64,000 nt of DNA from Pycnococcus provasolii (lineage: Eukaryota > Chlorophyta > Pseudoscourfieldiophyceae > Pseudoscourfieldiales > Pycnococcaceae), in the NCBI GenBank assembly GCA_938743325.2, contig OW568868.1, positions 806,001 through 870,000 of the forward strand. Direction: 5' to 3'. Position 1 is the stretch's first letter. Every line of letters starts with the position of its first letter. The notes under the pieces were generated by a model. It saw nothing but the letters and a program-made list of their open reading frames with translations, was not told the origin of the DNA and ran no database searches. The translations under genes were made by a program, and so were the position numbers. Positions 1 to 64,000 of the stretch are shown here, in pieces.

Positions 1-827
1 AACCAGCTTGCATAGTACTCCTCAAGATCTTCGTGGCCGACGAGCTCGCGTCCTGCTGGCGCTCTCACGAACGCGTGCTTGTGAAACAGGTTCGTGACAA
101 GCTTAGAGGAGTCGGCCGTGCTGCCTGCATTCCACATTTCGTGCAGCTGAGCGCAAATGCGTGATGCACCACCGCCGCCGCCTTCATGCACGAGTCCGTC
201 GATCGCAGTAGACACGCTGCTGTCGTCGACCACGCGCGCGTACTCAGCTGCAAGCCACTGAACGAGTCGTTTCTGTGCCGGCTTCTGAGCTCGTTGGCGC
301 GCTAGATCGTGCGGGTCGCATCCCAGCTGGACGGCGAGCGTGTAATTATCTCGCACGAGCCACTCCTCGACGATAACTTCGTTGTCGATGACGCAGTGCG
401 CGATGGTGAGTATGCGCGCGCGCCGTCCTGTGGGTGGCCCGTGCTCCGTTGCGCCTTTATGCGTGAGTCTGCTTGAGATGAGGTGGCTTGAGTGGTACTT
501 GTTGGAGCTATCGCGTCCCCACACCAAACCCAGCGGAAACAAAGTTCGGTCCGGAAACGCTTCCAGAGTAATGTTAGTCGCTTCCGTCACTTCCTCCGCG
601 CCTTTTGTGATGTGTGCGATCGTGTACACGGGACACTCCTTAGAGTAGTAGTTGTGGCATAACGAAGTTTGCTTTTCTTCCCAGATGGCGTACGTGATGG
701 CGTCGATGTATCTGACTAAACTTCCGTTGAAGTTTGGGAATGACGCCGATTCTTCCTCTGGTGGTGAATGCTTGCTGCGCAGGTACCCGCAGCTGCTTAG
801 TGGTAAGGGCTGTGGTGAAGTTGTCAT
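1..827 (-). CDS. SnoaL-like / NTF2-fold (ester-cyclase type) protein, 3' end outside window
   Basis: The reading frame stays open from an ATG at the high-coordinate end to the window edge, about 275 residues, so the C-terminus is missing. Seen motifs are RYIDAITYAIWEEK, YSKECPVYTIAH and ILTIAHCVIDNEVIVEEWLV. The last matches the closing beta strands of SnoaL/ester-cyclase domains, where an Asn/Glu-Trp pair follows a long strand. A second, weaker domain half follows (QWLAAEYARVVDD to FVRAPAGRELVGHEDL). Such alpha+beta barrel proteins act on small hydrophobic substrates or have no known activity, so the substrate is unknown. It lies head-to-head with another member of the same superfamily. The family call is by motif resemblance only. 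Confidence 0.7.
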   Translation of the reverse strand, partial: MTTSPQPLPLSSCGYLRSKHSPPEEESASFPNFNGSLVRYIDAITYAIWEEKQTSLCHNYYSKECPVYTIAHITKGAEEVTEATNITLEAFPDRTLFPLGLVWGRDSSNKYHSSHLISSRLTHKGATEHGPPTGRRARILTIAHCVIDNEVIVEEWLVRDNYTLAVQLGCDPHDLARQRAQKPAQKRLVQWLAAEYARVVDDSSVSTAIDGLVHEGGGGGASRICAQLHEMWNAGSTADSSKLVTNLFHKHAFVRAPAGRELVGHEDLEEYYASW

Positions 828-1751
828 ATTGGATACTGGCCGAGCGTGACGCGTGCGACTGGCCGAGCACGTTCAGGTAAGCTGCCTGGCAAGCACGTTG
901 CCGTCAGTGGATGTGAATTGTGGGTTGTGACGCGCGGCCGAGCACACAGGTAAGCTGACAGTGAATTGTGACGTTTCTCGACTCGGTGGTGACGTGCGTC
1001 TCCTGTGCGTCTCCTCATTAAAAAAATAAGAAGGAGCTCAAGAACCGGTTCTAGAGTGCATCCCAATTTGCTGCGTGGTTTCCTTTGTTTCGTCCTTCGT
1101 CGTCGATCGTTGACGGAGATGCCACGTCGCGGGAACGAGATCTTTGCAATCTTTACCACTACCAAATACACCCATGGTGGGCCTCAATCTGTGCAATGTG
1201 CGATACCAACTATGAGACTTGCATCCCCTTGCACCTTGTGAGCTCACTTACCTTAAGGCTTAACTTACCGGGCTCTCCGGTCCACCTAAAGGTTTAAAGC
1301 CTAAAGCCTAAAGCCACAATGTTACAATGTATGTACCACGACTTGCAAGCTCCTAATAGGTACCACGGTAATAGGAAGTGGTAAAGTTTTTTATTGCATG
1401 CTCGTTAAACTCGTTCCAAGGCAAGCTGGCAAGGCGGTGCAATTTACTGTACCATCCTACCTTTTTTTAAGGGTAAACTTTACCGAGATGTGAAAAAATA
1501 TCTTCCCCACTGCCCGACCATTTCCGACGCACCTGGAAGATTTGCCTCGACCTTTTCAACCCAACCGCGTTTGGTTTGATGCTCCAAACATCCGTACACG
1601 TCACTCTTCCCTTGTTTTCTTGCCGCTTAAGTGTGTGCATCTCAACTTGTGCGCACTCACTCGCCCACTCACGACTGCCTTGGCACTCACTCTGGCACCT
1701 AAGCACCTGCCTGACTTGACTTGTGTTTGCACACTCTACCCTCCGCAAACA
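828..1751. other. divergent intergenic region between two SnoaL-like genes
   Basis: No credible coding sequence is seen. The stretch GGCCGAGCAC..CAGGTAAGCTG occurs twice, near 869 and 938. The region also has short direct repeats (CCTAAAG near 1287-1315) and two GGTAAA..TTTACC-type elements near 1380 and 1472. It probably holds the promoters of both flanking genes. Confidence 0.5.
1472..1484. promoter_or_regulatory. GGTAAACTTTACC near-palindrome
   Basis: A 13-base near-palindrome 268 nt upstream of the next gene's ATG. Close relatives of this word recur in other promoter regions of the window, at about 15498, 30183, 37307, 44383, 49933, 50116 and 53785. A regulatory role is inferred from recurrence and position alone. 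Confidence 0.4.
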
Positions 1752-2891
1752 ATGGCGACATCTATGGCGGCCAGCGCACCCGCGCCTGAAGCTGACGCTC
1801 TCGGCAAGGCCCCTCCTCCTGCTTCTTTGGAAGATGTGCGCTCCTTGCGCGATTCCCTATACGCTTCTTTGCAGTCCATGTGGCGTGCCTCCACAGATGA
1901 AGAGTCTCTCCAAATTGCAAAGAACTTTGTAGCCGAAGATGCTATTTTGGATATCTGCGCGCCCGTGGAACGACTCATAGGCGCACAGGCGTTCTTTCAA
2001 GGGTATGTGGCGCCCGTGCGTGCGGCTCTGCAGCCGCGCATTCAGCGCCGCGACGATATCTTTGTAGGAGGAGTCACGCGCTCGAACGACCGCGAGCGCG
2101 ACGATCCAAGCACGCGAGACGGCGTGTGGATTGCGTGCACAGGCCACTACATGGGCAACTTCGAAGCTGCAGGCCTGTTCGGCGTGCCGCCCGCCGCGGA
2201 CGGACGGCTCGTGCTGCTGCGATACGGAGAGTACTACCGCGTCGACGTCAACACGAAAAAGGTCGTGGAGGCGAAAATCATGGTCGACCTGCTTGACCTC
2301 GCGCTGAGAGCGGGGCACAGCATACCACTCCCACACCTGCTCGGGACGGAGTACATCTACCCGCCGCCGGCGACGCACGACGGCGTTAAGCCGAACGGTG
2401 ACGTGTCGCTGGGCGCCAAGAGCGCTGATCTCGTTGAGGCGATGCTCTTCGACCTGCACGCCTTCGACCCGAACACGTTTCAGTCGAAGAACATGACGGG
2501 TAAGCAAGGCTACTGGCACGAGGACATGTTCTGGTACGGCCCGGCGGGTATCGGCGCGAACTTCACGTACCCAGGCTTCGACAAGCACCACCGCATCTCC
2601 TTCTTGACGGCATTTCCAGATCGCAAGGGAGGAAACCACTACTGCCGTATCGGAGACGGAGACTACGTCGCGTCGAGCGGCTGGCCGAGCATGACGATGA
2701 CGCACGCTGGCGACTACCTGGGCGTGAAGGCGACGAATAAGGCGATGACGTGCCGTGTGATGGACTTGTGGAGATGCGAGGATGGGCAGATCATGGAGAA
2801 CTGGGTGCTGCTCGATCTTGTGCATTTGTTTGGGCAAATGGGCGTGGACTTGATTGGCGGGATCAAGGCTGCCGACGCCGCGACGGCATAA
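1752..2891 (+). CDS. Two-domain SnoaL-like protein
   Basis: 379 residues, starting at ATG in MATSMAASAP. The frame is open further upstream without an ATG, so this is the natural start. It contains two SnoaL-like halves. Half 1 ends with YGEYYRVDVNTKKVVEAKI then VDLLDLALRAG. Half 2 ends with RVMDLWRCEDGQIMENWVL then LDLVHLFGQMG. The two ends align with each other, which suggests internal duplication. Half 2 also has GYWHEDMFWYGPAGIGANFTYPGF. Members of this NTF2-like superfamily are often encoded beside aldehyde dehydrogenases in bacteria, and here an ALDH-family gene follows downstream on the other strand. The substrate is unknown. Expression is probably controlled from the shared divergent promoter. 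Confidence 0.75.
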   Translation: MATSMAASAPAPEADALGKAPPPASLEDVRSLRDSLYASLQSMWRASTDEESLQIAKNFVAEDAILDICAPVERLIGAQAFFQGYVAPVRAALQPRIQRRDDIFVGGVTRSNDRERDDPSTRDGVWIACTGHYMGNFEAAGLFGVPPAADGRLVLLRYGEYYRVDVNTKKVVEAKIMVDLLDLALRAGHSIPLPHLLGTEYIYPPPATHDGVKPNGDVSLGAKSADLVEAMLFDLHAFDPNTFQSKNMTGKQGYWHEDMFWYGPAGIGANFTYPGFDKHHRISFLTAFPDRKGGNHYCRIGDGDYVASSGWPSMTMTHAGDYLGVKATNKAMTCRVMDLWRCEDGQIMENWVLLDLVHLFGQMGVDLIGGIKAADAATA

Positions 2892-3066
2892 GCAGAGCAG
2901 ATATCTTGCTGTAGTAGCGAGAAGCATGAATGAGAAACAAGTTAAATCCGTATAATAATATTTTTTTAAAAAAGAATCAAAGAATCGATGAATCAAAGAA
3001 TTACCACTACCACTAGCTTATGTGAATTAATTCCCGCAGCACTCACCCAAGACCAAGGTCAAAGTT

Positions 3067-4671
3067 CTACGCCGTCAGCAGCGCCTTTCCGCCGGATACC
3101 TCGACGCACGTCGTCTTCGTGTAGCTGTAGAAGTCGACGTCGAACGCGCCTCCGGAACGCTGGCCGTTTCCGCTCTCCTTCCATCCGCCAAAGGGCATGG
3201 ACAGGTCGCGCGTCAGCCAGTTGTTGCACCACACGTAGCCTGCATTGACGGCAAGACACACGCTGTGCGCCGCGTCGACGTTCTTGCTCCACACGGAGGC
3301 GGAGAGGCCAAGGCGGCCGGCATTCGCCACCTGCACCGCCTCCGCCGCGGACTTGACGGTGATTACCTTGACAACAGGTCCCTGCGCCTCGGCAAGAATC
3401 GCGTCCTTGTTTGCGTCCGCGGCGCTGAATCCACCGACAATCGTGGGAGCGAACCAGTTGCCACCCTCCTTCATTCCCGCGGGCGGTGGCGCACGCTTCG
3501 CACTTCCGACGAGCAGCTGGCCTCCCGCCGCCACGAGGCTGTCGACAGCCCCCTCCATCAATTTGACTTGGCGGTCGTGCACGAGCGGTCCCACCTGCGT
3601 GTTGGTGTCGAGCGGGTTGCCTAGACTGAGCGCCTTCGTCGCCTCGACTAGCTTATTGGTGAACGTCTCCGCGATCGACTCGTGCAGGATGAGTCGTCCG
3701 AGGCTGTGTGCGCGCTGTCCGGCATCGCAGGTGAAGGCGGCGTTGATCACCACGGGAAGCAGCGCGTCCAAATCGGCGTCGTCGAGCACGACCATCGCGT
3801 GATTGTTCGCGAGGTCAAACTTGAGTTTCTTAAAGGTTGGCGCAGCGGTGGCGGCGATGGCTGCGGCTGCTTGGGGTCCACCGACCATCGCGAGCGCGCC
3901 GATGTCGGGGTGCGCGGCGAGCGCCTGTCCAACGACCGCGCCTTCTCCGAAGACGACGTTGACGACACCTCGCGGAATGCCCGCGGCGTTGCACGCCTTG
4001 GCCAGCAGGTAGGTCGTGTACGGCGTGAAGCTGGGCGGCTTGACAATCACAGCGTTTCCCGCGACGAGCGCGGGTGCCATGCGCCACACCGCCTGGTGCA
4101 GAGGTCGGCTCCAGTGCGCAATGACGGCGACGACGCCGATGGGGTGTCGGCTGACGTAGTTCAGGAACGTTTTCGAGGGCGCCTCGCCAGGCCGACGCTC
4201 GAAGCTGGAGTCGGTTTCGTACACCGACGACTGTCCCGGCGCGTGCGACGCCGCCTCGGCGTGGTAGCGCAGGTTGCGCACCTGTCGCTTGAGATCGTCG
4301 CCGTTCGAGGATGCGAGCACTTTCCCCATGTCCATGGACTCCGCCTTGCTGAACACCTCCGCAGACTCAATGAGAACTTTGGCTAATTTCTTGACGATCT
4401 TGCGGCGTTCGAACACCGTCTTCTGCGCCCAGTCTTTCGAAGCAGCCACGGAGGAGGCAACCGCTTTCTCGACATCTTCGGCGGTGGAGAGCGCGACTTG
4501 GCATATTTCCTCACCGCTGGTTGGGTTCAGATTCACGGAGTACTTGTTTGAGGCGGAGGGAACGAACGCGCCGTCGATGAAGTTGTTGATGAGCGAGGGG
4601 GGGGAGGAGTCAACCTTTTCAATGGAAGGAGATAAGGTTCCAGAAGTGCCCATGTCCGCGCCTTTGCCCAT
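3067..4671 (-). CDS. Aldehyde dehydrogenase family protein without catalytic residues (pseudoenzyme)
   Basis: 534 residues, full length for an ALDH. The fold is clear: APALVAGNAVIVKPPSFTP, AAGIPRGVVNVVFGEG, VVLDDADLDALLPV and SMPFGGWKESGNG all match. The active site is gone. The family Asn (PWNFP) is Ser188 in AHWSRP. The general-base Glu (ELGGK) is Asp286 in FDLANN. The nucleophilic Cys two residues after GQ is Ala321 in GQRAHSLGR. The frame is intact and codon use is like neighbouring genes, so this is not an ordinary decayed gene. It probably binds a nucleotide or acts as a structural partner, but oxidation by the normal thiol route looks impossible. A role with the adjacent SnoaL proteins is only inferred. 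Confidence 0.9.
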   Translation of the reverse strand: MGKGADMGTSGTLSPSIEKVDSSPPSLINNFIDGAFVPSASNKYSVNLNPTSGEEICQVALSTAEDVEKAVASSVAASKDWAQKTVFERRKIVKKLAKVLIESAEVFSKAESMDMGKVLASSNGDDLKRQVRNLRYHAEAASHAPGQSSVYETDSSFERRPGEAPSKTFLNYVSRHPIGVVAVIAHWSRPLHQAVWRMAPALVAGNAVIVKPPSFTPYTTYLLAKACNAAGIPRGVVNVVFGEGAVVGQALAAHPDIGALAMVGGPQAAAAIAATAAPTFKKLKFDLANNHAMVVLDDADLDALLPVVINAAFTCDAGQRAHSLGRLILHESIAETFTNKLVEATKALSLGNPLDTNTQVGPLVHDRQVKLMEGAVDSLVAAGGQLLVGSAKRAPPPAGMKEGGNWFAPTIVGGFSAADANKDAILAEAQGPVVKVITVKSAAEAVQVANAGRLGLSASVWSKNVDAAHSVCLAVNAGYVWCNNWLTRDLSMPFGGWKESGNGQRSGGAFDVDFYSYTKTTCVEVSGGKALLTA

Positions 4672-5732
4672 CTTGAAAGAGATGAAATGACAAGAGTAAA
4701 ATGATGAACGAGTGTGGCCTTACTTAAGGGGTGATCACTCACTCACTGGTTGACGTGTGTGGTGGCAAGGGCAACGCGAGCACAAGGCCAGGCCGGCCGG
4801 GACCCGGGAGGTGGACCCGGCCGGGGCAAGGGAAAGAGAACACGGAGGGACGTTGGCAACACAACACGGTGGCAAGCGGGTGATCTGATGATGCATCCCA
4901 CTCTGGGACAACACGGTAAACGTGACCGTTTTCGTGGCCACAAACTCACGGTTTCTTGTGATCTTGTACCCGGTACTTCTTCTTGTCGGAATTTGGCCTC
5001 TACCCCTGCTCTTCGTCCTGCGCTCGGCGTGTGTGTGGCTCCTCCTTTCCTCGCCATCTGGAAAAGACGCATAAAGAGCCACAAAAGTTCAACTGCCGGG
5101 GGGAACGAGCGGGTTATTTGCTCACTGTAAGAGTGGTATGGATAGACTTCCTACCGTGGTACAAGCACTTTTGTGGCTCCTCCTCATCTTGCTTCCCTTG
5201 CTTTCCCCTCTCATCATGCTCGGCGTTCCCGTTCGCCGTGGGTCGATCCTTCAGGCAAGACGTGCAAAGAGGTGCATTTTTCAATCTTGTTCTTCAATCT
5301 TCAAAGTGTAACCCGTATAACGTCGTACGTGTCAAATCAAGTTGAGCTGTTGAGGGCGGTGATGAGAGTTGAGACCCTAGTCTAATAACCAAGTTCCTGA
5401 ATCCTGATGGGTCCTTGAGGGCCACATTTTGGCGGTCACATTTTGGTGATTTGGCACGAGCACCTTGCCACCTCGCTTCATCACAAGCTTTGCGATGAAC
5501 TTTTAGTAACCCCCGCCAGCCTGCACAACACAACTTGGCACTGGCGGCAAATGCGAAATCGTCGTCCGCACGCCCCGCGGTACACTTGTAACCCCCAATC
5601 ATCATAGACTATGGAATCCCAAACCCCTGTTAAATATCTTCCCTATTAAATAAACGGAACAGGGGCGGACACCCATTGTCTGTACAAGTGCCACGTAGGA
5701 TCAAATCTAATCGCTGCAGCAAATCAATAATC
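4672..5732. other. divergent intergenic region, no gene seen
   Basis: It lies between the ALDH-like and formate dehydrogenase starts. Several overlapping ORFs of 100-130 codons occur on both strands, but none has a family motif or plausible composition. A C/G-rich tract near 4790-4840 and a duplicated CACATTTTGG (about 5421 and 5437) are the only structure noted. Confidence 0.5.
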
Positions 5733-7277
5733 ATGTCGCTAATTTCGCTCGCTTCCGTGAAAATGGCTTCTTCGTCCTTCTCCTCCGTGGTGGCGCGCCT
5801 GAATGGCCTGATGACGACGACGACGACGGCGACGACGCATTTTCTTAAAAAAGCACCAGCCGTGGCAACAGCGTCATCGTCCATCATGATGATGATGAGC
5901 TCGACTCCTCGGCGATCCATCAAGGTACTCGCGGCTCTATATCCTGATCCGCTGTGCGGATACCCGCCGGAGTACGCACGAACGAACGTGCCGACGATCA
6001 AAGACACGTACGCAGATGGAACGCGATTGCCCACACCTAAGAGCAAGCCAGAGTACACGCCGGGAGAGCTGCTTGGGTGCGTGTCGGGAGAACTGGGCTT
6101 ACGCTCATTTCTGGAGAAGCAAGGACACACACTTGTGGTGACGAGCGACAAGGACGGAGAAGAGAGCGAATTTGAAAAGCATCTCCATGATGCAGACGTC
6201 GTCATCTCACAGCCGTTTTGGCCTGCGTACCTCGACGAGGCTCGACTCGCCAAGGCTAAAAAGCTGCAACTCGTCATCACTGCTGGCGTGGGTTCAGATC
6301 ATGTCGACCTGAAAGCCTGCAAAAGTCCCGGAGTGCAATCAGGACGATTACGGGTGCACAGCAGCGGCACCACGTCGAAGGAGGAGGAGGAGAAGAAGAC
6401 ACAGCAGAACAGTGATAAAAAAAAGCCGCCCATAACTGTTGCCGAGGTGTCATTTTGCAACAGCATTTCTGTGGCGGAGCATGTCGTTATGCTCGTCTTG
6501 GTTTCTGTACGCAACTTCGTCAATTCACATGAAATGGCACGCGTCACATCAAACGGAACACAAAAAAGCATGTGCGGAGCTTACGACGACGGATGGAACA
6601 TTGCAGACCTGGTGCAACGCGCTTACGACCTCGAAGGAATGCACGTCGGCACCGTGGGCGCAGGACGAATTGGCTTGGCTGTGCTTCGTCGTCTTAAGCC
6701 ATTCGATGTGACGCTGCATTACACAGATTTCCATCGTCTCGACAAGTCCGTGGAACAGGAGCTCAACCTAACCTTTCATGAAACGCCTCAGGAGCTCGCC
6801 CAGGCTTGCGACGTCATCACAATTAATTGCCCTCTTCACAGCGGAACGGAGAACCTGTTTGACGACGACATGATACGCAACCACATGCGCCGTGGTGCCT
6901 ATCTCATCAATACAGCACGCGGGCTAATCGTCGACCGCGATGCTGTCGTGCGTGCACTGAATGACGGACACCTATCTGGATATGGCGGCGATGTTTGGTT
7001 CCCGCAGCCAGCCCCCTTGGATCACCCTTGGAGGACCATGCCATGGAGTGGAATGACACCACACATGAGTGGATCAACATTGAGCGCACAAGCTCGCTAC
7101 GCAGCCGGTGTGCGTGAAATTCTCGAATGCTTTCTAGCAAAGAAGCCCATCCGTGACGAATACTTGATCGTGCACGAAGGTCGGCTGGCTGGTGCGGGCC
7201 GGCACAGCTACATTCAAGACTGCCATCGAAAAGTTGAGGACGAGGAGTGGGAAGAAATCCACGGAATCCCGGCGTAG
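5733..7277 (+). CDS. FDH: NAD-dependent formate dehydrogenase, organelle-targeted
   Basis: Oxidises formate to CO2 with reduction of NAD+. Diagnostic motifs run in order: YPDPLCGYPPEY, ISQPFWPAYL, ITAGVGSDHVDL, NSISVAEHVVMLVL, GTVGAGRIGLAVLRRLKPF (Rossmann), INTARG (catalytic Arg) and TPHMSGSTLSAQARYA (catalytic His). The basic, Ser/Thr-rich N-terminus before RRSIKVLAALY looks like a mitochondrial or plastid presequence. The first in-frame ATG is used; a second ATG 30 bases on has a stronger context. Between DLKACKSPG and ITVAEV there is a 33-codon Lys/Glu/Ser-rich insertion absent from the family; it could be a retained intron (see findings). The C-terminus ends in YIQDCHRKVEDEEWEEIHG. Confidence 0.93.
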   Translation: MSLISLASVKMASSSFSSVVARLNGLMTTTTTATTHFLKKAPAVATASSSIMMMMSSTPRRSIKVLAALYPDPLCGYPPEYARTNVPTIKDTYADGTRLPTPKSKPEYTPGELLGCVSGELGLRSFLEKQGHTLVVTSDKDGEESEFEKHLHDADVVISQPFWPAYLDEARLAKAKKLQLVITAGVGSDHVDLKACKSPGVQSGRLRVHSSGTTSKEEEEKKTQQNSDKKKPPITVAEVSFCNSISVAEHVVMLVLVSVRNFVNSHEMARVTSNGTQKSMCGAYDDGWNIADLVQRAYDLEGMHVGTVGAGRIGLAVLRRLKPFDVTLHYTDFHRLDKSVEQELNLTFHETPQELAQACDVITINCPLHSGTENLFDDDMIRNHMRRGAYLINTARGLIVDRDAVVRALNDGHLSGYGGDVWFPQPAPLDHPWRTMPWSGMTPHMSGSTLSAQARYAAGVREILECFLAKKPIRDEYLIVHEGRLAGAGRHSYIQDCHRKVEDEEWEEIHGIPA

Positions 7278-7423
7278 CGATTTGTTTTTTGTGCCAGGTT
7301 CAGTTGCTGGGAGGGACTACCCTACGGGTAGGGAGTTAGGAGTTTAGATAGTTAATAAAAGATGCAAAAAGTTGCGCTTGAAGTTGTTCTTCTAACACAC
7401 ACAATCCTTCAGAAAAAAACAAA

Positions 7424-9454
7424 TCAAAAGGATGCTTCTCTCATCGCCTCGAGAAAGGCAGTCTCCGCACTGGTGAGCGCCGATGCAGCCTTGATGAGGC
7501 GATTCGCGCGCTCGCCGAGAAGGTCTGCCAGCGCCTCGAGACGGCGCTCACGCATCGCCCGCAGGTCCGCGGGAGACGCTTCCTGTAGATGTGCAAGTTC
7601 CATGGCCACCGCCTGTCCCGCCGCCTCCATCGCCGCCGCGGGCATGCGATGCGCTCCACCAAGCGGCTCCTTCACGACGGCATCGACGAGACCGAACTCG
7701 AACGCCTCTCGTGCAGTCAGCACGCGCAACAAGTCCTCGTCGTCGGCAGACTTGCCATTGGTGTCCTCGGTGCGACGCGCAATCACGTTCGCCCCGACGG
7801 GCACGCGCAGCACGGCATTCTCGAGCATCAGTACGACGTTCGGCACTCCGAAGGAAAGCAGGCTCGTCGCGGCTCCCGCCTCGCCCACGACAAGCGCGAC
7901 GATGGGAACTCCGATGCCGCGGCTCACGTGGATGGCGTTTGCAATTGCTGCGGCGGCTGAGTAGAGGTTCGGCTGCGGAACTTGCGTCACGGCGCGCGAG
8001 CTGCCCTGTGTCGTTGCGCCACCTCGAAGTCCTTTGGTGTCGAGCTGCGAGGGGTACCGCGGAGCAGGTATTGAGCCTGCGGACGACGCAGCCTCGACGT
8101 CGGCATCACCTCCAAGCACCTCGTACGGAAATGCCGCGTCATGCACGGTCACGACAGGAAGGCGAAGCTCATCTGCACGCGCGAGCATGCGTGCCGCCTT
8201 GGCGTATCCCGCTGGATCGGGGTAGACGAGAGCAGGAAGAGGCACGGAGTCCGTTTGGCGTGACGTGGAGTTGCTCCGCTGAGGTTCAGGCGGAGGTGCT
8301 CCAGCCACCCAAGCTGCGTCCGCGGCGGCAGCGGCAGCGGCAGCGTCGCCCGCGCCTCGGAGCCATCCTGCGAGAGCGAGGCTCGTGCGCTGCCTGATGC
8401 TCGCCCCTCCTCGTGCCGCCGCTCGCGCCTCCGCCGGTGACCGCCTTCCGATGACGACGGCGTCCAGCGCCGGCGCGCCTCCTCCTCCTCCACCTCCTCC
8501 ACCACCACCTCCTCCTTGGCCGGAACGCGCGAGGTCGAGGCGTCCGACACAGCAAACGACGGACGACGACGCACGGTTTGCCGCGGCGAGGCGGCCTTTT
8601 ACGGGCAGGGGTGCCCACCTCGGCGGTCTAGGCACGTCTGCAACTTCCTCGAACGTCGCGTGAAACCACGTTGTGGCCATATCCCGCGCCGTGGGTCTGC
8701 GCGGATGTCTCGCGGCGTCGACGAGCTGCGAAATGTTAAGACGTTCCCATGTTTGCCTGCGCAGGTCTGCCGCCCTGCGCTCGAGGCGTAGCAGCTTTTC
8801 GCTCACGTCCACACCGTTCTCCGTGGCGACACGGCGCACGTCCGCGATGCGCTCGTCGAGGTCGAAGAGCGGCCGCTCGAACGCGAGAACTACGGCGTCG
8901 TCGACGGAGGAGTCTAGCCCGTCGTCCCCGGCGTGCCCATCGTTCGTCGGCGCGCTTGCGGAGGTTGAGACGCGTGTTTCTGCGATGGCTGTGCTAGCTG
9001 TTTCGCCGAGTCCGAGGGATTGCGCGGCGAATCTTCCCACCGTGTCCATCGCACGTCCTACCGTCGTGTTCCACCAGTTGGCCTCCTCCATCTGCTGCTG
9101 CTGCTGCACATTTGTTGGCGCAGGTTGTTGTTGTATGTTGTGTGTCGGCGCGCTCGTGCTCGGCGGACCAGAGGAGTCCACATCTTCTCTTGGTGAAGTT
9201 GAAGTTGACATGGTGTGCGCGGTTGAAGGTGAATTACCATTACCAGCAGCAGCACCATTAGGCTTTTCATCAGGCGCATCTTTCCCGGTCCCGGGCGGCA
9301 AACAGTACCTAGTAATAGGAGATCGCGACCGCGAATGAGAATGAGAATAACAAGAAGAAGAAGAAGAGGGACGAGCAGCAGACATAGACTGAGAATGACC
9401 ATAAGGACCCGTATAAGGACGAGGACGAAAACAGCTGGCAGGCATGGCTGCCAT
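7424..9454 (-). CDS. Diverged AccA-like (ACCase carboxyltransferase alpha-type) protein
   Basis: 676 residues. The start is the ATG in METMAAMPASCF; the frame continues upstream but through telomere-type repeat DNA. After a Ser/Pro-rich, transit-like N-terminus come family landmarks: LLRLERRAADLRRQTWERL, QLVDAARHPRRPTARD, PAGYAKAARMLARADELRLP, IHVSRGIGVPIVALVVGE, AFEFGLVDAVVKEPLGGAHR. AccA with AccD forms malonyl-CoA in plastids. Here the segments that shape the active site differ. The usual DTPGAYPG is DAAFPYEVLG. The usual GEGGSGGALA, which supplies the oxyanion hole, is GEAGAATSLLSFG. There are also a poly-Gly and a poly-Ala insertion. It may be a regulatory or dead paralogue rather than the working subunit. 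Plastid location is inferred. Confidence 0.75.
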   Translation of the reverse strand: MAAMPASCFRPRPYTGPYGHSQSMSAARPSSSSSCYSHSHSRSRSPITRYCLPPGTGKDAPDEKPNGAAAGNGNSPSTAHTMSTSTSPREDVDSSGPPSTSAPTHNIQQQPAPTNVQQQQQMEEANWWNTTVGRAMDTVGRFAAQSLGLGETASTAIAETRVSTSASAPTNDGHAGDDGLDSSVDDAVVLAFERPLFDLDERIADVRRVATENGVDVSEKLLRLERRAADLRRQTWERLNISQLVDAARHPRRPTARDMATTWFHATFEEVADVPRPPRWAPLPVKGRLAAANRASSSVVCCVGRLDLARSGQGGGGGGGGGGGGGAPALDAVVIGRRSPAEARAAARGGASIRQRTSLALAGWLRGAGDAAAAAAAADAAWVAGAPPPEPQRSNSTSRQTDSVPLPALVYPDPAGYAKAARMLARADELRLPVVTVHDAAFPYEVLGGDADVEAASSAGSIPAPRYPSQLDTKGLRGGATTQGSSRAVTQVPQPNLYSAAAAIANAIHVSRGIGVPIVALVVGEAGAATSLLSFGVPNVVLMLENAVLRVPVGANVIARRTEDTNGKSADDEDLLRVLTAREAFEFGLVDAVVKEPLGGAHRMPAAAMEAAGQAVAMELAHLQEASPADLRAMRERRLEALADLLGERANRLIKAASALTSAETAFLEAMREASF

Positions 9455-9548
9455 AGTTTCGTATGGGAAGGAAATTCGGGAAAATAAGAATGCCGAGCTG
9501 TGCCGTGCCCTGTGGCACCCGGGTTTCGGGGTATGATCGCCCGGCGAT

Positions 9549-9569
9549 AACCCTAACCCTAACCCTAAT
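9549..9569 (-). repeat. short telomere-type array (CCCTAA)
   Basis: Three and a half CCCTAA units, in a head-to-head promoter just upstream of the AccA-like start. The opposite orientation appears about 80 bases on. Confidence 0.9.
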
Positions 9570-9644
9570 CCCGATGGATCGGGAGGAGATTGCTTTTTCT
9601 TTTCAGGCGAAGGCAAAGCTTCGATGGGAAGGGGGAGGGGGAGG

Positions 9645-9691
9645 GTGTTAGGGTTAGGGTGTTAGGGTGTTAGGGTTAGGGTGTTAGGGTT
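9645..9691 (+). repeat. degenerate telomere-type array (TTAGGG with GTG spacers)
   Basis: Seven TTAGGG units, several separated by GTG rather than joined head to tail. It lies between the divergent AccA-like and exonuclease genes. The mixed spacing suggests age or slippage after insertion. Confidence 0.85.
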
Positions 9692-9840
9692 CGGGAAAGC
9701 AGGCCTCCTCTGCTTCCTCTCCTCTCCTCTCTGGGCTTCTGGCGGTCTGGTCTGGTCTGGTCTCTTGTTTCGGGGGCTTGGCGGCCTGCTTTGCGCAAGT
9801 GTTCTGTTCGCTTTCTCTTCCCTTCTGAGTGAGGTACTGC

Positions 9841-11598
9841 ATGGCGCCTCCTCCTCCTCCTGCTGGTGCTGGTGCTGGTGCTGGTACTCCTAATCTCCTT
9901 CCTCCTTCTCCTTCGTCTTTACTCATGAAACGACCTCGGCGGTGCTCCTCCTCATCCTCTGATGAGGAGGATGAGAATGAGGAGAATGAGAATGAGCATG
10001 AGAATTCGGCTTCTTCTATCCACTCAGGTTCTCAATTGTCCGACCATGATGATGGCGACTCAGACTCCTCCTTGCCCTCGTCGGCGGGTGCCCACCACCG
10101 TCGAAGACCTCGGCACTCCTCGTCATCCTCAGACTCAGACTTGTCAGGGCGTGACGCGCCCGACTCGCCGCGGAGAACGGCGTACTCGGACAGATTCACC
10201 GTGAGATTTCGTCCGGAACTCGTGCCCACGAACCCTGACGAAGAAGAACAAGTCGACTTGCCACCCCCAGAGCGCGTCGACGCATGCGCGCGGGGAGGCG
10301 AACCTTTCAGCGAGGCGTGCAGCTGCGCGGGACGCGCGTCGTGGGCGTGGTTTCCCGTGAACGCGCCGTCGGCAGCCATGCAACTCATGCCGGCGCCGTG
10401 CTTTGACCTCAACAACACGTTCGGCAACACGCTCGAGCACATGCCCGCGCTGGAAAAACTGCCACCTGGCGTTCGCATGGTGGTCGTCAGCGACCTGCCT
10501 ACCCTCGACAGCGAGCTCGAGCTGCTCACCGCTTCGCTCGTTGAGGGACCGCACGCCGACGGCGTCGTGGGACTCGACTTCGAGTGGGCGCCAAGATTCC
10601 ACTTCCGAGGTCCAGACTACGACCAAGACAGAGAACGACCCATCAGCCTCATCCAGCTCGCCTCGCAGACGCGCGTTCTGCTTGTGCGACTTTGCTGCCT
10701 GCACTGCGAAGAGCGTCGCGATGGAACGCTCGTTCCACCAAAGTGCCTCTCGTCATTCTTCGCTGATCCGCGCCTTCATTTTGTGGGATTCTCCGTTCAC
10801 GCGAATGACGCCACGAAGGTGTTCGAGACATTTGGCGTTATGCCTGGAGCACTCATCCCGCCGAGGGGGGGCGAGAATTCGGCTGCGTGCACCGACGACG
10901 AAGTCGAAGTTCCACCGTCAACGCCGCGCCTCTTCGACGCCTGCGCAGTGGCTGGCGCGATGGGATACCCCGCCGCGAGTCTCGCTCGCCTTTCCGCTTG
11001 CCTGTTCGGCAGAAGTCCGCCGAAGAGCGGGTACATCTCGACGTCCAATTGGGAGGCGAGTTCGCTGAACATGCGTCAGCGCCAATACGCCGCCGTCGAC
11101 GCCTGGATCGTGGGTGAGGCACTTCGCGGCTTGCGATGGTGGCATGCGCGGCAGCGCGACGTTCTTCGGCAACCAAGCGAGCGCATGCACAGCGCCGCGA
11201 GCCTCGAGGATTTCCAGCGTGCTCTGGCGAGTGAGGACACCGGCGCATCGGAGGAGGACTATCGCACGCACTGCGCCACGTGCGCAGTGGCGTTTGGAAC
11301 AGTGTTTCCCGACGCACCGTTGGAGTGCCCGGTGGAGAAGTGCGCGAAGAAATTCAAGGATTCGTCGCAGAAGCTCGTTGTCGTGGCCGCGAGCCAAGAC
11401 GCAACTGCTCCAGCTGCGCCTAGCGACCAGTCGAAAGTCGAACACTGCGACTCGGTAACGTGGGCGGGTGCTCTTCGACGCCTGCGCTTCTACGACCACT
11501 TGTGTACGAAAAGCGGCGAATGCGGCGAGCACGCGAAGCTCTTCGAGTCGGTGGTGTGCGGATCGTGCGGGCGCTTCGAGTGGACACCTGCGTCGTAG
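9841..11598 (+). CDS. DEDDy 3'-5' exonuclease domain protein with C-terminal Cys cluster
   Basis: 585 residues from the ATG of MAPPPPPAG. The N-terminal 170 residues are acidic and Ser-rich. The nuclease core shows the RNase D/WRN-type motifs: ExoI VVGLDFEW (Asp-Glu), ExoII FVGFSVHANDATKVF (Asp), and ExoIII MRQRQYAAVDAW with Tyr-x3-Asp. The likely substrate is RNA or DNA 3' ends. After the core lies a Cys/His-rich tail (HCATCAVAFG, ECPVEKCAKKF, HLCTKSGECGEHAK, VVCGSCGRFEW) that probably binds zinc and could hold nucleic acid or a partner. No helicase or HRDC domain is present, so it is not a full WRN or RNase D. The exact pathway is unknown. Confidence 0.85.
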   Translation: MAPPPPPAGAGAGAGTPNLLPPSPSSLLMKRPRRCSSSSSDEEDENEENENEHENSASSIHSGSQLSDHDDGDSDSSLPSSAGAHHRRRPRHSSSSSDSDLSGRDAPDSPRRTAYSDRFTVRFRPELVPTNPDEEEQVDLPPPERVDACARGGEPFSEACSCAGRASWAWFPVNAPSAAMQLMPAPCFDLNNTFGNTLEHMPALEKLPPGVRMVVVSDLPTLDSELELLTASLVEGPHADGVVGLDFEWAPRFHFRGPDYDQDRERPISLIQLASQTRVLLVRLCCLHCEERRDGTLVPPKCLSSFFADPRLHFVGFSVHANDATKVFETFGVMPGALIPPRGGENSAACTDDEVEVPPSTPRLFDACAVAGAMGYPAASLARLSACLFGRSPPKSGYISTSNWEASSLNMRQRQYAAVDAWIVGEALRGLRWWHARQRDVLRQPSERMHSAASLEDFQRALASEDTGASEEDYRTHCATCAVAFGTVFPDAPLECPVEKCAKKFKDSSQKLVVVAASQDATAPAAPSDQSKVEHCDSVTWAGALRRLRFYDHLCTKSGECGEHAKLFESVVCGSCGRFEWTPAS

Positions 11599-11673
11599 GA
11601 GTAAATACACGCGCTCCGCGCTGTTTTTTGTTGTATGTAAACGTAACCAGTCATTTTTTTTTACATTTTACAT

Positions 11674-12078
11674 TTACGGTTTCGTTTCACCCTCCTCCTC
11701 CTCCTTCTTGGGTTCGGTCGCGGTCGTGGTGGTCGTGGTCGTGGCGGCATCCTCGTCGTCTTCGGAGATCTCCGCCTGAAATTCCTTCGCCGCCTTCTGG
11801 AAGCTCTTGACGGTCTTTCCTAGGTCTTTTCCGAGCTCGGGCAGCCTGCTGGGCCCGAAGACGACGGCGGCGACCCCTGCGATAACAGCCACCTCCGGAA
11901 GTCCGAGTCCGAACAGGCCGTGCATCTTGACGTCTCTAACAGAGGTGTGTGTTTGTGTCCTTTTCTGAAACCCCACGTCCCTCACGCTAACCCTTTTAGA
12001 GCCAATCAAGCTTGCTCTGCGCAGGCTGGAACCACAAGGCATTGAGCGCGTGGAGGAAGACATGCGCGCCGCCATCAT
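11674..12078 (-). CDS. TatA/Tha4-type thylakoid twin-arginine translocase subunit
   Basis: 134 residues. The mature part starts near MHGLFGLGLPEVAVIAG, then a single membrane helix (VAVIAGVAAVVFG), the hinge FGPSRLPELG, and an amphipathic helix (KDLGKTVKSFQKAAKEF), followed by an acidic Thr-rich tail. This is the standard order for TatA/TatB-family proteins, which form the pore for folded proteins at the thylakoid. The first 50 residues are Ser/Arg-rich and look like a plastid transit peptide. The length and the Gly-Pro hinge favour Tha4 (TatA) over Hcf106 (TatB), but the two are hard to separate by eye. Confidence 0.93.
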   Translation of the reverse strand: MMAARMSSSTRSMPCGSSLRRASLIGSKRVSVRDVGFQKRTQTHTSVRDVKMHGLFGLGLPEVAVIAGVAAVVFGPSRLPELGKDLGKTVKSFQKAAKEFQAEISEDDEDAATTTTTTTATEPKKEEEEGETKP

Positions 12079-13177
12079 ACTGTATCTGAGTGGGAAAGGG
12101 AAATAAATGACCTCTTTCTTATCCGAAATACCATAGTCTAGCTAGGGTATGTAGGGGTGGGAGAACAACACAGACAGAACGCGAGCCAACCCTAAGAGGA
12201 GGCGTGCTGGGCCTGGGGAGGGAAGGGGATAAAACGAAATCCCTCGTGACGGAAGCTACGATAGAACCCCGAATATCAAGGAAAGTTGGTCGCAGTTGGG
12301 GATTCGGGGTTGGTTGGGAAAGGCCAGGATTGAGGTCCAGGATAGGTGTCCAGGATTGGTGCCTCTGGGGCTCCTCTGGCGGTCTGGCTGGCCCTGGGGG
12401 GTCGTCGGCACCTGTGGTCGGCAGTGCAGTCCGCACTCAGCAGAACGACCTCACCAACGGAACGGAACGCCGCACGCGCGCAATACCAGGGTAGGAAGGC
12501 CTACCCGGTATTGTAAGCCTGTAAGGCCAGGAAAACACAGGGACACGCGCACCTGACACGCGCCCGGTACAGTATCCCCATACAGTACAGTAATGTGGTT
12601 GGTAGAGTGGTATGTACATAGACTACGTATGCTTCCCTGACACCTGAGGAATCCACGAGACGTTCCCTTCCCTGCATCTCTGCATGATGACCTTGCATGA
12701 TGCCTGATGCCTGACGTCGCTCCATTCAGGACTCCTCTCCATGAGTGTATGAGGCTCTCCCTCTCCATGCCTCCACATATCCCCTAAGTCTATGTAGTTC
12801 TTAGTCTATGGTTGACGTCAGGCCCAGCGTCAATGAGGCGGTCAGGCGCAGGCGGTCGAGGGAGCATTATTGCAAGCAGCTGTGAGGCGAGGCGTGATGA
12901 GGCGTGCGTGATGAGGCGGTCAGGCAGTCAGGGGAGGGGACAGGGGAGGCTCGTGGTCAGTGGTCTCGTGACTCGTGTTCAACCTCACGATACGTTTACG
13001 TTTATTCCGACGTTTGACGTTGCCCCAGAAGGAAGTTGTGTGCGACGACGACGTTGATTGAGCTCACAGTCCACAGACGTTTGAGTTATTGGCCCCGCCC
13101 CAGGTAGTTGTCCGTCCCATCGGCGATCGGCCGCTGCCCATCCCCGGCCATACCTTCCTCCCCAGAAATCTCGAAGT
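12079..13177. other. divergent intergenic region, no gene seen
   Basis: About 1.1 kb between tatA-like and glycosyltransferase starts. It holds short local repeats (GAGGCG / GGTCAGGC words at 12830-12930; CCAGGAT words near 12320-12360). Only short ORFs without family motifs are seen. Confidence 0.5.
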
Positions 13178-14440
13178 ATGGCACCTCGTAGTAAAGTAGC
13201 TGAGCCTCCCTCCTCATCCGGCCCTCCGATCGGAACCGTCCTCGGATCTTTGGCGGGACTCGCGCTCGGAATCGCATCCTCGAAGTTCCTGCCAAAAACA
13301 TCAGGCGCTCAGGGAAAGACAGAAAAGGATGGGACAAAGGAGAAGGAACTCGTCGTGCGCCCGGGTATGGCGCGCCAGATTGCGTCGAGCGGAAAGCCGT
13401 TCCGCGTCTTCATGGGATATGACAGTCACGAGGACATTGTCTTCCAGGTACGATACCCATTAATTTTTTGTGTGCTTGGAGATGTTACGTAAGCGCGTCG
13501 CCCCCCTCCCCTTCTCTGCCCTGCCCTCCCCTTAAGATCGCCAAAACAACAACAACAACAACAACAAAACACGGTTCTCTCGTTCTCACAGCTCTCGCCT
13601 CAACACAAACTTACGCAGATCGCCAAATTCAGCATGCTCCGTCGGTCGAGCATCCCGCTTGACATCTGCCCACTTCGACGAAGCGAGTTGACAGCACGCA
13701 ATGTGTACCGCAAGACGCAGGACCCGAAGCAGAGCACGGAGTTCACCTACCTGCGCTTCCTCATCCCCTACCTGAGCGGATACAAGGGATGGGCGCTCTT
13801 CGCCGACGACGACTTCCTGTGGCTCTCCGACGTCTCCAAGCTCGTCGACATGTGCGACGACAGGTACGCTGTCATGGTGGTGAAGCACAAGACGATGAGC
13901 ACGTGCAACAGCAAGCTTGCCGGGTGCAAGCAGGAGCCTTACCCGCGTAAGAACTGGAGCAGCATGATCCTGTGGAACTGCGGCCACCCGGCCAACGCGT
14001 GCCTCGACCTCGACATGATCACCAAGGAGGGTGGCTCGTACCTGCACCGCTTCGCGTGGATCAAGGACGACGACCTCATCGGCGAGGTTCCGTTCACGTG
14101 GAACTTCCTCATCGACTGGTACGACGTCAGCGACGTCAAGGGATACCCGGAGGTGAAGGCTGACGCCGTGCACTACACGGACGGCGGCCCGTACTTCCCG
14201 GACTACCGCACGGTGGACTACTCGCAGGAATGGCTGGACGAGCTGAAGGAGTACGAGAAGACGTTGAAAAAGCCGCGCGTGCTGTGCCCGTACGAGCGCT
14301 TCATGACCAAGCCGGACTCGGAGACGCTCGAGGGATATGCCAACAGCGGTACAAAGTGGTCTTGGGACGACAACGACGCGACCAACGAAGGCCACGTGTG
14401 GACGGAGCCGTACGTGCTTGACAGCAAGGTGAAGGCGTAA
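13178..14440 (+). CDS. Glycosyltransferase-like protein, two exons
   Basis: Coding exons are 13178-13447 and 13619-14440, giving 363 residues. The 171-nt intron starts CAG/GTACGA and ends ACGCAG; joining restores FRVFMGYDSHEDIVFQ-IAKFSMLRRSS without a gap. The N-terminus has a membrane segment (GTVLGSLAGLALGIASS), as in type II Golgi enzymes. The catalytic part has GYKGWALFADDDFLWL, a DDD metal/nucleotide-sugar motif, then WSSMILWNCGHPAN, FAWIKDDDLIGEVPFTWN and AVHYTDGGPYFPDY. These match a family of GT8-like transferases known from bacteria and algae. Sugar and acceptor are unknown. The intron contains an (AAC)n tract. Confidence 0.8.
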
Positions 14441-14548
14441 ACGGCTGATACTTTGGATCGCCCGCGGGTGTCGCCGCGGAACACAGTTGCGGAACGGACG
14501 GGGCTGGCTTATAAATTTTTGAACATGAAATTTTTGATACTTATTTAC

Positions 14549-15448
14549 TCACTCTAGCTCTGCGAGCATGCGGTCGTATTCGGCACGCGACAGCTGACCC
14601 GCTTCCATCGCGCGGCGTAGGCGAGCGCGTTCACGGAGGACGTTGGTCGTGGCGGCGGCAACTCGTCGCGCCTGCCGCCGCTGCTGCGGCTGCACTTGTT
14701 GCTGAGGCGGTGTGACCGAGGGTGACAGCGGCGGCGTGGCACTTTGACCTACAGGTCGTCCGCCCATGCTTGTGTAGCGTGGCGTGAGTGGTCTCGGCGT
14801 TCCGGCAGGAGGTTGCCTTCTCCTCCTGCGCTTCTGGCCCCACCACGGCGGGTCTTCCATCGCAAGGGCGCCACTCACGTCCCACCCTCCTCCCATTTCC
14901 CAGTCGAGGAGACTTTCATCGAGCTGCTCGCTTGGCGGACTGAGCGTGTTGCTCTTCGCAAAAGCGACAGCACTTGCAAACGCATCCGCGTCTCCCGGTG
15001 GTTGCGGCGCCACACTTGGCTCGCTCGCTTGCTGCTGCTGCTGGTTTTGCAGTTTGGTTCTCGCCTGGAATCGTCTTCTTAGTGCGTCAAGCTCCTTCGC
15101 CGCGATTCTCGCTCGTCGTCTTCGTTCGCGTGTGGAGAGCGCCGCCGTGTCGTCTGCGGGTCCCAGGAAACCTGCTGAGTACACACCACCGTTACCGGGT
15201 TCCTCCTCCTTCTCCTCCTGCACTAGGTAAGAGTTCATGGTCTGTTCTTCCACAGGGCTGTTGTAGTTCATTCCCCACGGAGGTTGAAGAAGCGCGAGTT
15301 TGGAAGCGAGTTGTCCTGAAAAGATTGATCCTGAACTTCCTGAAGTTCGACGTCGTCTATTCAGGTTAGTATTACCTGTACTGCGAGAGTAGTTGGGCGA
15401 GAGGCGCTTGTGTGTGCGCTTGGGAGGAACGGCATGGGAGGGCGCCAT
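14549..15448 (-). CDS. Unrecognised low-complexity protein with C-terminal helix
   Basis: 299 residues, ATG-started. I do not recognise a family. The N-terminus is basic (KRTHKRLSPNYSR), the middle has poly-Gln and acidic/aromatic patches (LLDWEMGGGWDVSGAL, MEDPPWWGQKRRRRR), and there are many SP/TP sites. The only ordered-looking part is the last 45 residues, VLRERARLRRAMEAGQLSRAEYDRMLAELE, a charged helix pair of the kind seen in SHOCT-like short C-terminal segments. The basic patches suggest a nuclear protein. Coding status is supported by an uninterrupted frame, neighbour-like codon use and an orderly fit to the promoter region upstream. Confidence 0.6.
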   Translation of the reverse strand: MAPSHAVPPKRTHKRLSPNYSRSTGNTNLNRRRRTSGSSGSIFSGQLASKLALLQPPWGMNYNSPVEEQTMNSYLVQEEKEEEPGNGGVYSAGFLGPADDTAALSTRERRRRARIAAKELDALRRRFQARTKLQNQQQQQASEPSVAPQPPGDADAFASAVAFAKSNTLSPPSEQLDESLLDWEMGGGWDVSGALAMEDPPWWGQKRRRRRQPPAGTPRPLTPRYTSMGGRPVGQSATPPLSPSVTPPQQQVQPQQRRQARRVAAATTNVLRERARLRRAMEAGQLSRAEYDRMLAELE

Positions 15449-15567
15449 TCTTCTTCTTCTTTTTCTTTGTCCTAGCTAGGAGAAGGCGAGGCACTTAGTA
15501 AAGTTAACCTTGCGGATAGGGGGGAGGAGGAAAAGGGGAACGACGCTCCGCCTCCGGGACCATTTGC

Positions 15568-15606
15568 GTTAGGGTTTGCAGTTAGGGTTAGGGTTAGGGT
15601 TAGGGG
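15568..15606 (+). repeat. telomere-type TTAGGG array in a divergent promoter
   Basis: Five TTAGGG units; the first is set apart from the other four by TTTGCAG. It lies between the start of the orphan gene on the minus strand and the globin-cyclase on the plus strand. A TATATATATA run follows at about 15740. Confidence 0.9.
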
Positions 15607-15962
15607 GAGGCCGCGGTGGTTTCCTTTTCAGTTTTGTGCTTGAAGAATTGTTCTCTTGCACAGTTGATGTCCGCACCTTAAGATACACTGGGAGAGAGAT
15701 CTCGTGTAGTGTGCTGGGTGAGAGTGTGAGTGCTGGGTCATATATATATATAGATAGATAGCGCGCAGTCGAGCGAGCTCACGAGCACCGGCCGGCGCGC
15801 GGCCCGCACCTCCGAGGCGTCCGCTACCCGCCCGCCCAGAGAAAACTCACTTAGCTCGCAGATCACGTTCCCGCGCCGGTTGCGCCCGTCGACTCGTGCA
15901 GCGCGGTGCCGAGCGCGGAAGCCTGCTCGCCCTTCGCGCGCCACATCTGCAGGGACAATATA

Positions 15963-18900
15963 ATGTCCTCGGAGCAGCACGTGAACTTCGACGACGGGGA
16001 AGTGGGCGGGGAGACGGAGGTCATCAACAGTAAGACGGCGCTCGAGAGAGCCAAGTCCCTTCGACTCTTCGTGCCAGTTCAGGTGGACGCGCAACTCAAG
16101 CAAGCGGGGGAGAAGGCGGTCTCGGACAGCGAACACCCGCTCGTGTGCATAAGGCGTGGGTGTGTGCTCATCGCTGACGTCAGCGGCTTCACACCTCTCG
16201 AAGTCAAGCTCAACCGAGTCGGACGCGCTGGCATCGAGCAATTTGCGGACATTATGCAGCGAGTCTTCGAAATGCTTTGCAACATCACCTCCGATGCAGG
16301 TGGAACGGTCCTCGAGTTTGCTGGCGATGCGCTCTTCTGCTTCTTCGAGAGCGAGCACAACACACCGGAGTCTGACGTCGACGCTATCGTGGCTGCGAGA
16401 AGGTGCGCGGCTCTCATGCTGCGGGAAATGCGTGACTTCCCTGACCTGCGGCTGCACGGTGGGGCAGCCACGGGAACCATCAAGTTTGTGCACGTGCTAG
16501 CAGCGAAAGAGGAGAATGACGAAAGGAATGTCGCCGGTTGGAATTCTTTTAGCAACGTCAACAACGGGGGCCTGGGGTTGCTTTGGCAGCGCCGGTGCAT
16601 ATGCATGGGCGAGGCACTCGTTAAAGCAACGGAGCTGCTCGACGCGTCGCAGAAGGGCGAGATCTTGTTCGAGGGCGGCGAACGGGTCGTGGATGTGGGA
16701 AAAGACCTTGCATCCGGCTCCAGCACTGACTCCGAGGGCGAGAACGACGGCGCGGCAAGGTCGTCAGCGGACGATGGCCGCGCGTCTGCGAATCCGTCCA
16801 CGAGCTTAGATTACAGGAGGAGTGTGGATGACGTGAACACTCCTTCTAAGATGGCTGCGGAAAACTGGTGGAAGGCGAGGCAGTGGACCAAGACGCGCTT
16901 GCGGTGTCAGAAAAGCTGGGAATTCGTCAAGAGAGATCTCGAGGGAAGCGGCGTGGCGTTCTTCCGCAACATCTTCGAAGCTGCACCAGGCGTGCTCAAT
17001 CTCTTCTCGTTCGCGCACATCTCTCCGCCGGAGCTGTACGAGTCGCCCGAGCTCAAGCAGCACGGTGTGAAGGTGCTGAGCACCGTGGGCACCGCCGTTG
17101 CCGGGCTCAACGACATAAACAAGCTCGTCCCAATCTTGCACTCTCTCGGCGATCGACACCGAGATGTACACGGAGTCCTGCCGGAATATTACGGGGTTGT
17201 TGGCGCTGCGCTCATCAAGACACTTTCAGACGCGCTTGGCGACATCTTCACACCGGATGTCGAGGCTGCGTGGTTACACGTGTACAAGGTGGTGAGCGAA
17301 ACAATGACCCGAGCGGGCGAAGCGGAAGATGACTCGAACAGTGGTGGTACCAGCTACTCTCGAGCACTCAAAGACCCCAACGAAATGTTGAGACAGATAG
17401 CATCTTGGGAAAAGGATGCCTTAATGAGCTACCTCTCGAAAGAGATTGCTCACTACCTCTACAGCGGCAAGAAAGAGCTGTCACGCTTCTCGGAGATGCG
17501 CAGGATCGCAAGCGTATTCGTCTGCTTCCCGGAATTGACTGGAGGTGCTGCTGCAGCTCGGTTGGACACTGCGACGCTCAACAACTACTTTCGGCATAGC
17601 GTGATTCTCGTCGAAAAGCATGGTGGCATCATCAACCAATTTCTGTGGGATGACAAGGGCCTGATTCTGAAAGCTGCGTGGGGGATGTTCTTGCCCACAC
17701 CACACGATGAGCTGAACGCCGCACGCTTTGCAATGGAAATCACCGAGCTCTTTGGAGCACGCGCGGGTGTTGCATCAGGCATGGCGTTCTGTGGGCTCGT
17801 TGGTGCGGATGAGGTGCGCCTTGGACGCGTCATGTTCGGCGCCGAGTCGGTGACTTTGTCCGCTCGTCTCATGATGAAGGCTCAACCGTCGTCTGTGCTG
17901 TGCAGCGAAAGAGTGCGCGATGCGACATGGAGATTCATACACTACGAAGGGCAGGACGAGCCTTTGCTGCAGCTCAAGGGGCGTGACAAGAACGAGCCAG
18001 TATGCATCCCGAGATTTCTGAAGGATGGAACTTCGTCGCTTAGAGAAATTTCAAAATCTGAGATGGACAATCCAAGTCAGCAAGCGGCCAACACAGAAAA
18101 AGTTGTGAAGCACATGCCCTCATTGGTGAGAAATGAAACATCGACGCATGCGCTGCCAGATAATTCAGATGAGGACGAATGGGTGTACGCAAGAGAAAAT
18201 GAGGTGAGAGAAATCAGGAGCATGATCCTCAAGGCTGTTAGCAGCACGTCTCACGACGGCGGCTTCGCGGTCGTGGGCGAGCCTCATATGGGTAAGACAT
18301 CGATCGTTAAGGCGGCGCTTGAGCAGGCAGCGGCCAAGATGGGAGGCTCTGCAAATTGCGACATTCACTGGATCCTGTTGAATAAAGGCATGAAGACGGC
18401 GCACTTCAGCGCTGCGAAAAAGATCACGGGCGTAGTGAAGGGCACGGATGGAATGGAAAGGAGCTTTCGATCGTTGAAATTCCAGGCGAAAACGATGCCT
18501 CAGAGTCGTTTCAATTCCTTCACCAACGCGAGGCGCTTGGCGTTGCAGATTACAACCAGATCGAGTGCGGAAATGTCGAAGCTCTCGAGTATGGAATCTA
18601 ATCAAACTGGACCTTCGTTCACGGACATGGGCAACATACAAGAGGACGGAAGTGCCGAAGCGAACACTCTTGAGGTGACAAGTGACGGCCAATCTCAGCT
18701 AGGCCTCGCCCTGGCTTCTGCCTTTGAGATTGATCGGGTATCGATTTCGCCCAAGTCTGTGTCAAATACTCCGAAAGTGTCAAGTTCGAGTTCTATGCGG
18801 GACCATTTCAAGCCTGCAAACTCGATCGACATGCTCCAGGAGGCTAACACTTTGTTGATGCCAAAGGACAACATTCGAAGGGTTGTCGTTTTGCAGCAAG

Positions 18901-20117
18901 CGCAGTATATGGACCCTCAGAGCGCAAAACTAATCCGCATGGTTGAGCGGAATACGCGTGGAGTTTGCATCATCCACATCGTTGACTGGGATGTTGACAT
19001 GTCCTCACAGGATGATGGCGAACTCCCGGCTGTCCGGGTCTTTCCAATGACGCATGAGATGGCGATGAAGATGGTGGTCGAGATGCGCTATGGCAAAAAC
19101 CATGACCCAACGGAAGAGGAGCTGGATGAAGCGGACGATATTGCCAGGTTGAGCCACGGACACCCAGCTCAGGTGCGCATGTTCGTGCGCATGATGTCCA
19201 AGAGCGTGTCTGATGAATTCAAAAGCTCAGAAGAGTCGGCGAAGTGGACTCCTGGTCTGCTGCGCAAGAGTATCGTGCGTTTGGTTGATACACTGAATGC
19301 AAGGGATAATGAGGTGCTCAAGGCGGCGAGCTGCGCGGGCGATGTGGTGTCCCGCGAGGCGCTTCTGCGGGTGATGAACTATTCAAATGCAGAGCTGTCC
19401 AAGTCGCTGAACAATTTGGTGCGAACAGGATTGATAGCACCCATTCCAGAATTTTCAACGTCTTCGAATAAACATTTGACGAGGGTGGACAAATACAAAT
19501 GGGCGCACCCGGTGGGCCGTAAGGCAGTGCACGACTTAATGATGAAAAGCCAGGCGCTCGCCATCCACAGAATGTTTGCTGCAAATCTTGAGCTTGAAAT
19601 CTTGTCAAGTGACAGGGAAGCGACTATAGACCTACACACCATGCTAATTGAGCAATACACGGAAGCTGGGATGCCGCTAGAGGCTGCCGTACACGCCGCG
19701 GCTGTTGCGGCCATTCATATGGAGGAGAGTCAAATACTGGAGGCGTCAAAGTTCATCGAAAAGGCTTTGATGATAATTCGCGTCTTGCAAGGCTCACCCA
19801 GCATAGACTCGTACATTTCGAAGTGGTGCACAGACTTGGCTTGCATGCAGGTAATGATGACCGATTTTTCGGACGCAAAGGTCAACTCTGAAAGAGCCAA
19901 GGAGCTGAGCGCCAACGTGCTCGATCTAAGTAAGCGCCATCAAAAGTCGTGGTTCAATTGCTGCTGCGGTGGTGGAGGTGTATTTGACGAAGAGATACTG
20001 ATGGCGAGAGAACGGGCGAAGGAAGCGTCTGCGCGCGCAGATTCGGTGCTTGCCGAAGTGCAATTCGCAAGAAGTAGCAGGACTCCGAAAAGTATGGTAC
20101 GACTCAACTTCTTTTGA
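15963..20117 (+). CDS. Globin-containing soluble adenylyl-cyclase-like protein with NTPase module
   Basis: 1384 residues, no membrane segment. Order: cyclase half 1 (about 60-235) with both metal Asp in LIADVSGFT (Asp72) and VLEFAGDALF (Asp122). Then a complete globin (about 312-452): KSWEFVKRDLEGSGVAFF, LFSF, distal His367 in LKQHGVKVL, proximal His399 in LGDRHRDVHG, ending FTPDVEAAWLHVYKVV. Then cyclase half 2 (about 510-685) with GVASGMAFCGLVG and FGAESVTLSARLMM. Then a STAND/AAA-type NTPase with Walker A GEPHMGKT (772-779), a winged-helix-like part and a helical, TPR-like C-terminus with FNCCCGGGG that could be acylated. Apart from the globin this is the layout of animal/algal soluble adenylyl cyclase (ADCY10 type). 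Changes at the substrate site: the Lys before FAGD is Glu118, and the C2 Asn is Thr. Nucleotide choice and activity are open. Probably an O2/NO/CO-regulated cAMP or cGMP source. Confidence 0.9.
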   Translation: MSSEQHVNFDDGEVGGETEVINSKTALERAKSLRLFVPVQVDAQLKQAGEKAVSDSEHPLVCIRRGCVLIADVSGFTPLEVKLNRVGRAGIEQFADIMQRVFEMLCNITSDAGGTVLEFAGDALFCFFESEHNTPESDVDAIVAARRCAALMLREMRDFPDLRLHGGAATGTIKFVHVLAAKEENDERNVAGWNSFSNVNNGGLGLLWQRRCICMGEALVKATELLDASQKGEILFEGGERVVDVGKDLASGSSTDSEGENDGAARSSADDGRASANPSTSLDYRRSVDDVNTPSKMAAENWWKARQWTKTRLRCQKSWEFVKRDLEGSGVAFFRNIFEAAPGVLNLFSFAHISPPELYESPELKQHGVKVLSTVGTAVAGLNDINKLVPILHSLGDRHRDVHGVLPEYYGVVGAALIKTLSDALGDIFTPDVEAAWLHVYKVVSETMTRAGEAEDDSNSGGTSYSRALKDPNEMLRQIASWEKDALMSYLSKEIAHYLYSGKKELSRFSEMRRIASVFVCFPELTGGAAAARLDTATLNNYFRHSVILVEKHGGIINQFLWDDKGLILKAAWGMFLPTPHDELNAARFAMEITELFGARAGVASGMAFCGLVGADEVRLGRVMFGAESVTLSARLMMKAQPSSVLCSERVRDATWRFIHYEGQDEPLLQLKGRDKNEPVCIPRFLKDGTSSLREISKSEMDNPSQQAANTEKVVKHMPSLVRNETSTHALPDNSDEDEWVYARENEVREIRSMILKAVSSTSHDGGFAVVGEPHMGKTSIVKAALEQAAAKMGGSANCDIHWILLNKGMKTAHFSAAKKITGVVKGTDGMERSFRSLKFQAKTMPQSRFNSFTNARRLALQITTRSSAEMSKLSSMESNQTGPSFTDMGNIQEDGSAEANTLEVTSDGQSQLGLALASAFEIDRVSISPKSVSNTPKVSSSSSMRDHFKPANSIDMLQEANTLLMPKDNIRRVVVLQQAQYMDPQSAKLIRMVERNTRGVCIIHIVDWDVDMSSQDDGELPAVRVFPMTHEMAMKMVVEMRYGKNHDPTEEELDEADDIARLSHGHPAQVRMFVRMMSKSVSDEFKSSEESAKWTPGLLRKSIVRLVDTLNARDNEVLKAASCAGDVVSREALLRVMNYSNAELSKSLNNLVRTGLIAPIPEFSTSSNKHLTRVDKYKWAHPVGRKAVHDLMMKSQALAIHRMFAANLELEILSSDREATIDLHTMLIEQYTEAGMPLEAAVHAAAVAAIHMEESQILEASKFIEKALMIIRVLQGSPSIDSYISKWCTDLACMQVMMTDFSDAKVNSERAKELSANVLDLSKRHQKSWFNCCCGGGGVFDEEILMARERAKEASARADSVLAEVQFARSSRTPKSMVRLNFF

Positions 20118-20239
20118 GCACAGCTCTTCTTACTTGGACGCTTTCACAAAACAACAGCAGCTATGGCAACACTAGTATTAGTGCTGTATCATTGTTTATA
20201 ATTGTATCATTGAACTCAAAATTGTTATCAAAAGATTAA

Positions 20240-21211
20240 TTACTGGGGCGGTGTCGCCGGTGACTTTGGCGAGGAGTCGCTGCTTCCACGCGCACCACCG
20301 CGTCCACGGTTCCCACCACGATGCGCTTGCGCGTTGCCACTGCCGCCGCGCGTCTCGTCGGTCAACATAGGAGGTGAATTTTCGTCGTGCTCATCTTCTG
20401 CGGTCACCCACCCCCAGAGCACAATAGAGATTCGGCCACCCTTCGCCTCCACCGCGCCTTTTATGTTCGCTTGTTTCTCCGGAGGCAGCGCGCGAATGCC
20501 GTGCTGGAATCGAAGATTCACGTCACGTCCAAAGCTGAAGGCCATGCCATTTTGCTGAGGAAATGAAAGCGTCGTGCCATGACTGACGTGAAGAAAGGAC
20601 AATTCTCGTTCCGCGCCGAACGACGCGCCGACCGTAATATTCTGTTGCTTCGCCCGTTGCGCGTTGAATGCTGCACTGTCGTAGTGGAACGGCTTCCAAT
20701 CTTTCGCATCCTTGTACCAGTTAAATCTTGTTCCCTGCTGCTTTGCGTGCACACCAAAGTACTCGCTCAGGCGGCGCACGATCGCCTGGAACGTGGGTGA
20801 GGACTGCGGCGTTTTCGTGATCAAGTGACAGCCTTCGTGCCAGCTGGTCCACTCTGTTTTCGTGCCTTGCAGCTCCTCGAGGAGCTTGTGGTACGTCTTG
20901 TAGTCGTCCTCAGCGCACAAAAGTTCCGGCACACATATGATATCGTCGTGTGAGAGCGTGCGCGGGCACTTGACGTGACACGGCGAAGCGACGACGATGC
21001 GTGCGTCCGGGCGCGTGTAGGTGCTTGCGGGGTCGAACGACGCCGTGTTGCGACCCGAGCCCTTGCCTCGCGAGCGGGCACCATTACCATGACGCGCATT
21101 ACCACCACCTTTATTCAGAGTAGGAGCAGAGGACCGCGAGGAGTCACGAGCGCCGACGGCAAGTTGTGCGAAGGAGGAGTGCAAGGCACCACCAGCATCG
21201 GGCGACGGCAT
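20240..21211 (-). CDS. AlkB-like 2-oxoglutarate/Fe(II) dioxygenase
   Basis: 323 residues from MPSPDAGGAL; the frame also allows an ATG 49 codons upstream, but that part reads like leader DNA. The core has HDDIICVPELLCAEDDY, TRFNWYKDAKDWKPFHYDSAAF (iron His-x-Asp), ITVGASFGAERELSFLHV, NGMAFSFGRDVNLRFQHGI (distal iron His) and GGRISIVLWGWV (2-oxoglutarate-binding Arg). These follow AlkB order and spacing, including the R-I-S strand. AlkB-family enzymes remove methyl groups from nucleic acids or proteins. The N-terminal Gly/Arg/Asn-rich part and the RGG-like tail (GGNRGRGGARG) suggest RNA binding. The substrate cannot be told from sequence. Confidence 0.8.
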   Translation of the reverse strand: MPSPDAGGALHSSFAQLAVGARDSSRSSAPTLNKGGGNARHGNGARSRGKGSGRNTASFDPASTYTRPDARIVVASPCHVKCPRTLSHDDIICVPELLCAEDDYKTYHKLLEELQGTKTEWTSWHEGCHLITKTPQSSPTFQAIVRRLSEYFGVHAKQQGTRFNWYKDAKDWKPFHYDSAAFNAQRAKQQNITVGASFGAERELSFLHVSHGTTLSFPQQNGMAFSFGRDVNLRFQHGIRALPPEKQANIKGAVEAKGGRISIVLWGWVTAEDEHDENSPPMLTDETRGGSGNAQAHRGGNRGRGGARGSSDSSPKSPATPPQ

Positions 21212-21498
21212 GGCACAAACCTGTCCGTTTGGAGGAAAAAGAGATGTCAAAGGGCGGGAAGGGAGGGGAGGGAATCCGGTTGGGTTTTTTTGTGACACAC
21301 AACTGAGTGGTCCCAGTATCCTATTAGGGGAGTAGATGGGAGTGATTGGGGCATGCATTCGTCACGTTCGGCCTTAAGGGCGGAAGCTTTGTGAAAACAA
21401 TCAATGGCCACGATAAGCGATCAACCCTCACCTTCGTGGTGTAGCACCTTCGTGTACTGTAGCATAAATAATGTATTAGGTTTATATTTCCAATTTTT

Positions 21499-23049
21499 CT
21501 ACATGAAGCGCAAACGAAGTCGCGCCTTGCTTGCACTTCTGCTCACCACCCTAAGTCGCCCCAAAGTCGCGGTCGTCAGCGGCATGCCCGGAGTGTACGG
21601 CGCGCGCTTCACCGGGGGAGAACGCGACGGCGGGGGAGATGATCGTGCCAGCGGGGGCGCAACGAGAATCCTGCCCACCCCAGTGCTGGTGAGGAGCGCA
21701 TCCACGCCGCAGGCACATAGGCAGCTCGCGGCAAGTGCAGCGCAACTCGCCGCACATGTGCCGCCTCCCCAGCGACTCGCGAGGATCATGGGCGACATGC
21801 CCGCAGGCCACGCGGCAAACGCCAGAGCCGCATGTGCCGCCGCCATCGCTGCGACGGCAAATGTCTTAGACACGCCAACCGCAATGACTCCAATCAAGGC
21901 AAAGACGACTCCTGCAACGAGCGGGGTGACGTGTCTTGCGACGGCGAAGGAGCGTGCAAACTTCAGAGCCGAGCCTCGAGCCGTGCCGCGACACGGAAGC
22001 AGCGCACCGGCGGCAAAGCAGCATATTGGCAAGTGCGCGCCAGCAAGAACGTCAAGCAGGGGCAGCGCACCATACAAGCTGCCAGGAGGTGAGCCAAGTC
22101 GCAGGGCGACGGCAACGGCAACAGCCAAGGCGGGAACAAGCGCGATGCGAAGAGGCGTCGCGCGCTCAGCCTGCTCCGCCCTTGACACGGCAAGCTCCGC
22201 CGCATTTCGCGCCTCTGCAGCTGAGCCTGCGGCGCGCCTCGCGAACGCACGTGCGCGCCGTCTCGCCTCGCGCGGCGGGATATCCAATTCCACAGCCTTG
22301 TCGTCTCTGTACTTCACGAGCCTCACGCCGTTGCGCACGCCGTACCCCTGCCGCTTGCCGTCGTACCAAGTCGCTGCGACCGACGCTCCGCTCGCGAACG
22401 TGTACACGCCACGCCCATCCTTTTTGCCGTGTTCCCACTCGCCTTCGTACCGTGCGCCGGAAGGGTACACGTAAACTCCGTGCCCTTGCTTAACGGGACT
22501 GTCCGACTCGTCGTCGTCCACCCAGTCACCGGCGTACCTACCCCCGTCGTCGTGCTTGACGACGCCACGCGCACCCGCGGCGTTGAGTGCCGCGACGGCA
22601 GCTGGCGCAGCACTCCACGCGGCGAATGCAAACGCCGCAGGCGCGATGACAGCCTGCGCGACGGTGGCAACGTACGGCGCCGCGAAAACCGGCGGCATGG
22701 ATGCCGCCGCGACACCCACTGCCATGGGGACGATGATTGCCCTTGCGAGCGCCGGTGGCAGAAGAAGCGACGACGACAGGCTGCTGAATGTTCTGGATGC
22801 TATCAGCAGGCAGAGCAGAGCGCTCACAACGAGTCCGACGACGGTTCCCACGACCGTGTAGAAAAGTCCTGCAGACGCCGAGACGTGCAGTGGCGCGAGG
22901 CATATGACTGCGCGCGCCGCGGCTGCTGGCATCGTGATGAGGAACGACGCACGCAGCAGCGTGAGTGCGTGCTCGGGCAGGATGGCGTCAAGCAGCTTGA
23001 GCGCGAGCCCTAGGAGTATGCACAGCACGGCAAGCGCGGAAGACGGCAT
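21499..23049 (-). CDS. Membrane protein with MORN repeats between two multi-helix blocks
   Basis: 516 residues from MPSSALAVLCILLG. Block 1 (about 1-170) has about five hydrophobic helices (VLCILLGLALKLLDAIL, LFYTVVGTVVGLVVSAL, IIVPMAVGVAAASMPPV). Residues about 175-255 hold roughly three MORN repeats: GGRYAGDWVDD, GHGVYVYPSGARYEGEWEHG, GRGVYTFASGASVAATWYDG. After a charged stretch comes block 2 (about 295-470; RIALVPALAVAVAVAL, VTPLVAGVVFALIGVIAVGV). Two membrane halves around a long cytosolic loop is the design of auxin-efflux/BASS-like carriers, which I consider likely but unproven. MORN repeats bind phospholipids or partners, so the loop may be a regulatory insert. Confidence 0.7.
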   Translation of the reverse strand: MPSSALAVLCILLGLALKLLDAILPEHALTLLRASFLITMPAAAARAVICLAPLHVSASAGLFYTVVGTVVGLVVSALLCLLIASRTFSSLSSSLLLPPALARAIIVPMAVGVAAASMPPVFAAPYVATVAQAVIAPAAFAFAAWSAAPAAVAALNAAGARGVVKHDDGGRYAGDWVDDDESDSPVKQGHGVYVYPSGARYEGEWEHGKKDGRGVYTFASGASVAATWYDGKRQGYGVRNGVRLVKYRDDKAVELDIPPREARRRARAFARRAAGSAAEARNAAELAVSRAEQAERATPLRIALVPALAVAVAVALRLGSPPGSLYGALPLLDVLAGAHLPICCFAAGALLPCRGTARGSALKFARSFAVARHVTPLVAGVVFALIGVIAVGVSKTFAVAAMAAAHAALAFAAWPAGMSPMILASRWGGGTCAASCAALAASCLCACGVDALLTSTGVGRILVAPPLARSSPPPSRSPPVKRAPYTPGMPLTTATLGRLRVVSRSASKARLRLRFM

Positions 23050-23751
23050 GGCGAGCGTGTCGAGAGTGCTTCTTCGTGAGTAATCCGGCCGCCGCCGCCG
23101 TTCCCAAAAAGCCCAAAAAGGGCTCCCCTGAAAATCCCCCAATTGGAATTGGAAACCCCCAAAAAAGCAAGTTCCAAAGGCTGGCGGATTCAGCTGGCGG
23201 AGAAATCCTGAATAACGGTGGACTGGCTGTGGACTGTAGACTATGGTACTGTACTGTACCAGAAGAACGACTCCTCGCCGAAGGAGGCTGAAAAGAACGG
23301 CGGACTTGGACTTGCAAAAGCTTGCAAAAGCTTGCAAGGACGAAGCTTTGCTGTGATGCAAGTCCGTGCAGGGACGGGTCAAGGGTCTGCCATTCTCTCT
23401 CTCCGTGGTCCGTGCGCGTCAATTGTCGTCTGTCCACTCTGTCTGTCGTCGTCGTCGGGCGCAACAATTGGGTGCCGGGGGGGAAGGGAAAGGGGAAGGG
23501 GAGGACCTGGCACCCTAGGGGGGAGAGGGGGAAGCCCTAGGGGCCAATTCCCTCCCTCCCTTGGGGCAGAGCACCGCAGGAGCTCTGGGGCAGGAGGAAC
23601 TCCGGTTGCAACTGGGAACTGTTCTCTTCTCACCGAACCGAACCCAACCCGGCTGCCCTATTGGTATCCGGTGAATTATAAGTGGGTCTGTGGTGGCCTT
23701 GACGTCGTCGTCAGCGTCGTCGCCTAGTCGTGTATAGTACTGTACGCCAGT
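23050..23751. other. divergent intergenic region, no gene seen
   Basis: About 0.7 kb between the MORN protein and SHIPPO starts. It contains three CTTGCAAAAG-type words near 23311-23336 and a long G-rich tract near 23475-23545 that could form quadruplexes. No telomere-type array. Confidence 0.5.
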
Positions 23752-25803
23752 ATGGCGTTCGTCTCGCGCGCTGAGAAGAAAATAGGACCGGGCGCGCTCG
23801 GCAGCGGTACCGAGCTGTCAGGACCAGGAGCGTACGACAAGAAGTCATTCACAGACAAGCACTTCTATGCAACCGCCGCGTTCCACACCTCGGAGGACAG
23901 GAACATCACAAAGCCTGCGAACTTCAACCCAGGGCCGGGCGCGTATGCACCACCAAAGTCGCAGCTCAACGTGCAGACTGCAGGTGTCACAGGCGCGGCT
24001 TTCGTGAACCGCGTCTCGCGCTTCCCCTCCTCGAAGGAGAGCTTTGCCGAAAACCCAGGGCCAGGTGCTTACGCGGAGGGAAACAAGTGGATTAAGCGAA
24101 GGCACCACCGCAGTGAAATTGAGGGACCGTCCGCGGGCCACCCCGAGGGACTGCGCGTGCAGTTTGCACGCCTGCCCACGGCTCCAAGTGTGCCGAGCCG
24201 AAAACAGAGCTACGGCTATGAGGAGGGAAACTCAGGCGAGCTGGTCATGCAGAAGCCGCCAGAGGGCGGCTTCTCGGGATTCGGTGGCGACACGGTGGGA
24301 CCTGCGGGATACACGCCGCAGTACGGCCAGGTGACAAAGACGAAGGCTACGAGTTGGGGTCGCAGCCGCGCGCGGCGTAGCAACCTCGCGAGCGGCGAGG
24401 CGGCCGACACGCCAGGACCAGGGCGCTACGAACGCACTGGAAGGGGCGTCGCGTCGTTCTCCGAAGCGTCCACGTGGGTGGCGCCTGACAAGCTCGCGTC
24501 GAGCAAGCCAGCGAAGGAGAAGCGCACCGGTGGTGGCGTAAAGGGTGCGTCCGCGGCGGCAGGCTCGGTCGACGGCCGGCCGCGGAGGCCAAAGGTTCTC
24601 GAGGACGACGCAAAGGACGTGCTCGCCGAGGATCGGGTGCCGCCGCTACCAGCGAAGACGAACTCCATGTTCGCAAGCCGGTCGCTGCGCGACCACCAGC
24701 GTAACGTGCTGGACGAGGACCTCACACCTGGCCCTGGCGCGTATCGCCAGGCGACGTCATTTCGAACGCGCAAGGTTTCCGACCGTTACCAGTTCTTCGG
24801 CAGCACGCAGCAGCGCGCGTATGAGCAGGAGCCGACTCAGCTGCTGCACGCCAGCACAAATATCCTCGCACCGGGTCCAGGTGCGTACGATTCGGTGAAG
24901 CACTCCTCCGCATTCAAGCCGCTCTCGGCGCTTCTCCCCGACGCCGCGCCGTTCGCATCGACGCAGGAGCGTTTCCAGGTGCAAAAAGCGCGCGAGGCTT
25001 TGCCCGGTCCCGGCGCGTACGACGAGATGAACGCCGCGCCGGGCACGCTCGTGACGGACGTTGCACGGCGCACGCGCGCTCGCGGCGGCGTGTTTGGCAC
25101 GAAAAGCCAGCGCTTCCCGGCATCAAGAGCCGACGCAGGCTCTGACAAGCAGGGATATTTGTTCCGCGACGCCGACGGACGCAACCCTGGCCCTGGCAGC
25201 TACGAGAGTGGCGAGGGCGTAGGCGTTAGCAACGTGCCGGACGAGACGAGGCAGCCTCTTGGCCAGCTCATGGTATCGCGTCAGCGGCGCCGCGCGGCGG
25301 TCAGCGCATTTGCGAGCGAGACGAAGCGCTTCCAGGATGCGCCTCCGCCAGCTGGCGTCGTGGGTGGCACGGTGGCGGGCATGCCGGCGAACCGCCGTGT
25401 CAAGGCTGTGACGCAGCCGGGCAACCCTCCACCCGGCGCGTACGCGCTGGAGGACCTCTGGGCACCGGCGAAACGGAAGGGTGCACGAAGCGAGGCGTTC
25501 AGCAGCCGTGCGCAGCGCTTCGGCCAGACGTCGGGCGACGTGATCATGGCGAGCGAGCCTGGCCCCGGTGCGTACCAGCCGTCGGCTACGAACAAGGGCC
25601 ACATCATCATGAGCGGCCGTCGCGCGAACAACGTTCCGAACGTGTCGTACGCGGGCTTCAGCTCGAATCAGCGCCGTTTCTTGGGCGGCATGGGGCAAAG
25701 CAAGGCTGGCGGCCCTGGTCCTGGCTCGTACGACTCATACGACCCGTACAAGAGCATGCTGCACCGTTCGTTCAACGTGACGATCGACGGCGTGGTGTTT
25801 TAA
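23752..25803 (+). CDS. SHIPPO / sperm-tail PG-rich repeat protein
   Basis: 683 residues with about twelve Pro-Gly-Pro repeats: GPGAYD, NPGPGAYAPP, NPGPGAYAEG, TPGPGRYERT, TPGPGAYRQA, APGPGAYDSV, LPGPGAYDEM, NPGPGSYESG, EPGPGAYQPS, GPGPGSYDSY and weaker copies. Between them sit F/Q-R-F words (AFASETKRF, AFSSRAQRF, FSSNQRRF) spaced about 50-60 residues. This is the pattern of ODF3/CIMAP and SHIPPO proteins, which bind axonemal and other microtubules. It implies that the organism builds a flagellum at some stage, or keeps the gene for cytoplasmic microtubules. No enzyme domain is seen. Confidence 0.9.
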   Translation: MAFVSRAEKKIGPGALGSGTELSGPGAYDKKSFTDKHFYATAAFHTSEDRNITKPANFNPGPGAYAPPKSQLNVQTAGVTGAAFVNRVSRFPSSKESFAENPGPGAYAEGNKWIKRRHHRSEIEGPSAGHPEGLRVQFARLPTAPSVPSRKQSYGYEEGNSGELVMQKPPEGGFSGFGGDTVGPAGYTPQYGQVTKTKATSWGRSRARRSNLASGEAADTPGPGRYERTGRGVASFSEASTWVAPDKLASSKPAKEKRTGGGVKGASAAAGSVDGRPRRPKVLEDDAKDVLAEDRVPPLPAKTNSMFASRSLRDHQRNVLDEDLTPGPGAYRQATSFRTRKVSDRYQFFGSTQQRAYEQEPTQLLHASTNILAPGPGAYDSVKHSSAFKPLSALLPDAAPFASTQERFQVQKAREALPGPGAYDEMNAAPGTLVTDVARRTRARGGVFGTKSQRFPASRADAGSDKQGYLFRDADGRNPGPGSYESGEGVGVSNVPDETRQPLGQLMVSRQRRRAAVSAFASETKRFQDAPPPAGVVGGTVAGMPANRRVKAVTQPGNPPPGAYALEDLWAPAKRKGARSEAFSSRAQRFGQTSGDVIMASEPGPGAYQPSATNKGHIIMSGRRANNVPNVSYAGFSSNQRRFLGGMGQSKAGGPGPGSYDSYDPYKSMLHRSFNVTIDGVVF

Positions 25804-26372
25804 CTTAAAAATTTCATACTTAAAAAGAGTGTTGTCCCGACGTGAACTGGCCAACTGCTAAAGCTAAAACCCCGACAGATAGTTCTTACCATAACCCCGA
25901 CTAAAAAACCTCCCCATTGTTCGTCGGTTTGATCCTAAAGTGGATCCCCAAGCAAGTTCACTCACTGAAGCCGTGGGCAGCAAGAGTCAAGCAAGAGTCT
26001 TGTTTGTTGGGGAGGCCTAACACGTGCTGCGCAACGTCAAGGCGATCTTGATCGTCGTCACCATGGAGGTGGGCGGATTGGGACGAAACTAACCTTATGT
26101 AATTTATCTTTGCGCCAGCTCCTCCCGGAGGGCCTTCCTCAAGCTGTCGTTGGGCTCGTACCCGGGTGGACCTCCCCCGCGCCCGCGGGTGGGTAAAAGT
26201 TTCCCTGGAAAGGGAAAGGGGAGGCGGGCCCGGCCCTTCCCTTCCCTTGCGACCCTTTCACTTGAGCCTGTGTGTGTGTGTGTGTGTGCACAGTCTCTGC
26301 CGAGCTGTCCCGTGCCCGTGCTCGTTGAAAGGGACTCGTGCTCGTTGGGCTGCACTCGTCTGGAGGCGTCTC
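25804..26372. other. intergenic region and leader, no gene seen
   Basis: It follows the SHIPPO gene and ends at the TMEM65-like ATG. A (GT)n run near 26271-26288 and C/G-rich runs occur. The frame of the next gene is open through much of it, but the upstream translation looks random. Confidence 0.45.
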
Positions 26373-27209
26373 ATGCCGAAGCACCACTCCGCCGGCCTCG
26401 ACGCCGCCACGCGCACGTCCGTGTCCTCGACGGCGCTCGCGCTCTCGACGGACGAGTCGTCCGTCTCAGACTCGACGGCGCAGCAGCTCGTGTCGCAGCT
26501 GTCCAAGGGTGGCAAGCGCGCTCTCGCGCGCGCTCTGGGGGTCAAGGAGGGCCAAATGGAAAGTATATCCGCGTTCGAAATGATGGACCTTGACGGTGAC
26601 GGCACCGTGACGAAGAAGGAGTACGACCAATTTGTGCTCGAACGCGCCAAGAGCCAGAGCATGCCGCTGACGTTCACACAAAAGGCGCAAGTCGTCATGC
26701 GTGGGGCAGTGGAAATGTTCGGCTTCGGCTTCACGGACAACACCATCATGCTAACGTGCGGGGCTGCCATCGAGCGCGCATTAGGGCCGACATTTGGCAT
26801 AACAGGATTCGCGGCGGCGGCATGCGGGAACCTCATTTCAGACAGCTGCGGCGTGGTATCGACGACGACCATCAACAACGTCACGGCGCCGTTCTTGCCC
26901 GACATTGGACTTTCCGAAACGCAGGAGCGATTCGCATCTACACAAGCGCTGGCTCAGACTGGTCAAATTGGCGGCGTGATGGTGGGAGGTGTGTTTGGTT
27001 GCTGGCCGCTCCTAGCGAAGCGCGTCTCGAATAGGTGGAAGGGTGCAGCGAGCGTGTCGGCAGCTGCCAACCCCGCCATATCGCGCGCGGCGCGCATGAA
27101 AGACATGCGTCTTGCTGTCGGCGCGGCGGTGCTATTCGCCGTGGTGGAGATGCACCGCATGGAGAAGAGGAGAGATGATCTTCGAAAAGCAAATGATACA
27201 AAGGCTTAA
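26373..27209 (+). CDS. TMEM65-domain protein with an EF-hand
   Basis: 278 residues. An EF-hand loop, DLDGDGTVTKKEYDQF, sits near residue 75 and has all expected calcium ligands. The TMEM65 domain follows: VEMFGFGFTDNTIMLTCG, FGITGFAAAACGNLISDSCGV, then IGGVMVGGVFGCWPLL. TMEM65 in animals is an inner-mitochondrial-membrane protein tied to Na+/Ca2+ exchange. The N-terminus here is Ser/Ala-rich and could be an import signal. A calcium-responsive role in the mitochondrial (or plastid) membrane is a fair inference. Start chosen at the first ATG before the ordered region. Confidence 0.85.
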   Translation: MPKHHSAGLDAATRTSVSSTALALSTDESSVSDSTAQQLVSQLSKGGKRALARALGVKEGQMESISAFEMMDLDGDGTVTKKEYDQFVLERAKSQSMPLTFTQKAQVVMRGAVEMFGFGFTDNTIMLTCGAAIERALGPTFGITGFAAAACGNLISDSCGVVSTTTINNVTAPFLPDIGLSETQERFASTQALAQTGQIGGVMVGGVFGCWPLLAKRVSNRWKGAASVSAAANPAISRAARMKDMRLAVGAAVLFAVVEMHRMEKRRDDLRKANDTKA

Positions 27210-27242
27210 TGAATTTAATAATGAAGGGATGCTCCTAATAAG

Positions 27243-28544
27243 TTATACCGATACTGCTCTTCCGCTATGGTTCGGCTCAATAGGATTCACTCCTCCTCCT
27301 CCTCCTCCTCCTCCGCCACGACGACCTCCTCTTCGCCCACCGCGGCGCCTTCGCGCATGCACGCGGGCTGTGCACGCAGGCGACGGACAGCACAGCGCAC
27401 AGCACTGGTAGGGGCAGCGCATGCTCGCGGTGTTCAAGCAGTTTGCGCAACGGCGATGCGCAACCATATCGTCTTGACCCTCGTCGTCGGTGGAACCCCA
27501 AGTGTCCGTGTACTCGGTTCCGGAATCCTCTTCGTCGCTCGTCTCTTCCTCGCTCCAGCTGTCCGAGTCGGCACCGTCAATCCACGCCGCGACGCGTTCC
27601 CACTCTGATACGAAGGCGTCGGCAACAACCTTCGGCGGCTCCTCATCGACTTCCTCTTCCACCGACTCCTCATCGCCTGCGTACACAGCCTGCCTCATCG
27701 CCGCGCGCTGCGCGCGACGTTCCGCCCGTCGCCTTCTGCGAACGAGCTCCGACGCCGCAAAGACGAGCGCCTGCGGAATGGGTCTCTCGACGCGACACAT
27801 CGGACAAGGTGCCGTCTGCATCTCCGGCGGTGTCGGCGACGTTTCGCCAAACATCTTCTCGCGGTCGTATCTCCTGAGCGGTCTGCAGCTCACCTGGCGC
27901 AGCTCGGCCTTTGCAAGGCAGCACGAATGCAGCGCGGCGCCACAGCACGTTAGTAGTATGTCAGGCTTATCGTCGAGGCATATGACGCAGCAGGAAGCTG
28001 CCTGCTGTTCTCGCCACAGTCGACCAGCGCGGTCAAGCTCATCTTGCTCAGTCTGCCTCGCTTTCCTCTCCGCATCGGCAGCATCTTGCTGAGCCTGTGC
28101 AAGACCTTTATGCTTTCCTATTTCGGAAGGCTGCGAGCGTCGCCTGCGTCCTCCACGATTGTTGCGGTTTCCAGGAGGTGAATTTGGCTGTTGTTCGCCA
28201 TCAGCAGCAGTTTGGTGGTGATGCTGACTTGGAAGTGGACTTGGTGAGGACGTGGATGCCGGATGTGGTTGAGCACGCCGCTCGTCGGCTGCTGCGTGCT
28301 GCGTGGACTCACCAGCCGCGTGGCTGCGACTGTGCTGCTGCTGAGTTCTTCGCTGATGAGAGCCCTGACGAGTGAGACTGAGCGCGGGAGCGGGCACGCT
28401 GACATGACTGAGGTGAAGTGATGATTCCTCGTGCAACTCCTCCTGCTCCTCTCTACCCCTCCCCGATGGCGAGCTCAAGGGTACAATCTCTCGCGGGTCA
28501 CGCGATGCCCAAGGCGCGGGAGGGGCGCGCTGCATCGGCGCCAT
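27243..28544 (-). CDS. RING-type zinc-finger protein
   Basis: 433 residues. The N-terminal 170 are Gln/Ser/His-rich and disordered. A RING-like cross-brace follows: CCVICLDDKPDILLTCC, GAALHSCCLAKAEL, then after an insertion APCPMCRVERPIPQ, consistent with C3HC4 ligands. A Glu/Asp-rich linker leads to a second Cys cluster (RRCANCLNTASMRCPYQCC, CCPSPACTARVHA) and a poly-Gly/Arg tail. The first cluster suggests E3 ubiquitin ligase activity. The second resembles small Cys-rich modules seen beside RING domains. No partner can be inferred. Confidence 0.75.
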   Translation of the reverse strand: MAPMQRAPPAPWASRDPREIVPLSSPSGRGREEQEELHEESSLHLSHVSVPAPALSLTRQGSHQRRTQQQHSRSHAAGESTQHAAADERRAQPHPASTSSPSPLPSQHHHQTAADGEQQPNSPPGNRNNRGGRRRRSQPSEIGKHKGLAQAQQDAADAERKARQTEQDELDRAGRLWREQQAASCCVICLDDKPDILLTCCGAALHSCCLAKAELRQVSCRPLRRYDREKMFGETSPTPPEMQTAPCPMCRVERPIPQALVFAASELVRRRRRAERRAQRAAMRQAVYAGDEESVEEEVDEEPPKVVADAFVSEWERVAAWIDGADSDSWSEEETSDEEDSGTEYTDTWGSTDDEGQDDMVAHRRCANCLNTASMRCPYQCCALCCPSPACTARVHARRRRGGRRGGRRGGGGGGGGGVNPIEPNHSGRAVSV

Positions 28545-28849
28545 ACCTATAGGCCGAGACTAAGAATGGAAAACGCCAACAACTCCTGACCACCACACTG
28601 AGTGCGAGTTTTGAGTGGAAATTACATAATGATTAAAAAATGAGTGCTGGAAAGAGGACTTCACTTCTTCCCCCCCTGAAATCCCCCGGGGTCATTAGAC
28701 TAAGTTACCTTCTTCTGCTCTGCTCTGCTTGGTCAAACTCACTCCACGTGCCAGGGGAAACGAACCTGCGCTTTGCTTTTGTTTGTTTGGTGTGCCTTGC
28801 CTTCTTTCCATCGAAAACCATACCTCAGTCAGGAAAGCTGCAATCAATA

Positions 28850-29515
28850 ATGGCTCGTCGTGCCGTCGCGAAGGTGGCTGGATTAGGGGCTGTTGGGGAA
28901 GGAGGGATGCTTCTCTCTACCTTTAGTGCTGCTTTGCCCAAGCTTGCCCCCCTGTGTCTCTGTGTCCCTATTGTGTCTCCTGTGTCAACTTCTCTGTCAA
29001 CGTCCACGTTGGAGGCGAGAACGTGGGGGGGCACGAACGGGGGCGCTTTTCGGCGAGGATTCGCGGCACGTTCCGTCAAAACCAGTGGGGACAAAGTCCC
29101 GCCGCCACCCGCGCCGAAAAGCGAATGGGAGGCAGTCACTGACCAAGCAAGCGGCGGAACGTACTACTGGAACCGACGAACGAACGAAACCACCGCCGTG
29201 GGCGTGCCGCACCCCGACGGACCGCCACCGCCCGCCGCGCACGGAGGGCAGCCCGCCGGAGGGGGAGGTGGCATACTCGGAGGCTTAGGCTCGATGATGG
29301 CGCAGGGTATGGCGCTCGGCGCAGGTTCGGAAGTGGGCCACAGAATCATGGGTGGGCTCATGGGTGGCGGCGGACACGCGCCGCCACAGCAGGCGCCGCC
29401 GCAGCAGAATGACGCGACGGGGTGGGGCGCGGGCGAGTTCGACGACGACGACGGATTTGGTGACGACGACGACGGCGACGGCTTCGACGGTGGTGACTGG
29501 GGAGGTTGGGAGTGA
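28850..29515 (+). CDS. WW-domain protein with a CHCHD2-like Gly-rich segment
   Basis: 221 residues from MARRAVAKVAGLG; the frame is open 70 codons upstream but reads as leader. The basic N-terminus suggests organelle import. A WW-like module (SEWEAVTDQASGGTYYWN then RRTNETTAVGVP) keeps the first Trp and the YYWN but has Val/Gly where the second Trp is expected. Next is SMMAQGMALGAGSEVGHRIM, which resembles the Gly-rich membrane-associated part of CHCHD2/CHCHD10/Mix17. The tail is Asp-rich and ends GGDWGGWE. The twin Cx9C region of CHCHD2 is absent. Function unknown. Confidence 0.65.
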   Translation: MARRAVAKVAGLGAVGEGGMLLSTFSAALPKLAPLCLCVPIVSPVSTSLSTSTLEARTWGGTNGGAFRRGFAARSVKTSGDKVPPPPAPKSEWEAVTDQASGGTYYWNRRTNETTAVGVPHPDGPPPPAAHGGQPAGGGGGILGGLGSMMAQGMALGAGSEVGHRIMGGLMGGGGHAPPQQAPPQQNDATGWGAGEFDDDDGFGDDDDGDGFDGGDWGGWE

Positions 29516-29566
29516 GGCTGAAAAACATGTATGCAAGCTTGTTTTGAAGGGTAAAGACACGTTGTT

Positions 29567-29735
29567 TCACGGTACCCATCCTGATCTTGTCGGAGTTGTC
29601 GGAGCCTCCTTTTTTGTTCGCGTTGGCGTCGAAGGTGCAACCGACTTTTTCTGGGGTGTCAACTTCAGCTCCTTCATGGGCATGCCAGACGTTGCCCGTC
29701 GCGGGACGACACTGTCAGGAGAGCTCGCGGGAATC

Positions 29736-29767
<32 letters not shown>

Positions 29768-29824
29768 ATCCTCCTCGACGTCGTCATCGTCGTCGTCAGA
29801 TTCGAACGGTCTGTCGTCCTCCAT
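29567..29824 (-). CDS. Possible small acidic protein
   Basis: 85 residues from the only in-frame ATG. It has Asp and Glu runs followed by a basic Thr/Pro tail (KKSVAPSTPTRTKKEAPT). The frame extends upstream with a hydrophobic segment, GVILAILVAVNHV, but without an ATG, so a spliced first exon carrying a membrane helix is possible. The Glu run comes from a (CTC/TCC)n tract, which can make chance ORFs. I consider coding status uncertain. Confidence 0.35.
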
Positions 29825-30291
29825 GGCGAGTCTTACGTGGTTCACGGCGACAAGAATCGCAAGAATGACACCCCATCTACCTCTTAAGCGGCGCCAGCTT
29901 CCCGCGAGCACGTTCGCCTGTACAAGGTATTGCGTGTTTTGTGAGTTGGATCAGAGCTTTTGTCGCCTTAAAACAAGCACAAGCGCAGAAACGACAAGAA
30001 ACGGCAAAAAAAGACGTACTCTGACGTGTATTGCTGACGGAGGTAGTTTCACGCGTCTGTAAGCCTGTGGTGATTGTGACGGTGACGATGAAGATGACGG
30101 TGACGACGACGGCGACGCTGACGTGAGCGACGGCATGCCCGTGTGAAAAAAACAAACCCGTACCAAATAGGAAGTACCCGTACCAAAGTTTACCCCGGTG
30201 CAGGTGCTGAGATTTCCTTCCCCGGTTTGGAAATACCAAATAGTGCATCTCCCCCTCCCCCCCCCCCTCTCCGCTCAGTCATTCGCATGCC
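29825..30291. other. intergenic region, no certain gene
   Basis: It contains a (GACGGT)n-like simple repeat at 30066-30125 and a CCAAAGTTTACC element 100 nt before the hydrolase ATG. It may include an upstream exon of the small acidic ORF. Confidence 0.4.
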
Positions 30292-31433
30292 ATGGCCTTG
30301 ATACGACCCTCCGCCACCGCGCGCCTCCAGCTCTCCACGCTTGTGTCCACATCTCGCGCTGCTCCGTGGGAGTGGTCTGTCGACGTACACGGCGGCGGCA
30401 CGTCGGCCTCGCCGAGTCAGCCTCGCCACGTTCTCCTCTTCCTGTCGGGATGGCCTGATGATAAACGAGCTTGGACACCCACCGCACAGGCTGTCGCCTC
30501 GGACGAAATCATGTGCGGTGTCATATGCATGCCTGGCTACGAAGACGTCGCGAGTGCGAGGAAATGCATTCCAGGTGGATTCGACATTGAGGACGTCGTG
30601 ACGATCGTGGAGAAGACGGCGGAGAAGCTTCTTCAACACGCGTCGTGCTCGAAGCTCACGCTCGTTTTGCACGACTGGGGTACGGATTTTGCATTCACAT
30701 ATGTCTTCCTGTGTGCCAAGCCAGAATCAATGAACTCACATACACAAAACACACAAAAAAAGGTTGCTACTTCGGGAGCCTGTTTTTCAACCGTCGGCCT
30801 GACCTGGTAAATGGAATCTTACTCGTAGACATTGGACTTGGACGTTCTGACGCGAGTGCAAAGAAAGGCAAGGTGGCGGAGACGAACACGAAGGCGACGA
30901 TAGACCCGCACCTGCAGCAAACCACCGCGGGAACGGTTCGCCTCGTCTTTTACCAGCTGTGGTTCGCTTCCGCGTATCTGCTGGGACGCTACACTTTCGC
31001 ATGCGTGGGCGATATGTTCCTGAAGACGTACTTCGCGCTCGCTTCCTTCTTGCCGTTCGTCGGTGTACAGAGTGGAACGATGACGTCCAAAAGTGCACCA
31101 GGCATGAAGCCCATGCGTCCCAGCGCGGAGATAACGTCTTATCTGGGATATCCGTACTGGATGGTGTGGAGTCGCATTTTGCGTGGCGGTTCACCTCCCA
31201 AGCCGCGCGCGCCTGACGATTTGGATGCAACGCCCGTGGTGTTTTTGTATGGCAAGATGAAGAAGGTCTTCTTTCATACTGCGTCGTTTCTGCGCGACGT
31301 CGCTCATCACAGTCCTCCTTGCAAGGTGGTCGGGTTCGACTGCGGTCACTGGGTGATGGACGCGTTTCCGGCGGAGGTGGTTCGGGAGGTGCGCGCTCTT
31401 CTGTCGACGCTCGAGAAGCGCACGAAACTGTAA
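30292..31433 (+). CDS. Alpha/beta hydrolase (haloalkane dehalogenase/epoxide hydrolase-like), two exons
   Basis: Exons are 30292-30679 and 30763-31433, 352 residues. The 83-nt intron (GTACGG..AAAAAG) splits the Gly codon of the nucleophile elbow; joining gives TLVLHDWGCYFGSLFFNRRP, the expected elbow with Asp as nucleophile. An N-terminal oxyanion strand HVLLFLSGWPDDKRAW precedes it. A helical cap and the acid strand VVFLYGKMKK follow, then GFDCGHWVMDAFP supplies the catalytic His. Asp in the elbow places it with dehalogenase/epoxide hydrolase-type enzymes rather than Ser lipases. The basic N-terminus may be a targeting signal. Substrate unknown. Confidence 0.85.
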
Positions 31434-31911
31434 CCCAATCAATCCAATACTATGTTGCTAACAGAATACCCGTACCAGTACAGTACATACACTAACTACA
31501 CTACAGTAACCCCAGCGCAGCACGCAAACACACAGTACGAGTATAAATAACTCCAATGCCCAACCACAAAACATCATAAAACATCATAAAGGTAGTCTAT
31601 CGTCACAGAGCATAGAACCATCGAAAACGTGAAAACGTGACACCAGTACACCACCGAAACCCAAACCGGTAAACCAAACCCGAGTCCAAACCAACCCAAC
31701 CCCGAACAACCCGAGTCCCAACCCAAACCCCGAACTACCTTACCACTACAACGAGTCGTCGCGAGTCTACCAAATAAGCGGTATCCCCTCCCCCCTCCTC
31801 AGGGCTTGCTCGGGGCGGCCATTTCTTTCCTTCCCCGGCGGCGACGGCACCCCCCTCCCCCACCCCCTCATTCTCCGCGGAGACGTGCGCGTGCGTGCGT
31901 CGTGACCAGTC
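31434..31911. other. intergenic region, no gene seen
   Basis: A/C-rich DNA with repeated AACCC/AAACC words at 31655-31740 that look like decayed or unrelated CCCTAA-type sequence, then a C-rich leader. No ORF of note. Confidence 0.5.
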
Positions 31912-34024
31912 ATGGATGCGAATGACGTGACGTTTACGCGCTTCGTTCCTGCGCGCGTCGTCAGCCTCGCGCAGGCCTCCGCCTCCACCAAGCAGCGCAT
32001 AGCCTCCGCGCTGGATCAGGAGGAGGAGGAGGAGGCTGGTGCTGGTGCTGGTGCTGGTACCGCTGGCAACAAGCGCTCACCAGGGGGTGGTGATCCCTTG
32101 TCGAACAACCCAGGAAAAGGCTCGGGGGAAACCCGCGACTCGAAGTGGGCGCGCGCGAGAGAACGCGAACGGGAACGCGACCGCAACGACAGGGAGGAGA
32201 GACGCAGGGACCGCGACCACCACTACCGAGGAGGTGGGGGTGGGGGTGGGGGTGGTGGACGCGGGGGTGGGGGTGGCGGAGGACGAAGGTACAGAAGCCG
32301 AAGCCGAAGTCGAAGCCCTGACCCGCGACGACGCGAAAGGCGAGGCGGAGACAGGGGTGGTGGTGACAAGCGCTCCCCGCGTGACCCCGAAGAAATCCAA
32401 CGACAAAAAGAGGAACAGAGGGCAAAGGCGGCGGAGCGCGACGCTCGCACAGTTTTTGCCACAAACCTGTCCACGCGGGCGGACGAGCGCGACCTCTTCG
32501 AGTTCTTCAGTGTCGCTGGCGACGTCATGGACGTGCGCGTCATCATGGACCGATTCTCGCGACGCTCCAAGGGCATGGCGTACATCGAGTACGAAACGCG
32601 AGAGGGTGCCGCGAGCGCCCTCGCCCTCTCCGGCTCGTCTTTCTTGGGACAGACGGTGCAGGTGCGTGGCTCGGAGTCCGAGAAGAACCTCGCCTGGGAA
32701 TCGGAGAAAAGAGAGAAGAAGGCGGCGGCAGCGACAGCGGCTGTGGAAGCAGGAGGGACGGCAGCAGCAGGAGGAGCTGCGGCGACGGCAACTGGTGACA
32801 TGGAGACGGCAGGTGCACCAGGATCAGCTGCGCGACTCAAAAGCGGCAAGCTTGACATTGCGAACATCGACCCGAAACTGACAGTGGACAAGCTGCGCAC
32901 GCTCTTCGACCCGTTCGGCACGTTGGAGGACATCACGCTGACATTGACGCCCGATGGCACCGCTGCGAGCGGAACGGTTATGTACGCATCACCGGAGGAT
33001 GCCGAGCGCGCGATTGGGAGCTTGAATGGAATGTCACTGCGCAATCGACAGCTGATCGTCGCGGCGGCGATTGAGATGACTAATACGGCACCACCCATGC
33101 CACAGCCTCACATGAACCAACTAGCAGGTGCTGCATTACAGACTGCAGCAGCAGCGGCTGCTGCATCAGCTGCTGCAACTTCCGTGGAAGTTGCAGCAGC
33201 TGCGGAAGCAGCAGCTTCAGACGCGAAGCAGAACACGAAGATGGTGGAGCAGCTCGAGGAAAGAGATGGTACGTTGCACATGCTCTCTTTTGATTTTTGC
33301 TTGTTTTTCGGGAGGGTGGGTGAAGAGAACGAAGCAATTAGCATCCAAAAGATGCCCCTACTTTGGGTTGCAAAACTCAAATGAGGAATATCCACGCGCT
33401 TATTTCATTATGTTCTACGAGAGATTGCTGACACCCCGGGGGGAGGATGTGAAAATTGATTTCATGGGAGAGAAGAAATACATCACATCACACCACTTCA
33501 CGCTTTTACTCACCCTGCTTGCCACCACACTTTGAAAAACGAACACAGGAGGTCTTAAACTGGACTCAAACAGACGTGCGATGCTTATGGCACGCCTTGC
33601 GGGTGGTGTCGCAGCGGACGACGTTTCCGCCGCGGCAGCTCCCGCAGCTACACAGATGCAAGTATCTCACCCCGACCCCGAATTACGATACGTCCAGGGC
33701 ATTCTTGGTCCCGCCTCGCCCATTGCAACCCCATGCATTCTGCTGAAGAATCTCTTCGACCCCGCAGAAGAGACGGAGCCTGAGTGGTGGGTCGAGCTTG
33801 GTGAGGACGTACGTGAGGAGTGCGAGGCGAAATATGGACATGTGGAACACATTCATGTTGACATTCACTCGAAGGGATTTGTTTACCTTCGCTTCACCAA
33901 CACAGATGCGGCAACACAGGCGCAAAACGCGCTCAATGGCCGAATGTTTGCCGGTCGACAGGTATCCGCGGAGTACCAGTTCCTCGATCCGTACCTTGCA
34001 CACTTTGCTGCTGCGGCTGAGTAG
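31912..34024 (+). CDS. RBM39/CAPER-like splicing factor, two exons
   Basis: Exons are 31912-33268 and 33552-34024, 609 residues. The 283-nt intron begins GTACGT and ends GGAG; joining gives EERDGLKLDSNRRAMLMARL, the linker typical of the family. An RS-like N-terminus (RERERERDRNDREERRRDRD, YRSRSRSRSPDPRRRERR) precedes RRM1 (ARTVFATNLSTRADERDLFE), RRM2 (LDIANIDPKLTVDKLRTLF) and a C-terminal UHM-type RRM3 (CILLKNLFDPAEETEPEWW). RBM39 joins U2AF-type factors in 3' splice-site choice. The retained intron would read through in frame and end after about 39 codons, removing RRM3, so regulated retention is possible. Confidence 0.93.
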
Positions 34025-34325
34025 AAATAAGATGCGCTTTCCTTTCCCGGCGATAAGAAGACGTGAAGTTGCTGACAAAAAAATATCATAACTATACACT
34101 CAGGTTTCGACAAACAACGTTTCCAAGGTAAGGTAGTAGTACTGACCACAACTTTTCATAGGTTTATAAAAAAGAACATTTTAGGGAAGAAAAATTAGAT
34201 TTGATTGTAAATTTTGAGGTAATGAATGAATCTTGATCCACCTCCCCGCCTCTGGATATATCCCAAGAAAGACATAATATCGCTATACCTATATATTGGT
34301 AGTCTAGTAGAAATAATACGTGCGC
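34025..34325. other. convergent intergenic region, nothing seen
   Basis: A/T-rich sequence between two converging genes, likely both 3' UTRs. No gene or repeat noted. Confidence 0.6.
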
Positions 34326-37148
34326 CTATCCCATCATCATACGAGCAATTTTGCCGTGCCACTCAATTCCGAGAACCATCACAGCAATGGAACCTATGAG
34401 CAGCAACAAGGGCTTACCGCCCGGCAGCCATGGCTTGTTGGTGAGGTCGGGAGAATTCTCCCAAAAATCTTTGCCCCTGACACTGCATGACTTTCGGCCG
34501 CGTCCCAGAATGCCGTTGTAACGCCCTGACCACACCATCAAGGCTGGCAAGATGCCAAACAGTATGAGACGGAATGACCCGGAAAACTCAAGAGCTGGGA
34601 GGAAGATTGTGGGGCACACCGACGCGACGATGAGCGGGCCCGTGAGCGCAGCCATGGTCGCGACGAGCCTTCTTGTCCACTTTTGCTTATTAGCAGCCGC
34701 CTCTTTTTCAGCTTTGGTGAGTGGAGCATCTGCCAACGCGTCGTCGTCCTCCTCCGAGTTCGTCGACGCATCCGTATCCGCATCATTCTCCTCCTCCTCA
34801 CCACTTTGCTTGTCATGATCCTTAGGTGGGAATAGGTCAAGGAGGAAGTCGATGAAGCCGAGCAGCACGCCGAGGAAGCTCGTAATGATCGCAAAGAGAC
34901 TGAAGGCGCGCACACACTCGTTTGCAAACGCCCCCGCCGTCTCCTTGAGCGCCTGCATCACCTGGTTGCCGCTCGCGGGTACGCCAGGCACGGCTGCCGC
35001 GGACAGGTCCACCGTGCCAAGGATGGCCATCTGCCACACGAGGTACATGGCAAGAGGTATACCCGAGCCGATCAGAATCGCGTACACGACGCGGCGTGCA
35101 GTTCCGAGGTAGCTGAGCATGCTTGGAACGATGTTGTGAAACGTCAGAGACACCACCATAATAGGAAGGCAGCTGACGGCGCTGCCCCAGTTCATGCGCA
35201 TCAGCAGGTCCGACCGAATGCTGCCCGCGGCGATGGCGACGAGCGTGACGTAGCACGCCATGGCAAAGAAGAGGCAGATGGAATTCACGATGTCGGTGGG
35301 CTCCGGGCCCGCATACACGAAAGCTCCGAAGAATGCCGTGAAGGTGGCGCAGCACGATGCGCCAATCCAAACCGCCTTGCTCTGCGCAACCGCAACGACG
35401 CCGGACAGCGTCGCGGCGAGCTCGCCGCCGAGCGCCGTGCTGCCGTAGCCTGCGACGGCAGCAACCACGCCGCGGCTCAGCGAGGCACCCTCCGCAATAT
35501 ACGCCGTCAGAGTCGCCATGTAGATGAAGAGGTACAACGCTGCGCAGATGAACTTCATCGGTCGTCCAAGCGTCTTGAGCGCCATGGTGGTCACATTCGA
35601 CTTTGGGCCGAACCACAGGCTCATCTCGAGCAGCAGTAACGCGGTGCAGTTCATGAACGCCCAAACGGCGACGAGAGCCACAGCGGATGGCACGAATCCT
35701 GCCGCCGCCGTCTTGACGGGAAGTGCGATGATCCCCGCGCCCACGGTTCCTCCCGCGATGAGAGCCGCGGCGCCAAAGACGCGCCCACTTGGCGCGAGGA
35801 TCGCCTTCGGCGTTGCCTCCGCCTCCGCCGCCGCGCGTTGCCGCTCTATGAGCGCCTGCTTCATCTGAGCGAGCGCACGGCTGGCAACCATCTGCGCGCC
35901 ATCTGCGCCAATGTCAAAGGCGTTGCTCAATCCACGGCCGTACACGCCGCCTCCCAGCTGCATGCACAGTTCGTGGCTTGCAATTAGGCGAACGCGCCGT
36001 CCTCCCGGCGTGTGCAGCACACGTCTCATGGCAAGAATTCGCTTCTTGAGGCGTCGCGACATGTTAAGAGGTGCTCCATCCTCCACACCACCGGTGGCTC
36101 CTGAGGTGGAGAGCACCTCATCGTCGAAGAGGTTCTCATCATCTTCTTCTTCTTCTTCTTCCTCCCCTTCCTCCAACTTCTCGTCGGCTATGCCAACGTC
36201 CACGACGACGTAGTCGCAGTTGTTCACCGCAGCTGTCGCCGCCTCCTGCAAGTTGTTCACAACACACCCAAGTATCCTCTTCTTGTTTTCCTGTTGAGCT
36301 TCGTCGTCCTGTTCATCGTACGACCCCTGCTGAGACCACGGCTCGTCGACGAACGAGCGCAGGAGCGGGAATGGCAGTGTCGGCTTTGCCGTTGGTATGT
36401 GCAGGCCATCCGCGCCTGTGAACCTCGCCGTTCCTAGTCGGCTCTCGACGAGAAAGTCGAGTCCCTCCTCTCTGCACATGGAGCTGAGTATCTTTGCACG
36501 TTTGAGGAACTCCGTGTCGGTGACTGGCGCATCCGCGAGCAGCACGTGCGTGAACCCGCGCGTTCGTCCCGTTCCCGTGATGTAGCTTTCCACCTCCTCG
36601 GAGAGCGGGTCGACGACGAGCATGAGCATGAGCGCCTGCGGCGTCGTGTTCTGCAGGACGAGCTCCGTATTTTTTTGCTTTTGCTGTTGTTCGTCGTCTG
36701 GCGCGGCGGATGACGACGACGTTGGCGTATCTTCGTCCGACGACGTCGTGGCTGTGGTGGCGGCGTTTCTTCGGTTTGTCGTCCCTTTGTGATGTTGTTG
36801 TCGTCCTTGTCGGCTTCTTCTCTGCGGGCTTCGAAGCTTCAGAGGTACTGGCGTGCTGGCACGTGATGAGAAAAGTGGCGTTTGCGACCCCGCCGACGAC
36901 GCCGCGTAAGTTGCCACCACAAAGAGTGCAGATTGTGGCGTAGCTTGCGACCCAACGGTAAGGCCTGCCGCCTTCCCCCAAAAAACGTCATGTCGAGATG
37001 TGCCATCGCGAGTAACGACACGAAGACGACGCACATATTGTAATTTTTGCAGCAAGCTTCTACAAGCATGAGTAGAAGGTGCCCGTACTACTGAGTTGTG
37101 CACCCCACTGAAACTGGGTGGTGTGGGCGCACCACATGACGTCGTCAT
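34326..37148 (-). CDS. ThiE/TenI-like domain fused to a tyrosine/tryptophan-permease domain
   Basis: 940 residues in one frame. After a 170-residue basic, Ser/Thr-rich N-terminus (likely plastid transit plus linker) comes a TIM-barrel part like thiamine-phosphate synthase or TenI: EEGLDFLVESRLGTARFTGADGLHIP, ILGCVVNNLQEAATAAVNNC, DYVVVDVG, IGADGAQMVASRALA. From about 450 it is an 11-helix aromatic amino-acid permease (HAAAP type): GRVFGAAALIAGGTVGAGII, WAFMNCTALLLLEMSLWFG, PIMVVSLTFHNIVPSMLSYL. Plants and algae have plastid permeases of this type, but I know of no ThiE fusion. The TIM part has an acidic loop (EEEEEEEDDE) and may not be catalytic. A plastid-envelope aromatic amino-acid carrier is the best guess. 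Confidence 0.85.
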   Translation of the reverse strand: MTTSCGAPTPPSFSGVHNSVVRAPSTHACRSLLQKLQYVRRLRVVTRDGTSRHDVFWGKAAGLTVGSQATPQSALFVVATYAASSAGSQTPLFSSRASTPVPLKLRSPQRRSRQGRQQHHKGTTNRRNAATTATTSSDEDTPTSSSSAAPDDEQQQKQKNTELVLQNTTPQALMLMLVVDPLSEEVESYITGTGRTRGFTHVLLADAPVTDTEFLKRAKILSSMCREEGLDFLVESRLGTARFTGADGLHIPTAKPTLPFPLLRSFVDEPWSQQGSYDEQDDEAQQENKKRILGCVVNNLQEAATAAVNNCDYVVVDVGIADEKLEEGEEEEEEEDDENLFDDEVLSTSGATGGVEDGAPLNMSRRLKKRILAMRRVLHTPGGRRVRLIASHELCMQLGGGVYGRGLSNAFDIGADGAQMVASRALAQMKQALIERQRAAAEAEATPKAILAPSGRVFGAAALIAGGTVGAGIIALPVKTAAAGFVPSAVALVAVWAFMNCTALLLLEMSLWFGPKSNVTTMALKTLGRPMKFICAALYLFIYMATLTAYIAEGASLSRGVVAAVAGYGSTALGGELAATLSGVVAVAQSKAVWIGASCCATFTAFFGAFVYAGPEPTDIVNSICLFFAMACYVTLVAIAAGSIRSDLLMRMNWGSAVSCLPIMVVSLTFHNIVPSMLSYLGTARRVVYAILIGSGIPLAMYLVWQMAILGTVDLSAAAVPGVPASGNQVMQALKETAGAFANECVRAFSLFAIITSFLGVLLGFIDFLLDLFPPKDHDKQSGEEEENDADTDASTNSEEDDDALADAPLTKAEKEAAANKQKWTRRLVATMAALTGPLIVASVCPTIFLPALEFSGSFRLILFGILPALMVWSGRYNGILGRGRKSCSVRGKDFWENSPDLTNKPWLPGGKPLLLLIGSIAVMVLGIEWHGKIARMMMG

Positions 37149-37774
37149 TCTTTCTTAACTAAGAATAAGAATAAGGTGCGCCTAATCTAATGCGAAAATG
37201 AATCTTGAAGATTCGAGACTCTGGAGAATCTGGACGAGAATCCCATGGGACCGGGAAACAAAAGGTCCGAAAACGACGCACCTCATCCACCAGCACAGGG
37301 GTCCCCCTAAAGTTTACCTGGGCTGACCTCCTCGACTCGACGGGATGGACGCGGGGGGAGCGGGGCCGGAGAAGAGAAGAGAGGTGGGAAAAATGCTGGA
37401 AGGGAAGTGATGCTCCGCCTGTCTCCTGTATAATCTAGATCTAGTGAGTACACAGATGTATCCCCCAAGTTGCGAAAAAGGAGTCCCGCGGGATGAGGAT
37501 GATGGGATTTGCGAATGGGAACCCGGAAACTCCTTGAAGATTTGTGATAGTGGTAGGATCTTTTCGCCTCCAGGGAGCACAGCTTGAGCCTTGAGGGGGG
37601 GGGCCCCGCCCCGTCACTCGCGTTTATTTGGTGTGCCACGGAAGCAAGAAGAAACACAAGAAACACTTGTTGTTGTGACGGCTTAAGCAGCATCCTACAT
37701 TGGCTCTATCTTATTTGCAGTATTCTAGAGTTCACGTCTGTGTGTTCTGTCTGTGTATCATTGACTAGGCAAAT
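37149..37774. other. divergent intergenic region, no gene seen
   Basis: About 0.6 kb between the permease fusion and the FHA gene. It contains CTAAAGTTTACC near 37307. Overlapping short ORFs lack family motifs. Confidence 0.5.
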
Positions 37775-39841
37775 ATGACTTCTTCCTCTCTTAACTGTCA
37801 AAGCTCTCGTGGTGGCAAAATCACGCGCAGCACTCGTAGTAGTACTTGGAAGCGAAACCGAAACCACATGAGGGTTTCGTGCATGGCATTCAAACTCAAG
37901 TCAAATACCAGAGGCGTGTCCAACGTTGACATCAAATCGCCGAACCAGGAAGTCTCGCTGGGAAGGCGAGGAGGGGGCGCGGACGTGCAACTCAACCTCG
38001 AAACCGTCAGCGGAGAGCACGCGCTGCTCAAGTTCCAGGGAGACAGCCTCGTCATCACCGACCTCGGGTCCACCAACGGAACCTATGTCAACGGAAGGCG
38101 CGTGGGCAGGAACGTGCGCCTCAAGGACGGCGACGAGGTTGCCCTCGGGGGTGCCGAAGCTGCCGCCCAGGCAGGCAAGGCGATCGCGCTCTTCGAAGTG
38201 CAGGTGGACGAGGCTAGGCTTGCAAAGATGCGAGAGTCGGGCGACGCGGCTCCTGCGTCGTCGTCACCTTTTGGAAGCATGTTCGGAGGAGGGGGAGGGG
38301 GAGGCGCAAAGCCGAAGCCTGCACCGAAGGCTGCTGCGCCAAAGGCTGCTCCCAAGTCCACTGGAGGAGGACTCGGCGGGCTGTTTGGAGCCAAGCCGGC
38401 ACCGCCGCCGCCGCCGCCGCCGAAGAAGGAGGAGCCTGAGAACCTCTTCGCCGGGCTCTTCGGCGGAGGTGGAGGTGGCAGCAAGGCTGCCGCGAAGCCC
38501 GCACCGAAGCCAAGGGCGGCGCCACCCAAGCCGAAGCCCGCACCGAAGCCAAGGGTGGCACCGAAGCCGAAGGCTGCTCCCAAGTCCACTGGAGGAGGAC
38601 TCGGCGGGCTGTTTGGAGCCAAGCCGGCACCGCCGCCGCCGCCGCCGCCGAAGAAGGAGGAGCCTGAGAACCTCTTCGCCGGGCTCTTCGGCGGAGGTGG
38701 AGGTGGCAGCAAGGCTGCCGCGAAGCCCGCACCGAAGCCAAGGGCGGCGCCACCCAAGCCGAAGCCCGCACCGAAGCCAAGGGTGGCACCGAAGCCGAAG
38801 GCTGCTCCCAAGTCCACTGGAGGAGGACTCGGCGGGCTGTTTGGAGCCAAGCCGGCACCACCGCCGCCGCCACCGCCGAAGAAGGAGGAGCCTGAGAACC
38901 TCTTCGCCGGACTCTTTGGTGCAAAGAAGGAAACGCCACCGCCGCCACCACCACCGCCGCCTGCCAAGCCTGCCAACCCCTTCGCATCGTTTGGCACGAA
39001 GAAGGTTGCGGTCGAGAAGAAGGAGGCACCGACGCCGCCTGCCAAGCCTGCCAACCCCTTCGCATCGTTTGGCACGCAGAAGGCTGTCGCTCAGAAGAAG
39101 GAGGCGCCGCCGAAGAAGGAGACGCCGCCGCCGCCACCCAAGAAGGCTGGCGGCCTATTTGGGGGACTGTTTGAAAGTGGCAGTGGCGATGACGACGATG
39201 TCGTGCTCACAGAGGATCTGCTCAAGGGAGAGAGCTTCGCTGCCCGTGCTAAGAGAGAGAGGGAATTGGGAACAAAATCTGCACCGCCGCCGCCACCGCC
39301 GACGCCGAAGAAGGCTGCTTCGCCACCGCCGACGCCGAAGCCGAAGCCAAGTGGTGCTGGCACAGGTGGGTTGGGAGGTCTCTTCGGGGGACTTATGGGT
39401 GGTGCTGCCGCCGCCGCCGGGGCCAAGACGCAAATGGACGAGGAAGAGGAGGAAGTGACCAAGCCTGTCGTGAAGAAGGAAGTGGTCAAGCCCACGCCGC
39501 CACCGAAGCCGAGCGGTGGCGATGCTGGCGGCGCCGGTGGTCTCGGAGCTCTCTTCGGGGGCCTGATGTCCGGGGCTGCAGCTGCCAGGAAGGAAGCGGC
39601 AAGGGTCATCGAAGAGGAGGAGGAGGAGGAAGAAGAAGAGGGAGAGCAAGAGGTCGTTGCTCCCCAGTTCCAAAAGCCTCCCGAGTTCAAAATGCCTGAG
39701 CCTATCGAGACTGCGCCGCAGCCGCCCGCTCCTGAACCTGAACCTGAACCTGAACCTACTGAGGCTACAACTGCCGATGGCTCGGACGCAGAGGAGAACG
39801 AGGATGTGAAAAAGGAAGATGAGGGATTGTCGTCCGAGTAA
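37775..39841 (+). CDS. FHA-domain protein with long Pro/Lys/Ala repeats
   Basis: 688 residues. The N-terminus looks like a plastid transit peptide (Ser/Arg-rich, ending near MAFKLKSN). An FHA domain at about 50-125 has the phosphothreonine-binding signature: VSLGRRGGGADVQL, ETVSGEHALLKF, DLGSTNGTYVNGRRVG. Such transit-plus-FHA proteins occur in plastids of green plants. The remainder alternates GLFG/FAGLFGG-type blocks, poly-Pro and KPAPKPR runs, with an acidic tail. A 76-residue unit is tandemly repeated. FG-like blocks could drive phase separation or multivalent binding, which is inference. FHA binding of a phosphorylated partner is the only supported function. Confidence 0.85.
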   Translation: MTSSSLNCQSSRGGKITRSTRSSTWKRNRNHMRVSCMAFKLKSNTRGVSNVDIKSPNQEVSLGRRGGGADVQLNLETVSGEHALLKFQGDSLVITDLGSTNGTYVNGRRVGRNVRLKDGDEVALGGAEAAAQAGKAIALFEVQVDEARLAKMRESGDAAPASSSPFGSMFGGGGGGGAKPKPAPKAAAPKAAPKSTGGGLGGLFGAKPAPPPPPPPKKEEPENLFAGLFGGGGGGSKAAAKPAPKPRAAPPKPKPAPKPRVAPKPKAAPKSTGGGLGGLFGAKPAPPPPPPPKKEEPENLFAGLFGGGGGGSKAAAKPAPKPRAAPPKPKPAPKPRVAPKPKAAPKSTGGGLGGLFGAKPAPPPPPPPKKEEPENLFAGLFGAKKETPPPPPPPPPAKPANPFASFGTKKVAVEKKEAPTPPAKPANPFASFGTQKAVAQKKEAPPKKETPPPPPKKAGGLFGGLFESGSGDDDDVVLTEDLLKGESFAARAKRERELGTKSAPPPPPPTPKKAASPPPTPKPKPSGAGTGGLGGLFGGLMGGAAAAAGAKTQMDEEEEEVTKPVVKKEVVKPTPPPKPSGGDAGGAGGLGALFGGLMSGAAAARKEAARVIEEEEEEEEEEGEQEVVAPQFQKPPEFKMPEPIETAPQPPAPEPEPEPEPTEATTADGSDAEENEDVKKEDEGLSSE
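38342..38918 (+). repeat. 228-bp tandem repeat inside the FHA gene
   Basis: Two full and one half copies, almost identical at base level, each encoding 76 residues (KAAPKSTGGGLGGLFGAKPA to APKPRVAPKP). The anchor word CAAGTCCACTGG is spaced exactly 228 bases at 38353, 38581 and 38809. The period is a multiple of three, so copy number can change without breaking the frame. Confidence 0.95.
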
Positions 39842-39928
39842 AAAAGTAAAAAGAAAAAGTTCTCTTACACGCGACCTGTCTCAAGCGTTGTCATTGCACG
39901 CCATCATTGCACGCCGTCATGCGAAGTA

Positions 39929-40502
39929 AGCTCCGGGCTGCGCACTCTTTTTCAAAAATACCTAATTTGTGATGACAGAGAGTTGCTGCAGGCAGCCCTG
40001 GTGAGCTGCTGGTGCGGAAACTTCGGGCTGCGCGTTTCTCGACTCGTTGTTGATGACATGCTCGCGGCCCTGACGCCGCGGATTACACCACGAATAGATA
40101 CGAATATTGCTGCAGGCAGCCCTGGTGAGTTTCGCGCTACTGCTGAATCATTGAACTTGCTGACTTGCTGCCAAAGGAAGCTTGCGAAACAGCCTCCTGC
40201 AAAATTTAGCTCCGGGCTGCGCGTTTCTCGACCTGAAAGGAGAGTTGCTGCAGGCAGCCCTGGTAAGCTGGTGCGGAAACTTCGGGCTGCGCGTTTCTCG
40301 ACTCGTTGTTGATGAAGGAGAGTTGCTGCAGGCAGCCCTGGAGAGTTTCGCGCTACTGCTGAATCATTGAACTTGCTGACTTGCTGCCAAAGGAAGCTTG
40401 CGAAACAGCCTCCTGCAAAGTTTAGCTCCGGGCTGCGCACTCTTTTTCAAAAATACCTAATTTGTGATGACAGAGAGTTGCTGCAGGCAGCCCTGGTGAG
40501 CT
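39929..40502. repeat. mosaic direct-repeat block
   Basis: A patchwork of near-identical segments. A 79-bp unit occurs at 39929 and 40424. A 49-bp unit occurs at 40008 and 40267. A 116-bp unit occurs at 40107 and 40323 with about two differences. The word TTGCTGCAGGCAGCCCTGG recurs five times, and its GCTGC/GCAGC arms can form a small hairpin. Open frames through it (GLPAATLL-like) are repeat by-products. High identity suggests recent expansion. Confidence 0.9.
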
Positions 40503-41293
40503 CATGACCATGAAGGCGCCGCGCGTTGGGTGCGTAGGTCCGCCACCTTGCGCACGTGCTTGGCTGTGTAGCATCGCGTTCCTTTCCGTTTCTTTTTGTC
40601 GCGCGCGACGTGCTTCTGGCGCAGAGGCGGCGCAGAGTCGAAGGGCATGGCACGCGGCAAGGTTGGTGAAAAAGGAATGAAGAATGAAAGAAGGATGAAG
40701 GATGAAGGGGAGGGGAGGAGCATGAATCGCGAGGGTGAGGGAGGTTGCTCGCCCACCGTTAGCGAAGCTTCCCTTGATTCAGGCGCAGGAGAGCAGGAGA
40801 GCCGGAGAGCAGGAGGTTGGCAAGAAACAGCCAGTTTGCTGTTTGCGGCCGCAATCAATCTATCAATGGGGTTTGTTTGCGGCCGCAAGTCAATCAACGC
40901 AACGAATAACGATTGATTGGCCTTGCCTCCCTCCCTCTGACAGTCTGATCAGTGGTAATTCATTCCATTGAGAGGTGGTCAAGAGCAAGAGCAATACAGC
41001 ACTGTAGAGCATCATGCATGCATGGTCTGCTCTCTCTGCGAAGCTGCCCCTCCCACTCTTATTATTACAGGTCTCAGCGTCTCGCGAGCCTCATCTCATC
41101 ATGGGAAAAAGCCTGGGAGGAGGAGGCCTGCTCAACGCTCAAGGCTCAAGGTTGGGTAACCTTACATATTAGGCAGGGGCTTTCCCCTTAGTTGGTAGGA
41201 GCGTTCGGCACCTTTCATTCTTACCTTTCCATTCTCCACTTTCCATTCTACGTTTACGTTGAAGTCACACCACACAACCATATTAAAATAACA
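40503..41293. other. intergenic region, no certain gene
   Basis: A 106-codon ORF at 40596-40916 (plus strand) has no family motif and a repetitive Glu/Arg/Gly composition, so I do not call it. The rest is leader-like. Confidence 0.45.
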
Positions 41294-43012
41294 ATGTCGG
41301 AACTCACTTCTACGCCTGCCTGCTTGACTCGTGATGAAGACTCGTTCGAAGTCTTAGACTATCGGTCTGACGTCATCGACGCAATCGACACCGCCGCGGC
41401 CTCTGCACCCACCGCTTTCACCGAGAACGGGATGCCTTGCCACGCATCCAACCAAGCAGCTCTTGGCTCAGCAAGCTTGGCGCTTGCGAACGAAGCGGTA
41501 CGCAACGCGCCCGCCGAGAGGATCGAGGAGCTGGCGGAAGCACTCTTTGACGAAGGAGGTGCGGAGGCGCTGGCTGTCATGGCTGCACACGTTCGTGACG
41601 TTCGAGGAGGACGAGGCGAGCGAGAGGTGGTCATCCCCATGCTCCACGTGCTTGCTCGGAGGGCAACGGCAGCTGCCAAGGCTGTGCTGTCATTGCTCGC
41701 TGACGAGTACGGGTGCTGGGGTGACTTGCCACGCTATGCCGAGGCCATCACGGAGCTTGAGGAGGCGTCGGTGCAAGCCTACGCGGACCAGCTCCGAGCT
41801 GACGAGGCGGTGCAGGCGTCAGCCTCCAGACCTCACATCTCGCTTGCAGCGAAGTGGGCGCCTCGCGAGGCCAAGAGCAAGGGTGGCTTTGCGATTGCAC
41901 TTTGCCGAAAGCTCTGCGGAGATGCACGCCCAATCTCGCGAAAAGCGTACCGCAAGCGGCTCGCGAGTTTGACGGCGATTCTCGACGTGCCTGAGACGAA
42001 GATGTGCAGCGGTCGCTGGAGCGAGATTGAGCCTGCCGCAACCCCTGCACGTTGTGCACTCAAGAACAGGGCAGGATTCGCCAACGTCACGCTCAAGGGA
42101 CCTGACCGCGGAAAGCGCCGCTCCGAGCTTTCTGATCGCATCGCGTGTGCTGAGCATTTTGAGGAGGCTGCGAAGAAGCGCAAGCTGAAGGGTGGCGTGC
42201 TGCATCCTCATGAGCTCGTTCGCGAGATGATGAACAAGAATGGCGCAACGCAAGAACAGGAAATGCTGGAGGCGCAGTTCGACGCTCTTGTGAAAGAGAC
42301 AGTCGGCAAGGGCACGCTGGGAAAGATTGTGCCCCTCGTTGACGTGTCGGGCTCCATGTCCGGTACGCCAATGGAGGCTGCAATCGCTCTCGGCCTACTC
42401 GTCGCCACTGCCAGTGACACCACCTTTCGCGATCGCGTGATGACGTTCAGCGAGCATCCTACCTGGGTGAAGTTGGATGAAAAGGCCAGCGCCGGTGACC
42501 GAGCTCGCACGATTGCACGCGCTCCTTGGGGCTTGAACACTAACTTCGAGCTCGCGATGCGTCTCATCGTGGACGCGCTCACGTCTGCGAAGGTTCCACC
42601 CGAGGATGCGGAGGGTATCACACTTCTCGTGCTTTCGGACATGCAGTTTGACGAGGCTCGGGGCAGGGGAAAGTCCAAATGGGAGACCTCCTTGACCATG
42701 ATCGACCGCATGTTCCAAGAGTCGGGCTACACGCGTCCTCACATCGTCTTCTGGAATCTTCGGAGCACGGGCACGGCGCCTGTCAAGGCTGACGTACCTG
42801 GTGTGACCTCGCTCGCTGGTTTCTCCGCCACGTACCTTCGCCTGTTTCTCAACGGCGGTGTGGATGCGCTTCGTAAGCTCACGCCATTGGCGGTGCTCGA
42901 GGCGTCTCTTGGTGCGGAACGGTATGATCCAATCCGAGCTGCCGTTGCGAAGGCGCAAGCAGGTGGTGAAGGTGATGAGGAGGAGAAGGGTCAGGAGGTG
43001 GAAAAGCGATAA
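41294..43012 (+). CDS. DUF2828 / TROVE-vWA-like protein
   Basis: 572 residues. The N-terminal helical half has FDEGGAEALAVMAAHVRDVRGG, VLSLLADEYGCWGDLPRYAE and ISLAAKWAPREAKS, typical of DUF2828 proteins. The C-terminal half is a von Willebrand A-like domain with the MIDAS start PLVDVSGSMSGTPM and LLVLSDMQFDEA. The layout parallels Ro60/TROVE proteins, in which a helical ring binds structured RNA and the vWA part binds metal or partners. DUF2828 members occur in plants, protists and some large viruses. An RNA-binding or quality-control role is inferred. Start is the first ATG with a good context, in ACAATGTCGG. Confidence 0.85.
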   Translation: MSELTSTPACLTRDEDSFEVLDYRSDVIDAIDTAAASAPTAFTENGMPCHASNQAALGSASLALANEAVRNAPAERIEELAEALFDEGGAEALAVMAAHVRDVRGGRGEREVVIPMLHVLARRATAAAKAVLSLLADEYGCWGDLPRYAEAITELEEASVQAYADQLRADEAVQASASRPHISLAAKWAPREAKSKGGFAIALCRKLCGDARPISRKAYRKRLASLTAILDVPETKMCSGRWSEIEPAATPARCALKNRAGFANVTLKGPDRGKRRSELSDRIACAEHFEEAAKKRKLKGGVLHPHELVREMMNKNGATQEQEMLEAQFDALVKETVGKGTLGKIVPLVDVSGSMSGTPMEAAIALGLLVATASDTTFRDRVMTFSEHPTWVKLDEKASAGDRARTIARAPWGLNTNFELAMRLIVDALTSAKVPPEDAEGITLLVLSDMQFDEARGRGKSKWETSLTMIDRMFQESGYTRPHIVFWNLRSTGTAPVKADVPGVTSLAGFSATYLRLFLNGGVDALRKLTPLAVLEASLGAERYDPIRAAVAKAQAGGEGDEEEKGQEVEKR

Positions 43013-43145
43013 GAGTTTCTTGTGTACCAACTAGTAACTGTAAAGCGTGTTTGAATAGCCAACAGACATCTCTGCACATATATGTCGTCAACAATTTTTA
43101 TTCTTATAGCCAGAGGAATGTGAGTGTTACTTTGTTGAGACAATA

Positions 43146-44354
43146 TCAGAGCGCCATTCGCGACATCTTTCCGGCAAGCGTTTGGTCAGGCCAAAAGACG
43201 AGCTTGCCGTCCACACCGGCAGTGGCGAAGGCGCATCCCTTGCCACGTGGGAGAGCGCGGATCGAAGTGACGCACGCGGAATGCGGCCCTGACGGCGGCT
43301 TGCCCTTCACATACACCGCATCGCTGTCTGCACCGCCACCGTTGTTGTGTCCACCCAACATGCCACCTCCCTGGAAGAGTGCGCTCGCTTCTGCGAATTG
43401 GCTTGCCCTCTTGCTGGTGCGCGCGCCGCCGCCACCGCCTAGCAGCGCTCCCGCCGCCCAGCTTCCACCCCCCTGCGGCGAGACGATCATCGGCGCACCC
43501 TCGTGCCCTGCGACGACGACGCACTCCGCATCAGCGAACCACACGCACGCCATGGGAAGTCCGCGCAGGCGCACGTTCTTCACTCCAACGCGCGTCGCAC
43601 GACTTGCCGCGTCCGTTCCGTCGTCCCAGAAGCCTGGAGCTCCCATGCCTTCGACGACACACACGGTTGCGTCGTGCGCGACGAACGCCAGCGACGAGCC
43701 GTCGGGACTCCAGTCGAGGCTGTGTACCCACGCGCCGGAGTCAGAGCGCACCTCAAGCAGCGGCGTCGAGAAAGGACACGGCGCGCTCGCCGCGCCATCT
43801 GCGTCAGGTATTTGAGCAAAGAAAACGCGTGCACAGCCGTCCGTGGACGCGGTAGCAAGGAGCATATTGTTCGGGTGCCACCTGACGTCAACGACGCTGC
43901 TGCGGTGCAAGCCCTTCTTGATGAGCTTGCTCACCCACCAGTTGTTCTCACCCTCGTAGTAGCACACGCACGCCGTTTTCGCGGCTGTTCCGACGGCGAA
44001 CTTGTTACCTTTCGGACTCCACTGGCAGCACAGCGCTGCCCTCTGCGTGCGAAGAATCGTCAGCACCGGATCCCACGTCTCCTCGGTCGTGCCTCGCGTC
44101 CACACGTACGCGTTGCGGTCGTGCGCACACGTCAGCAGCTTGTTCGTCACAGGGCACCAGTCTATGCCCGCGACGAGCTGGTCGTGCTCCTCGAGCGACG
44201 CGATTTGCGTGAACGAGTAGCCGTTTGCGGCATCCTGCGTCACGCGGTATATGGTCACCGACGACGTGTTGGGGCACAGCGCGAGGTACGACAGGTCGGC
44301 CGACACGGCGAAGCAGCTGACGACGGGTGCGAGCTGGTGCGGTTGCGCGGCCAT
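43146..44354 (-). CDS. ARPC1: Arp2/3 complex subunit ARPC1 (WD40)
   Basis: 402 residues from MAAQPHQLAPVVSCFAV. It is a seven-blade WD40 propeller with the ARPC1 blade sequences: EEHDQLVAGIDWCPVTNKLL, TCAHDRNAYVWT, PVLTILRTQRAALCCQWSPK, KTACVCYYEGENNWWVSKLI, KKGLHRSSVVDVRWHPNN and a C-terminal CVTSIRALPRGKGCAFATAG. ARPC1 links Arp2 and Arp3 to the other subunits and supports branched actin filaments. The insert before blade 7 (GALLGGGGGARTSKRASQFA) matches the variable ARPC1 loop. It implies a working Arp2/3 complex in this alga. Confidence 0.95.
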   Translation of the reverse strand: MAAQPHQLAPVVSCFAVSADLSYLALCPNTSSVTIYRVTQDAANGYSFTQIASLEEHDQLVAGIDWCPVTNKLLTCAHDRNAYVWTRGTTEETWDPVLTILRTQRAALCCQWSPKGNKFAVGTAAKTACVCYYEGENNWWVSKLIKKGLHRSSVVDVRWHPNNMLLATASTDGCARVFFAQIPDADGAASAPCPFSTPLLEVRSDSGAWVHSLDWSPDGSSLAFVAHDATVCVVEGMGAPGFWDDGTDAASRATRVGVKNVRLRGLPMACVWFADAECVVVAGHEGAPMIVSPQGGGSWAAGALLGGGGGARTSKRASQFAEASALFQGGGMLGGHNNGGGADSDAVYVKGKPPSGPHSACVTSIRALPRGKGCAFATAGVDGKLVFWPDQTLAGKMSRMAL

Positions 44355-44571
44355 GGCTTGCACAAGTGGCGGAAGGGGAAACGGTAAAACTTAGTCTAAA
44401 GAAGAATAACGGGCCCCAACAAGGAAGGAAGGGCAAGACCAGGAAATCAATCCGAGGGGACTACAAAGGGGCTTTTGCGGTGATTACCAAATAGGGGTTC
44501 GGGTTTCCCTATGATAGCTACGATAGAGAGAATACTTATTTGAGTGATTAGCTAAATGAGCTACAAAAGTG

Positions 44572-46226
44572 CTACAAGGCGGACTCCTTCTTTTCGTAGA
44601 GAAAGCCGCCTAAGTCGACGGCGTCAAAATCGATGTCGGCCGAGCCAGAGCGAGACGAGAGCACTCGATTCACTGCGCAGATGCGGTTAAGCGCTCGCTT
44701 TGACAGCATGTTGCCCTTGAGGCTCACCTGACGAAGTGCGGGCGTCTCTCCGCGCGCCAGCCGAGATTCCACCGCGCGAGCCACCGCGTGTGCACCGGCG
44801 TCCGTCACGCCGTTGTGTGCCACGCAGAAAAATTCGAGCATGCTCCAGCTCGGGCTCAGCAGCGCCTCGGCAAGCGCGGCGGCTCCAGCATCTCCGCAGC
44901 GCCCTGACGCGCGCGCGGGCCCTTCGCGCTGTCCCACGAGGAACGCCTGAAGGTACGCGGCAGCCCCGCCAGCTGCGAGTCCTCGCGCCAGCGCCACGAA
45001 TCCCTTCACGCCGAGCCCGCACGCTGTTAGGTCGAGCACGCGCATGCGGCTCATGGCGCACGACCACCCCAGCTGCTCGGCTGACGCGCTCAGGCGAGGT
45101 CCGGGAACGCGTGCACCCCACGGCTTCACCTTGAGGCTGTCGAGGCTTGGGCAGGCGGCGACAGATCGCCCGAGTGCGGTCAGGTGACTTGGGGAGGGAA
45201 GGTGGCACGTGAAACGTCGCACGGCATTCGTGTGGAACACGGCGACCGTGTGAGGTGACCGGGAAGAAGTGTTGTGGGGATCAGTGGGGTGGGGAAGGGT
45301 GCTGGATGATGAAGATGATGTCGTCGTCGTTGTTGTTCGTGCTGTGAGCGGGGGTAGTGGTGGGTTGGAGTTTGGCAGAGCATCTCCGCAGAGCAGAGCA
45401 GCGAGGCGCGCGGAGGCAAACCTCACGCGAACGTCGACGCGAACGTCGACGCGCTTCTGGCGTTTCGTTCGGTCCGTGCCCGAGCAGAGCGCGTACAGGT
45501 CGTATGCGAGGCGATCTTCGTGCCTTGCGCTCATGAACCTGCTCGGACCCACCTCCACGGGCACGCTGGCCACCTCGAGGTTCGGCAGCGCCGCGACGAG
45601 GCGTCGCACCACCGTCACGGTGAGCAGGTGCACCTTGGGCGTGGCGTTGTGCATCTTCAGCGCTCGGGTGTCGAAGCACCCACCGGCGCACGGGAGCGAG
45701 AGCTTGGTGATGGCGTTTGCGTCGATACACCTGAGTATAGAGAACGTTCGTGTACAATGCCGGTTTGGGGCAGAGCGCATGAGAACGGAGATATGACGGA
45801 AAAGCATCAAAGCACAAAACAATTGTGTGTGTGTGTGTGGGAGAGAGAATAAAACACCTACCGCAATACGAACGTGGCGACACGCGCCTCACCGAGTGCT
45901 CTCATAGCCACACGCTCCGCGAGTGCCCTTCCAGAGGCTACATCTTCCGCCGCCGACAGGCTCTTTGTGCACTTCTTTGCGCGATCTCGCGCCGAGAAGT
46001 GAGAGACGCCTCGTGCGGCTCTCTTGAGAGCCTTTGACGTGAGTCGTGCTGCTTGTAGATCGTTGGAGGGTAATAAAGATAAAATGTGTTCGAGGATAGA
46101 GAAGGGGAGGAGAGATATGGTTGACTCATCACGGGTCACCACGTCATCTCTAAGACACAAAGGACACAAAGGCGAAGGCGAAGGCGAAGGCGAAGGCGAA
46201 GGCGAAGGCGAAGGAGGGGCCACCAT
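44572..46226 (-). CDS. F-box / leucine-rich repeat protein, two exons
   Basis: Exons on the minus strand are 46226-45862 and 45730-44572, 507 residues. The 131-nt intron starts GTAGGT and ends ACTCAG; joining gives TFVLRCIDANAITKLSLP. An F-box (ISLLPFSILEHILSLLPSND then AARLTSKALKRAARG) recruits SKP1-cullin ligases. The C-terminal part has LRRs of the RNI-like type (MRVLDLTACGLGVKGFVALA, GDAGAAALAEALLSPSWSML, PALRQVSLKGNMLSKRALNR). The start uses MVAPPSPSPSP, encoded by a (GAAGGC)n hexamer repeat. A Thr/Ser-rich insertion splits the LRR part. Target unknown. Confidence 0.8.
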
Positions 46227-47078
46227 GGCCGCCAGTCCCTCTACCTGCCTACCTACCCTGTGGAAATGACGGACGAGGGAGAGGGGAGGCGGCGCGGCAG
46301 AGCAGAGAAGAGCAGAGAAGAGCGCCCAGCAGCAACCCCCTTCCCCCGCTGCCGGTCCGGAGAGGGAGAGGGAGAGGGAGAGGGAGAGGGGAGAGGCGGC
46401 GCAGAGCAACGAGGCAACGACCGACGCGTCGCAAACGGGGGGGAGGTGTTTCTGTTTCCGACCAATTCGCCCGATGTTTCCCCTCTTTCTGCAATAATTC
46501 TGCCTCCCCCCAAGCCGAGGCGAAAACGTCTTGATTTCCCGTCCCTTCCCGTCCTGGTGAGGGGAGTGGTGACGATGCTGCCTCCTCCTTCCTCCTCAGG
46601 CTCCTTTCACCGTTGATTGCGTCCACCTCGATCGAAGGAGGGGTTTCGAGGGGGATCCACCTGGGATCCACCTCACATACCTTAAAGGTAGGGTGGGAGG
46701 GACCGTTGGGGGTTTTGGTTTGAAAGAAATCCAGGATTTTAACACAGGCGTTTTGGGGATCCCCATCTTGAACGGTACTTCTCCCTTTTATTGTGCCGAA
46801 CAAAGCAGGCCTGCTTTCGGGCACGAACTTATTTCTTGTGTGACGTTGCTTGTGTGTTTCCCTCCCGGGGCCTGCTTCGTCTTTTCCAGGCCTGCTTCGT
46901 GACCTGCTTCACCCATCCCTCCTCCCTCTTCCCTCTTCCCTTTTCCCGTCATTCTCATTCTCATTCTCTATCTGTCAATTCTCACTTCAACTCGCTTTCT
47001 TGCGTCCTGTGTGTCGCTCCCTTTCGCTTCCTTCTATTATTTATTTACACGCTCTCTCCTTTCATTCACTCACCAACC
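46227..47078. other. divergent intergenic region, no gene seen
   Basis: Purine-rich GAGAGG and AGCAGAGAAG runs near 46300-46400, then a C/T-rich leader before the recombinase ATG. The long open frames on both strands come from this low-complexity DNA. Confidence 0.5.
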
Positions 47079-48176
47079 ATGTCAGCTGTCGACCTTCAAC
47101 CCATGCAACAAACGAATAATGCCCAAGATCTCGTCGCGAATGGCAACGATGACAACGATGCCGCAATGACGACGACGCACGACGAGTACGCAACCACGTA
47201 CACGGAACTCAGCGCACTCCAAGCGGCGGGCATCGCCGCGTCCGACCTCAAGAAACTCACAGACGGAGGATACCACACCGCAAACTCTCTGCTCATGACA
47301 CCCATGAAGGAACTCGAGGCGGTCAAGGGACTCAGCGAGGCGAAAATCCTGAAAATGCGCGACGCCGCGCGTGAGGTGGTGCCTGGATGGCAGGCGGGCT
47401 CGTCCAAGTTCAGCATCGCCTCGGAAATCGTGCGGCAGCGAGAGGGACAGATTGTACGCGTCAGCACGGGATCCACGGCGTTTGACGCCATGCTGGGCGG
47501 GGGCATCGAAACGAAGGCACTCACCGAAATACACGGCGAGTCGAACCAGGGAAAAACGCAGCTCTGCTACACCATTGCCGCGGCGTCCATGCTCCCTCCC
47601 GCAGAGGGCGAGCCGAGCTGGAAGGCTGGAAAGGTCATCTGGGTCGATACGGAGGGATCCGCGGTGCTCACGCGCATCGGCGAGATTGCCGAAGAGCGCT
47701 GGCAGCTCGACAAGCAGTCGGTGCTGGAGAATGTCATGTACGCACGCCCGTACACGACGCAACAGCTCGACGAACTCGCTCTGCAGATGGGCGCCATCTG
47801 TACGCAGGAGCAGGTTCGCACGATCGTCGTCGACTCCATCATCAACCTGTTCCGCACGGAGTTCAACGGGCGCGGCGAGCTTGCCGAGCGCCAGCAGCGT
47901 CTGAAGACATTCCTGATGCGCTTGAAAAAAATCGCGGAGGAGCACAACGTCGCTGTCGTGTACACGAACCAGGTATCCGCGAAGCCTGACGCGATGTCGT
48001 TTGGGCCAGCATTCAACGCCGTCGGCGGACACGTGCTTTTCCACGCAAGCACGTTCCGCATCCAAATGAAGCGAGGACGTGCTGGCATGAAGGTGGCAGC
48101 ACTCGAGACGAGCCCATGCCTGCCGCCATCGACGGCTGAAGTGCAAGTGACAAGTGGAGGTATCTTGGACGCGTAG
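47079..48176 (+). CDS. RAD51-family recombinase, DMC1-like
   Basis: 365 residues. An N-terminal helix-hairpin-helix part (LQAAGIAASDLKKLTDGGYH, MKELEAVKGLSEAKILKM) is followed by an FxxA-like polymerisation motif (KFSIASEI) with a short insertion. The core has STGSTAFDAMLGGGIETKAL, Walker A GESNQGKTQ, IWVDTEGSAVLTRI, Walker B RTIVVDSIINLF and GRGELAERQQRLKTFLMRL. GGIET, GRGELAERQQ and the end GGILDA look closer to DMC1 than RAD51. DMC1 does strand exchange in meiosis. Usually invariant parts differ: GEFRSGKT is GESNQGKT, and DPKKPAGGH is GPAFNAVGGH. It may be a diverged DMC1 or a separate paralogue. Confidence 0.85.
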   Translation: MSAVDLQPMQQTNNAQDLVANGNDDNDAAMTTTHDEYATTYTELSALQAAGIAASDLKKLTDGGYHTANSLLMTPMKELEAVKGLSEAKILKMRDAAREVVPGWQAGSSKFSIASEIVRQREGQIVRVSTGSTAFDAMLGGGIETKALTEIHGESNQGKTQLCYTIAAASMLPPAEGEPSWKAGKVIWVDTEGSAVLTRIGEIAEERWQLDKQSVLENVMYARPYTTQQLDELALQMGAICTQEQVRTIVVDSIINLFRTEFNGRGELAERQQRLKTFLMRLKKIAEEHNVAVVYTNQVSAKPDAMSFGPAFNAVGGHVLFHASTFRIQMKRGRAGMKVAALETSPCLPPSTAEVQVTSGGILDA

Positions 48177-48549
48177 AGGATTGGCAGCAGCAGTACAGAC
48201 GGAAGTTCCTGCAGAGGAAAGCTAAAGCTAACTGTGTCCATCTATTTGCAGGCGCGTGCATCTCTCCTTGGAGCGCGCCTACTATTTTCTTAAGCTCACA
48301 TCATTTAATTTAATAATATCTATGGATTTTGATGCACGCACCGAATATCTTTCTCGCCTCTTTTTTCTTTTTCTTTCCCCACGAGACTTGTGTTCAGAAA
48401 AAAAACTTTGGTATGGCTGTATGGGGATCCATCGTAGAGGGAAGTGTGCAGTGATATTTACCCAACAATGCGTACACGCCATACACCGCCGCAATTACAC
48501 CGCAAACAAAGACAAACGTCGGAACAACTTAAAAACTAGTCCTCTCTCT
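48177..48549. other. convergent intergenic region, nothing seen
   Basis: A/T-rich DNA between converging genes, probably their 3' UTRs. No repeat or ORF of note. Confidence 0.55.
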
Positions 48550-49680
48550 TTATGGAAGCGGTGCAGTTAGCCGAAGAGGACTGCTCGGTATGTTGTTAGA
48601 AGCCGCAGCATCCGTGAAGGCGCTCGTCAGGTGGCTTGCGTCATTCGCTAGCACCGTCTCAACGCGAATTCCTCCCGGATAAGCGGGACTCATCTCGAAC
48701 ACGTAGATGGCGCAGTTGCGCGCCTTGTTCGGGTACAGCGGCGCCGACGACTTACCACGAACCTGTCTCCACATTTCTTTCGCCTCATCGGGTGCTCTCT
48801 CCGCCGCGGCATTGATGAACTCCTTGATGAACCCTCCGTGCGTCATGCAAAGCACCACCGGCTCGCGGCTGCTCGGCGCAAGGTGCTTTTCAGCAAGTTC
48901 GTGCAAGAAGACGCGCGCACGCGCGCATACATCTTCCCAGCTTTCGCCACCCTTGGGGCGGAAGGCGCGCGTCGAGACACCCGCACGCCTCGCCGCCGCC
49001 TCTGTGGAGCCGTACGTCTGTCCCTCGAACTGCCCAGCATGCCTCTCACGTAGTAGCGTCGTGTACACGGGACCGGGCAGCGGGTTGCCGCACGTGGCGG
49101 ACACGTGCGATAGCGCTTCGAACGTCTTGCGCGCCCTTCCAAGGTCGCTGACGTACACGTGGTCGAAGCGATATTCCGCCAAGCGTGCGCCGAGCAGTTC
49201 CGCCTGCTTCACACCCTGCAAGGTGAGCCCCGAGTCCGACTGGCCCTGTATGAGTTTGCGAAAGTTGGCTGGCGTCTGCCCGTGCCTGCACATGACCACC
49301 CGAAGTTTTCGGCACATGAGAGCTTCGCTTGGCGCCATGGGTGCAAGACGCTGCGGCGGCGACGTCTCCTGTGCTTGCCTTCTTCGGTTGTGGTACTGTA
49401 TGTTTGTTCTGGTGTACGGGTACATGACTGGCGTCGTTGCCATGTCGTGGTCTGTCAATGCCGTTGCAATGTCACTTGTTGCGGTGGGTGGTGAGGTGGT
49501 GGGTGGCGAGTATGCCGGCGTCCCATATTCAGGCTCCTCAAGCTCGCTATCTGTGGGAGGCGTGTACATTGGGTTGGAGACACCCACACCCGTGGGAGAG
49601 GAGACTTGAGGAACAGCTGATGACTTGCTTACTGGCGTGAGGCGCGCACCGACGATGTTACTACCCTGAGCGGTGCGCAT
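48550..49680 (-). CDS. Histidine phosphatase (phosphoglycerate mutase superfamily)
   Basis: 376 residues from MRTAQGSNIVGAR. The N-terminal 130 residues are Pro/Thr/Ser-rich. The phosphatase core has RKLRVVMCRHGQTPANFRKL (RHG with catalytic His), SGLTLQGVKQAELLGARLAE, DHVYVSDLGRARKT, RERHAGQFEGQTYG (acid Glu) and CMTHGGFIKEFI (second His). All catalytic residues are present. The core is closest to broad phosphatases of the TIGAR/PhoE type. No membrane or targeting signal is clear. The substrate cannot be set from sequence. Confidence 0.88.
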   Translation of the reverse strand: MRTAQGSNIVGARLTPVSKSSAVPQVSSPTGVGVSNPMYTPPTDSELEEPEYGTPAYSPPTTSPPTATSDIATALTDHDMATTPVMYPYTRTNIQYHNRRRQAQETSPPQRLAPMAPSEALMCRKLRVVMCRHGQTPANFRKLIQGQSDSGLTLQGVKQAELLGARLAEYRFDHVYVSDLGRARKTFEALSHVSATCGNPLPGPVYTTLLRERHAGQFEGQTYGSTEAAARRAGVSTRAFRPKGGESWEDVCARARVFLHELAEKHLAPSSREPVVLCMTHGGFIKEFINAAAERAPDEAKEMWRQVRGKSSAPLYPNKARNCAIYVFEMSPAYPGGIRVETVLANDASHLTSAFTDAAASNNIPSSPLRLTAPLP

Positions 49681-50381
49681 GATGAAGCGAGCGATGGGAA
49701 ATTGGGGAAGGGGAACACGACAATACGACAACGACAGGTGGTCACTGGTCAGGCCCGACCCGAGCGAGACGAGGGCGAGGGCGAGGGTACTTCGAGGTTA
49801 GGCCGAGGTGGAGTTGAGGTGAGGTCGCTCGACGAGTTCGTTCGGGTCCCCCGACTTCCCAACGAGGAACTGGATTCCAGAGCGACATTAATTAAGGTAG
49901 GTCGATCCCCTTACATAATACTTCCGCGGGTAGGTAAAGTTTAAGGTGAACTTTGTCGACGGTCTCCCCCCTCCTATTCTTACCTTACATACCTCTCTCA
50001 AAAGAATGCAATACCAATTGGACTTCACACATGAACGACTGAACATGAACATGACGACACAAATTGAGAGACACAAAAGAGAGACGCGAACGAGAGGTTA
50101 TAATTAGTGAGTTACCTAAACTTTACCTTAAGCCTTAAGGGGACAGATAAGGGGACTGCGTTAGGGTTAGGGTTAGGGTTAGGGTTAGGGTTAGGGTTAA
50201 AATTTAGGGGAGTGTTTAACCCGTGGATCTGGCGACACTTCTTTCTAATATGAGGATACCGGTTTGAGGTTTTATCCACTTCCTCGCCCCCCCTTCTTGT
50301 TGTCTCTCGGGTGTCAAGAGCCACGAAACCCACCCCCACGACCGCCCCTCTTCCCGGCCCATCCTCGGAGAAACACCAGCC
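49681..50381. promoter_or_regulatory. divergent promoter region with telomere-type array and TTTACC elements
   Basis: It separates the phosphatase (minus) and bL28 (plus) starts. It contains GGTAAAGTTTAAGG at 49933, CTAAACTTTACC at 50116, CTTAAGCCTTAAGG next to it, and the TTAGGG array. No gene is seen. Confidence 0.5.
50161..50200 (+). repeat. telomere-type (TTAGGG)6 array
   Basis: Six perfect TTAGGG units plus a partial, about 180 nt before the bL28 ATG. Confidence 0.95.
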
Positions 50382-51080
50382 ATGGCGCCGCTCACGACGC
50401 CCCGCCCCTCAGCGCTGGCTTTCCGCACGCGTGTCGCCACACCTCTCGTGCCTCTGCAGCAGATGCGCTCTTTGGCCATCAACCCTGCAAAGGCTCGTGC
50501 CATGCCGCTCACGGAATGCAAGCGCGTCTGCGACCTCACCGGCAAGAAGCGCAACAACGGATACACCGTCTCCTTCTCACACCGACGCAACAAGAAAATT
50601 CAGGAGGCGAACCTCCACGAAAAGAGGTTTTACTGGGAAAGGGAGCAGCGCTGGGTGCGAATGAAGGTTAGCGCGAAAGCTATCAAATCCGTCGAAAAGG
50701 TGGGACTCGAGACGATGGCGAAGCGCGCGGGGATCGACCTCTACAAGCTGCCGTACAACGACAGGCGCCCAGAGCGCATGCAGTGGCTCGCAAACAACAA
50801 CGCGCCGCCGCGAGCGAAGAACCCGCGTGAGCCGAAGAACTACGCCGCCATCAACGCGCGTGCGTCGTACATGCGCGAGCTCAGGGAGGAGACGACGGTG
50901 TTGATTGAGCGCGAGCGCGAGCGCAGGGTGGCGGAGGCGGAGGCTATGGCCAACAGCGAGCCAGGCGCCGCGGAGGCGGCGGAGGCGGCAATTGCTGCCG
51001 AGAAGGCTGCCGAAGAGCAGGCGGAGGCGGCGCCGGCGGAGGCGGAGGCGGAGGAAACGCCGGCGGAGGAGTCTGAGTAG
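50382..51080 (+). CDS. Plastid-type large-subunit ribosomal protein bL28
   Basis: 232 residues. After about 45 transit-like residues comes the bL28 core: CKRVCDLTGKKRNNGYTVSF, SHRRNKKIQEANLHEKRFYW, then MKVSAKAIKSVEKVGL and TMAKRAGIDLYKLPY. This matches chloroplast L28, with the KALKTIEK-type helix and the AGIDL end. The C-terminal 120 residues are an extra basic-then-acidic, Ala/Glu-rich extension absent from bacterial bL28. A role in the plastid ribosome is likely. A mitochondrial bL28 is less likely because of the AKKAGIDL-like ending. Confidence 0.9.
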   Translation: MAPLTTPRPSALAFRTRVATPLVPLQQMRSLAINPAKARAMPLTECKRVCDLTGKKRNNGYTVSFSHRRNKKIQEANLHEKRFYWEREQRWVRMKVSAKAIKSVEKVGLETMAKRAGIDLYKLPYNDRRPERMQWLANNNAPPRAKNPREPKNYAAINARASYMRELREETTVLIERERERRVAEAEAMANSEPGAAEAAEAAIAAEKAAEEQAEAAPAEAEAEETPAEESE

Positions 51081-51314
51081 GAGGTGCGATTGTCTGAAGG
51101 AGGAAAAAAAAACAACAAGAATGTTCTTGTTACACAACACAAAAAACTAATATAAAGTCACCATGAAACATCGGTGTAGACGACCGTCGAAGAGATGGTT
51201 GTCGAAACAGGGGTCAACAGTTCTACACACAACAACAAACACATACACATTTACAGAGTGAATACGTAGTTTTCTTTCTATATAATTGTTTTTTTCTTCG
51301 ACTTTTCTTTCTAT

Positions 51315-53357
51315 CTATCTATCTGCGCCATCCTCAAGATTAAGAGAGATGGGCTGCAGCGGTTCCTCCTCCTCCGCTTCATCGCCGGACATGTCCTCGG
51401 GACCACCGCCAGCACCAGCAGCACCACCGCCACCACCATCTCCTCCTCCTCCTCCGCATAGCCTTCTGCTATCCGGATTCGAGCCGTCGCCAGCAGCATC
51501 CACGGCGATGTCCTCGCGGCACAATCCCTTCGGCCCGGCACCGCCAGGACACTGCGTCTCGTCGAGACAGCGCATGAAGCACTCTGTCGCACCACCTGCC
51601 AAAGCAAGCATGGGACTCGACGGCACGGCACGAACGGCGGACGGCAGACTCCGCAGAAGCTCGTTATGCGCTGGCTTGAGCGGCGACGAAGACTGGCTGG
51701 GTAGCGGCGGCGTCACCACCTGGCCCTCCTCCGGCGTTCCCGGCGTAGCGCCCACGTGCCTCACGCAGTATCCCCTACGTGGCACGGGGTATGGAATGCT
51801 GCCCTTCTCGCAGTGCGAGCCCTGTGCACAAACGCCGCGCGGGCAGACGCGGCTCAGCACGCATGGATGGCGAAACCTCAGGCGGCTTGCGCCGTAGTGA
51901 TGCACAAGCCGCTGGAGCAGCGGGAGCTCACCACCAGAGTCGCGCTTGAACTGCGTGTCGTTGGGTATCTCGTCATTGAAGTAGTGGTATGGGTAGTGGC
52001 CCTTCCATGTGCGCACGAAGCCGTACACGGTGACGGTGTCGCAAAGCAGAAGCGCGAGCTTGAGGCCGAAGAAGCCGTTCGTCGGCTGCTGCACGCGGTA
52101 CCACTCGATCATCGAGTCGTAGAAGCTCATGTCCAGTGCGTAGGTGCGCACGCCCGGATTCTTGCGCAGTAGGCTCACGAAGTACTTCATCACGTCGTCC
52201 GTCGTCACGTGCTGCAACACCATCTCCTCCTCCGTCTCACGGAATGCAAAGTGCATGCGATTCACCATGCGCACCGTCGTCTTGCTACCGACAAACTTCT
52301 CGAAGCCGATCGTCGGGGCGACGTTGAAGCGAAACACTGCGTCGTGCGCGTCGATTTCAGCACCAAATGGCTCGTTCAGGAGAATGCCTCCGCTTCCCAC
52401 CACCGCGCACGTCTTGTGGGCGATGGGTGCGAACGGGTCCTGCTCTGGCAGCAGATGCCTCAGCTCGGCCGTCACCTTTCCAAGGTCACGCAGCCGCGGC
52501 CGCGGCGTACGCAGGCTCTTGCGGTCCATCCACGGTGTCAGCAGCGGCTTGTGGGCTCCTGGAACGGTGTGCTGATTCATGGCAACCGCGCCTATGAATC
52601 GTCCATCCTCAGAGCGGTGCCACTGCTCCTGCCGCATCTGGTCGTGCAGCGCGAGGCGTATCCGCTGCTGCGGCCCGAGTTCCATGACTGCTCGCATGAG
52701 CTCCTGATCAAGCTCGCTCAGACTCGCAAGCTCATTCTGCAGTGCAGCCGCCTTGCGCGGATTCCCAGAGTGCAGCATCGCCTGCAGCGCCGTTCCGGAC
52801 AACTGCGCCGAGACGACGTCCGGCGCACGCTCGACGGGCGGACCCACGGGCGGCGGCGGCGCCAACTCGCCCCTGGCTGCGCGCTCCTGTGCCTTGCGTG
52901 CCCACTCTGCTGCTGCCGCAGCTGCGGCTGCAGTTGCTGCCGACGATCCAGTCGTCGCCTTGAGAGGCGTCGTCACGGCGCTGCGCACGACGACAGGTGC
53001 GGGAGTGGGAGTGGAGGTGGTGGTGACGGTGACGGTGACGGTGGTTCCGGCGACGGTGTTGGCGGGTTGGCTTGCAAAGCCGGTCCTTGCGTTTGGACCT
53101 GCGTCGCTGCCGCGGCCTCGTTCCGACCTGGTCACGACGGGTCTCGGCGCGAGTGCGTCGTGGTGATCGTGGCTGCGTAGTAGGTCCGTGAGCCTGTGGT
53201 CCTTGTGCTGCGGCAGCGCATCCGCGAGCAGGAGGTGCCTGGACGCGAACGGCACGATGCATAGGATGAGAAGGCCCAGAGCCGCCGCGACGACGGCTTG
53301 CGAGCAGCTGCGCGGCTGTGGCTGCAAGTCCGTGTCCTCTCCCGGCTTTTCGCCCAT
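51315..53357 (-). CDS. GT29 sialyltransferase-like glycosyltransferase
   Basis: 680 residues, type II membrane layout: a short cytosolic N-terminus, a membrane helix (VVAAALGLLILCIVPFASRH), a long Thr/Pro/Ala-rich stem, then the catalytic domain. The sialyl-motifs are visible: L motif TCAVVGSGGILLNEPFGAEI to AHDAVFRFNVAPT and VRMVN; S motif QPTNGFFGLKLALLLCDTVT then VYGF; and motifs III/VS around GHYPYHYFNDE and LLQRLVHHYG. A Cys-rich C-terminal extension (RFRHPCVLSRVCPRGVCAQG, ECFMRCLDETQCPGG) is not usual. GT29 enzymes move sialic acid from CMP donors. In prasinophyte-type algae the donor may be a Kdo-like acid instead. Confidence 0.9.
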   Translation of the reverse strand: MGEKPGEDTDLQPQPRSCSQAVVAAALGLLILCIVPFASRHLLLADALPQHKDHRLTDLLRSHDHHDALAPRPVVTRSERGRGSDAGPNARTGFASQPANTVAGTTVTVTVTTTSTPTPAPVVVRSAVTTPLKATTGSSAATAAAAAAAAEWARKAQERAARGELAPPPPVGPPVERAPDVVSAQLSGTALQAMLHSGNPRKAAALQNELASLSELDQELMRAVMELGPQQRIRLALHDQMRQEQWHRSEDGRFIGAVAMNQHTVPGAHKPLLTPWMDRKSLRTPRPRLRDLGKVTAELRHLLPEQDPFAPIAHKTCAVVGSGGILLNEPFGAEIDAHDAVFRFNVAPTIGFEKFVGSKTTVRMVNRMHFAFRETEEEMVLQHVTTDDVMKYFVSLLRKNPGVRTYALDMSFYDSMIEWYRVQQPTNGFFGLKLALLLCDTVTVYGFVRTWKGHYPYHYFNDEIPNDTQFKRDSGGELPLLQRLVHHYGASRLRFRHPCVLSRVCPRGVCAQGSHCEKGSIPYPVPRRGYCVRHVGATPGTPEEGQVVTPPLPSQSSSPLKPAHNELLRSLPSAVRAVPSSPMLALAGGATECFMRCLDETQCPGGAGPKGLCREDIAVDAAGDGSNPDSRRLCGGGGGDGGGGGAAGAGGGPEDMSGDEAEEEEPLQPISLNLEDGADR

Positions 53358-54047
53358 GGCTGGCTGGCAAGCTGGTCGATCGAGCTCAAGCGCGCGCGGC
53401 GAGACCCCTCTCCAGGGAATAAAGGAGAAGGGCGGTCCGAAGAGGCGTCCGAAGAGGGGGGAAGGATGAGAGCAAAATGGTCGGAATATGCGTGAAACCT
53501 CTCCCGAAATGACTATATAAAAAGACCAGAGAAGAGAACAATCGAAAAGCGAAATCACCAAGAAAACACACCAGTGTTAAGGGCATGAACCCTAACCCTA
53601 ACCCTAACCCTAACCCTAACCCTAACCCTAACCCTAACCGATGCCTGCCAGATGCGAAAATGGCTGAAATAATGATGCGTGATCGTTTGTAGGAAAATCA
53701 AACAGCTCCTCTCGCCCCACATCCCATCACACACCTCCAAGGGAGAGAGTTGGAATCCTCAATTGTCAATCCTCGGATCCGTTTGTAAACTTTACCGTGC
53801 CAGCGTGCCGTTTGTAAGAACTACAGTACGGTCTTGTACGGTCTTGTCGCATCGCGTCAACACTCGTCGTTCGTTCGTTCGTTCGTTCATCGTCTGGGAC
53901 TGGACCGTACTGGACCGGTATTACTGTAGGTAATAACCAGACTCAACAACCAACGCGAAGTGAGGCTCGAACTGAGCTCGAAGGGAAGTCGGGAAGACTG
54001 TGTCTCGGGAAAGAGTCCCCCCCCCGGCCCTTCTCGTCGCTCCTGTA
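53358..54047. other. divergent intergenic region with telomere-type array, up to the MITE
   Basis: It holds the CCCTAA array, GTAAACTTTACC at 53785, a (CGTT)n run near 53868-53886, and a poly-C tract at 54017. No gene is seen. Confidence 0.5.
53588..53639 (-). repeat. telomere-type (CCCTAA)8 array
   Basis: More than eight perfect CCCTAA units, the longest such array in the window, about 230 nt upstream of the sialyltransferase ATG. Confidence 0.97.
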
Positions 54048-54312
54048 TTGCAAACTTCAACCGACCATGTCCGGGGAAGGGTTTTTCTCCAAAATTCTCC
54101 CCAAGATTTCTCAATAGCGAAAAATTCTCTCCGAATTCCCCTCCAATTTCTTCCTGAAGTCTCAACCCGCGAGACCTCACCACAGGGCAATCCCCCTGAA
54201 TTCTCCCCGAAAACTCTCACTTTCAGAAAAATTCTCTCTGATTCGTGCAGAATTCTCCCCGAAAAGTTTTCCCGAAAACCCTTCCCCGGACATGGTCGGT
54301 TGAAGTTTGCAA
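54048..54312. mobile_element. 265-bp MITE with perfect 38-bp terminal inverted repeats
   Basis: The first 38 bases (TTGCAAACTTCAACCGACCA...) are repeated exactly, inverted, at the other end. TA flanks both sides, as expected for a TA target duplication of Tc1/mariner-type elements. The inside repeats GAAAAATTCTCTC / GAATTCTCCCCG words and codes for nothing. The perfect ends suggest a young insertion or one under recent transposition. It sits about 95 nt before the next gene's ATG. Confidence 0.85.
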
Positions 54313-54407
54313 TATTAGGGTCGTCGTATCACCTCGCCGTTTCTTTCAAAGTGCACGTCTTATTACATACGTCTCTTCTTAACTTAAGCACAGCCAGGCA
54401 GGACAGT

Positions 54408-55895
54408 ATGTCGCCGGCCGACATCCTGAATGAAAAATTTCACGGCGTGCCCGCAAGGCGCACGCCGAGCCCGCTCAGTGCAGGCCGCCAGGCTTCGGCA
54501 GTCGGAGAGTCGCCGTCGAAGTTTAACCCGAGCCCCGCGCCGTCTGTGAGCAGCACGGACGGCCATGGGTCGCTCGGAAACAGTTTCGGAAACTTCAGTA
54601 GCGCAGGCAAGCCGCCGCTGCCTCGGGGGGAAGTGCTCAGCCCGTCAGACGCACGCGTGCTGCACGCCGCGTTCGACGGTTGGACGCAGAGTGTGGGCAA
54701 CAGAAACGGAAGCGAAGGTGGCGCGAAAAGCGAGCACGACGAGCAGCACAACCCGCTCTACGGTAAGGTTGGTCACGGGCAATTATCACCGTTAACACCA
54801 TCGGGGCAGACGAGCCAGCGCGCGGGGCTCTCGCACCTGGTGATGCGCGAGCTGATTGACGCGGAGGAGGCGCTATGGGCGCCGGACAGCGCAAGCAGCC
54901 CAGCTCCGACAAGTCCAGCTCACAGCCACTCTAGCCGCGCCGTGAGCAGCGCAGCGCAGCGCTCGTCGCAGGGCTCCGTGAGAGCACTACGCGCACCGCA
55001 GCAGGGCTACGTGCCAACACCTGCGAACCTCTCTTCCGAGGGAAAGACGCGCTGGGAAGGGGCGCGCGACGCGTGCACCTACCGCGTCGAGAAGCTGGTG
55101 GATGCAGCGTGCGACCGCCACGCGCGTCGCGTCGCGAACGTGGGGTGGAGTAACCGCGCGAATGCGGGGCACGCCGCCACGGCGGAGCTGCGAAGCTGCC
55201 TGCGTGCCATGAAGAAATTGGACATGGAGCGCCAGCGCGCGCTGCTTCGTCGTGCGGGCGTCGCCCCCACAGACTACCTCGGGCCCGACAGTGCAGGCTC
55301 GATGATGGACCTCGCGATTGACGACGCGCAGCTTGCACTACTTCGCCCGGGGGAGATGACGCCACGCGAACTGCATCGATTCCGAAAGACGTACAGCGAC
55401 CTCAAGAGCGCTCGCGCGGCGGAGATTCGAAGAGGTGCGAAGCCGCACGGCCCGCTCGAGCTTGCAGACTTGTTTGCGGAGCGGCGGGCAGAGCTTTGGG
55501 CGGAGGCGCACACGCTGATTCGCGAGCTGGAGATGAGCGTTCCCGAAGGGCCATCTCTGAAGCTTGCCGAGGCAACGACGAGCGTTCCTGCCGCCGTCCT
55601 TCTCACGCTTCTCGGCGCAGCGGGCGGCGCGGTGGCCCTCCGCGACGAGGAGCGTCGCACGTGGGCGGCCGACCAGCTGTCTCAGGCTGGCGACGCTGTT
55701 CGCGTTCTCTGGTCGCGCGCGATGTCCGCCGCTCGTCGCCGGTTTCGCACGCACGTCGACTCGCCGCTTCTGGAGATGCCCCCGAACGGCCTTCCACGCA
55801 ACGGCACGCGCGAGTACCGCAAGAAGAACCTGGCGCCGTCGCCGTCGTCGTCGCCTGGGAAGTCCGAGATGCTTCCACCAAACGCGAGCAGGTAA
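54408..55895 (+). CDS. Unrecognised protein with charged helical core and one hydrophobic helix
   Basis: 495 residues, ATG-started just after the MITE. No family recognised. Residues 1-210 are Ser/Pro-rich with many SP sites. Residues about 215-385 are charged helices with KTRWEGARDACTYRVEKLVD, ELRSCLRAMKKLDMERQRAL and MTPRELHRFRKTYSDLKSAR. A hydrophobic helix (VPAAVLLTLLGAAGGAVAL) lies near 395-413, followed by a basic Pro/Ser tail. It is perhaps a membrane-anchored scaffold. Composition and codon use are like neighbours, so I think it is real. Confidence 0.6.
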   Translation: MSPADILNEKFHGVPARRTPSPLSAGRQASAVGESPSKFNPSPAPSVSSTDGHGSLGNSFGNFSSAGKPPLPRGEVLSPSDARVLHAAFDGWTQSVGNRNGSEGGAKSEHDEQHNPLYGKVGHGQLSPLTPSGQTSQRAGLSHLVMRELIDAEEALWAPDSASSPAPTSPAHSHSSRAVSSAAQRSSQGSVRALRAPQQGYVPTPANLSSEGKTRWEGARDACTYRVEKLVDAACDRHARRVANVGWSNRANAGHAATAELRSCLRAMKKLDMERQRALLRRAGVAPTDYLGPDSAGSMMDLAIDDAQLALLRPGEMTPRELHRFRKTYSDLKSARAAEIRRGAKPHGPLELADLFAERRAELWAEAHTLIRELEMSVPEGPSLKLAEATTSVPAAVLLTLLGAAGGAVALRDEERRTWAADQLSQAGDAVRVLWSRAMSAARRRFRTHVDSPLLEMPPNGLPRNGTREYRKKNLAPSPSSSPGKSEMLPPNASR

Positions 55896-56344
55896 CAAAT
55901 CCGTTTTTCTTCTTCTTCTCTTGACCACCTTAATTAATCTCACGTCTTATGTGTACAAAGACCGGCCAAACCAATGAGCTCTCTGCTGACTTGCCCGAAC
56001 GAACCACTCACTCGCACGCGCGGATCCACCACCGGTGTGCGCAAGGAGGGGTTTGGGATTAAGGGGGGTTTACGAGCCTCGAAGCGCTGACAGGATGTCG
56101 ACTCACTCGACGTAAGTAAGTAAACTTACTCGCCTGGCTGTTGTCCTCAAGAATTATTGACCACCCTGATTTGTCTTACTGTACAGTATTTGGCCCGCTC
56201 CCTTCCTCCCTACCCGCTACCGTTAAGGCGTTAATTACCGGTAAGTTCCCTTCCCTTCCCTTCCCTTCCCTTCCTCCCGGCCGGCGAATCGTTCCTCCCT
56301 GAACAAGTGTTATTAGCCTTCACTCTTCGCGGCGGCCCTCTTCC
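55896..56344. other. intergenic region, no gene seen
   Basis: It has a (TTCCC)n run at 56246-56275 and a TAAGTAAGTAAACTTAC stretch near 56113. It probably holds the promoter of the channel gene. Confidence 0.5.
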
Positions 56345-57922
56345 ATGGCGCCTCAGCCCAAGACTGTTCCAGACTCCCCGCTCAGCCCGTCTTCTATCTA
56401 CTCCATGCCCACCGGACTCACCACCGCGTCGTCGTCGGTGTCGCAGGCCTCTAATACAATGGCAAGTAAGACGAGCTGGAGCAAGCTCTACCACACGTTG
56501 GAGGACCGCATACCTTACAGAAGAAATGCGGAAATCGCGTACCACTGGGTGCCCATGACTGCGGTGAACATCACTGTTAAGGCAATCTTCGTAGCGGTTT
56601 TGATTAACTACATCGCTAACCCTGAGTTCGAACAACTGCCGACTTCCTTCTACTTCGACCTGGAGAGTCCTGAATGGACCTCTGGAACCCACTTTTACCT
56701 GGAGGATCTCCTGGCACACGGTGTCGAACGTGGGACCGCGCACCACTATCCAGACTTGATCAAGAGGGAGGACAAGAACACGCTGTTCGTGATGACGAAG
56801 TTCACCGACTTTGTCGAACAATACGAACCAAAGGGCTGCGGCATGCATATGCATAATAATGATCATAGTACTATGGATAGGAGCATGAGTGGAATGCACT
56901 GGTGTCCAATCGCAAGGAAGGAGGTGCTTGTGCCCATGAGCATTTTCAAGTCGCTCAATATTCGCGTGACATCGAGAATTGCTTGCACGGAAGTCAGTGA
57001 CCACTTCGACCCCGACAACTTGAGGCTGATCTTCTCGAACTACAACAGAAACAATGACGCCGAGACGACGCACTACCGAATAAATATCTTCGACGCGCTT
57101 GCGAGCGCGTGGAATACAAAACCGTGTCACAAAGCCACTGAAGAGCAGCTGCAGTGCTGCGACGGACCGAATGCGACGTGCGCATACGCCGGTTACGTGA
57201 CAGGAAACGGCGTCGACCTCGGCATGCAATACCACTGGGACTGCAACGTGAACACGTACTCGGATCCGAAAAAGGACCGGTATCGCTGTGCGGTTGAGCG
57301 CCTGAGATTAGACACCGAGGCGATCAGCTCTAGCTCCATCATCGACAATGAAAGGATCACGGACGACGCGAGCAACTACGACCCTCGCTTCAATGGAACC
57401 CAGCAACTGATTAGGAGACGCGTTCACATGATCGGCGTGCGAGTGCGATTCAGCGGCTTGGGCGGATGCAAGATGATCACGCTTCGAGGCATTCTCTCGA
57501 TGCTTGCATCTGCGCTGTCTATCCATGCCGTCGGCAAACTCATTTTATTCATCATGAGTCGGGTATTCGAGGCTTACTTTAGAGTCCCTGATACAACGAT
57601 TGACGTTTTGCGAAGGGAGCCATTTGCAAAGCAGTTCTACGTGCAAGCCCCTGGGCAGTCCGACGACACGCCGAAGGTTTGGTTGTCGCGCAAGGCTCGC
57701 CTGCGAGTGCGGAAGAAGAAGGCTGTGATGATTAGTGCGTTCAAGTTCGGCTTGAGGTGGAAGTACTTAGCGATACGTGCGCGAAATCTACGATTACAGA
57801 AAACGGGGTCAACTATTTCTTGTTCGGAAGTCGACTTGGAAGTTGGAAGCCATCGAACAGAACTGCTCATATCCGATCATTCGCCAAAACCGGAGGTGAA
57901 GGGGACTGGCGGATCTCTGTGA
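56345..57922 (+). CDS. P2X-receptor-like channel
   Basis: 525 residues with P2X topology. TM1 is near 73-92 (VNITVKAIFVAVLINYIA), a large Cys-rich ectodomain follows, and TM2 is near 377-408 (LRGILSMLASALSIHAVGKL). The TM2-proximal part has the P2X signature: GVDLGMQYHWDCNVN (P2X: GI.I.WDCDLD), ERLRLDTEAI (P2X: FRRLDT) and MIGVRVRFSGLGGCKMITLR (P2X: GIRFDI..G.AGKF). A YxT motif (LYHTLED) precedes TM1. P2X channels are ATP-gated cation channels known in some green algae and amoebae. The ATP-binding NFR motif and the Lys before the GIRFD strand are not conserved; Arg lies at that second place. The agonist may differ. The C-tail is basic. Confidence 0.8.
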   Translation: MAPQPKTVPDSPLSPSSIYSMPTGLTTASSSVSQASNTMASKTSWSKLYHTLEDRIPYRRNAEIAYHWVPMTAVNITVKAIFVAVLINYIANPEFEQLPTSFYFDLESPEWTSGTHFYLEDLLAHGVERGTAHHYPDLIKREDKNTLFVMTKFTDFVEQYEPKGCGMHMHNNDHSTMDRSMSGMHWCPIARKEVLVPMSIFKSLNIRVTSRIACTEVSDHFDPDNLRLIFSNYNRNNDAETTHYRINIFDALASAWNTKPCHKATEEQLQCCDGPNATCAYAGYVTGNGVDLGMQYHWDCNVNTYSDPKKDRYRCAVERLRLDTEAISSSSIIDNERITDDASNYDPRFNGTQQLIRRRVHMIGVRVRFSGLGGCKMITLRGILSMLASALSIHAVGKLILFIMSRVFEAYFRVPDTTIDVLRREPFAKQFYVQAPGQSDDTPKVWLSRKARLRVRKKKAVMISAFKFGLRWKYLAIRARNLRLQKTGSTISCSEVDLEVGSHRTELLISDHSPKPEVKGTGGSL

Positions 57923-58210
57923 TTTTTAACAATGTTTGTGTAATAATGGAGATTGTTTGGGCCAACACTTGTCACACTCATCACTCGTGTTGATGCACGG
58001 TTGGTGGCGACGGCGACGACAACAGCGACAACAAACGCAAGGGCCCGAAGCTCTCACGCCGGACGCCGATGAAAAGCGGCCCATAGTAGCTTCGTAGTCA
58101 GCGCCATGTACGTAAACGCGCTGCTGAATGGTACCGCTGAAAGGGGCTGAATGGTGAAAGTGAATGGTGTGAATGGACGACCCGTTGGTGGATGAATGAA
58201 GTAAACTCTA

Positions 58211-59179
58211 TTACATTTCTGAGTGAGCCATCTCAGCGTCTTGCTCCTCGATGTTTGTCGTGATGACGTTCTTGGATGTCTCCACGAGATGTTCAGCAGC
58301 AGCTGCTGCTGCTACTCTCGCCGCCGCCGCTGCGGATCCATCCGAGAGTAGCACTTCGTTATCCCATCCATACTCCACGCCTCCGTGGCGCCAACTCGAC
58401 TGCCACGAGGGGACGATATCTCCCAGCTGCCTTCTTCCGTCAAGCGTGCCGTAGTACTCGACGCGCGATGCGCCTTCGTCAGCCGTGCCATGGCGGAAGT
58501 GCACGTAGATGGGGCACGTTCCCAGGTGCGGGTGTTCCGCAAGCATGCCACCTTCTGCGAGTGCAATCGCCTCCAGCACAAGCGGCAGCTCCTTGGCAAA
58601 TATCCACCTCCTAAGTGTTGCGAGGACGGCGGGTGGCAGCCACCACGCGGCAGAGTCGGCAACAGTGCAGTGCAGGTGAAGGGAAGTCTCCGACGTGATG
58701 GACGTGGGTATGGCTGTGGCGGACATGGCGAGTGCCGTCATCCCACGCGCGCTTCCGACGCGTGAGGGTGTGGGCGGATGCGGCGGCAGAGGCAAGTTTT
58801 CGCAAGTCTCCGCGCGTGTCGGCGTTGCGGTGACGTGGTGTCGCCACTCTCCCCACACGGCGTCACGCAGCAGCGCCGACCCGAGGCTTTTCATCTGCGC
58901 CTTATCGGGCGTCTCGTCAATGGACAGCGCCAGGCTTCCGGTCAGGTCGTTGTGCGTGAGCGTGTAGCACCGCCGCGTGCTCGTTGACGGCGGCGACGGG
59001 TCGTGTACGCGTCTGCGCACGCGAAGCTTGTGGTCTGGGAAGAACGTCTCTTCGTGCGGTGCAAGCGCGGCGGTGGCGTTTGCGGCGTTTGCGGCGGCGG
59101 CGGCGGCAGTGCTGGCGTTGTTGGTCGTTTTCGTGGAGGAGGAGGAGGGCTCCGTTGACGAGGCTCTCGAAGCGGTCAT
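58211..59179 (-). CDS. SGR: STAY-GREEN magnesium dechelatase
   Basis: 322 residues from MTASRASSTEPSS; another in-frame ATG lies 79 codons upstream. A Ser/Thr/Ala-rich plastid transit-like N-terminus precedes the core: RCYTLTHNDLTGSLALSIDE (family: YTLTHSDLTAKLTLAIS), QMKSLGSALLRDAVWGEWRH, TSLHLHCTVADSAAWWLPPA, LRRWIFAKELPLVLEAI and YVHFRHGTADEGASRVEYYG. SGR removes Mg2+ from chlorophyll a to make pheophytin a, the first step of chlorophyll breakdown in the plastid. A Thr/Pro-rich insertion splits the core. It has an Ala/Glu C-tail. This is a strong marker of green-lineage plastids. Confidence 0.9.
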   Translation of the reverse strand: MTASRASSTEPSSSSTKTTNNASTAAAAAANAANATAALAPHEETFFPDHKLRVRRRVHDPSPPSTSTRRCYTLTHNDLTGSLALSIDETPDKAQMKSLGSALLRDAVWGEWRHHVTATPTRAETCENLPLPPHPPTPSRVGSARGMTALAMSATAIPTSITSETSLHLHCTVADSAAWWLPPAVLATLRRWIFAKELPLVLEAIALAEGGMLAEHPHLGTCPIYVHFRHGTADEGASRVEYYGTLDGRRQLGDIVPSWQSSWRHGGVEYGWDNEVLLSDGSAAAAARVAAAAAAEHLVETSKNVITTNIEEQDAEMAHSEM

Positions 59180-60123
59180 CGACGTCGTTCGTCTCAAAGG
59201 TGAAGGTTCGTGTGTTGCTGACAGCAAAGGCGCGTTGCTGCGCCTTCTCCTCCTCCTGAACCTGAAAGCCTGTTCGTATTCGTTTGTACGAGCATGAGCA
59301 AGTGTGGAACAACTCCTGTTTTTTTTTTCATGGAGTGCTCCAGAAGCGCAGCGAGGAGCAGAGAAACAGGTGGTGCAAACTGGTTTGTCGCAAGGTAACA
59401 TCATCATCACCACCATCGTGGAAGACACACGAATAGAAGACCACACCTACCACACGACACACGTACGACTACGACGACAGACAGACAGAGAGACCAAGCT
59501 AAGCTGTGATGAAGATGGAAAGGAAAGAAACTGGGTGGCTGCGAGTATTCTGGGGCCCAGCCAGTGACGTCGTCTGGTCTCGGAGCGGAGCTTAAGCCGG
59601 GGAGGGGAGGGGAGGAAGGAGGATTCGCCTCCCCTTCCCTTCCCTTCCCTCCCCTTCCCTCCCCAGGTCCTGCCCCTCTTCTCTTCTCCGCCGGGCCGGG
59701 GGGATAATTCGCGAGATTCTCTCCTCTCCTCTCCGTGGGCCCCTCGTGATGTGATAACAGGGAGAAGGAATTTCAGACCTGTTGGGATCTCTTGGTGGGA
59801 CCCGCGATCTCCCCTTGGTGAATCTCTCTGGTTTCGGGGGTTCGCTTCGGGTTTTTTTGGGGGTTTCGCTTCGGGTTTTTTTGGGGTTTTGTTTTTGCTT
59901 GGGTTTGGACTTTGGACCTCTTGTGACCTCTTGTATGGGTATCTGGGTATGTTGGTTTGTTGCTTACCTTACGTTACTGTAGGTCTTTGTAGGCACGGTG
60001 CGTGTACACGCGTGTCTCACGTGTGTAAAGAATGGAAAGAAAGTTCCTACAGCAAAATTAATTTTTTTTCAAATAGACGTGAGAAGAAGAAAGACACGCT
60101 CGCTGGGCCGCGACGCCTTACGC
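59180..60123. other. intergenic region, no gene seen
   Basis: It contains (TTCCC)n DNA at 59620-59670 and a duplicated TTCGCTTCGGGTTTTTTTGG at about 59841 and 59868. ORFs here follow the low-complexity DNA. Confidence 0.5.
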
Positions 60124-60706
60124 TTACACCTTAGGCGCGGCGAGTGCGTACGTTCCGCCGACCGGCGCGAACGCCGTGACGCCGCGAGCCTCGAGCTCAG
60201 AAGCCTCCTGGCAAACGGCGAGCGCGTGCGTGCAAGGGCAGCAGTGCACGATAAAGTCGCTCGCGGGTGCTTCCTCAAGGTTGTACTTGATGCGAATCTC
60301 CTCGCGAAGTCCCGGCGCCTGGCAGCACGACGCAAACAATGGGCAGCACGCGTGGTAGAGGCAAGGCTCGAAGCAGCCTCCACCGCGCACCTTCGAGACC
60401 GTGTTGCCGTACAGGCAACTAAAGCAGCACATGCCATAGCAGCCTGAGCGTGTGTGTGTGTGTGTTTGGTTTTTTTGACGTGGGAGGGAGGTTGTGTAAG
60501 TCGTCAAAGGTCGAGGTCGAATACGGCACCCTCCCCTTAACCTTAAGGGGTGAAGTGTCGTCAAGAAACAGTGCAACGCGTAGAAAAAAGCACGTACAGA
60601 TGCTGCAGTTGGACATGCATCCGCAGAAAGATGCTTTCCAAGCTTGCGGCATGCCCGCGACGACAATGTTCCCGCCGGGCATGGCTTGCTGTACGACCGC
60701 GGCCAT
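60124..60706 (-). CDS. PLAC8-family Cys-rich protein, two exons
   Basis: Exons on the minus strand are 60706-60598 and 60443-60124, 142 residues. The 154-nt intron (GTACGT..CGCTCAG, with a (CA)n run before the acceptor) splits a Cys codon; joining gives NCSICCYGMCCFSCLYGNTV. PLAC8 features follow: GCFEPCLYHACCPLFASCCQ, EIRIKYNLEEAP and VHCCPCTHALAVCQEASELE. PLAC8 proteins (FCR/PCR, cornifelin, MCA-like) sit at membranes and affect cadmium or calcium handling and cell size. The hydrophobic Cys-rich middle fits. The exact role is unknown. It is divergent from the MTHFR-like gene with only about 200 nt between. Confidence 0.88.
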
Positions 60707-60912
60707 GATGGTGTCTCTCGGAGGCGCAAGAGTGGGGGAGGTGAGATGACAAAGCAGGGAGGGTGATCAAAGGGAATCCATCGTTGAACAAAGGGGAAGG
60801 TCCGGGCGATTAAAATCGCATCGGGTCGCCGCCCCCAGCAGGTGGAGCGGCCCACCCCGACCTGAGACCCGATCGCAAATCGCAAAACATCACCCACACA
60901 TCCGATCTCACC

Positions 60913-61998
60913 ATGGCGTCGCCCATCGCCTCCGCGCTCGCCTCCAAGCTGTGCGACCCGTCCGAGCCCGTCTTCCTCTACGGAACCGTCCCGCCTCTCG
61001 AGGGCACGACCGACGAGAAGGTGGAGGAGCAGGCCGCCTCGTTCGCCAAGAAGATGGCTGGCCTCTCCGTCGACGGATTCATCGTCTACGACATCCAGGA
61101 GGAAAAGGGACGAACGCCGGAGCCGCGCCCGTTCGCGTTCCGGAAGATGATGGAGCCGAGCGGGTACGCCGGACTGCTCCAGAAGAAGTCAGGAAAGGGC
61201 GTCGTGCTGTACAAGTGCGTCGCCGAGCACTCCGTCGGCAACTTCGAAGGGTGGGCGGACGCCGCGGTGAACACGCACGGCTTGAAGTGCTTCAACCTCG
61301 TCGGCGGAGCGACGTCGTCCGTCACGTACACCGGCCCGACGATGGACGAGGCGGCGAAGGTGATGACGGCGCGAGGCGCGAAGCTCGGCGGCGTGACCAT
61401 CGCGGAGAGGCACACCAAAAAGGGCAACGAGCACACGACGGTGATGAGGAAGCAGAACATGGGAATGAAGTGGTTCATCTCGCAGGCGATCTACGACGAC
61501 AAGCAGATGGTCAACTTCATCAACGACTACGGTGCGCTGTGCAAGTCGGAGTCGAAGGCTCCCGTGAAGATGATATTGACGTTCGCACCGTGCGGCCGCG
61601 AGAAGACGATGAAGTTCATCGACTGGCTCGGCGTGGTTGTCCCCCCCGAGACGCGGTCTGCCATCCTCGACGCGGAGAACAAGGCGGCGACGTCCGTGAA
61701 CTTGCTGTGCGACATGCTGCGCAATATCATCAAAGAGACGGCAGGATCTGGCGTTCCCCTGGGCGTGAGCGTGGAGTCTGTTTCCATCTTTAAGGATGAG
61801 GTGGCGGCGACGGACGACCTGTTCCGACGATCGCAGGCAATTCTTCTCGACTCCATGGGCCTTGGATGGAGTGTGCGATGGGGATGGCTGGCTCCGAAAA
61901 AAGACGAGAAGAAGAAGGAGGTGGTTCAGATGATCGGCGTCGCGGTGGCAGCAGCGGCAGCTGGCTTTGTTGGTGGAAGGAGGTTGAGTAGCGCGTAA
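60913..61998 (+). CDS. Methylenetetrahydrofolate-reductase-like TIM-barrel protein with C-terminal anchor
   Basis: 361 residues. It resembles MTHFR-related proteins: VFLYGTVPPLEGTTDEKVEE, MAGLSVDGFIVYDIQEEKGR, GGVTIAERHTKKGNE, NMGMKWFISQAIYDDKQMVN and PVKMILTFAPCGREKTMKFI. The ISQAIYD strand matches the FITQLFFD of true MTHFR. It is shorter than plant MTHFR because the C-terminal regulatory domain is missing. The last 25 residues form a hydrophobic helix plus a basic tip (VVQMIGVAVAAAAAGFVGGR), a tail-anchor design. A folate or flavin role is plausible but not certain. Confidence 0.75.
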   Translation: MASPIASALASKLCDPSEPVFLYGTVPPLEGTTDEKVEEQAASFAKKMAGLSVDGFIVYDIQEEKGRTPEPRPFAFRKMMEPSGYAGLLQKKSGKGVVLYKCVAEHSVGNFEGWADAAVNTHGLKCFNLVGGATSSVTYTGPTMDEAAKVMTARGAKLGGVTIAERHTKKGNEHTTVMRKQNMGMKWFISQAIYDDKQMVNFINDYGALCKSESKAPVKMILTFAPCGREKTMKFIDWLGVVVPPETRSAILDAENKAATSVNLLCDMLRNIIKETAGSGVPLGVSVESVSIFKDEVAATDDLFRRSQAILLDSMGLGWSVRWGWLAPKKDEKKKEVVQMIGVAVAAAAAGFVGGRRLSSA

Positions 61999-62219
61999 AT
62001 AAAAATTAAATTGTGTGAGATTTCTATTGAATGGTTAAGTTAGTCTAGTAAGATGATGTGATGACGATAATATTGATTTTTTTTTTATATTGATTGAGAA
62101 AGTTACTGTTCAAAGTGTCAATCAACGATTGCAAAAGAAAAAAAGAATTCAAATAGAATGGATGTTGTATGTACGTTTCCTCTCTCCCTCCCTCCCTCCC
62201 AGCCTCCCTGGTGCTGCGC

Positions 62220-63365
62220 TTAGCCTGACATGACGCGAATGCGACGGAGCATCCTTGTGTTGGTGGCTGCATACGTGCGAGCCATCTCATCCAGCTTGCT
62301 GCGCGTTTGCCCAATCGCCTTCTTTTGCGTGCCATTCTCAGCCTCAATTTCAGCAATCTGCGCCGCACGCTGCTTCGCCTGCGCATCCAATTCAGCAAGG
62401 CGTGCCTCCGCCTTGGATCGTGCTGCATCACGCTGCTTGTTGATGTCGTCAAACCCATTCTCCAGCGTCGATGCGGCATCGAGGTGGCGCGAGCTGACAA
62501 TTCCCACCGCCTCGGCGATGCGCTCGGCGGCTGTTTCGACCATCGGCTGGAATCCTGAGTGACCGCTTGAAACACCAGAGTTGGTACTCGACATCGACTT
62601 GGAGTAGTCCCCAAATCCCTTGTGAGAAATCACTTCCAGCACAGACCCGATGAACATGCCAAGGCTCATCGGTCCTCCACTCAGACCTGGAGACAGCAGC
62701 TTCGCGAAACCCACGGGATTGAAGCTCATCTTTGTGAGTGCTTGCACGGCACCCACGAGCTCCGTCACGACAACGTCCATCTTCCCATACCAGCTTGCTT
62801 TTTCTGGTAAAGGACTTTGAAAGGGTTCTTCAGGGTCTAAAAGCAGTAGACTCTCGAAGTCGCAGCACTTCAAATTCGAACTCGGACTCGCGAACAGGTC
62901 GTCCTTTTCAAAGCACGTCGTTGTCTGGTTGTGCAGCGCCTGCTCGAGCTTGTATGCCACGGACTCTGCAAGCAAGCCTCGGTAGTACGCCTCCTTGTAC
63001 CAGTGCTTGGGTTCTCCGTCGAAGAAGTGCACGTCTTCACTTGAATTCTCAACAAAGTCCTCAACAAACTCGTGCGTGTACGCAAAGTCAACCACCTTGA
63101 GTCCCAAGATGGACTGCAGCATCTTCTTCTTGTCGGCGAATGTGACGTTCTGCTTCAGGGTGTCGTCAACCAGAAAGTTTAGGTGCGTTGCGGCAACGGA
63201 CGCCTTGGTGGTGAGCGACGCGTCGACGTTTTTCACCTGCAGACGTCGTCCTGCGATGAATGTGTTACCTGTGCGTGGTGGATCCATTGCATCGACATTG
63301 TTGTTGTTGCTACCAAGCATCATCAGCGCGCCAGCAGCGGCACATGTCAGGAGACGCGACGCCAT
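62220..63365 (-). CDS. Secreted coiled-coil protein, family unknown
   Basis: 381 residues. It has a signal peptide (MASRLLTCAAAGALMMLG), four or more N-glycosylation sequons (NVT, NSS, NQT), a Cys pair (NLKCCDFESLLLL) and a hydrophobic Gly-rich middle (LSPGLSGGPMSLGMFIGSVL). The C-terminal 100 residues are a Lys/Glu/Ala coiled coil (INKQRDAARSKAEARLAELD, QIAEIEAENGTQKKAIGQTR). I do not recognise a family. It may be a cell-surface or wall protein. Coding is supported by the signal peptide and length. Confidence 0.65.
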   Translation of the reverse strand: MASRLLTCAAAGALMMLGSNNNNVDAMDPPRTGNTFIAGRRLQVKNVDASLTTKASVAATHLNFLVDDTLKQNVTFADKKKMLQSILGLKVVDFAYTHEFVEDFVENSSEDVHFFDGEPKHWYKEAYYRGLLAESVAYKLEQALHNQTTTCFEKDDLFASPSSNLKCCDFESLLLLDPEEPFQSPLPEKASWYGKMDVVVTELVGAVQALTKMSFNPVGFAKLLSPGLSGGPMSLGMFIGSVLEVISHKGFGDYSKSMSSTNSGVSSGHSGFQPMVETAAERIAEAVGIVSSRHLDAASTLENGFDDINKQRDAARSKAEARLAELDAQAKQRAAQIAEIEAENGTQKKAIGQTRSKLDEMARTYAATNTRMLRRIRVMSG

Positions 63366-64000
63366 GGCCCAAAACTAACTACCAAGTGGATGGATGCCCA
63401 AGAATTGGGTTTGCTTCTTCGTTGTGCCGAATACCACCACATCAGTGAGGCACCACACCACCTCCTGTGTTTGCGTGCCCAATACTGTGTATCGCTCACT
63501 GGTCAGGTGTTATGTCGCAAACCTACCTACATACCGTACTACGACCGAAACAACATGTGTTCGTGAAAACGAGGACAGGGGAGACATTTCTGTCGCCAGG
63601 TTATTTGTGATTTTCGAGGGCCAAAAAAAGGGTCCAGGGACCGAACCGGTATCCCCCCCCCTCCCCCTGTTTTCCATTTGGGGTTGGGGAATGGTTTCGC
63701 CATCCCCAACCCTTTCGGCCGCCTTGGTTGTGCGGAGTGATTTTGGAAATGGAAATCCTCGTAGGAAGGGTAGAATCGAAGACGATCGCGTCTGCCTTGT
63801 CAGCGAGAAAGTTAGCTAAAAGCTTGTATTTGGCGCCACAAATTAATTTTCATTTTCGCCTCATTTTCAATCGCGCGAGAAGGAGACCTTTTGCGCATGA
63901 AACAACTTTTGAGTTTTGAGTGTCTAGGGTACTGTACGGGTGGTGCTACTGTCTACCTTCGCCTGCAAGGTAGACAAAGGTGGTCGAACGAGTGATTTAT
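63366..64000. other. right edge of window, no gene seen
   Basis: Upstream of the secreted protein gene. A C-rich run near 63650 and short ORFs without motifs occur. The first exons of a gene beyond the edge could lie here. Confidence 0.4.

Follow-up and report, generated by a model that had tools for sequence, protein, structure and literature searches.

Domain organization of a putative globin-containing cyclase

The window analysed here is a 64,000-nucleotide stretch of contig OW568868.1 of Pycnococcus provasolii. On its forward strand it carries a single open frame at 15906-20117, in which translation from the ATG at 15963 gives 1384 aa without an internal stop. The encoded protein, hereafter the window protein, comprises in order a class III cyclase half (C1), a globin, a second cyclase half (C2) and a P-loop NTPase region, with the following features:

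15963..20117, + strand: whole coding frame, 1384 aa and stop (frame call; equal frame in P0002)
16140..16682, + strand: C1 half of the cyclase, residues 60-240 (human sAC matched at 5.1e-5 with phmmer; family alignment)
16176..16178, + strand: Asp72, metal ligand, human Asp47 (sAC and family alignments)
16314..16316, + strand: Glu118, at the position of the human bicarbonate-site Lys95 (alignment; role as given in PMC12867704)
16326..16328, + strand: Asp122, metal ligand, human Asp99 (sAC and family alignments)
16683..16889, + strand: poorly conserved spacer ahead of the globin, residues 241-309 (18-24% identity to six relatives)
16890..17327, + strand: globin lying between C1 and C2, residues 310-455 (Pfam E 6.1e-21; neuroglobin 1.1e-16)
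17061..17063, + strand: His367, distal (E7) haem ligand position (neuroglobin alignment; invariant)
17157..17159, + strand: His399, proximal (F8) haem ligand position (neuroglobin alignment; invariant)
17328..17420, + strand: unconserved spacer linking the globin to C2, residues 456-486 (identities of 0-14% across 21 columns)
17421..18017, + strand: C2 half of the cyclase, residues 487-685 (human sAC matched at 1e-5 with phmmer)
17655..17657, + strand: Lys565, retained base-recognising Lys, human Lys334 (sAC and family alignments)
17829..17831, + strand: Val623, at the adenine-contacting Thr405 (alignment; Thr405 role from PMC12250328)
17853..17855, + strand: Thr631, at Asn412 (family alignment)
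17865..17867, + strand: Arg635, retained alpha-phosphate Arg, human Arg416 (sAC and family alignments)
18183..19232, + strand: putative P-loop NTPase region (AAA_16/STAND-like), residues 741-1090, borders approximate (AAA_16 under cut-off; Walker A present, Walker B degenerate)
19233..20114, + strand: C-terminal part like sAC-like proteins, residues 1091-1384 (BLASTP to P0003 over 1097-1212)

This domain order in one intronless frame, which had been described in an earlier note on the same DNA, was confirmed by the open frame, Pfam, phmmer and the family alignment. An equal full-length frame with 15 substitutions was found in P0002, located on a separate contig, so the frame in the window is not an assembly slip. 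None of these 15 differences fell within C1 (60-240), the globin (310-455) or C2 (487-685).

The whole window protein matched human sAC (ADCY10) at 3.5e-11 in two stretches in a phmmer search against PDB. Two unlike class III halves were thus found in one chain, with residues 30-245 matching sAC C1 and residues 480-690 matching sAC C2 separately. The Pfam cyclase model detected C2 only, with an E-value of 0.038 that is under the cut-off, and the cyclase assignment was therefore built on the sAC matches, the family alignment and the relatives P0017 and P0018, in which C2 passes the Pfam cyclase cut-off. When a C1 profile was made from five family members, bacterial CyaB (1.8e-6) ranked before sAC (3.7e-5).

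The STAND-type NTPase proposed previously stood only in part. A Walker A motif, GEPHMGKT, is located at residue 772, whereas the Walker B acidic pair, which is DD in five relatives, is QQ in the window protein, and AAA_16 stayed under the Pfam cut-off (E 3.1e-5 over 741-802). AAA_16 passes the cut-off in P0003, P0014 and P0016.

The globin domain is conserved in a single clade

The earlier note had proposed a profile search against globin families, and PF00042 matched residues 332-448 with an E-value of 6.1e-21 and 75.5 bits, well over the Pfam cut-off of 22. This was the only PF00042 match in the genome. A phmmer search against PDB matched neuroglobin at 1.1e-16 over residues 316-454. The distal His367 and the proximal His399 of a full globin had been numbered correctly, and both belong to a haem-pocket set (Phe334, Phe348, His367, Val371 and His399) that was invariant in 8/8 family members in the alignment. 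The sequence profile was thus accompanied by the proximal His F8, Phe CD1 and the distal residue, in keeping with the 3/3 globin superfamily. The predicted fold of this domain and the C1-C2-globin arrangement were deduced from the alignments. The solved structures closest to the window globin were neuroglobins, and those closest to the family globin profile were the bacterial 'hemoglobin-like flavoprotein' 3s1i, which we take to be HGbI, plant haemoglobins and neuroglobins. A phylogeny of the globin domain, built for its source, had very long branches and gave no resolved origin.

A search for the same domain order elsewhere, also proposed earlier, found relatives with C1-globin-C2. The globin was located at the equal place in at least eight proteins, namely the window protein, the near-identical P0002 and six more that were 39-42% identical to the window protein over the cyclase-globin part. 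The relatives are known from environmental sequence, and the family census is a lower bound. Among the matches listed in the family-profile protein search there were 16 proteins, of which only P0002 and P0003 contained the globin; the known members P0014-P0018 lay outside those 16. Searches with two short peptide patterns gave 80 matches in viral contigs, none of them a confirmed relative, and 167 matches in prokaryote genomes, including one relative (Candidatus Kapaibacterium, L030). The 414-codon match of L030 covers query residues 29-674 and so leaves no room for a globin.

The contrast drawn earlier with the usual short joint was borne out, as the C1-C2 joint is 249 aa here and 29-107 aa in 22 two-halved relatives without a joint globin; the joint of human sAC is listed as 34 aa in Table 1 of PMC12867704. 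A tree built on columns that leave out the globin placed the seven distinct members in one clade (support 100/99), with L020 as their sister (support 100/99). L020 is a paralogue from the same genome that lacks a globin and has a joint of ordinary length (47 aa). The monophyly of the globin members and the globin-free sister on this globin-excluded tree support that the globin was probably inserted once and then retained. The window globin was 46-54% identical to the six relatives, compared with 0-24% for the spacers. Its identity exceeded that of C1 (38-43%) in 6/6 comparisons and was similar to that of C2 (47-53%), being higher in four and lower in two of the six relatives.

Active-site residues of the cyclase halves

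The equivalents of Asp99, Lys334 and Arg416 of human sAC were present in 8/8 members, and that of Asp47 in the seven rows that reach there. Table 1 of PMC12867704 assigns Lys95 to bicarbonate and Lys334 to base recognition, and the adenine contact in sAC is Thr405 (PMC12250328). Glu118, previously read as replacing the substrate Lys, aligned instead with human Lys95, and the base-recognising Lys is kept as Lys565; the reported change of the C2 Asn to Thr was right (N412 to T631). The Val623 and Thr631 states were observed in 8/8 members and in the globin-free L020. As this sister shares Glu118, Val623 and Thr631, these residues are not an effect of the globin and are uninformative on gas control, and a tie of Glu118/Thr631 to the globin was ruled out. 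Thr405 was absent from 14 of the 24 other alignment rows with a letter, and Asn412 was present in 22 of the 24. Together, Thr405 to Val and Asn412 to Thr may alter catalysis or substrate.

Both human bicarbonate-site residues are absent, with Glu118 at Lys95 and Thr223 at Arg176. No Arg was found at the Arg176 position in any of the 31 alignment rows with a letter, and PMC12867704 describes a different residue at either Lys95 or Arg176 in the Ap and Ss enzymes, which indicates that this pair is not required in the wider sAC family. The absence of Arg from all 31 rows also makes it less likely that the globin took over from an ancestral bicarbonate input; an Arg176-type bicarbonate site may never have been present in this branch.

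Comparison with known systems

The window protein shares with sAC (human ADCY10, 4CLF) and with bacterial sAC-like class 3 cyclase/TPR proteins the tandem C1 and C2, followed here by a putative P-loop NTPase region, and it retains the two metal-binding Asp of sAC together with the Lys that recognises the base and the Arg that binds the phosphate. It differs from sAC in its joint globin and in the changes of Lys95/Arg176 to Glu/Thr and of Thr405/Asn412 to Val/Thr. A haem domain has been predicted in full-length human sAC (Middelhaufe 2012, as cited in PMC12802110), and is C-terminal there, unlike the window globin in the C1-C2 joint. P0004, a metagenome sAC-like protein, also has a globin fused to a C1-C2-AAA_16 chain, but this globin lies at the far C-terminus, the joint is 58 aa, Lys and Asn occupy the two odd positions, and the protein falls outside the globin-in-joint clade in the tree.

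Bacterial sensor globins are N-terminal and belong to the S family. HemAC-Lm of Leishmania major, called 'globin-coupled' in the title of the paper on it, reportedly carries a sensor-type globin at its N-terminus and only one cyclase domain. The window protein resembles the bacterial globin-coupled sensors in having a globin as the predicted input to a signalling enzyme, and HemAC-Lm in being a predicted soluble, haem-type adenylyl cyclase. In both comparisons it differs in the location of the globin between C1 and C2 and not at the N-terminus; compared with HemAC-Lm, its central globin is also nearest to neuroglobin and plant types, and its cyclase has two unlike halves. The earlier note made its contrast with bacterial globin-coupled sensors alone and left HemAC-Lm out. 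We know of no globin-coupled cyclase with a hinge globin, the known globins preceding the output domain, and our literature search found no description of a globin in the C1-C2 joint or of a hinge-type globin-coupled cyclase. In the sources on these systems, bacterial globin-coupled sensors are presented as proteins whose globin is attached to an output domain (PMC7082302), and HemAC-Lm as a soluble haem adenylyl cyclase producing cAMP in response to O2 (PMC4534343). A haem-gated sAC-type cyclase would be a variant of globin-coupled cyclases whose arrangement appears to be new.

Candidate mechanism and alternative explanations

We lean towards the explanation that the gene encodes an sAC-type soluble nucleotidyl cyclase whose regulatory haem domain is a globin of the neuroglobin/plant-haemoglobin-like kind, acquired by a single insertion into the C1-C2 joint. 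The domain arrangement suggests that oxygen, nitric oxide or redox state may control the enzyme directly, and the effect of gas binding on C1-C2 pairing put forward in the earlier note would be one form of such control. A narrower proposal, which we put forward tentatively, is that this algal cyclase lineage senses diatomic gas or redox, with the globin acting as a hinge that gates C1-C2 pairing inside an sAC-type linker. The globin would bind haem b, and its resting iron would probably carry His367, a state known from neuroglobin and from class 1 haemoglobins of plants. O2, NO, CO or a redox change of the iron would displace His367 and shift the E and H helices, and, as the two ends of the globin are tied to C1 and C2, this shift would alter C1-C2 pairing and with it how fast cAMP (or cGMP) is made. 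Rigid mechanical coupling is argued against by the unconserved spacers on both sides of the globin and by four Gly/Pro in the spacer towards C2 of the window protein.

Hexacoordinate coordination in neuroglobin goes with Phe B10, His E7 and His F8, and the window globin shares these three residues with neuroglobin in the alignment. This favours a sub-variant that overlaps with the regulatory-globin explanation and that we consider rather unlikely, in which a bis-His globin senses redox (Fe(II)/Fe(III)) or haem loading and not diatomic gas. O2, NO and CO are ligands of hexacoordinate globins as well, which counts against redox-only sensing, and sequence cannot decide between the two.

We regard it as unlikely that the protein is a haem sensor whose cyclase is weak or dead, the halves pairing without making cAMP and the output passing through the NTPase or partners. 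Three replacements fixed in the eight members (Thr at Asn412, Val at Thr405 and His at Lys144) and the loss of the Walker B pair in the window copy would fit such a protein, although Val at Thr405 by itself is weak evidence given the 14 other rows that lack this Thr. A dead cyclase is argued against by the retained catalytic residues (two metal-binding Asp, base Lys, phosphate Arg), by conservation of C2 equal to that of the globin, and by the equal residue pattern of the globin-free sister.

Alternatively, an active cyclase could carry the globin as a non-gating passenger enzyme, such as an NO dioxygenase or a redox buffer beside the cyclase. The pocket resembles those of plant class 1 and neuroglobin-type globins, for which NO chemistry has been described, and the long unconserved spacers would also suit a passenger. 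However, a Pfam search of the window protein detected no reductase domain, and the site between the halves is retained in 8/8 members, so we judge this improbable. Finally, although the two spacers contain 36 GT-AG pairs that would keep the frame and could on paper remove the globin, a gene-model artefact, in which a globin exon is either read through or spliced out, is very improbable in view of the eight proteins with equal domain order and domain-level conservation of the globin, the similar GC3 of globin (0.72) and C1 (0.71), and the absence of a GTAAG or GTGAG start at all 13 GT sites considered.

If the regulatory-globin explanation is true, green algae would be able to couple O2, NO or redox directly to a cyclic nucleotide. 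The two sister paralogues of this genome, with an equal active-site signature and with the joint globin present in one and absent from the other, constitute a natural experiment, and with this pair one can test directly what the C1-C2 linker does in class III cyclases. The domain could possibly be used as a genetically encoded cyclase that is switched by gas or redox.

Genome context

The genome contains 51 light-harvesting stretches, some of which we read as Lhca type; Pelagomonas was set aside as a possible host, since light-harvesting proteins of another type would be expected there. One H-NOX protein was detected in the genome. NOS and truncated haemoglobin were searched for in the genome and neither was detected; as no NOS was found, NO from NOS is not evident. 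Other parts of a cyclic-nucleotide system are present, with 19 cyclase stretches by Pfam, the window gene not among them, and 11 phosphodiesterase stretches.

A globin in the joint of a soluble adenylyl cyclase-like enzyme

The cyclase-globin protein of the window was encoded by a single frame.

15963-20117, + strand: coding frame of 1384 aa (stop-free translation)

The globin was its sole confident Pfam domain (residues 332-448, E 6.1e-21), with AAA_16 and the second cyclase half (C2) both under the Pfam cut-offs. In searches of solved structures, the whole protein matched neuroglobin (1.1e-16, residues 316-454) and, in two stretches, human soluble adenylyl cyclase (sAC; 3.5e-11). Single-sequence searches of residues 30-245 and 480-690 alone against solved structures gave sAC C1 (5.1e-5) and sAC C2 (1e-5), respectively, as top matches, whereas for a C1 profile from five members the top match was bacterial CyaB (1.8e-6), followed by sAC (3.7e-5). 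The Pfam cyclase cut-off (21.9 bits) was exceeded by C2 of two relatives, P0017 (23.3) and P0018 (22.7).

Residues 1-760, searched against ~5.8 billion proteins with 8000 candidates scored, found at least 11 proteins, at least three of which carried a globin: P0002, near-identical to the window protein; P0003, with 41% identity and the same domain order; and P0004, with the globin at the C-terminus instead of in the joint between the cyclase halves. With the P0003 globin region as query, seven proteins were found, and P0003 and P0014-P0018 shared the domain order. These six members were 30-35% identical to the window protein at full length and 39-42% over residues 1-740; P0015 lacked its N-terminus, and P0018 was without the NTPase part and carried a 28-aa insertion within the globin that may be an unspliced intron. 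The seventh protein, P0013 (908 aa, metagenome), carried ankyrin repeats behind a tandem array of four globins, and was 48% identical to the joint globin of P0003 in the best local match.

The C1-globin-C2 order is real and conserved, its carriers in the tree form a single clade, and it is apparently undescribed: no description of a globin between C1 and C2 was found in the titles, opening lines of abstracts and passages covered among the open-licence papers listed, including PMC7082302, PMC7400543, PMC12732322, PMC4534343, PMC12250328, PMC12867704 and PMC12802110. The window protein is best read as a new variant of the globin-coupled cyclases on an sAC chassis, with HemAC-Lm as the nearest precedent.

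Probable origin of the joint globin

Joint length, counted in a 35-protein alignment as the residues that lie between positions 238 and 488 of the window protein, was 232-287 in the eight globin members, and the 22 proteins that have no globin at this place gave 29-107 (58 in P0004); P0025-P0028 and P0031, which gave 0-9 and were not two-halved in that region, were left out of this comparison. Table 1 of PMC12867704 gives joints of 34 aa for human and 92 aa for Ap sAC.

In a tree of the C1 and C2 columns only (28 of 35 rows; P0002, P0025-P0029 and P0031 dropped), seven globin members formed one clade (support 100/99), and its sister, again at 100/99, was L020, a globin-free paralogue from the same genome with a joint of 47 aa. 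The simplest reading of this tree is that the globin was gained once, on the branch of the globin members; an earlier gain followed by loss in L020 takes one step more. P0004 (1251 aa, sAC-like, metagenome) fell outside the globin clade, with P0008 at 83/84 and both on long branches, and a second, independent globin-cyclase fusion is therefore likely. Another sAC-like paralogue, L021:1512-7244, had 675 residues in the C1 and C2 columns, compared with 303-420 in the other 27 rows, its cyclase region holding ~300 extra residues.

Conservation of the globin and its pocket

Identity between the window protein and the six members was 38-43% in C1, 46-54% in the globin, 47-53% in C2, and 18-24% and 0-14% in the spacers. 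With conservation close to that of C1 and C2, the globin is unlikely to be debris. The window protein and P0002 differed at 15 positions, none in C1 (60-240), globin (310-455) or C2 (487-685) and 12 within residues 1032-1384.

Alignment to human neuroglobin placed the pocket residues Phe334, Phe348, His367, Val371 and His399 at B10, CD1, E7, E11 and F8, respectively, and all five were identical in all eight members. Since neuroglobin has the same set of residues, bis-His hexacoordination is a fair guess for this globin. The top matches of the family profile were the bacterial 'hemoglobin-like flavoprotein' 3s1i (HGbI), plant non-symbiotic haemoglobins and neuroglobins.

The globin would bind haem, a ligand or redox change would move His367, and this movement would be passed on to C1-C2 pairing. 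The globin-to-C2 spacer was shorter in six relatives, with one or two Gly/Pro in 35 aa, and longer in the window protein, with four in 41 aa; given these differences, the spacer may form a rigid helical lever in the relatives and a looser one in the window protein, which counts against the simplest mechanical picture.

Active site and NTPase region

Residues aligned to human sAC, with human roles from PMC12867704 and PMC12250328
Metal Asp47: Asp72, kept
Metal Asp99: Asp122, kept
Base Lys334: Lys565, kept
Phosphate Arg416: Arg635, kept
Bicarbonate-site Lys95: Glu118, changed
Bicarbonate-site Arg176: Thr223, changed
Lys144: His165, changed
Thr405: Val623, changed
Asn412: Thr631, changed

The earlier note had read Glu118 as replacing the substrate Lys; it aligns with human Lys95 and is instead a bicarbonate-site change. 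All eight members and L020 share this Glu, which the other 26 rows lack; these have 21 Lys, 2 Gly, 1 Arg, 1 His and 1 Ser. Where human sAC has Asn412, the eight members and L020 have Thr, against 22 Asn, 1 Tyr, 1 Ala and 2 gaps in the other 26 rows. As globin-free L020 shares this Glu118/Thr631 signature, the alignment indicates that it is older than the globin or independent of it. Thr405 is a less telling position, Thr being absent from 14 of the 24 other rows with a letter, and Arg at the Arg176 place was seen in none of 31 rows with a letter. Since PMC12867704 concludes that bicarbonate sensitivity is lost when Lys95 or Arg176 is replaced, the window enzyme is predicted to be unresponsive to bicarbonate.

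Walker A was intact in six of seven members checked and absent in P0018; Walker B read DD in five members and QQ in the window copy, whose NTPase may bind nucleotide without hydrolysis. According to PMC12802110, the C-terminal part of full-length human sAC is predicted to contain a STAND/P-loop region as well as a haem domain.

Genomic surroundings

In six-frame searches of the genome (32.3 Mb, 46 contigs), which may miss intron-split genes, the window globin was the only PF00042 match, and neither truncated haemoglobin (PF01152) nor NOS (PF02898) was found. The genome held 19 Pfam cyclase and 11 phosphodiesterase stretches and one protein of the H-NOX/HNOBA/histidine kinase/receiver type, a second candidate haem sensor beside the cyclase-globin protein; its 1373-aa frame (L029:1456-5574; G000:C26, near 423566) comprised H-NOX and HNOBA domains joined to a histidine kinase ATPase and a receiver. 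Among 51 light-harvesting stretches, the clusters at G000:C31:133072-142609 and 360395-366434 each had six equally scoring matches of mixed orientation, and are apparently recent copies.

The window held 27 other frames of at least 350 aa, 19 of which, plus one of 299 aa, were scanned with Pfam. Matches were found in 13 of these 20 (metabolic enzymes, MORN, SHIPPO, RRM, Rad51, WD40 and others) and none in seven, with no pointer to a gas pathway among them.

34329-37148, - strand: single frame combining a stretch that resembles thiamine monophosphate synthase with a tryptophan/tyrosine permease, a possible fusion or annotation question
51318-53561, - strand: protein of the sialyltransferase family (GT29); the host is probably a green alga
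9648, 9670, 15582, 15594 and 50161-50185, + strand: TTAGGG tracts (pattern match)
9551 and 53590-53626, - strand: TTAGGG tracts (pattern match)

TTAGGG tracts are very frequent inside contigs: the whole genome gave 2837 matches forward and 2751 in reverse, compared with 0 and 3 when the pattern was reversed. Those of the genome-wide matches that were listed with positions all lay on contig C1, scattered over its length. One tract lies ~370 bp upstream of the cyclase-globin gene, and the tracts are possibly promoter elements.
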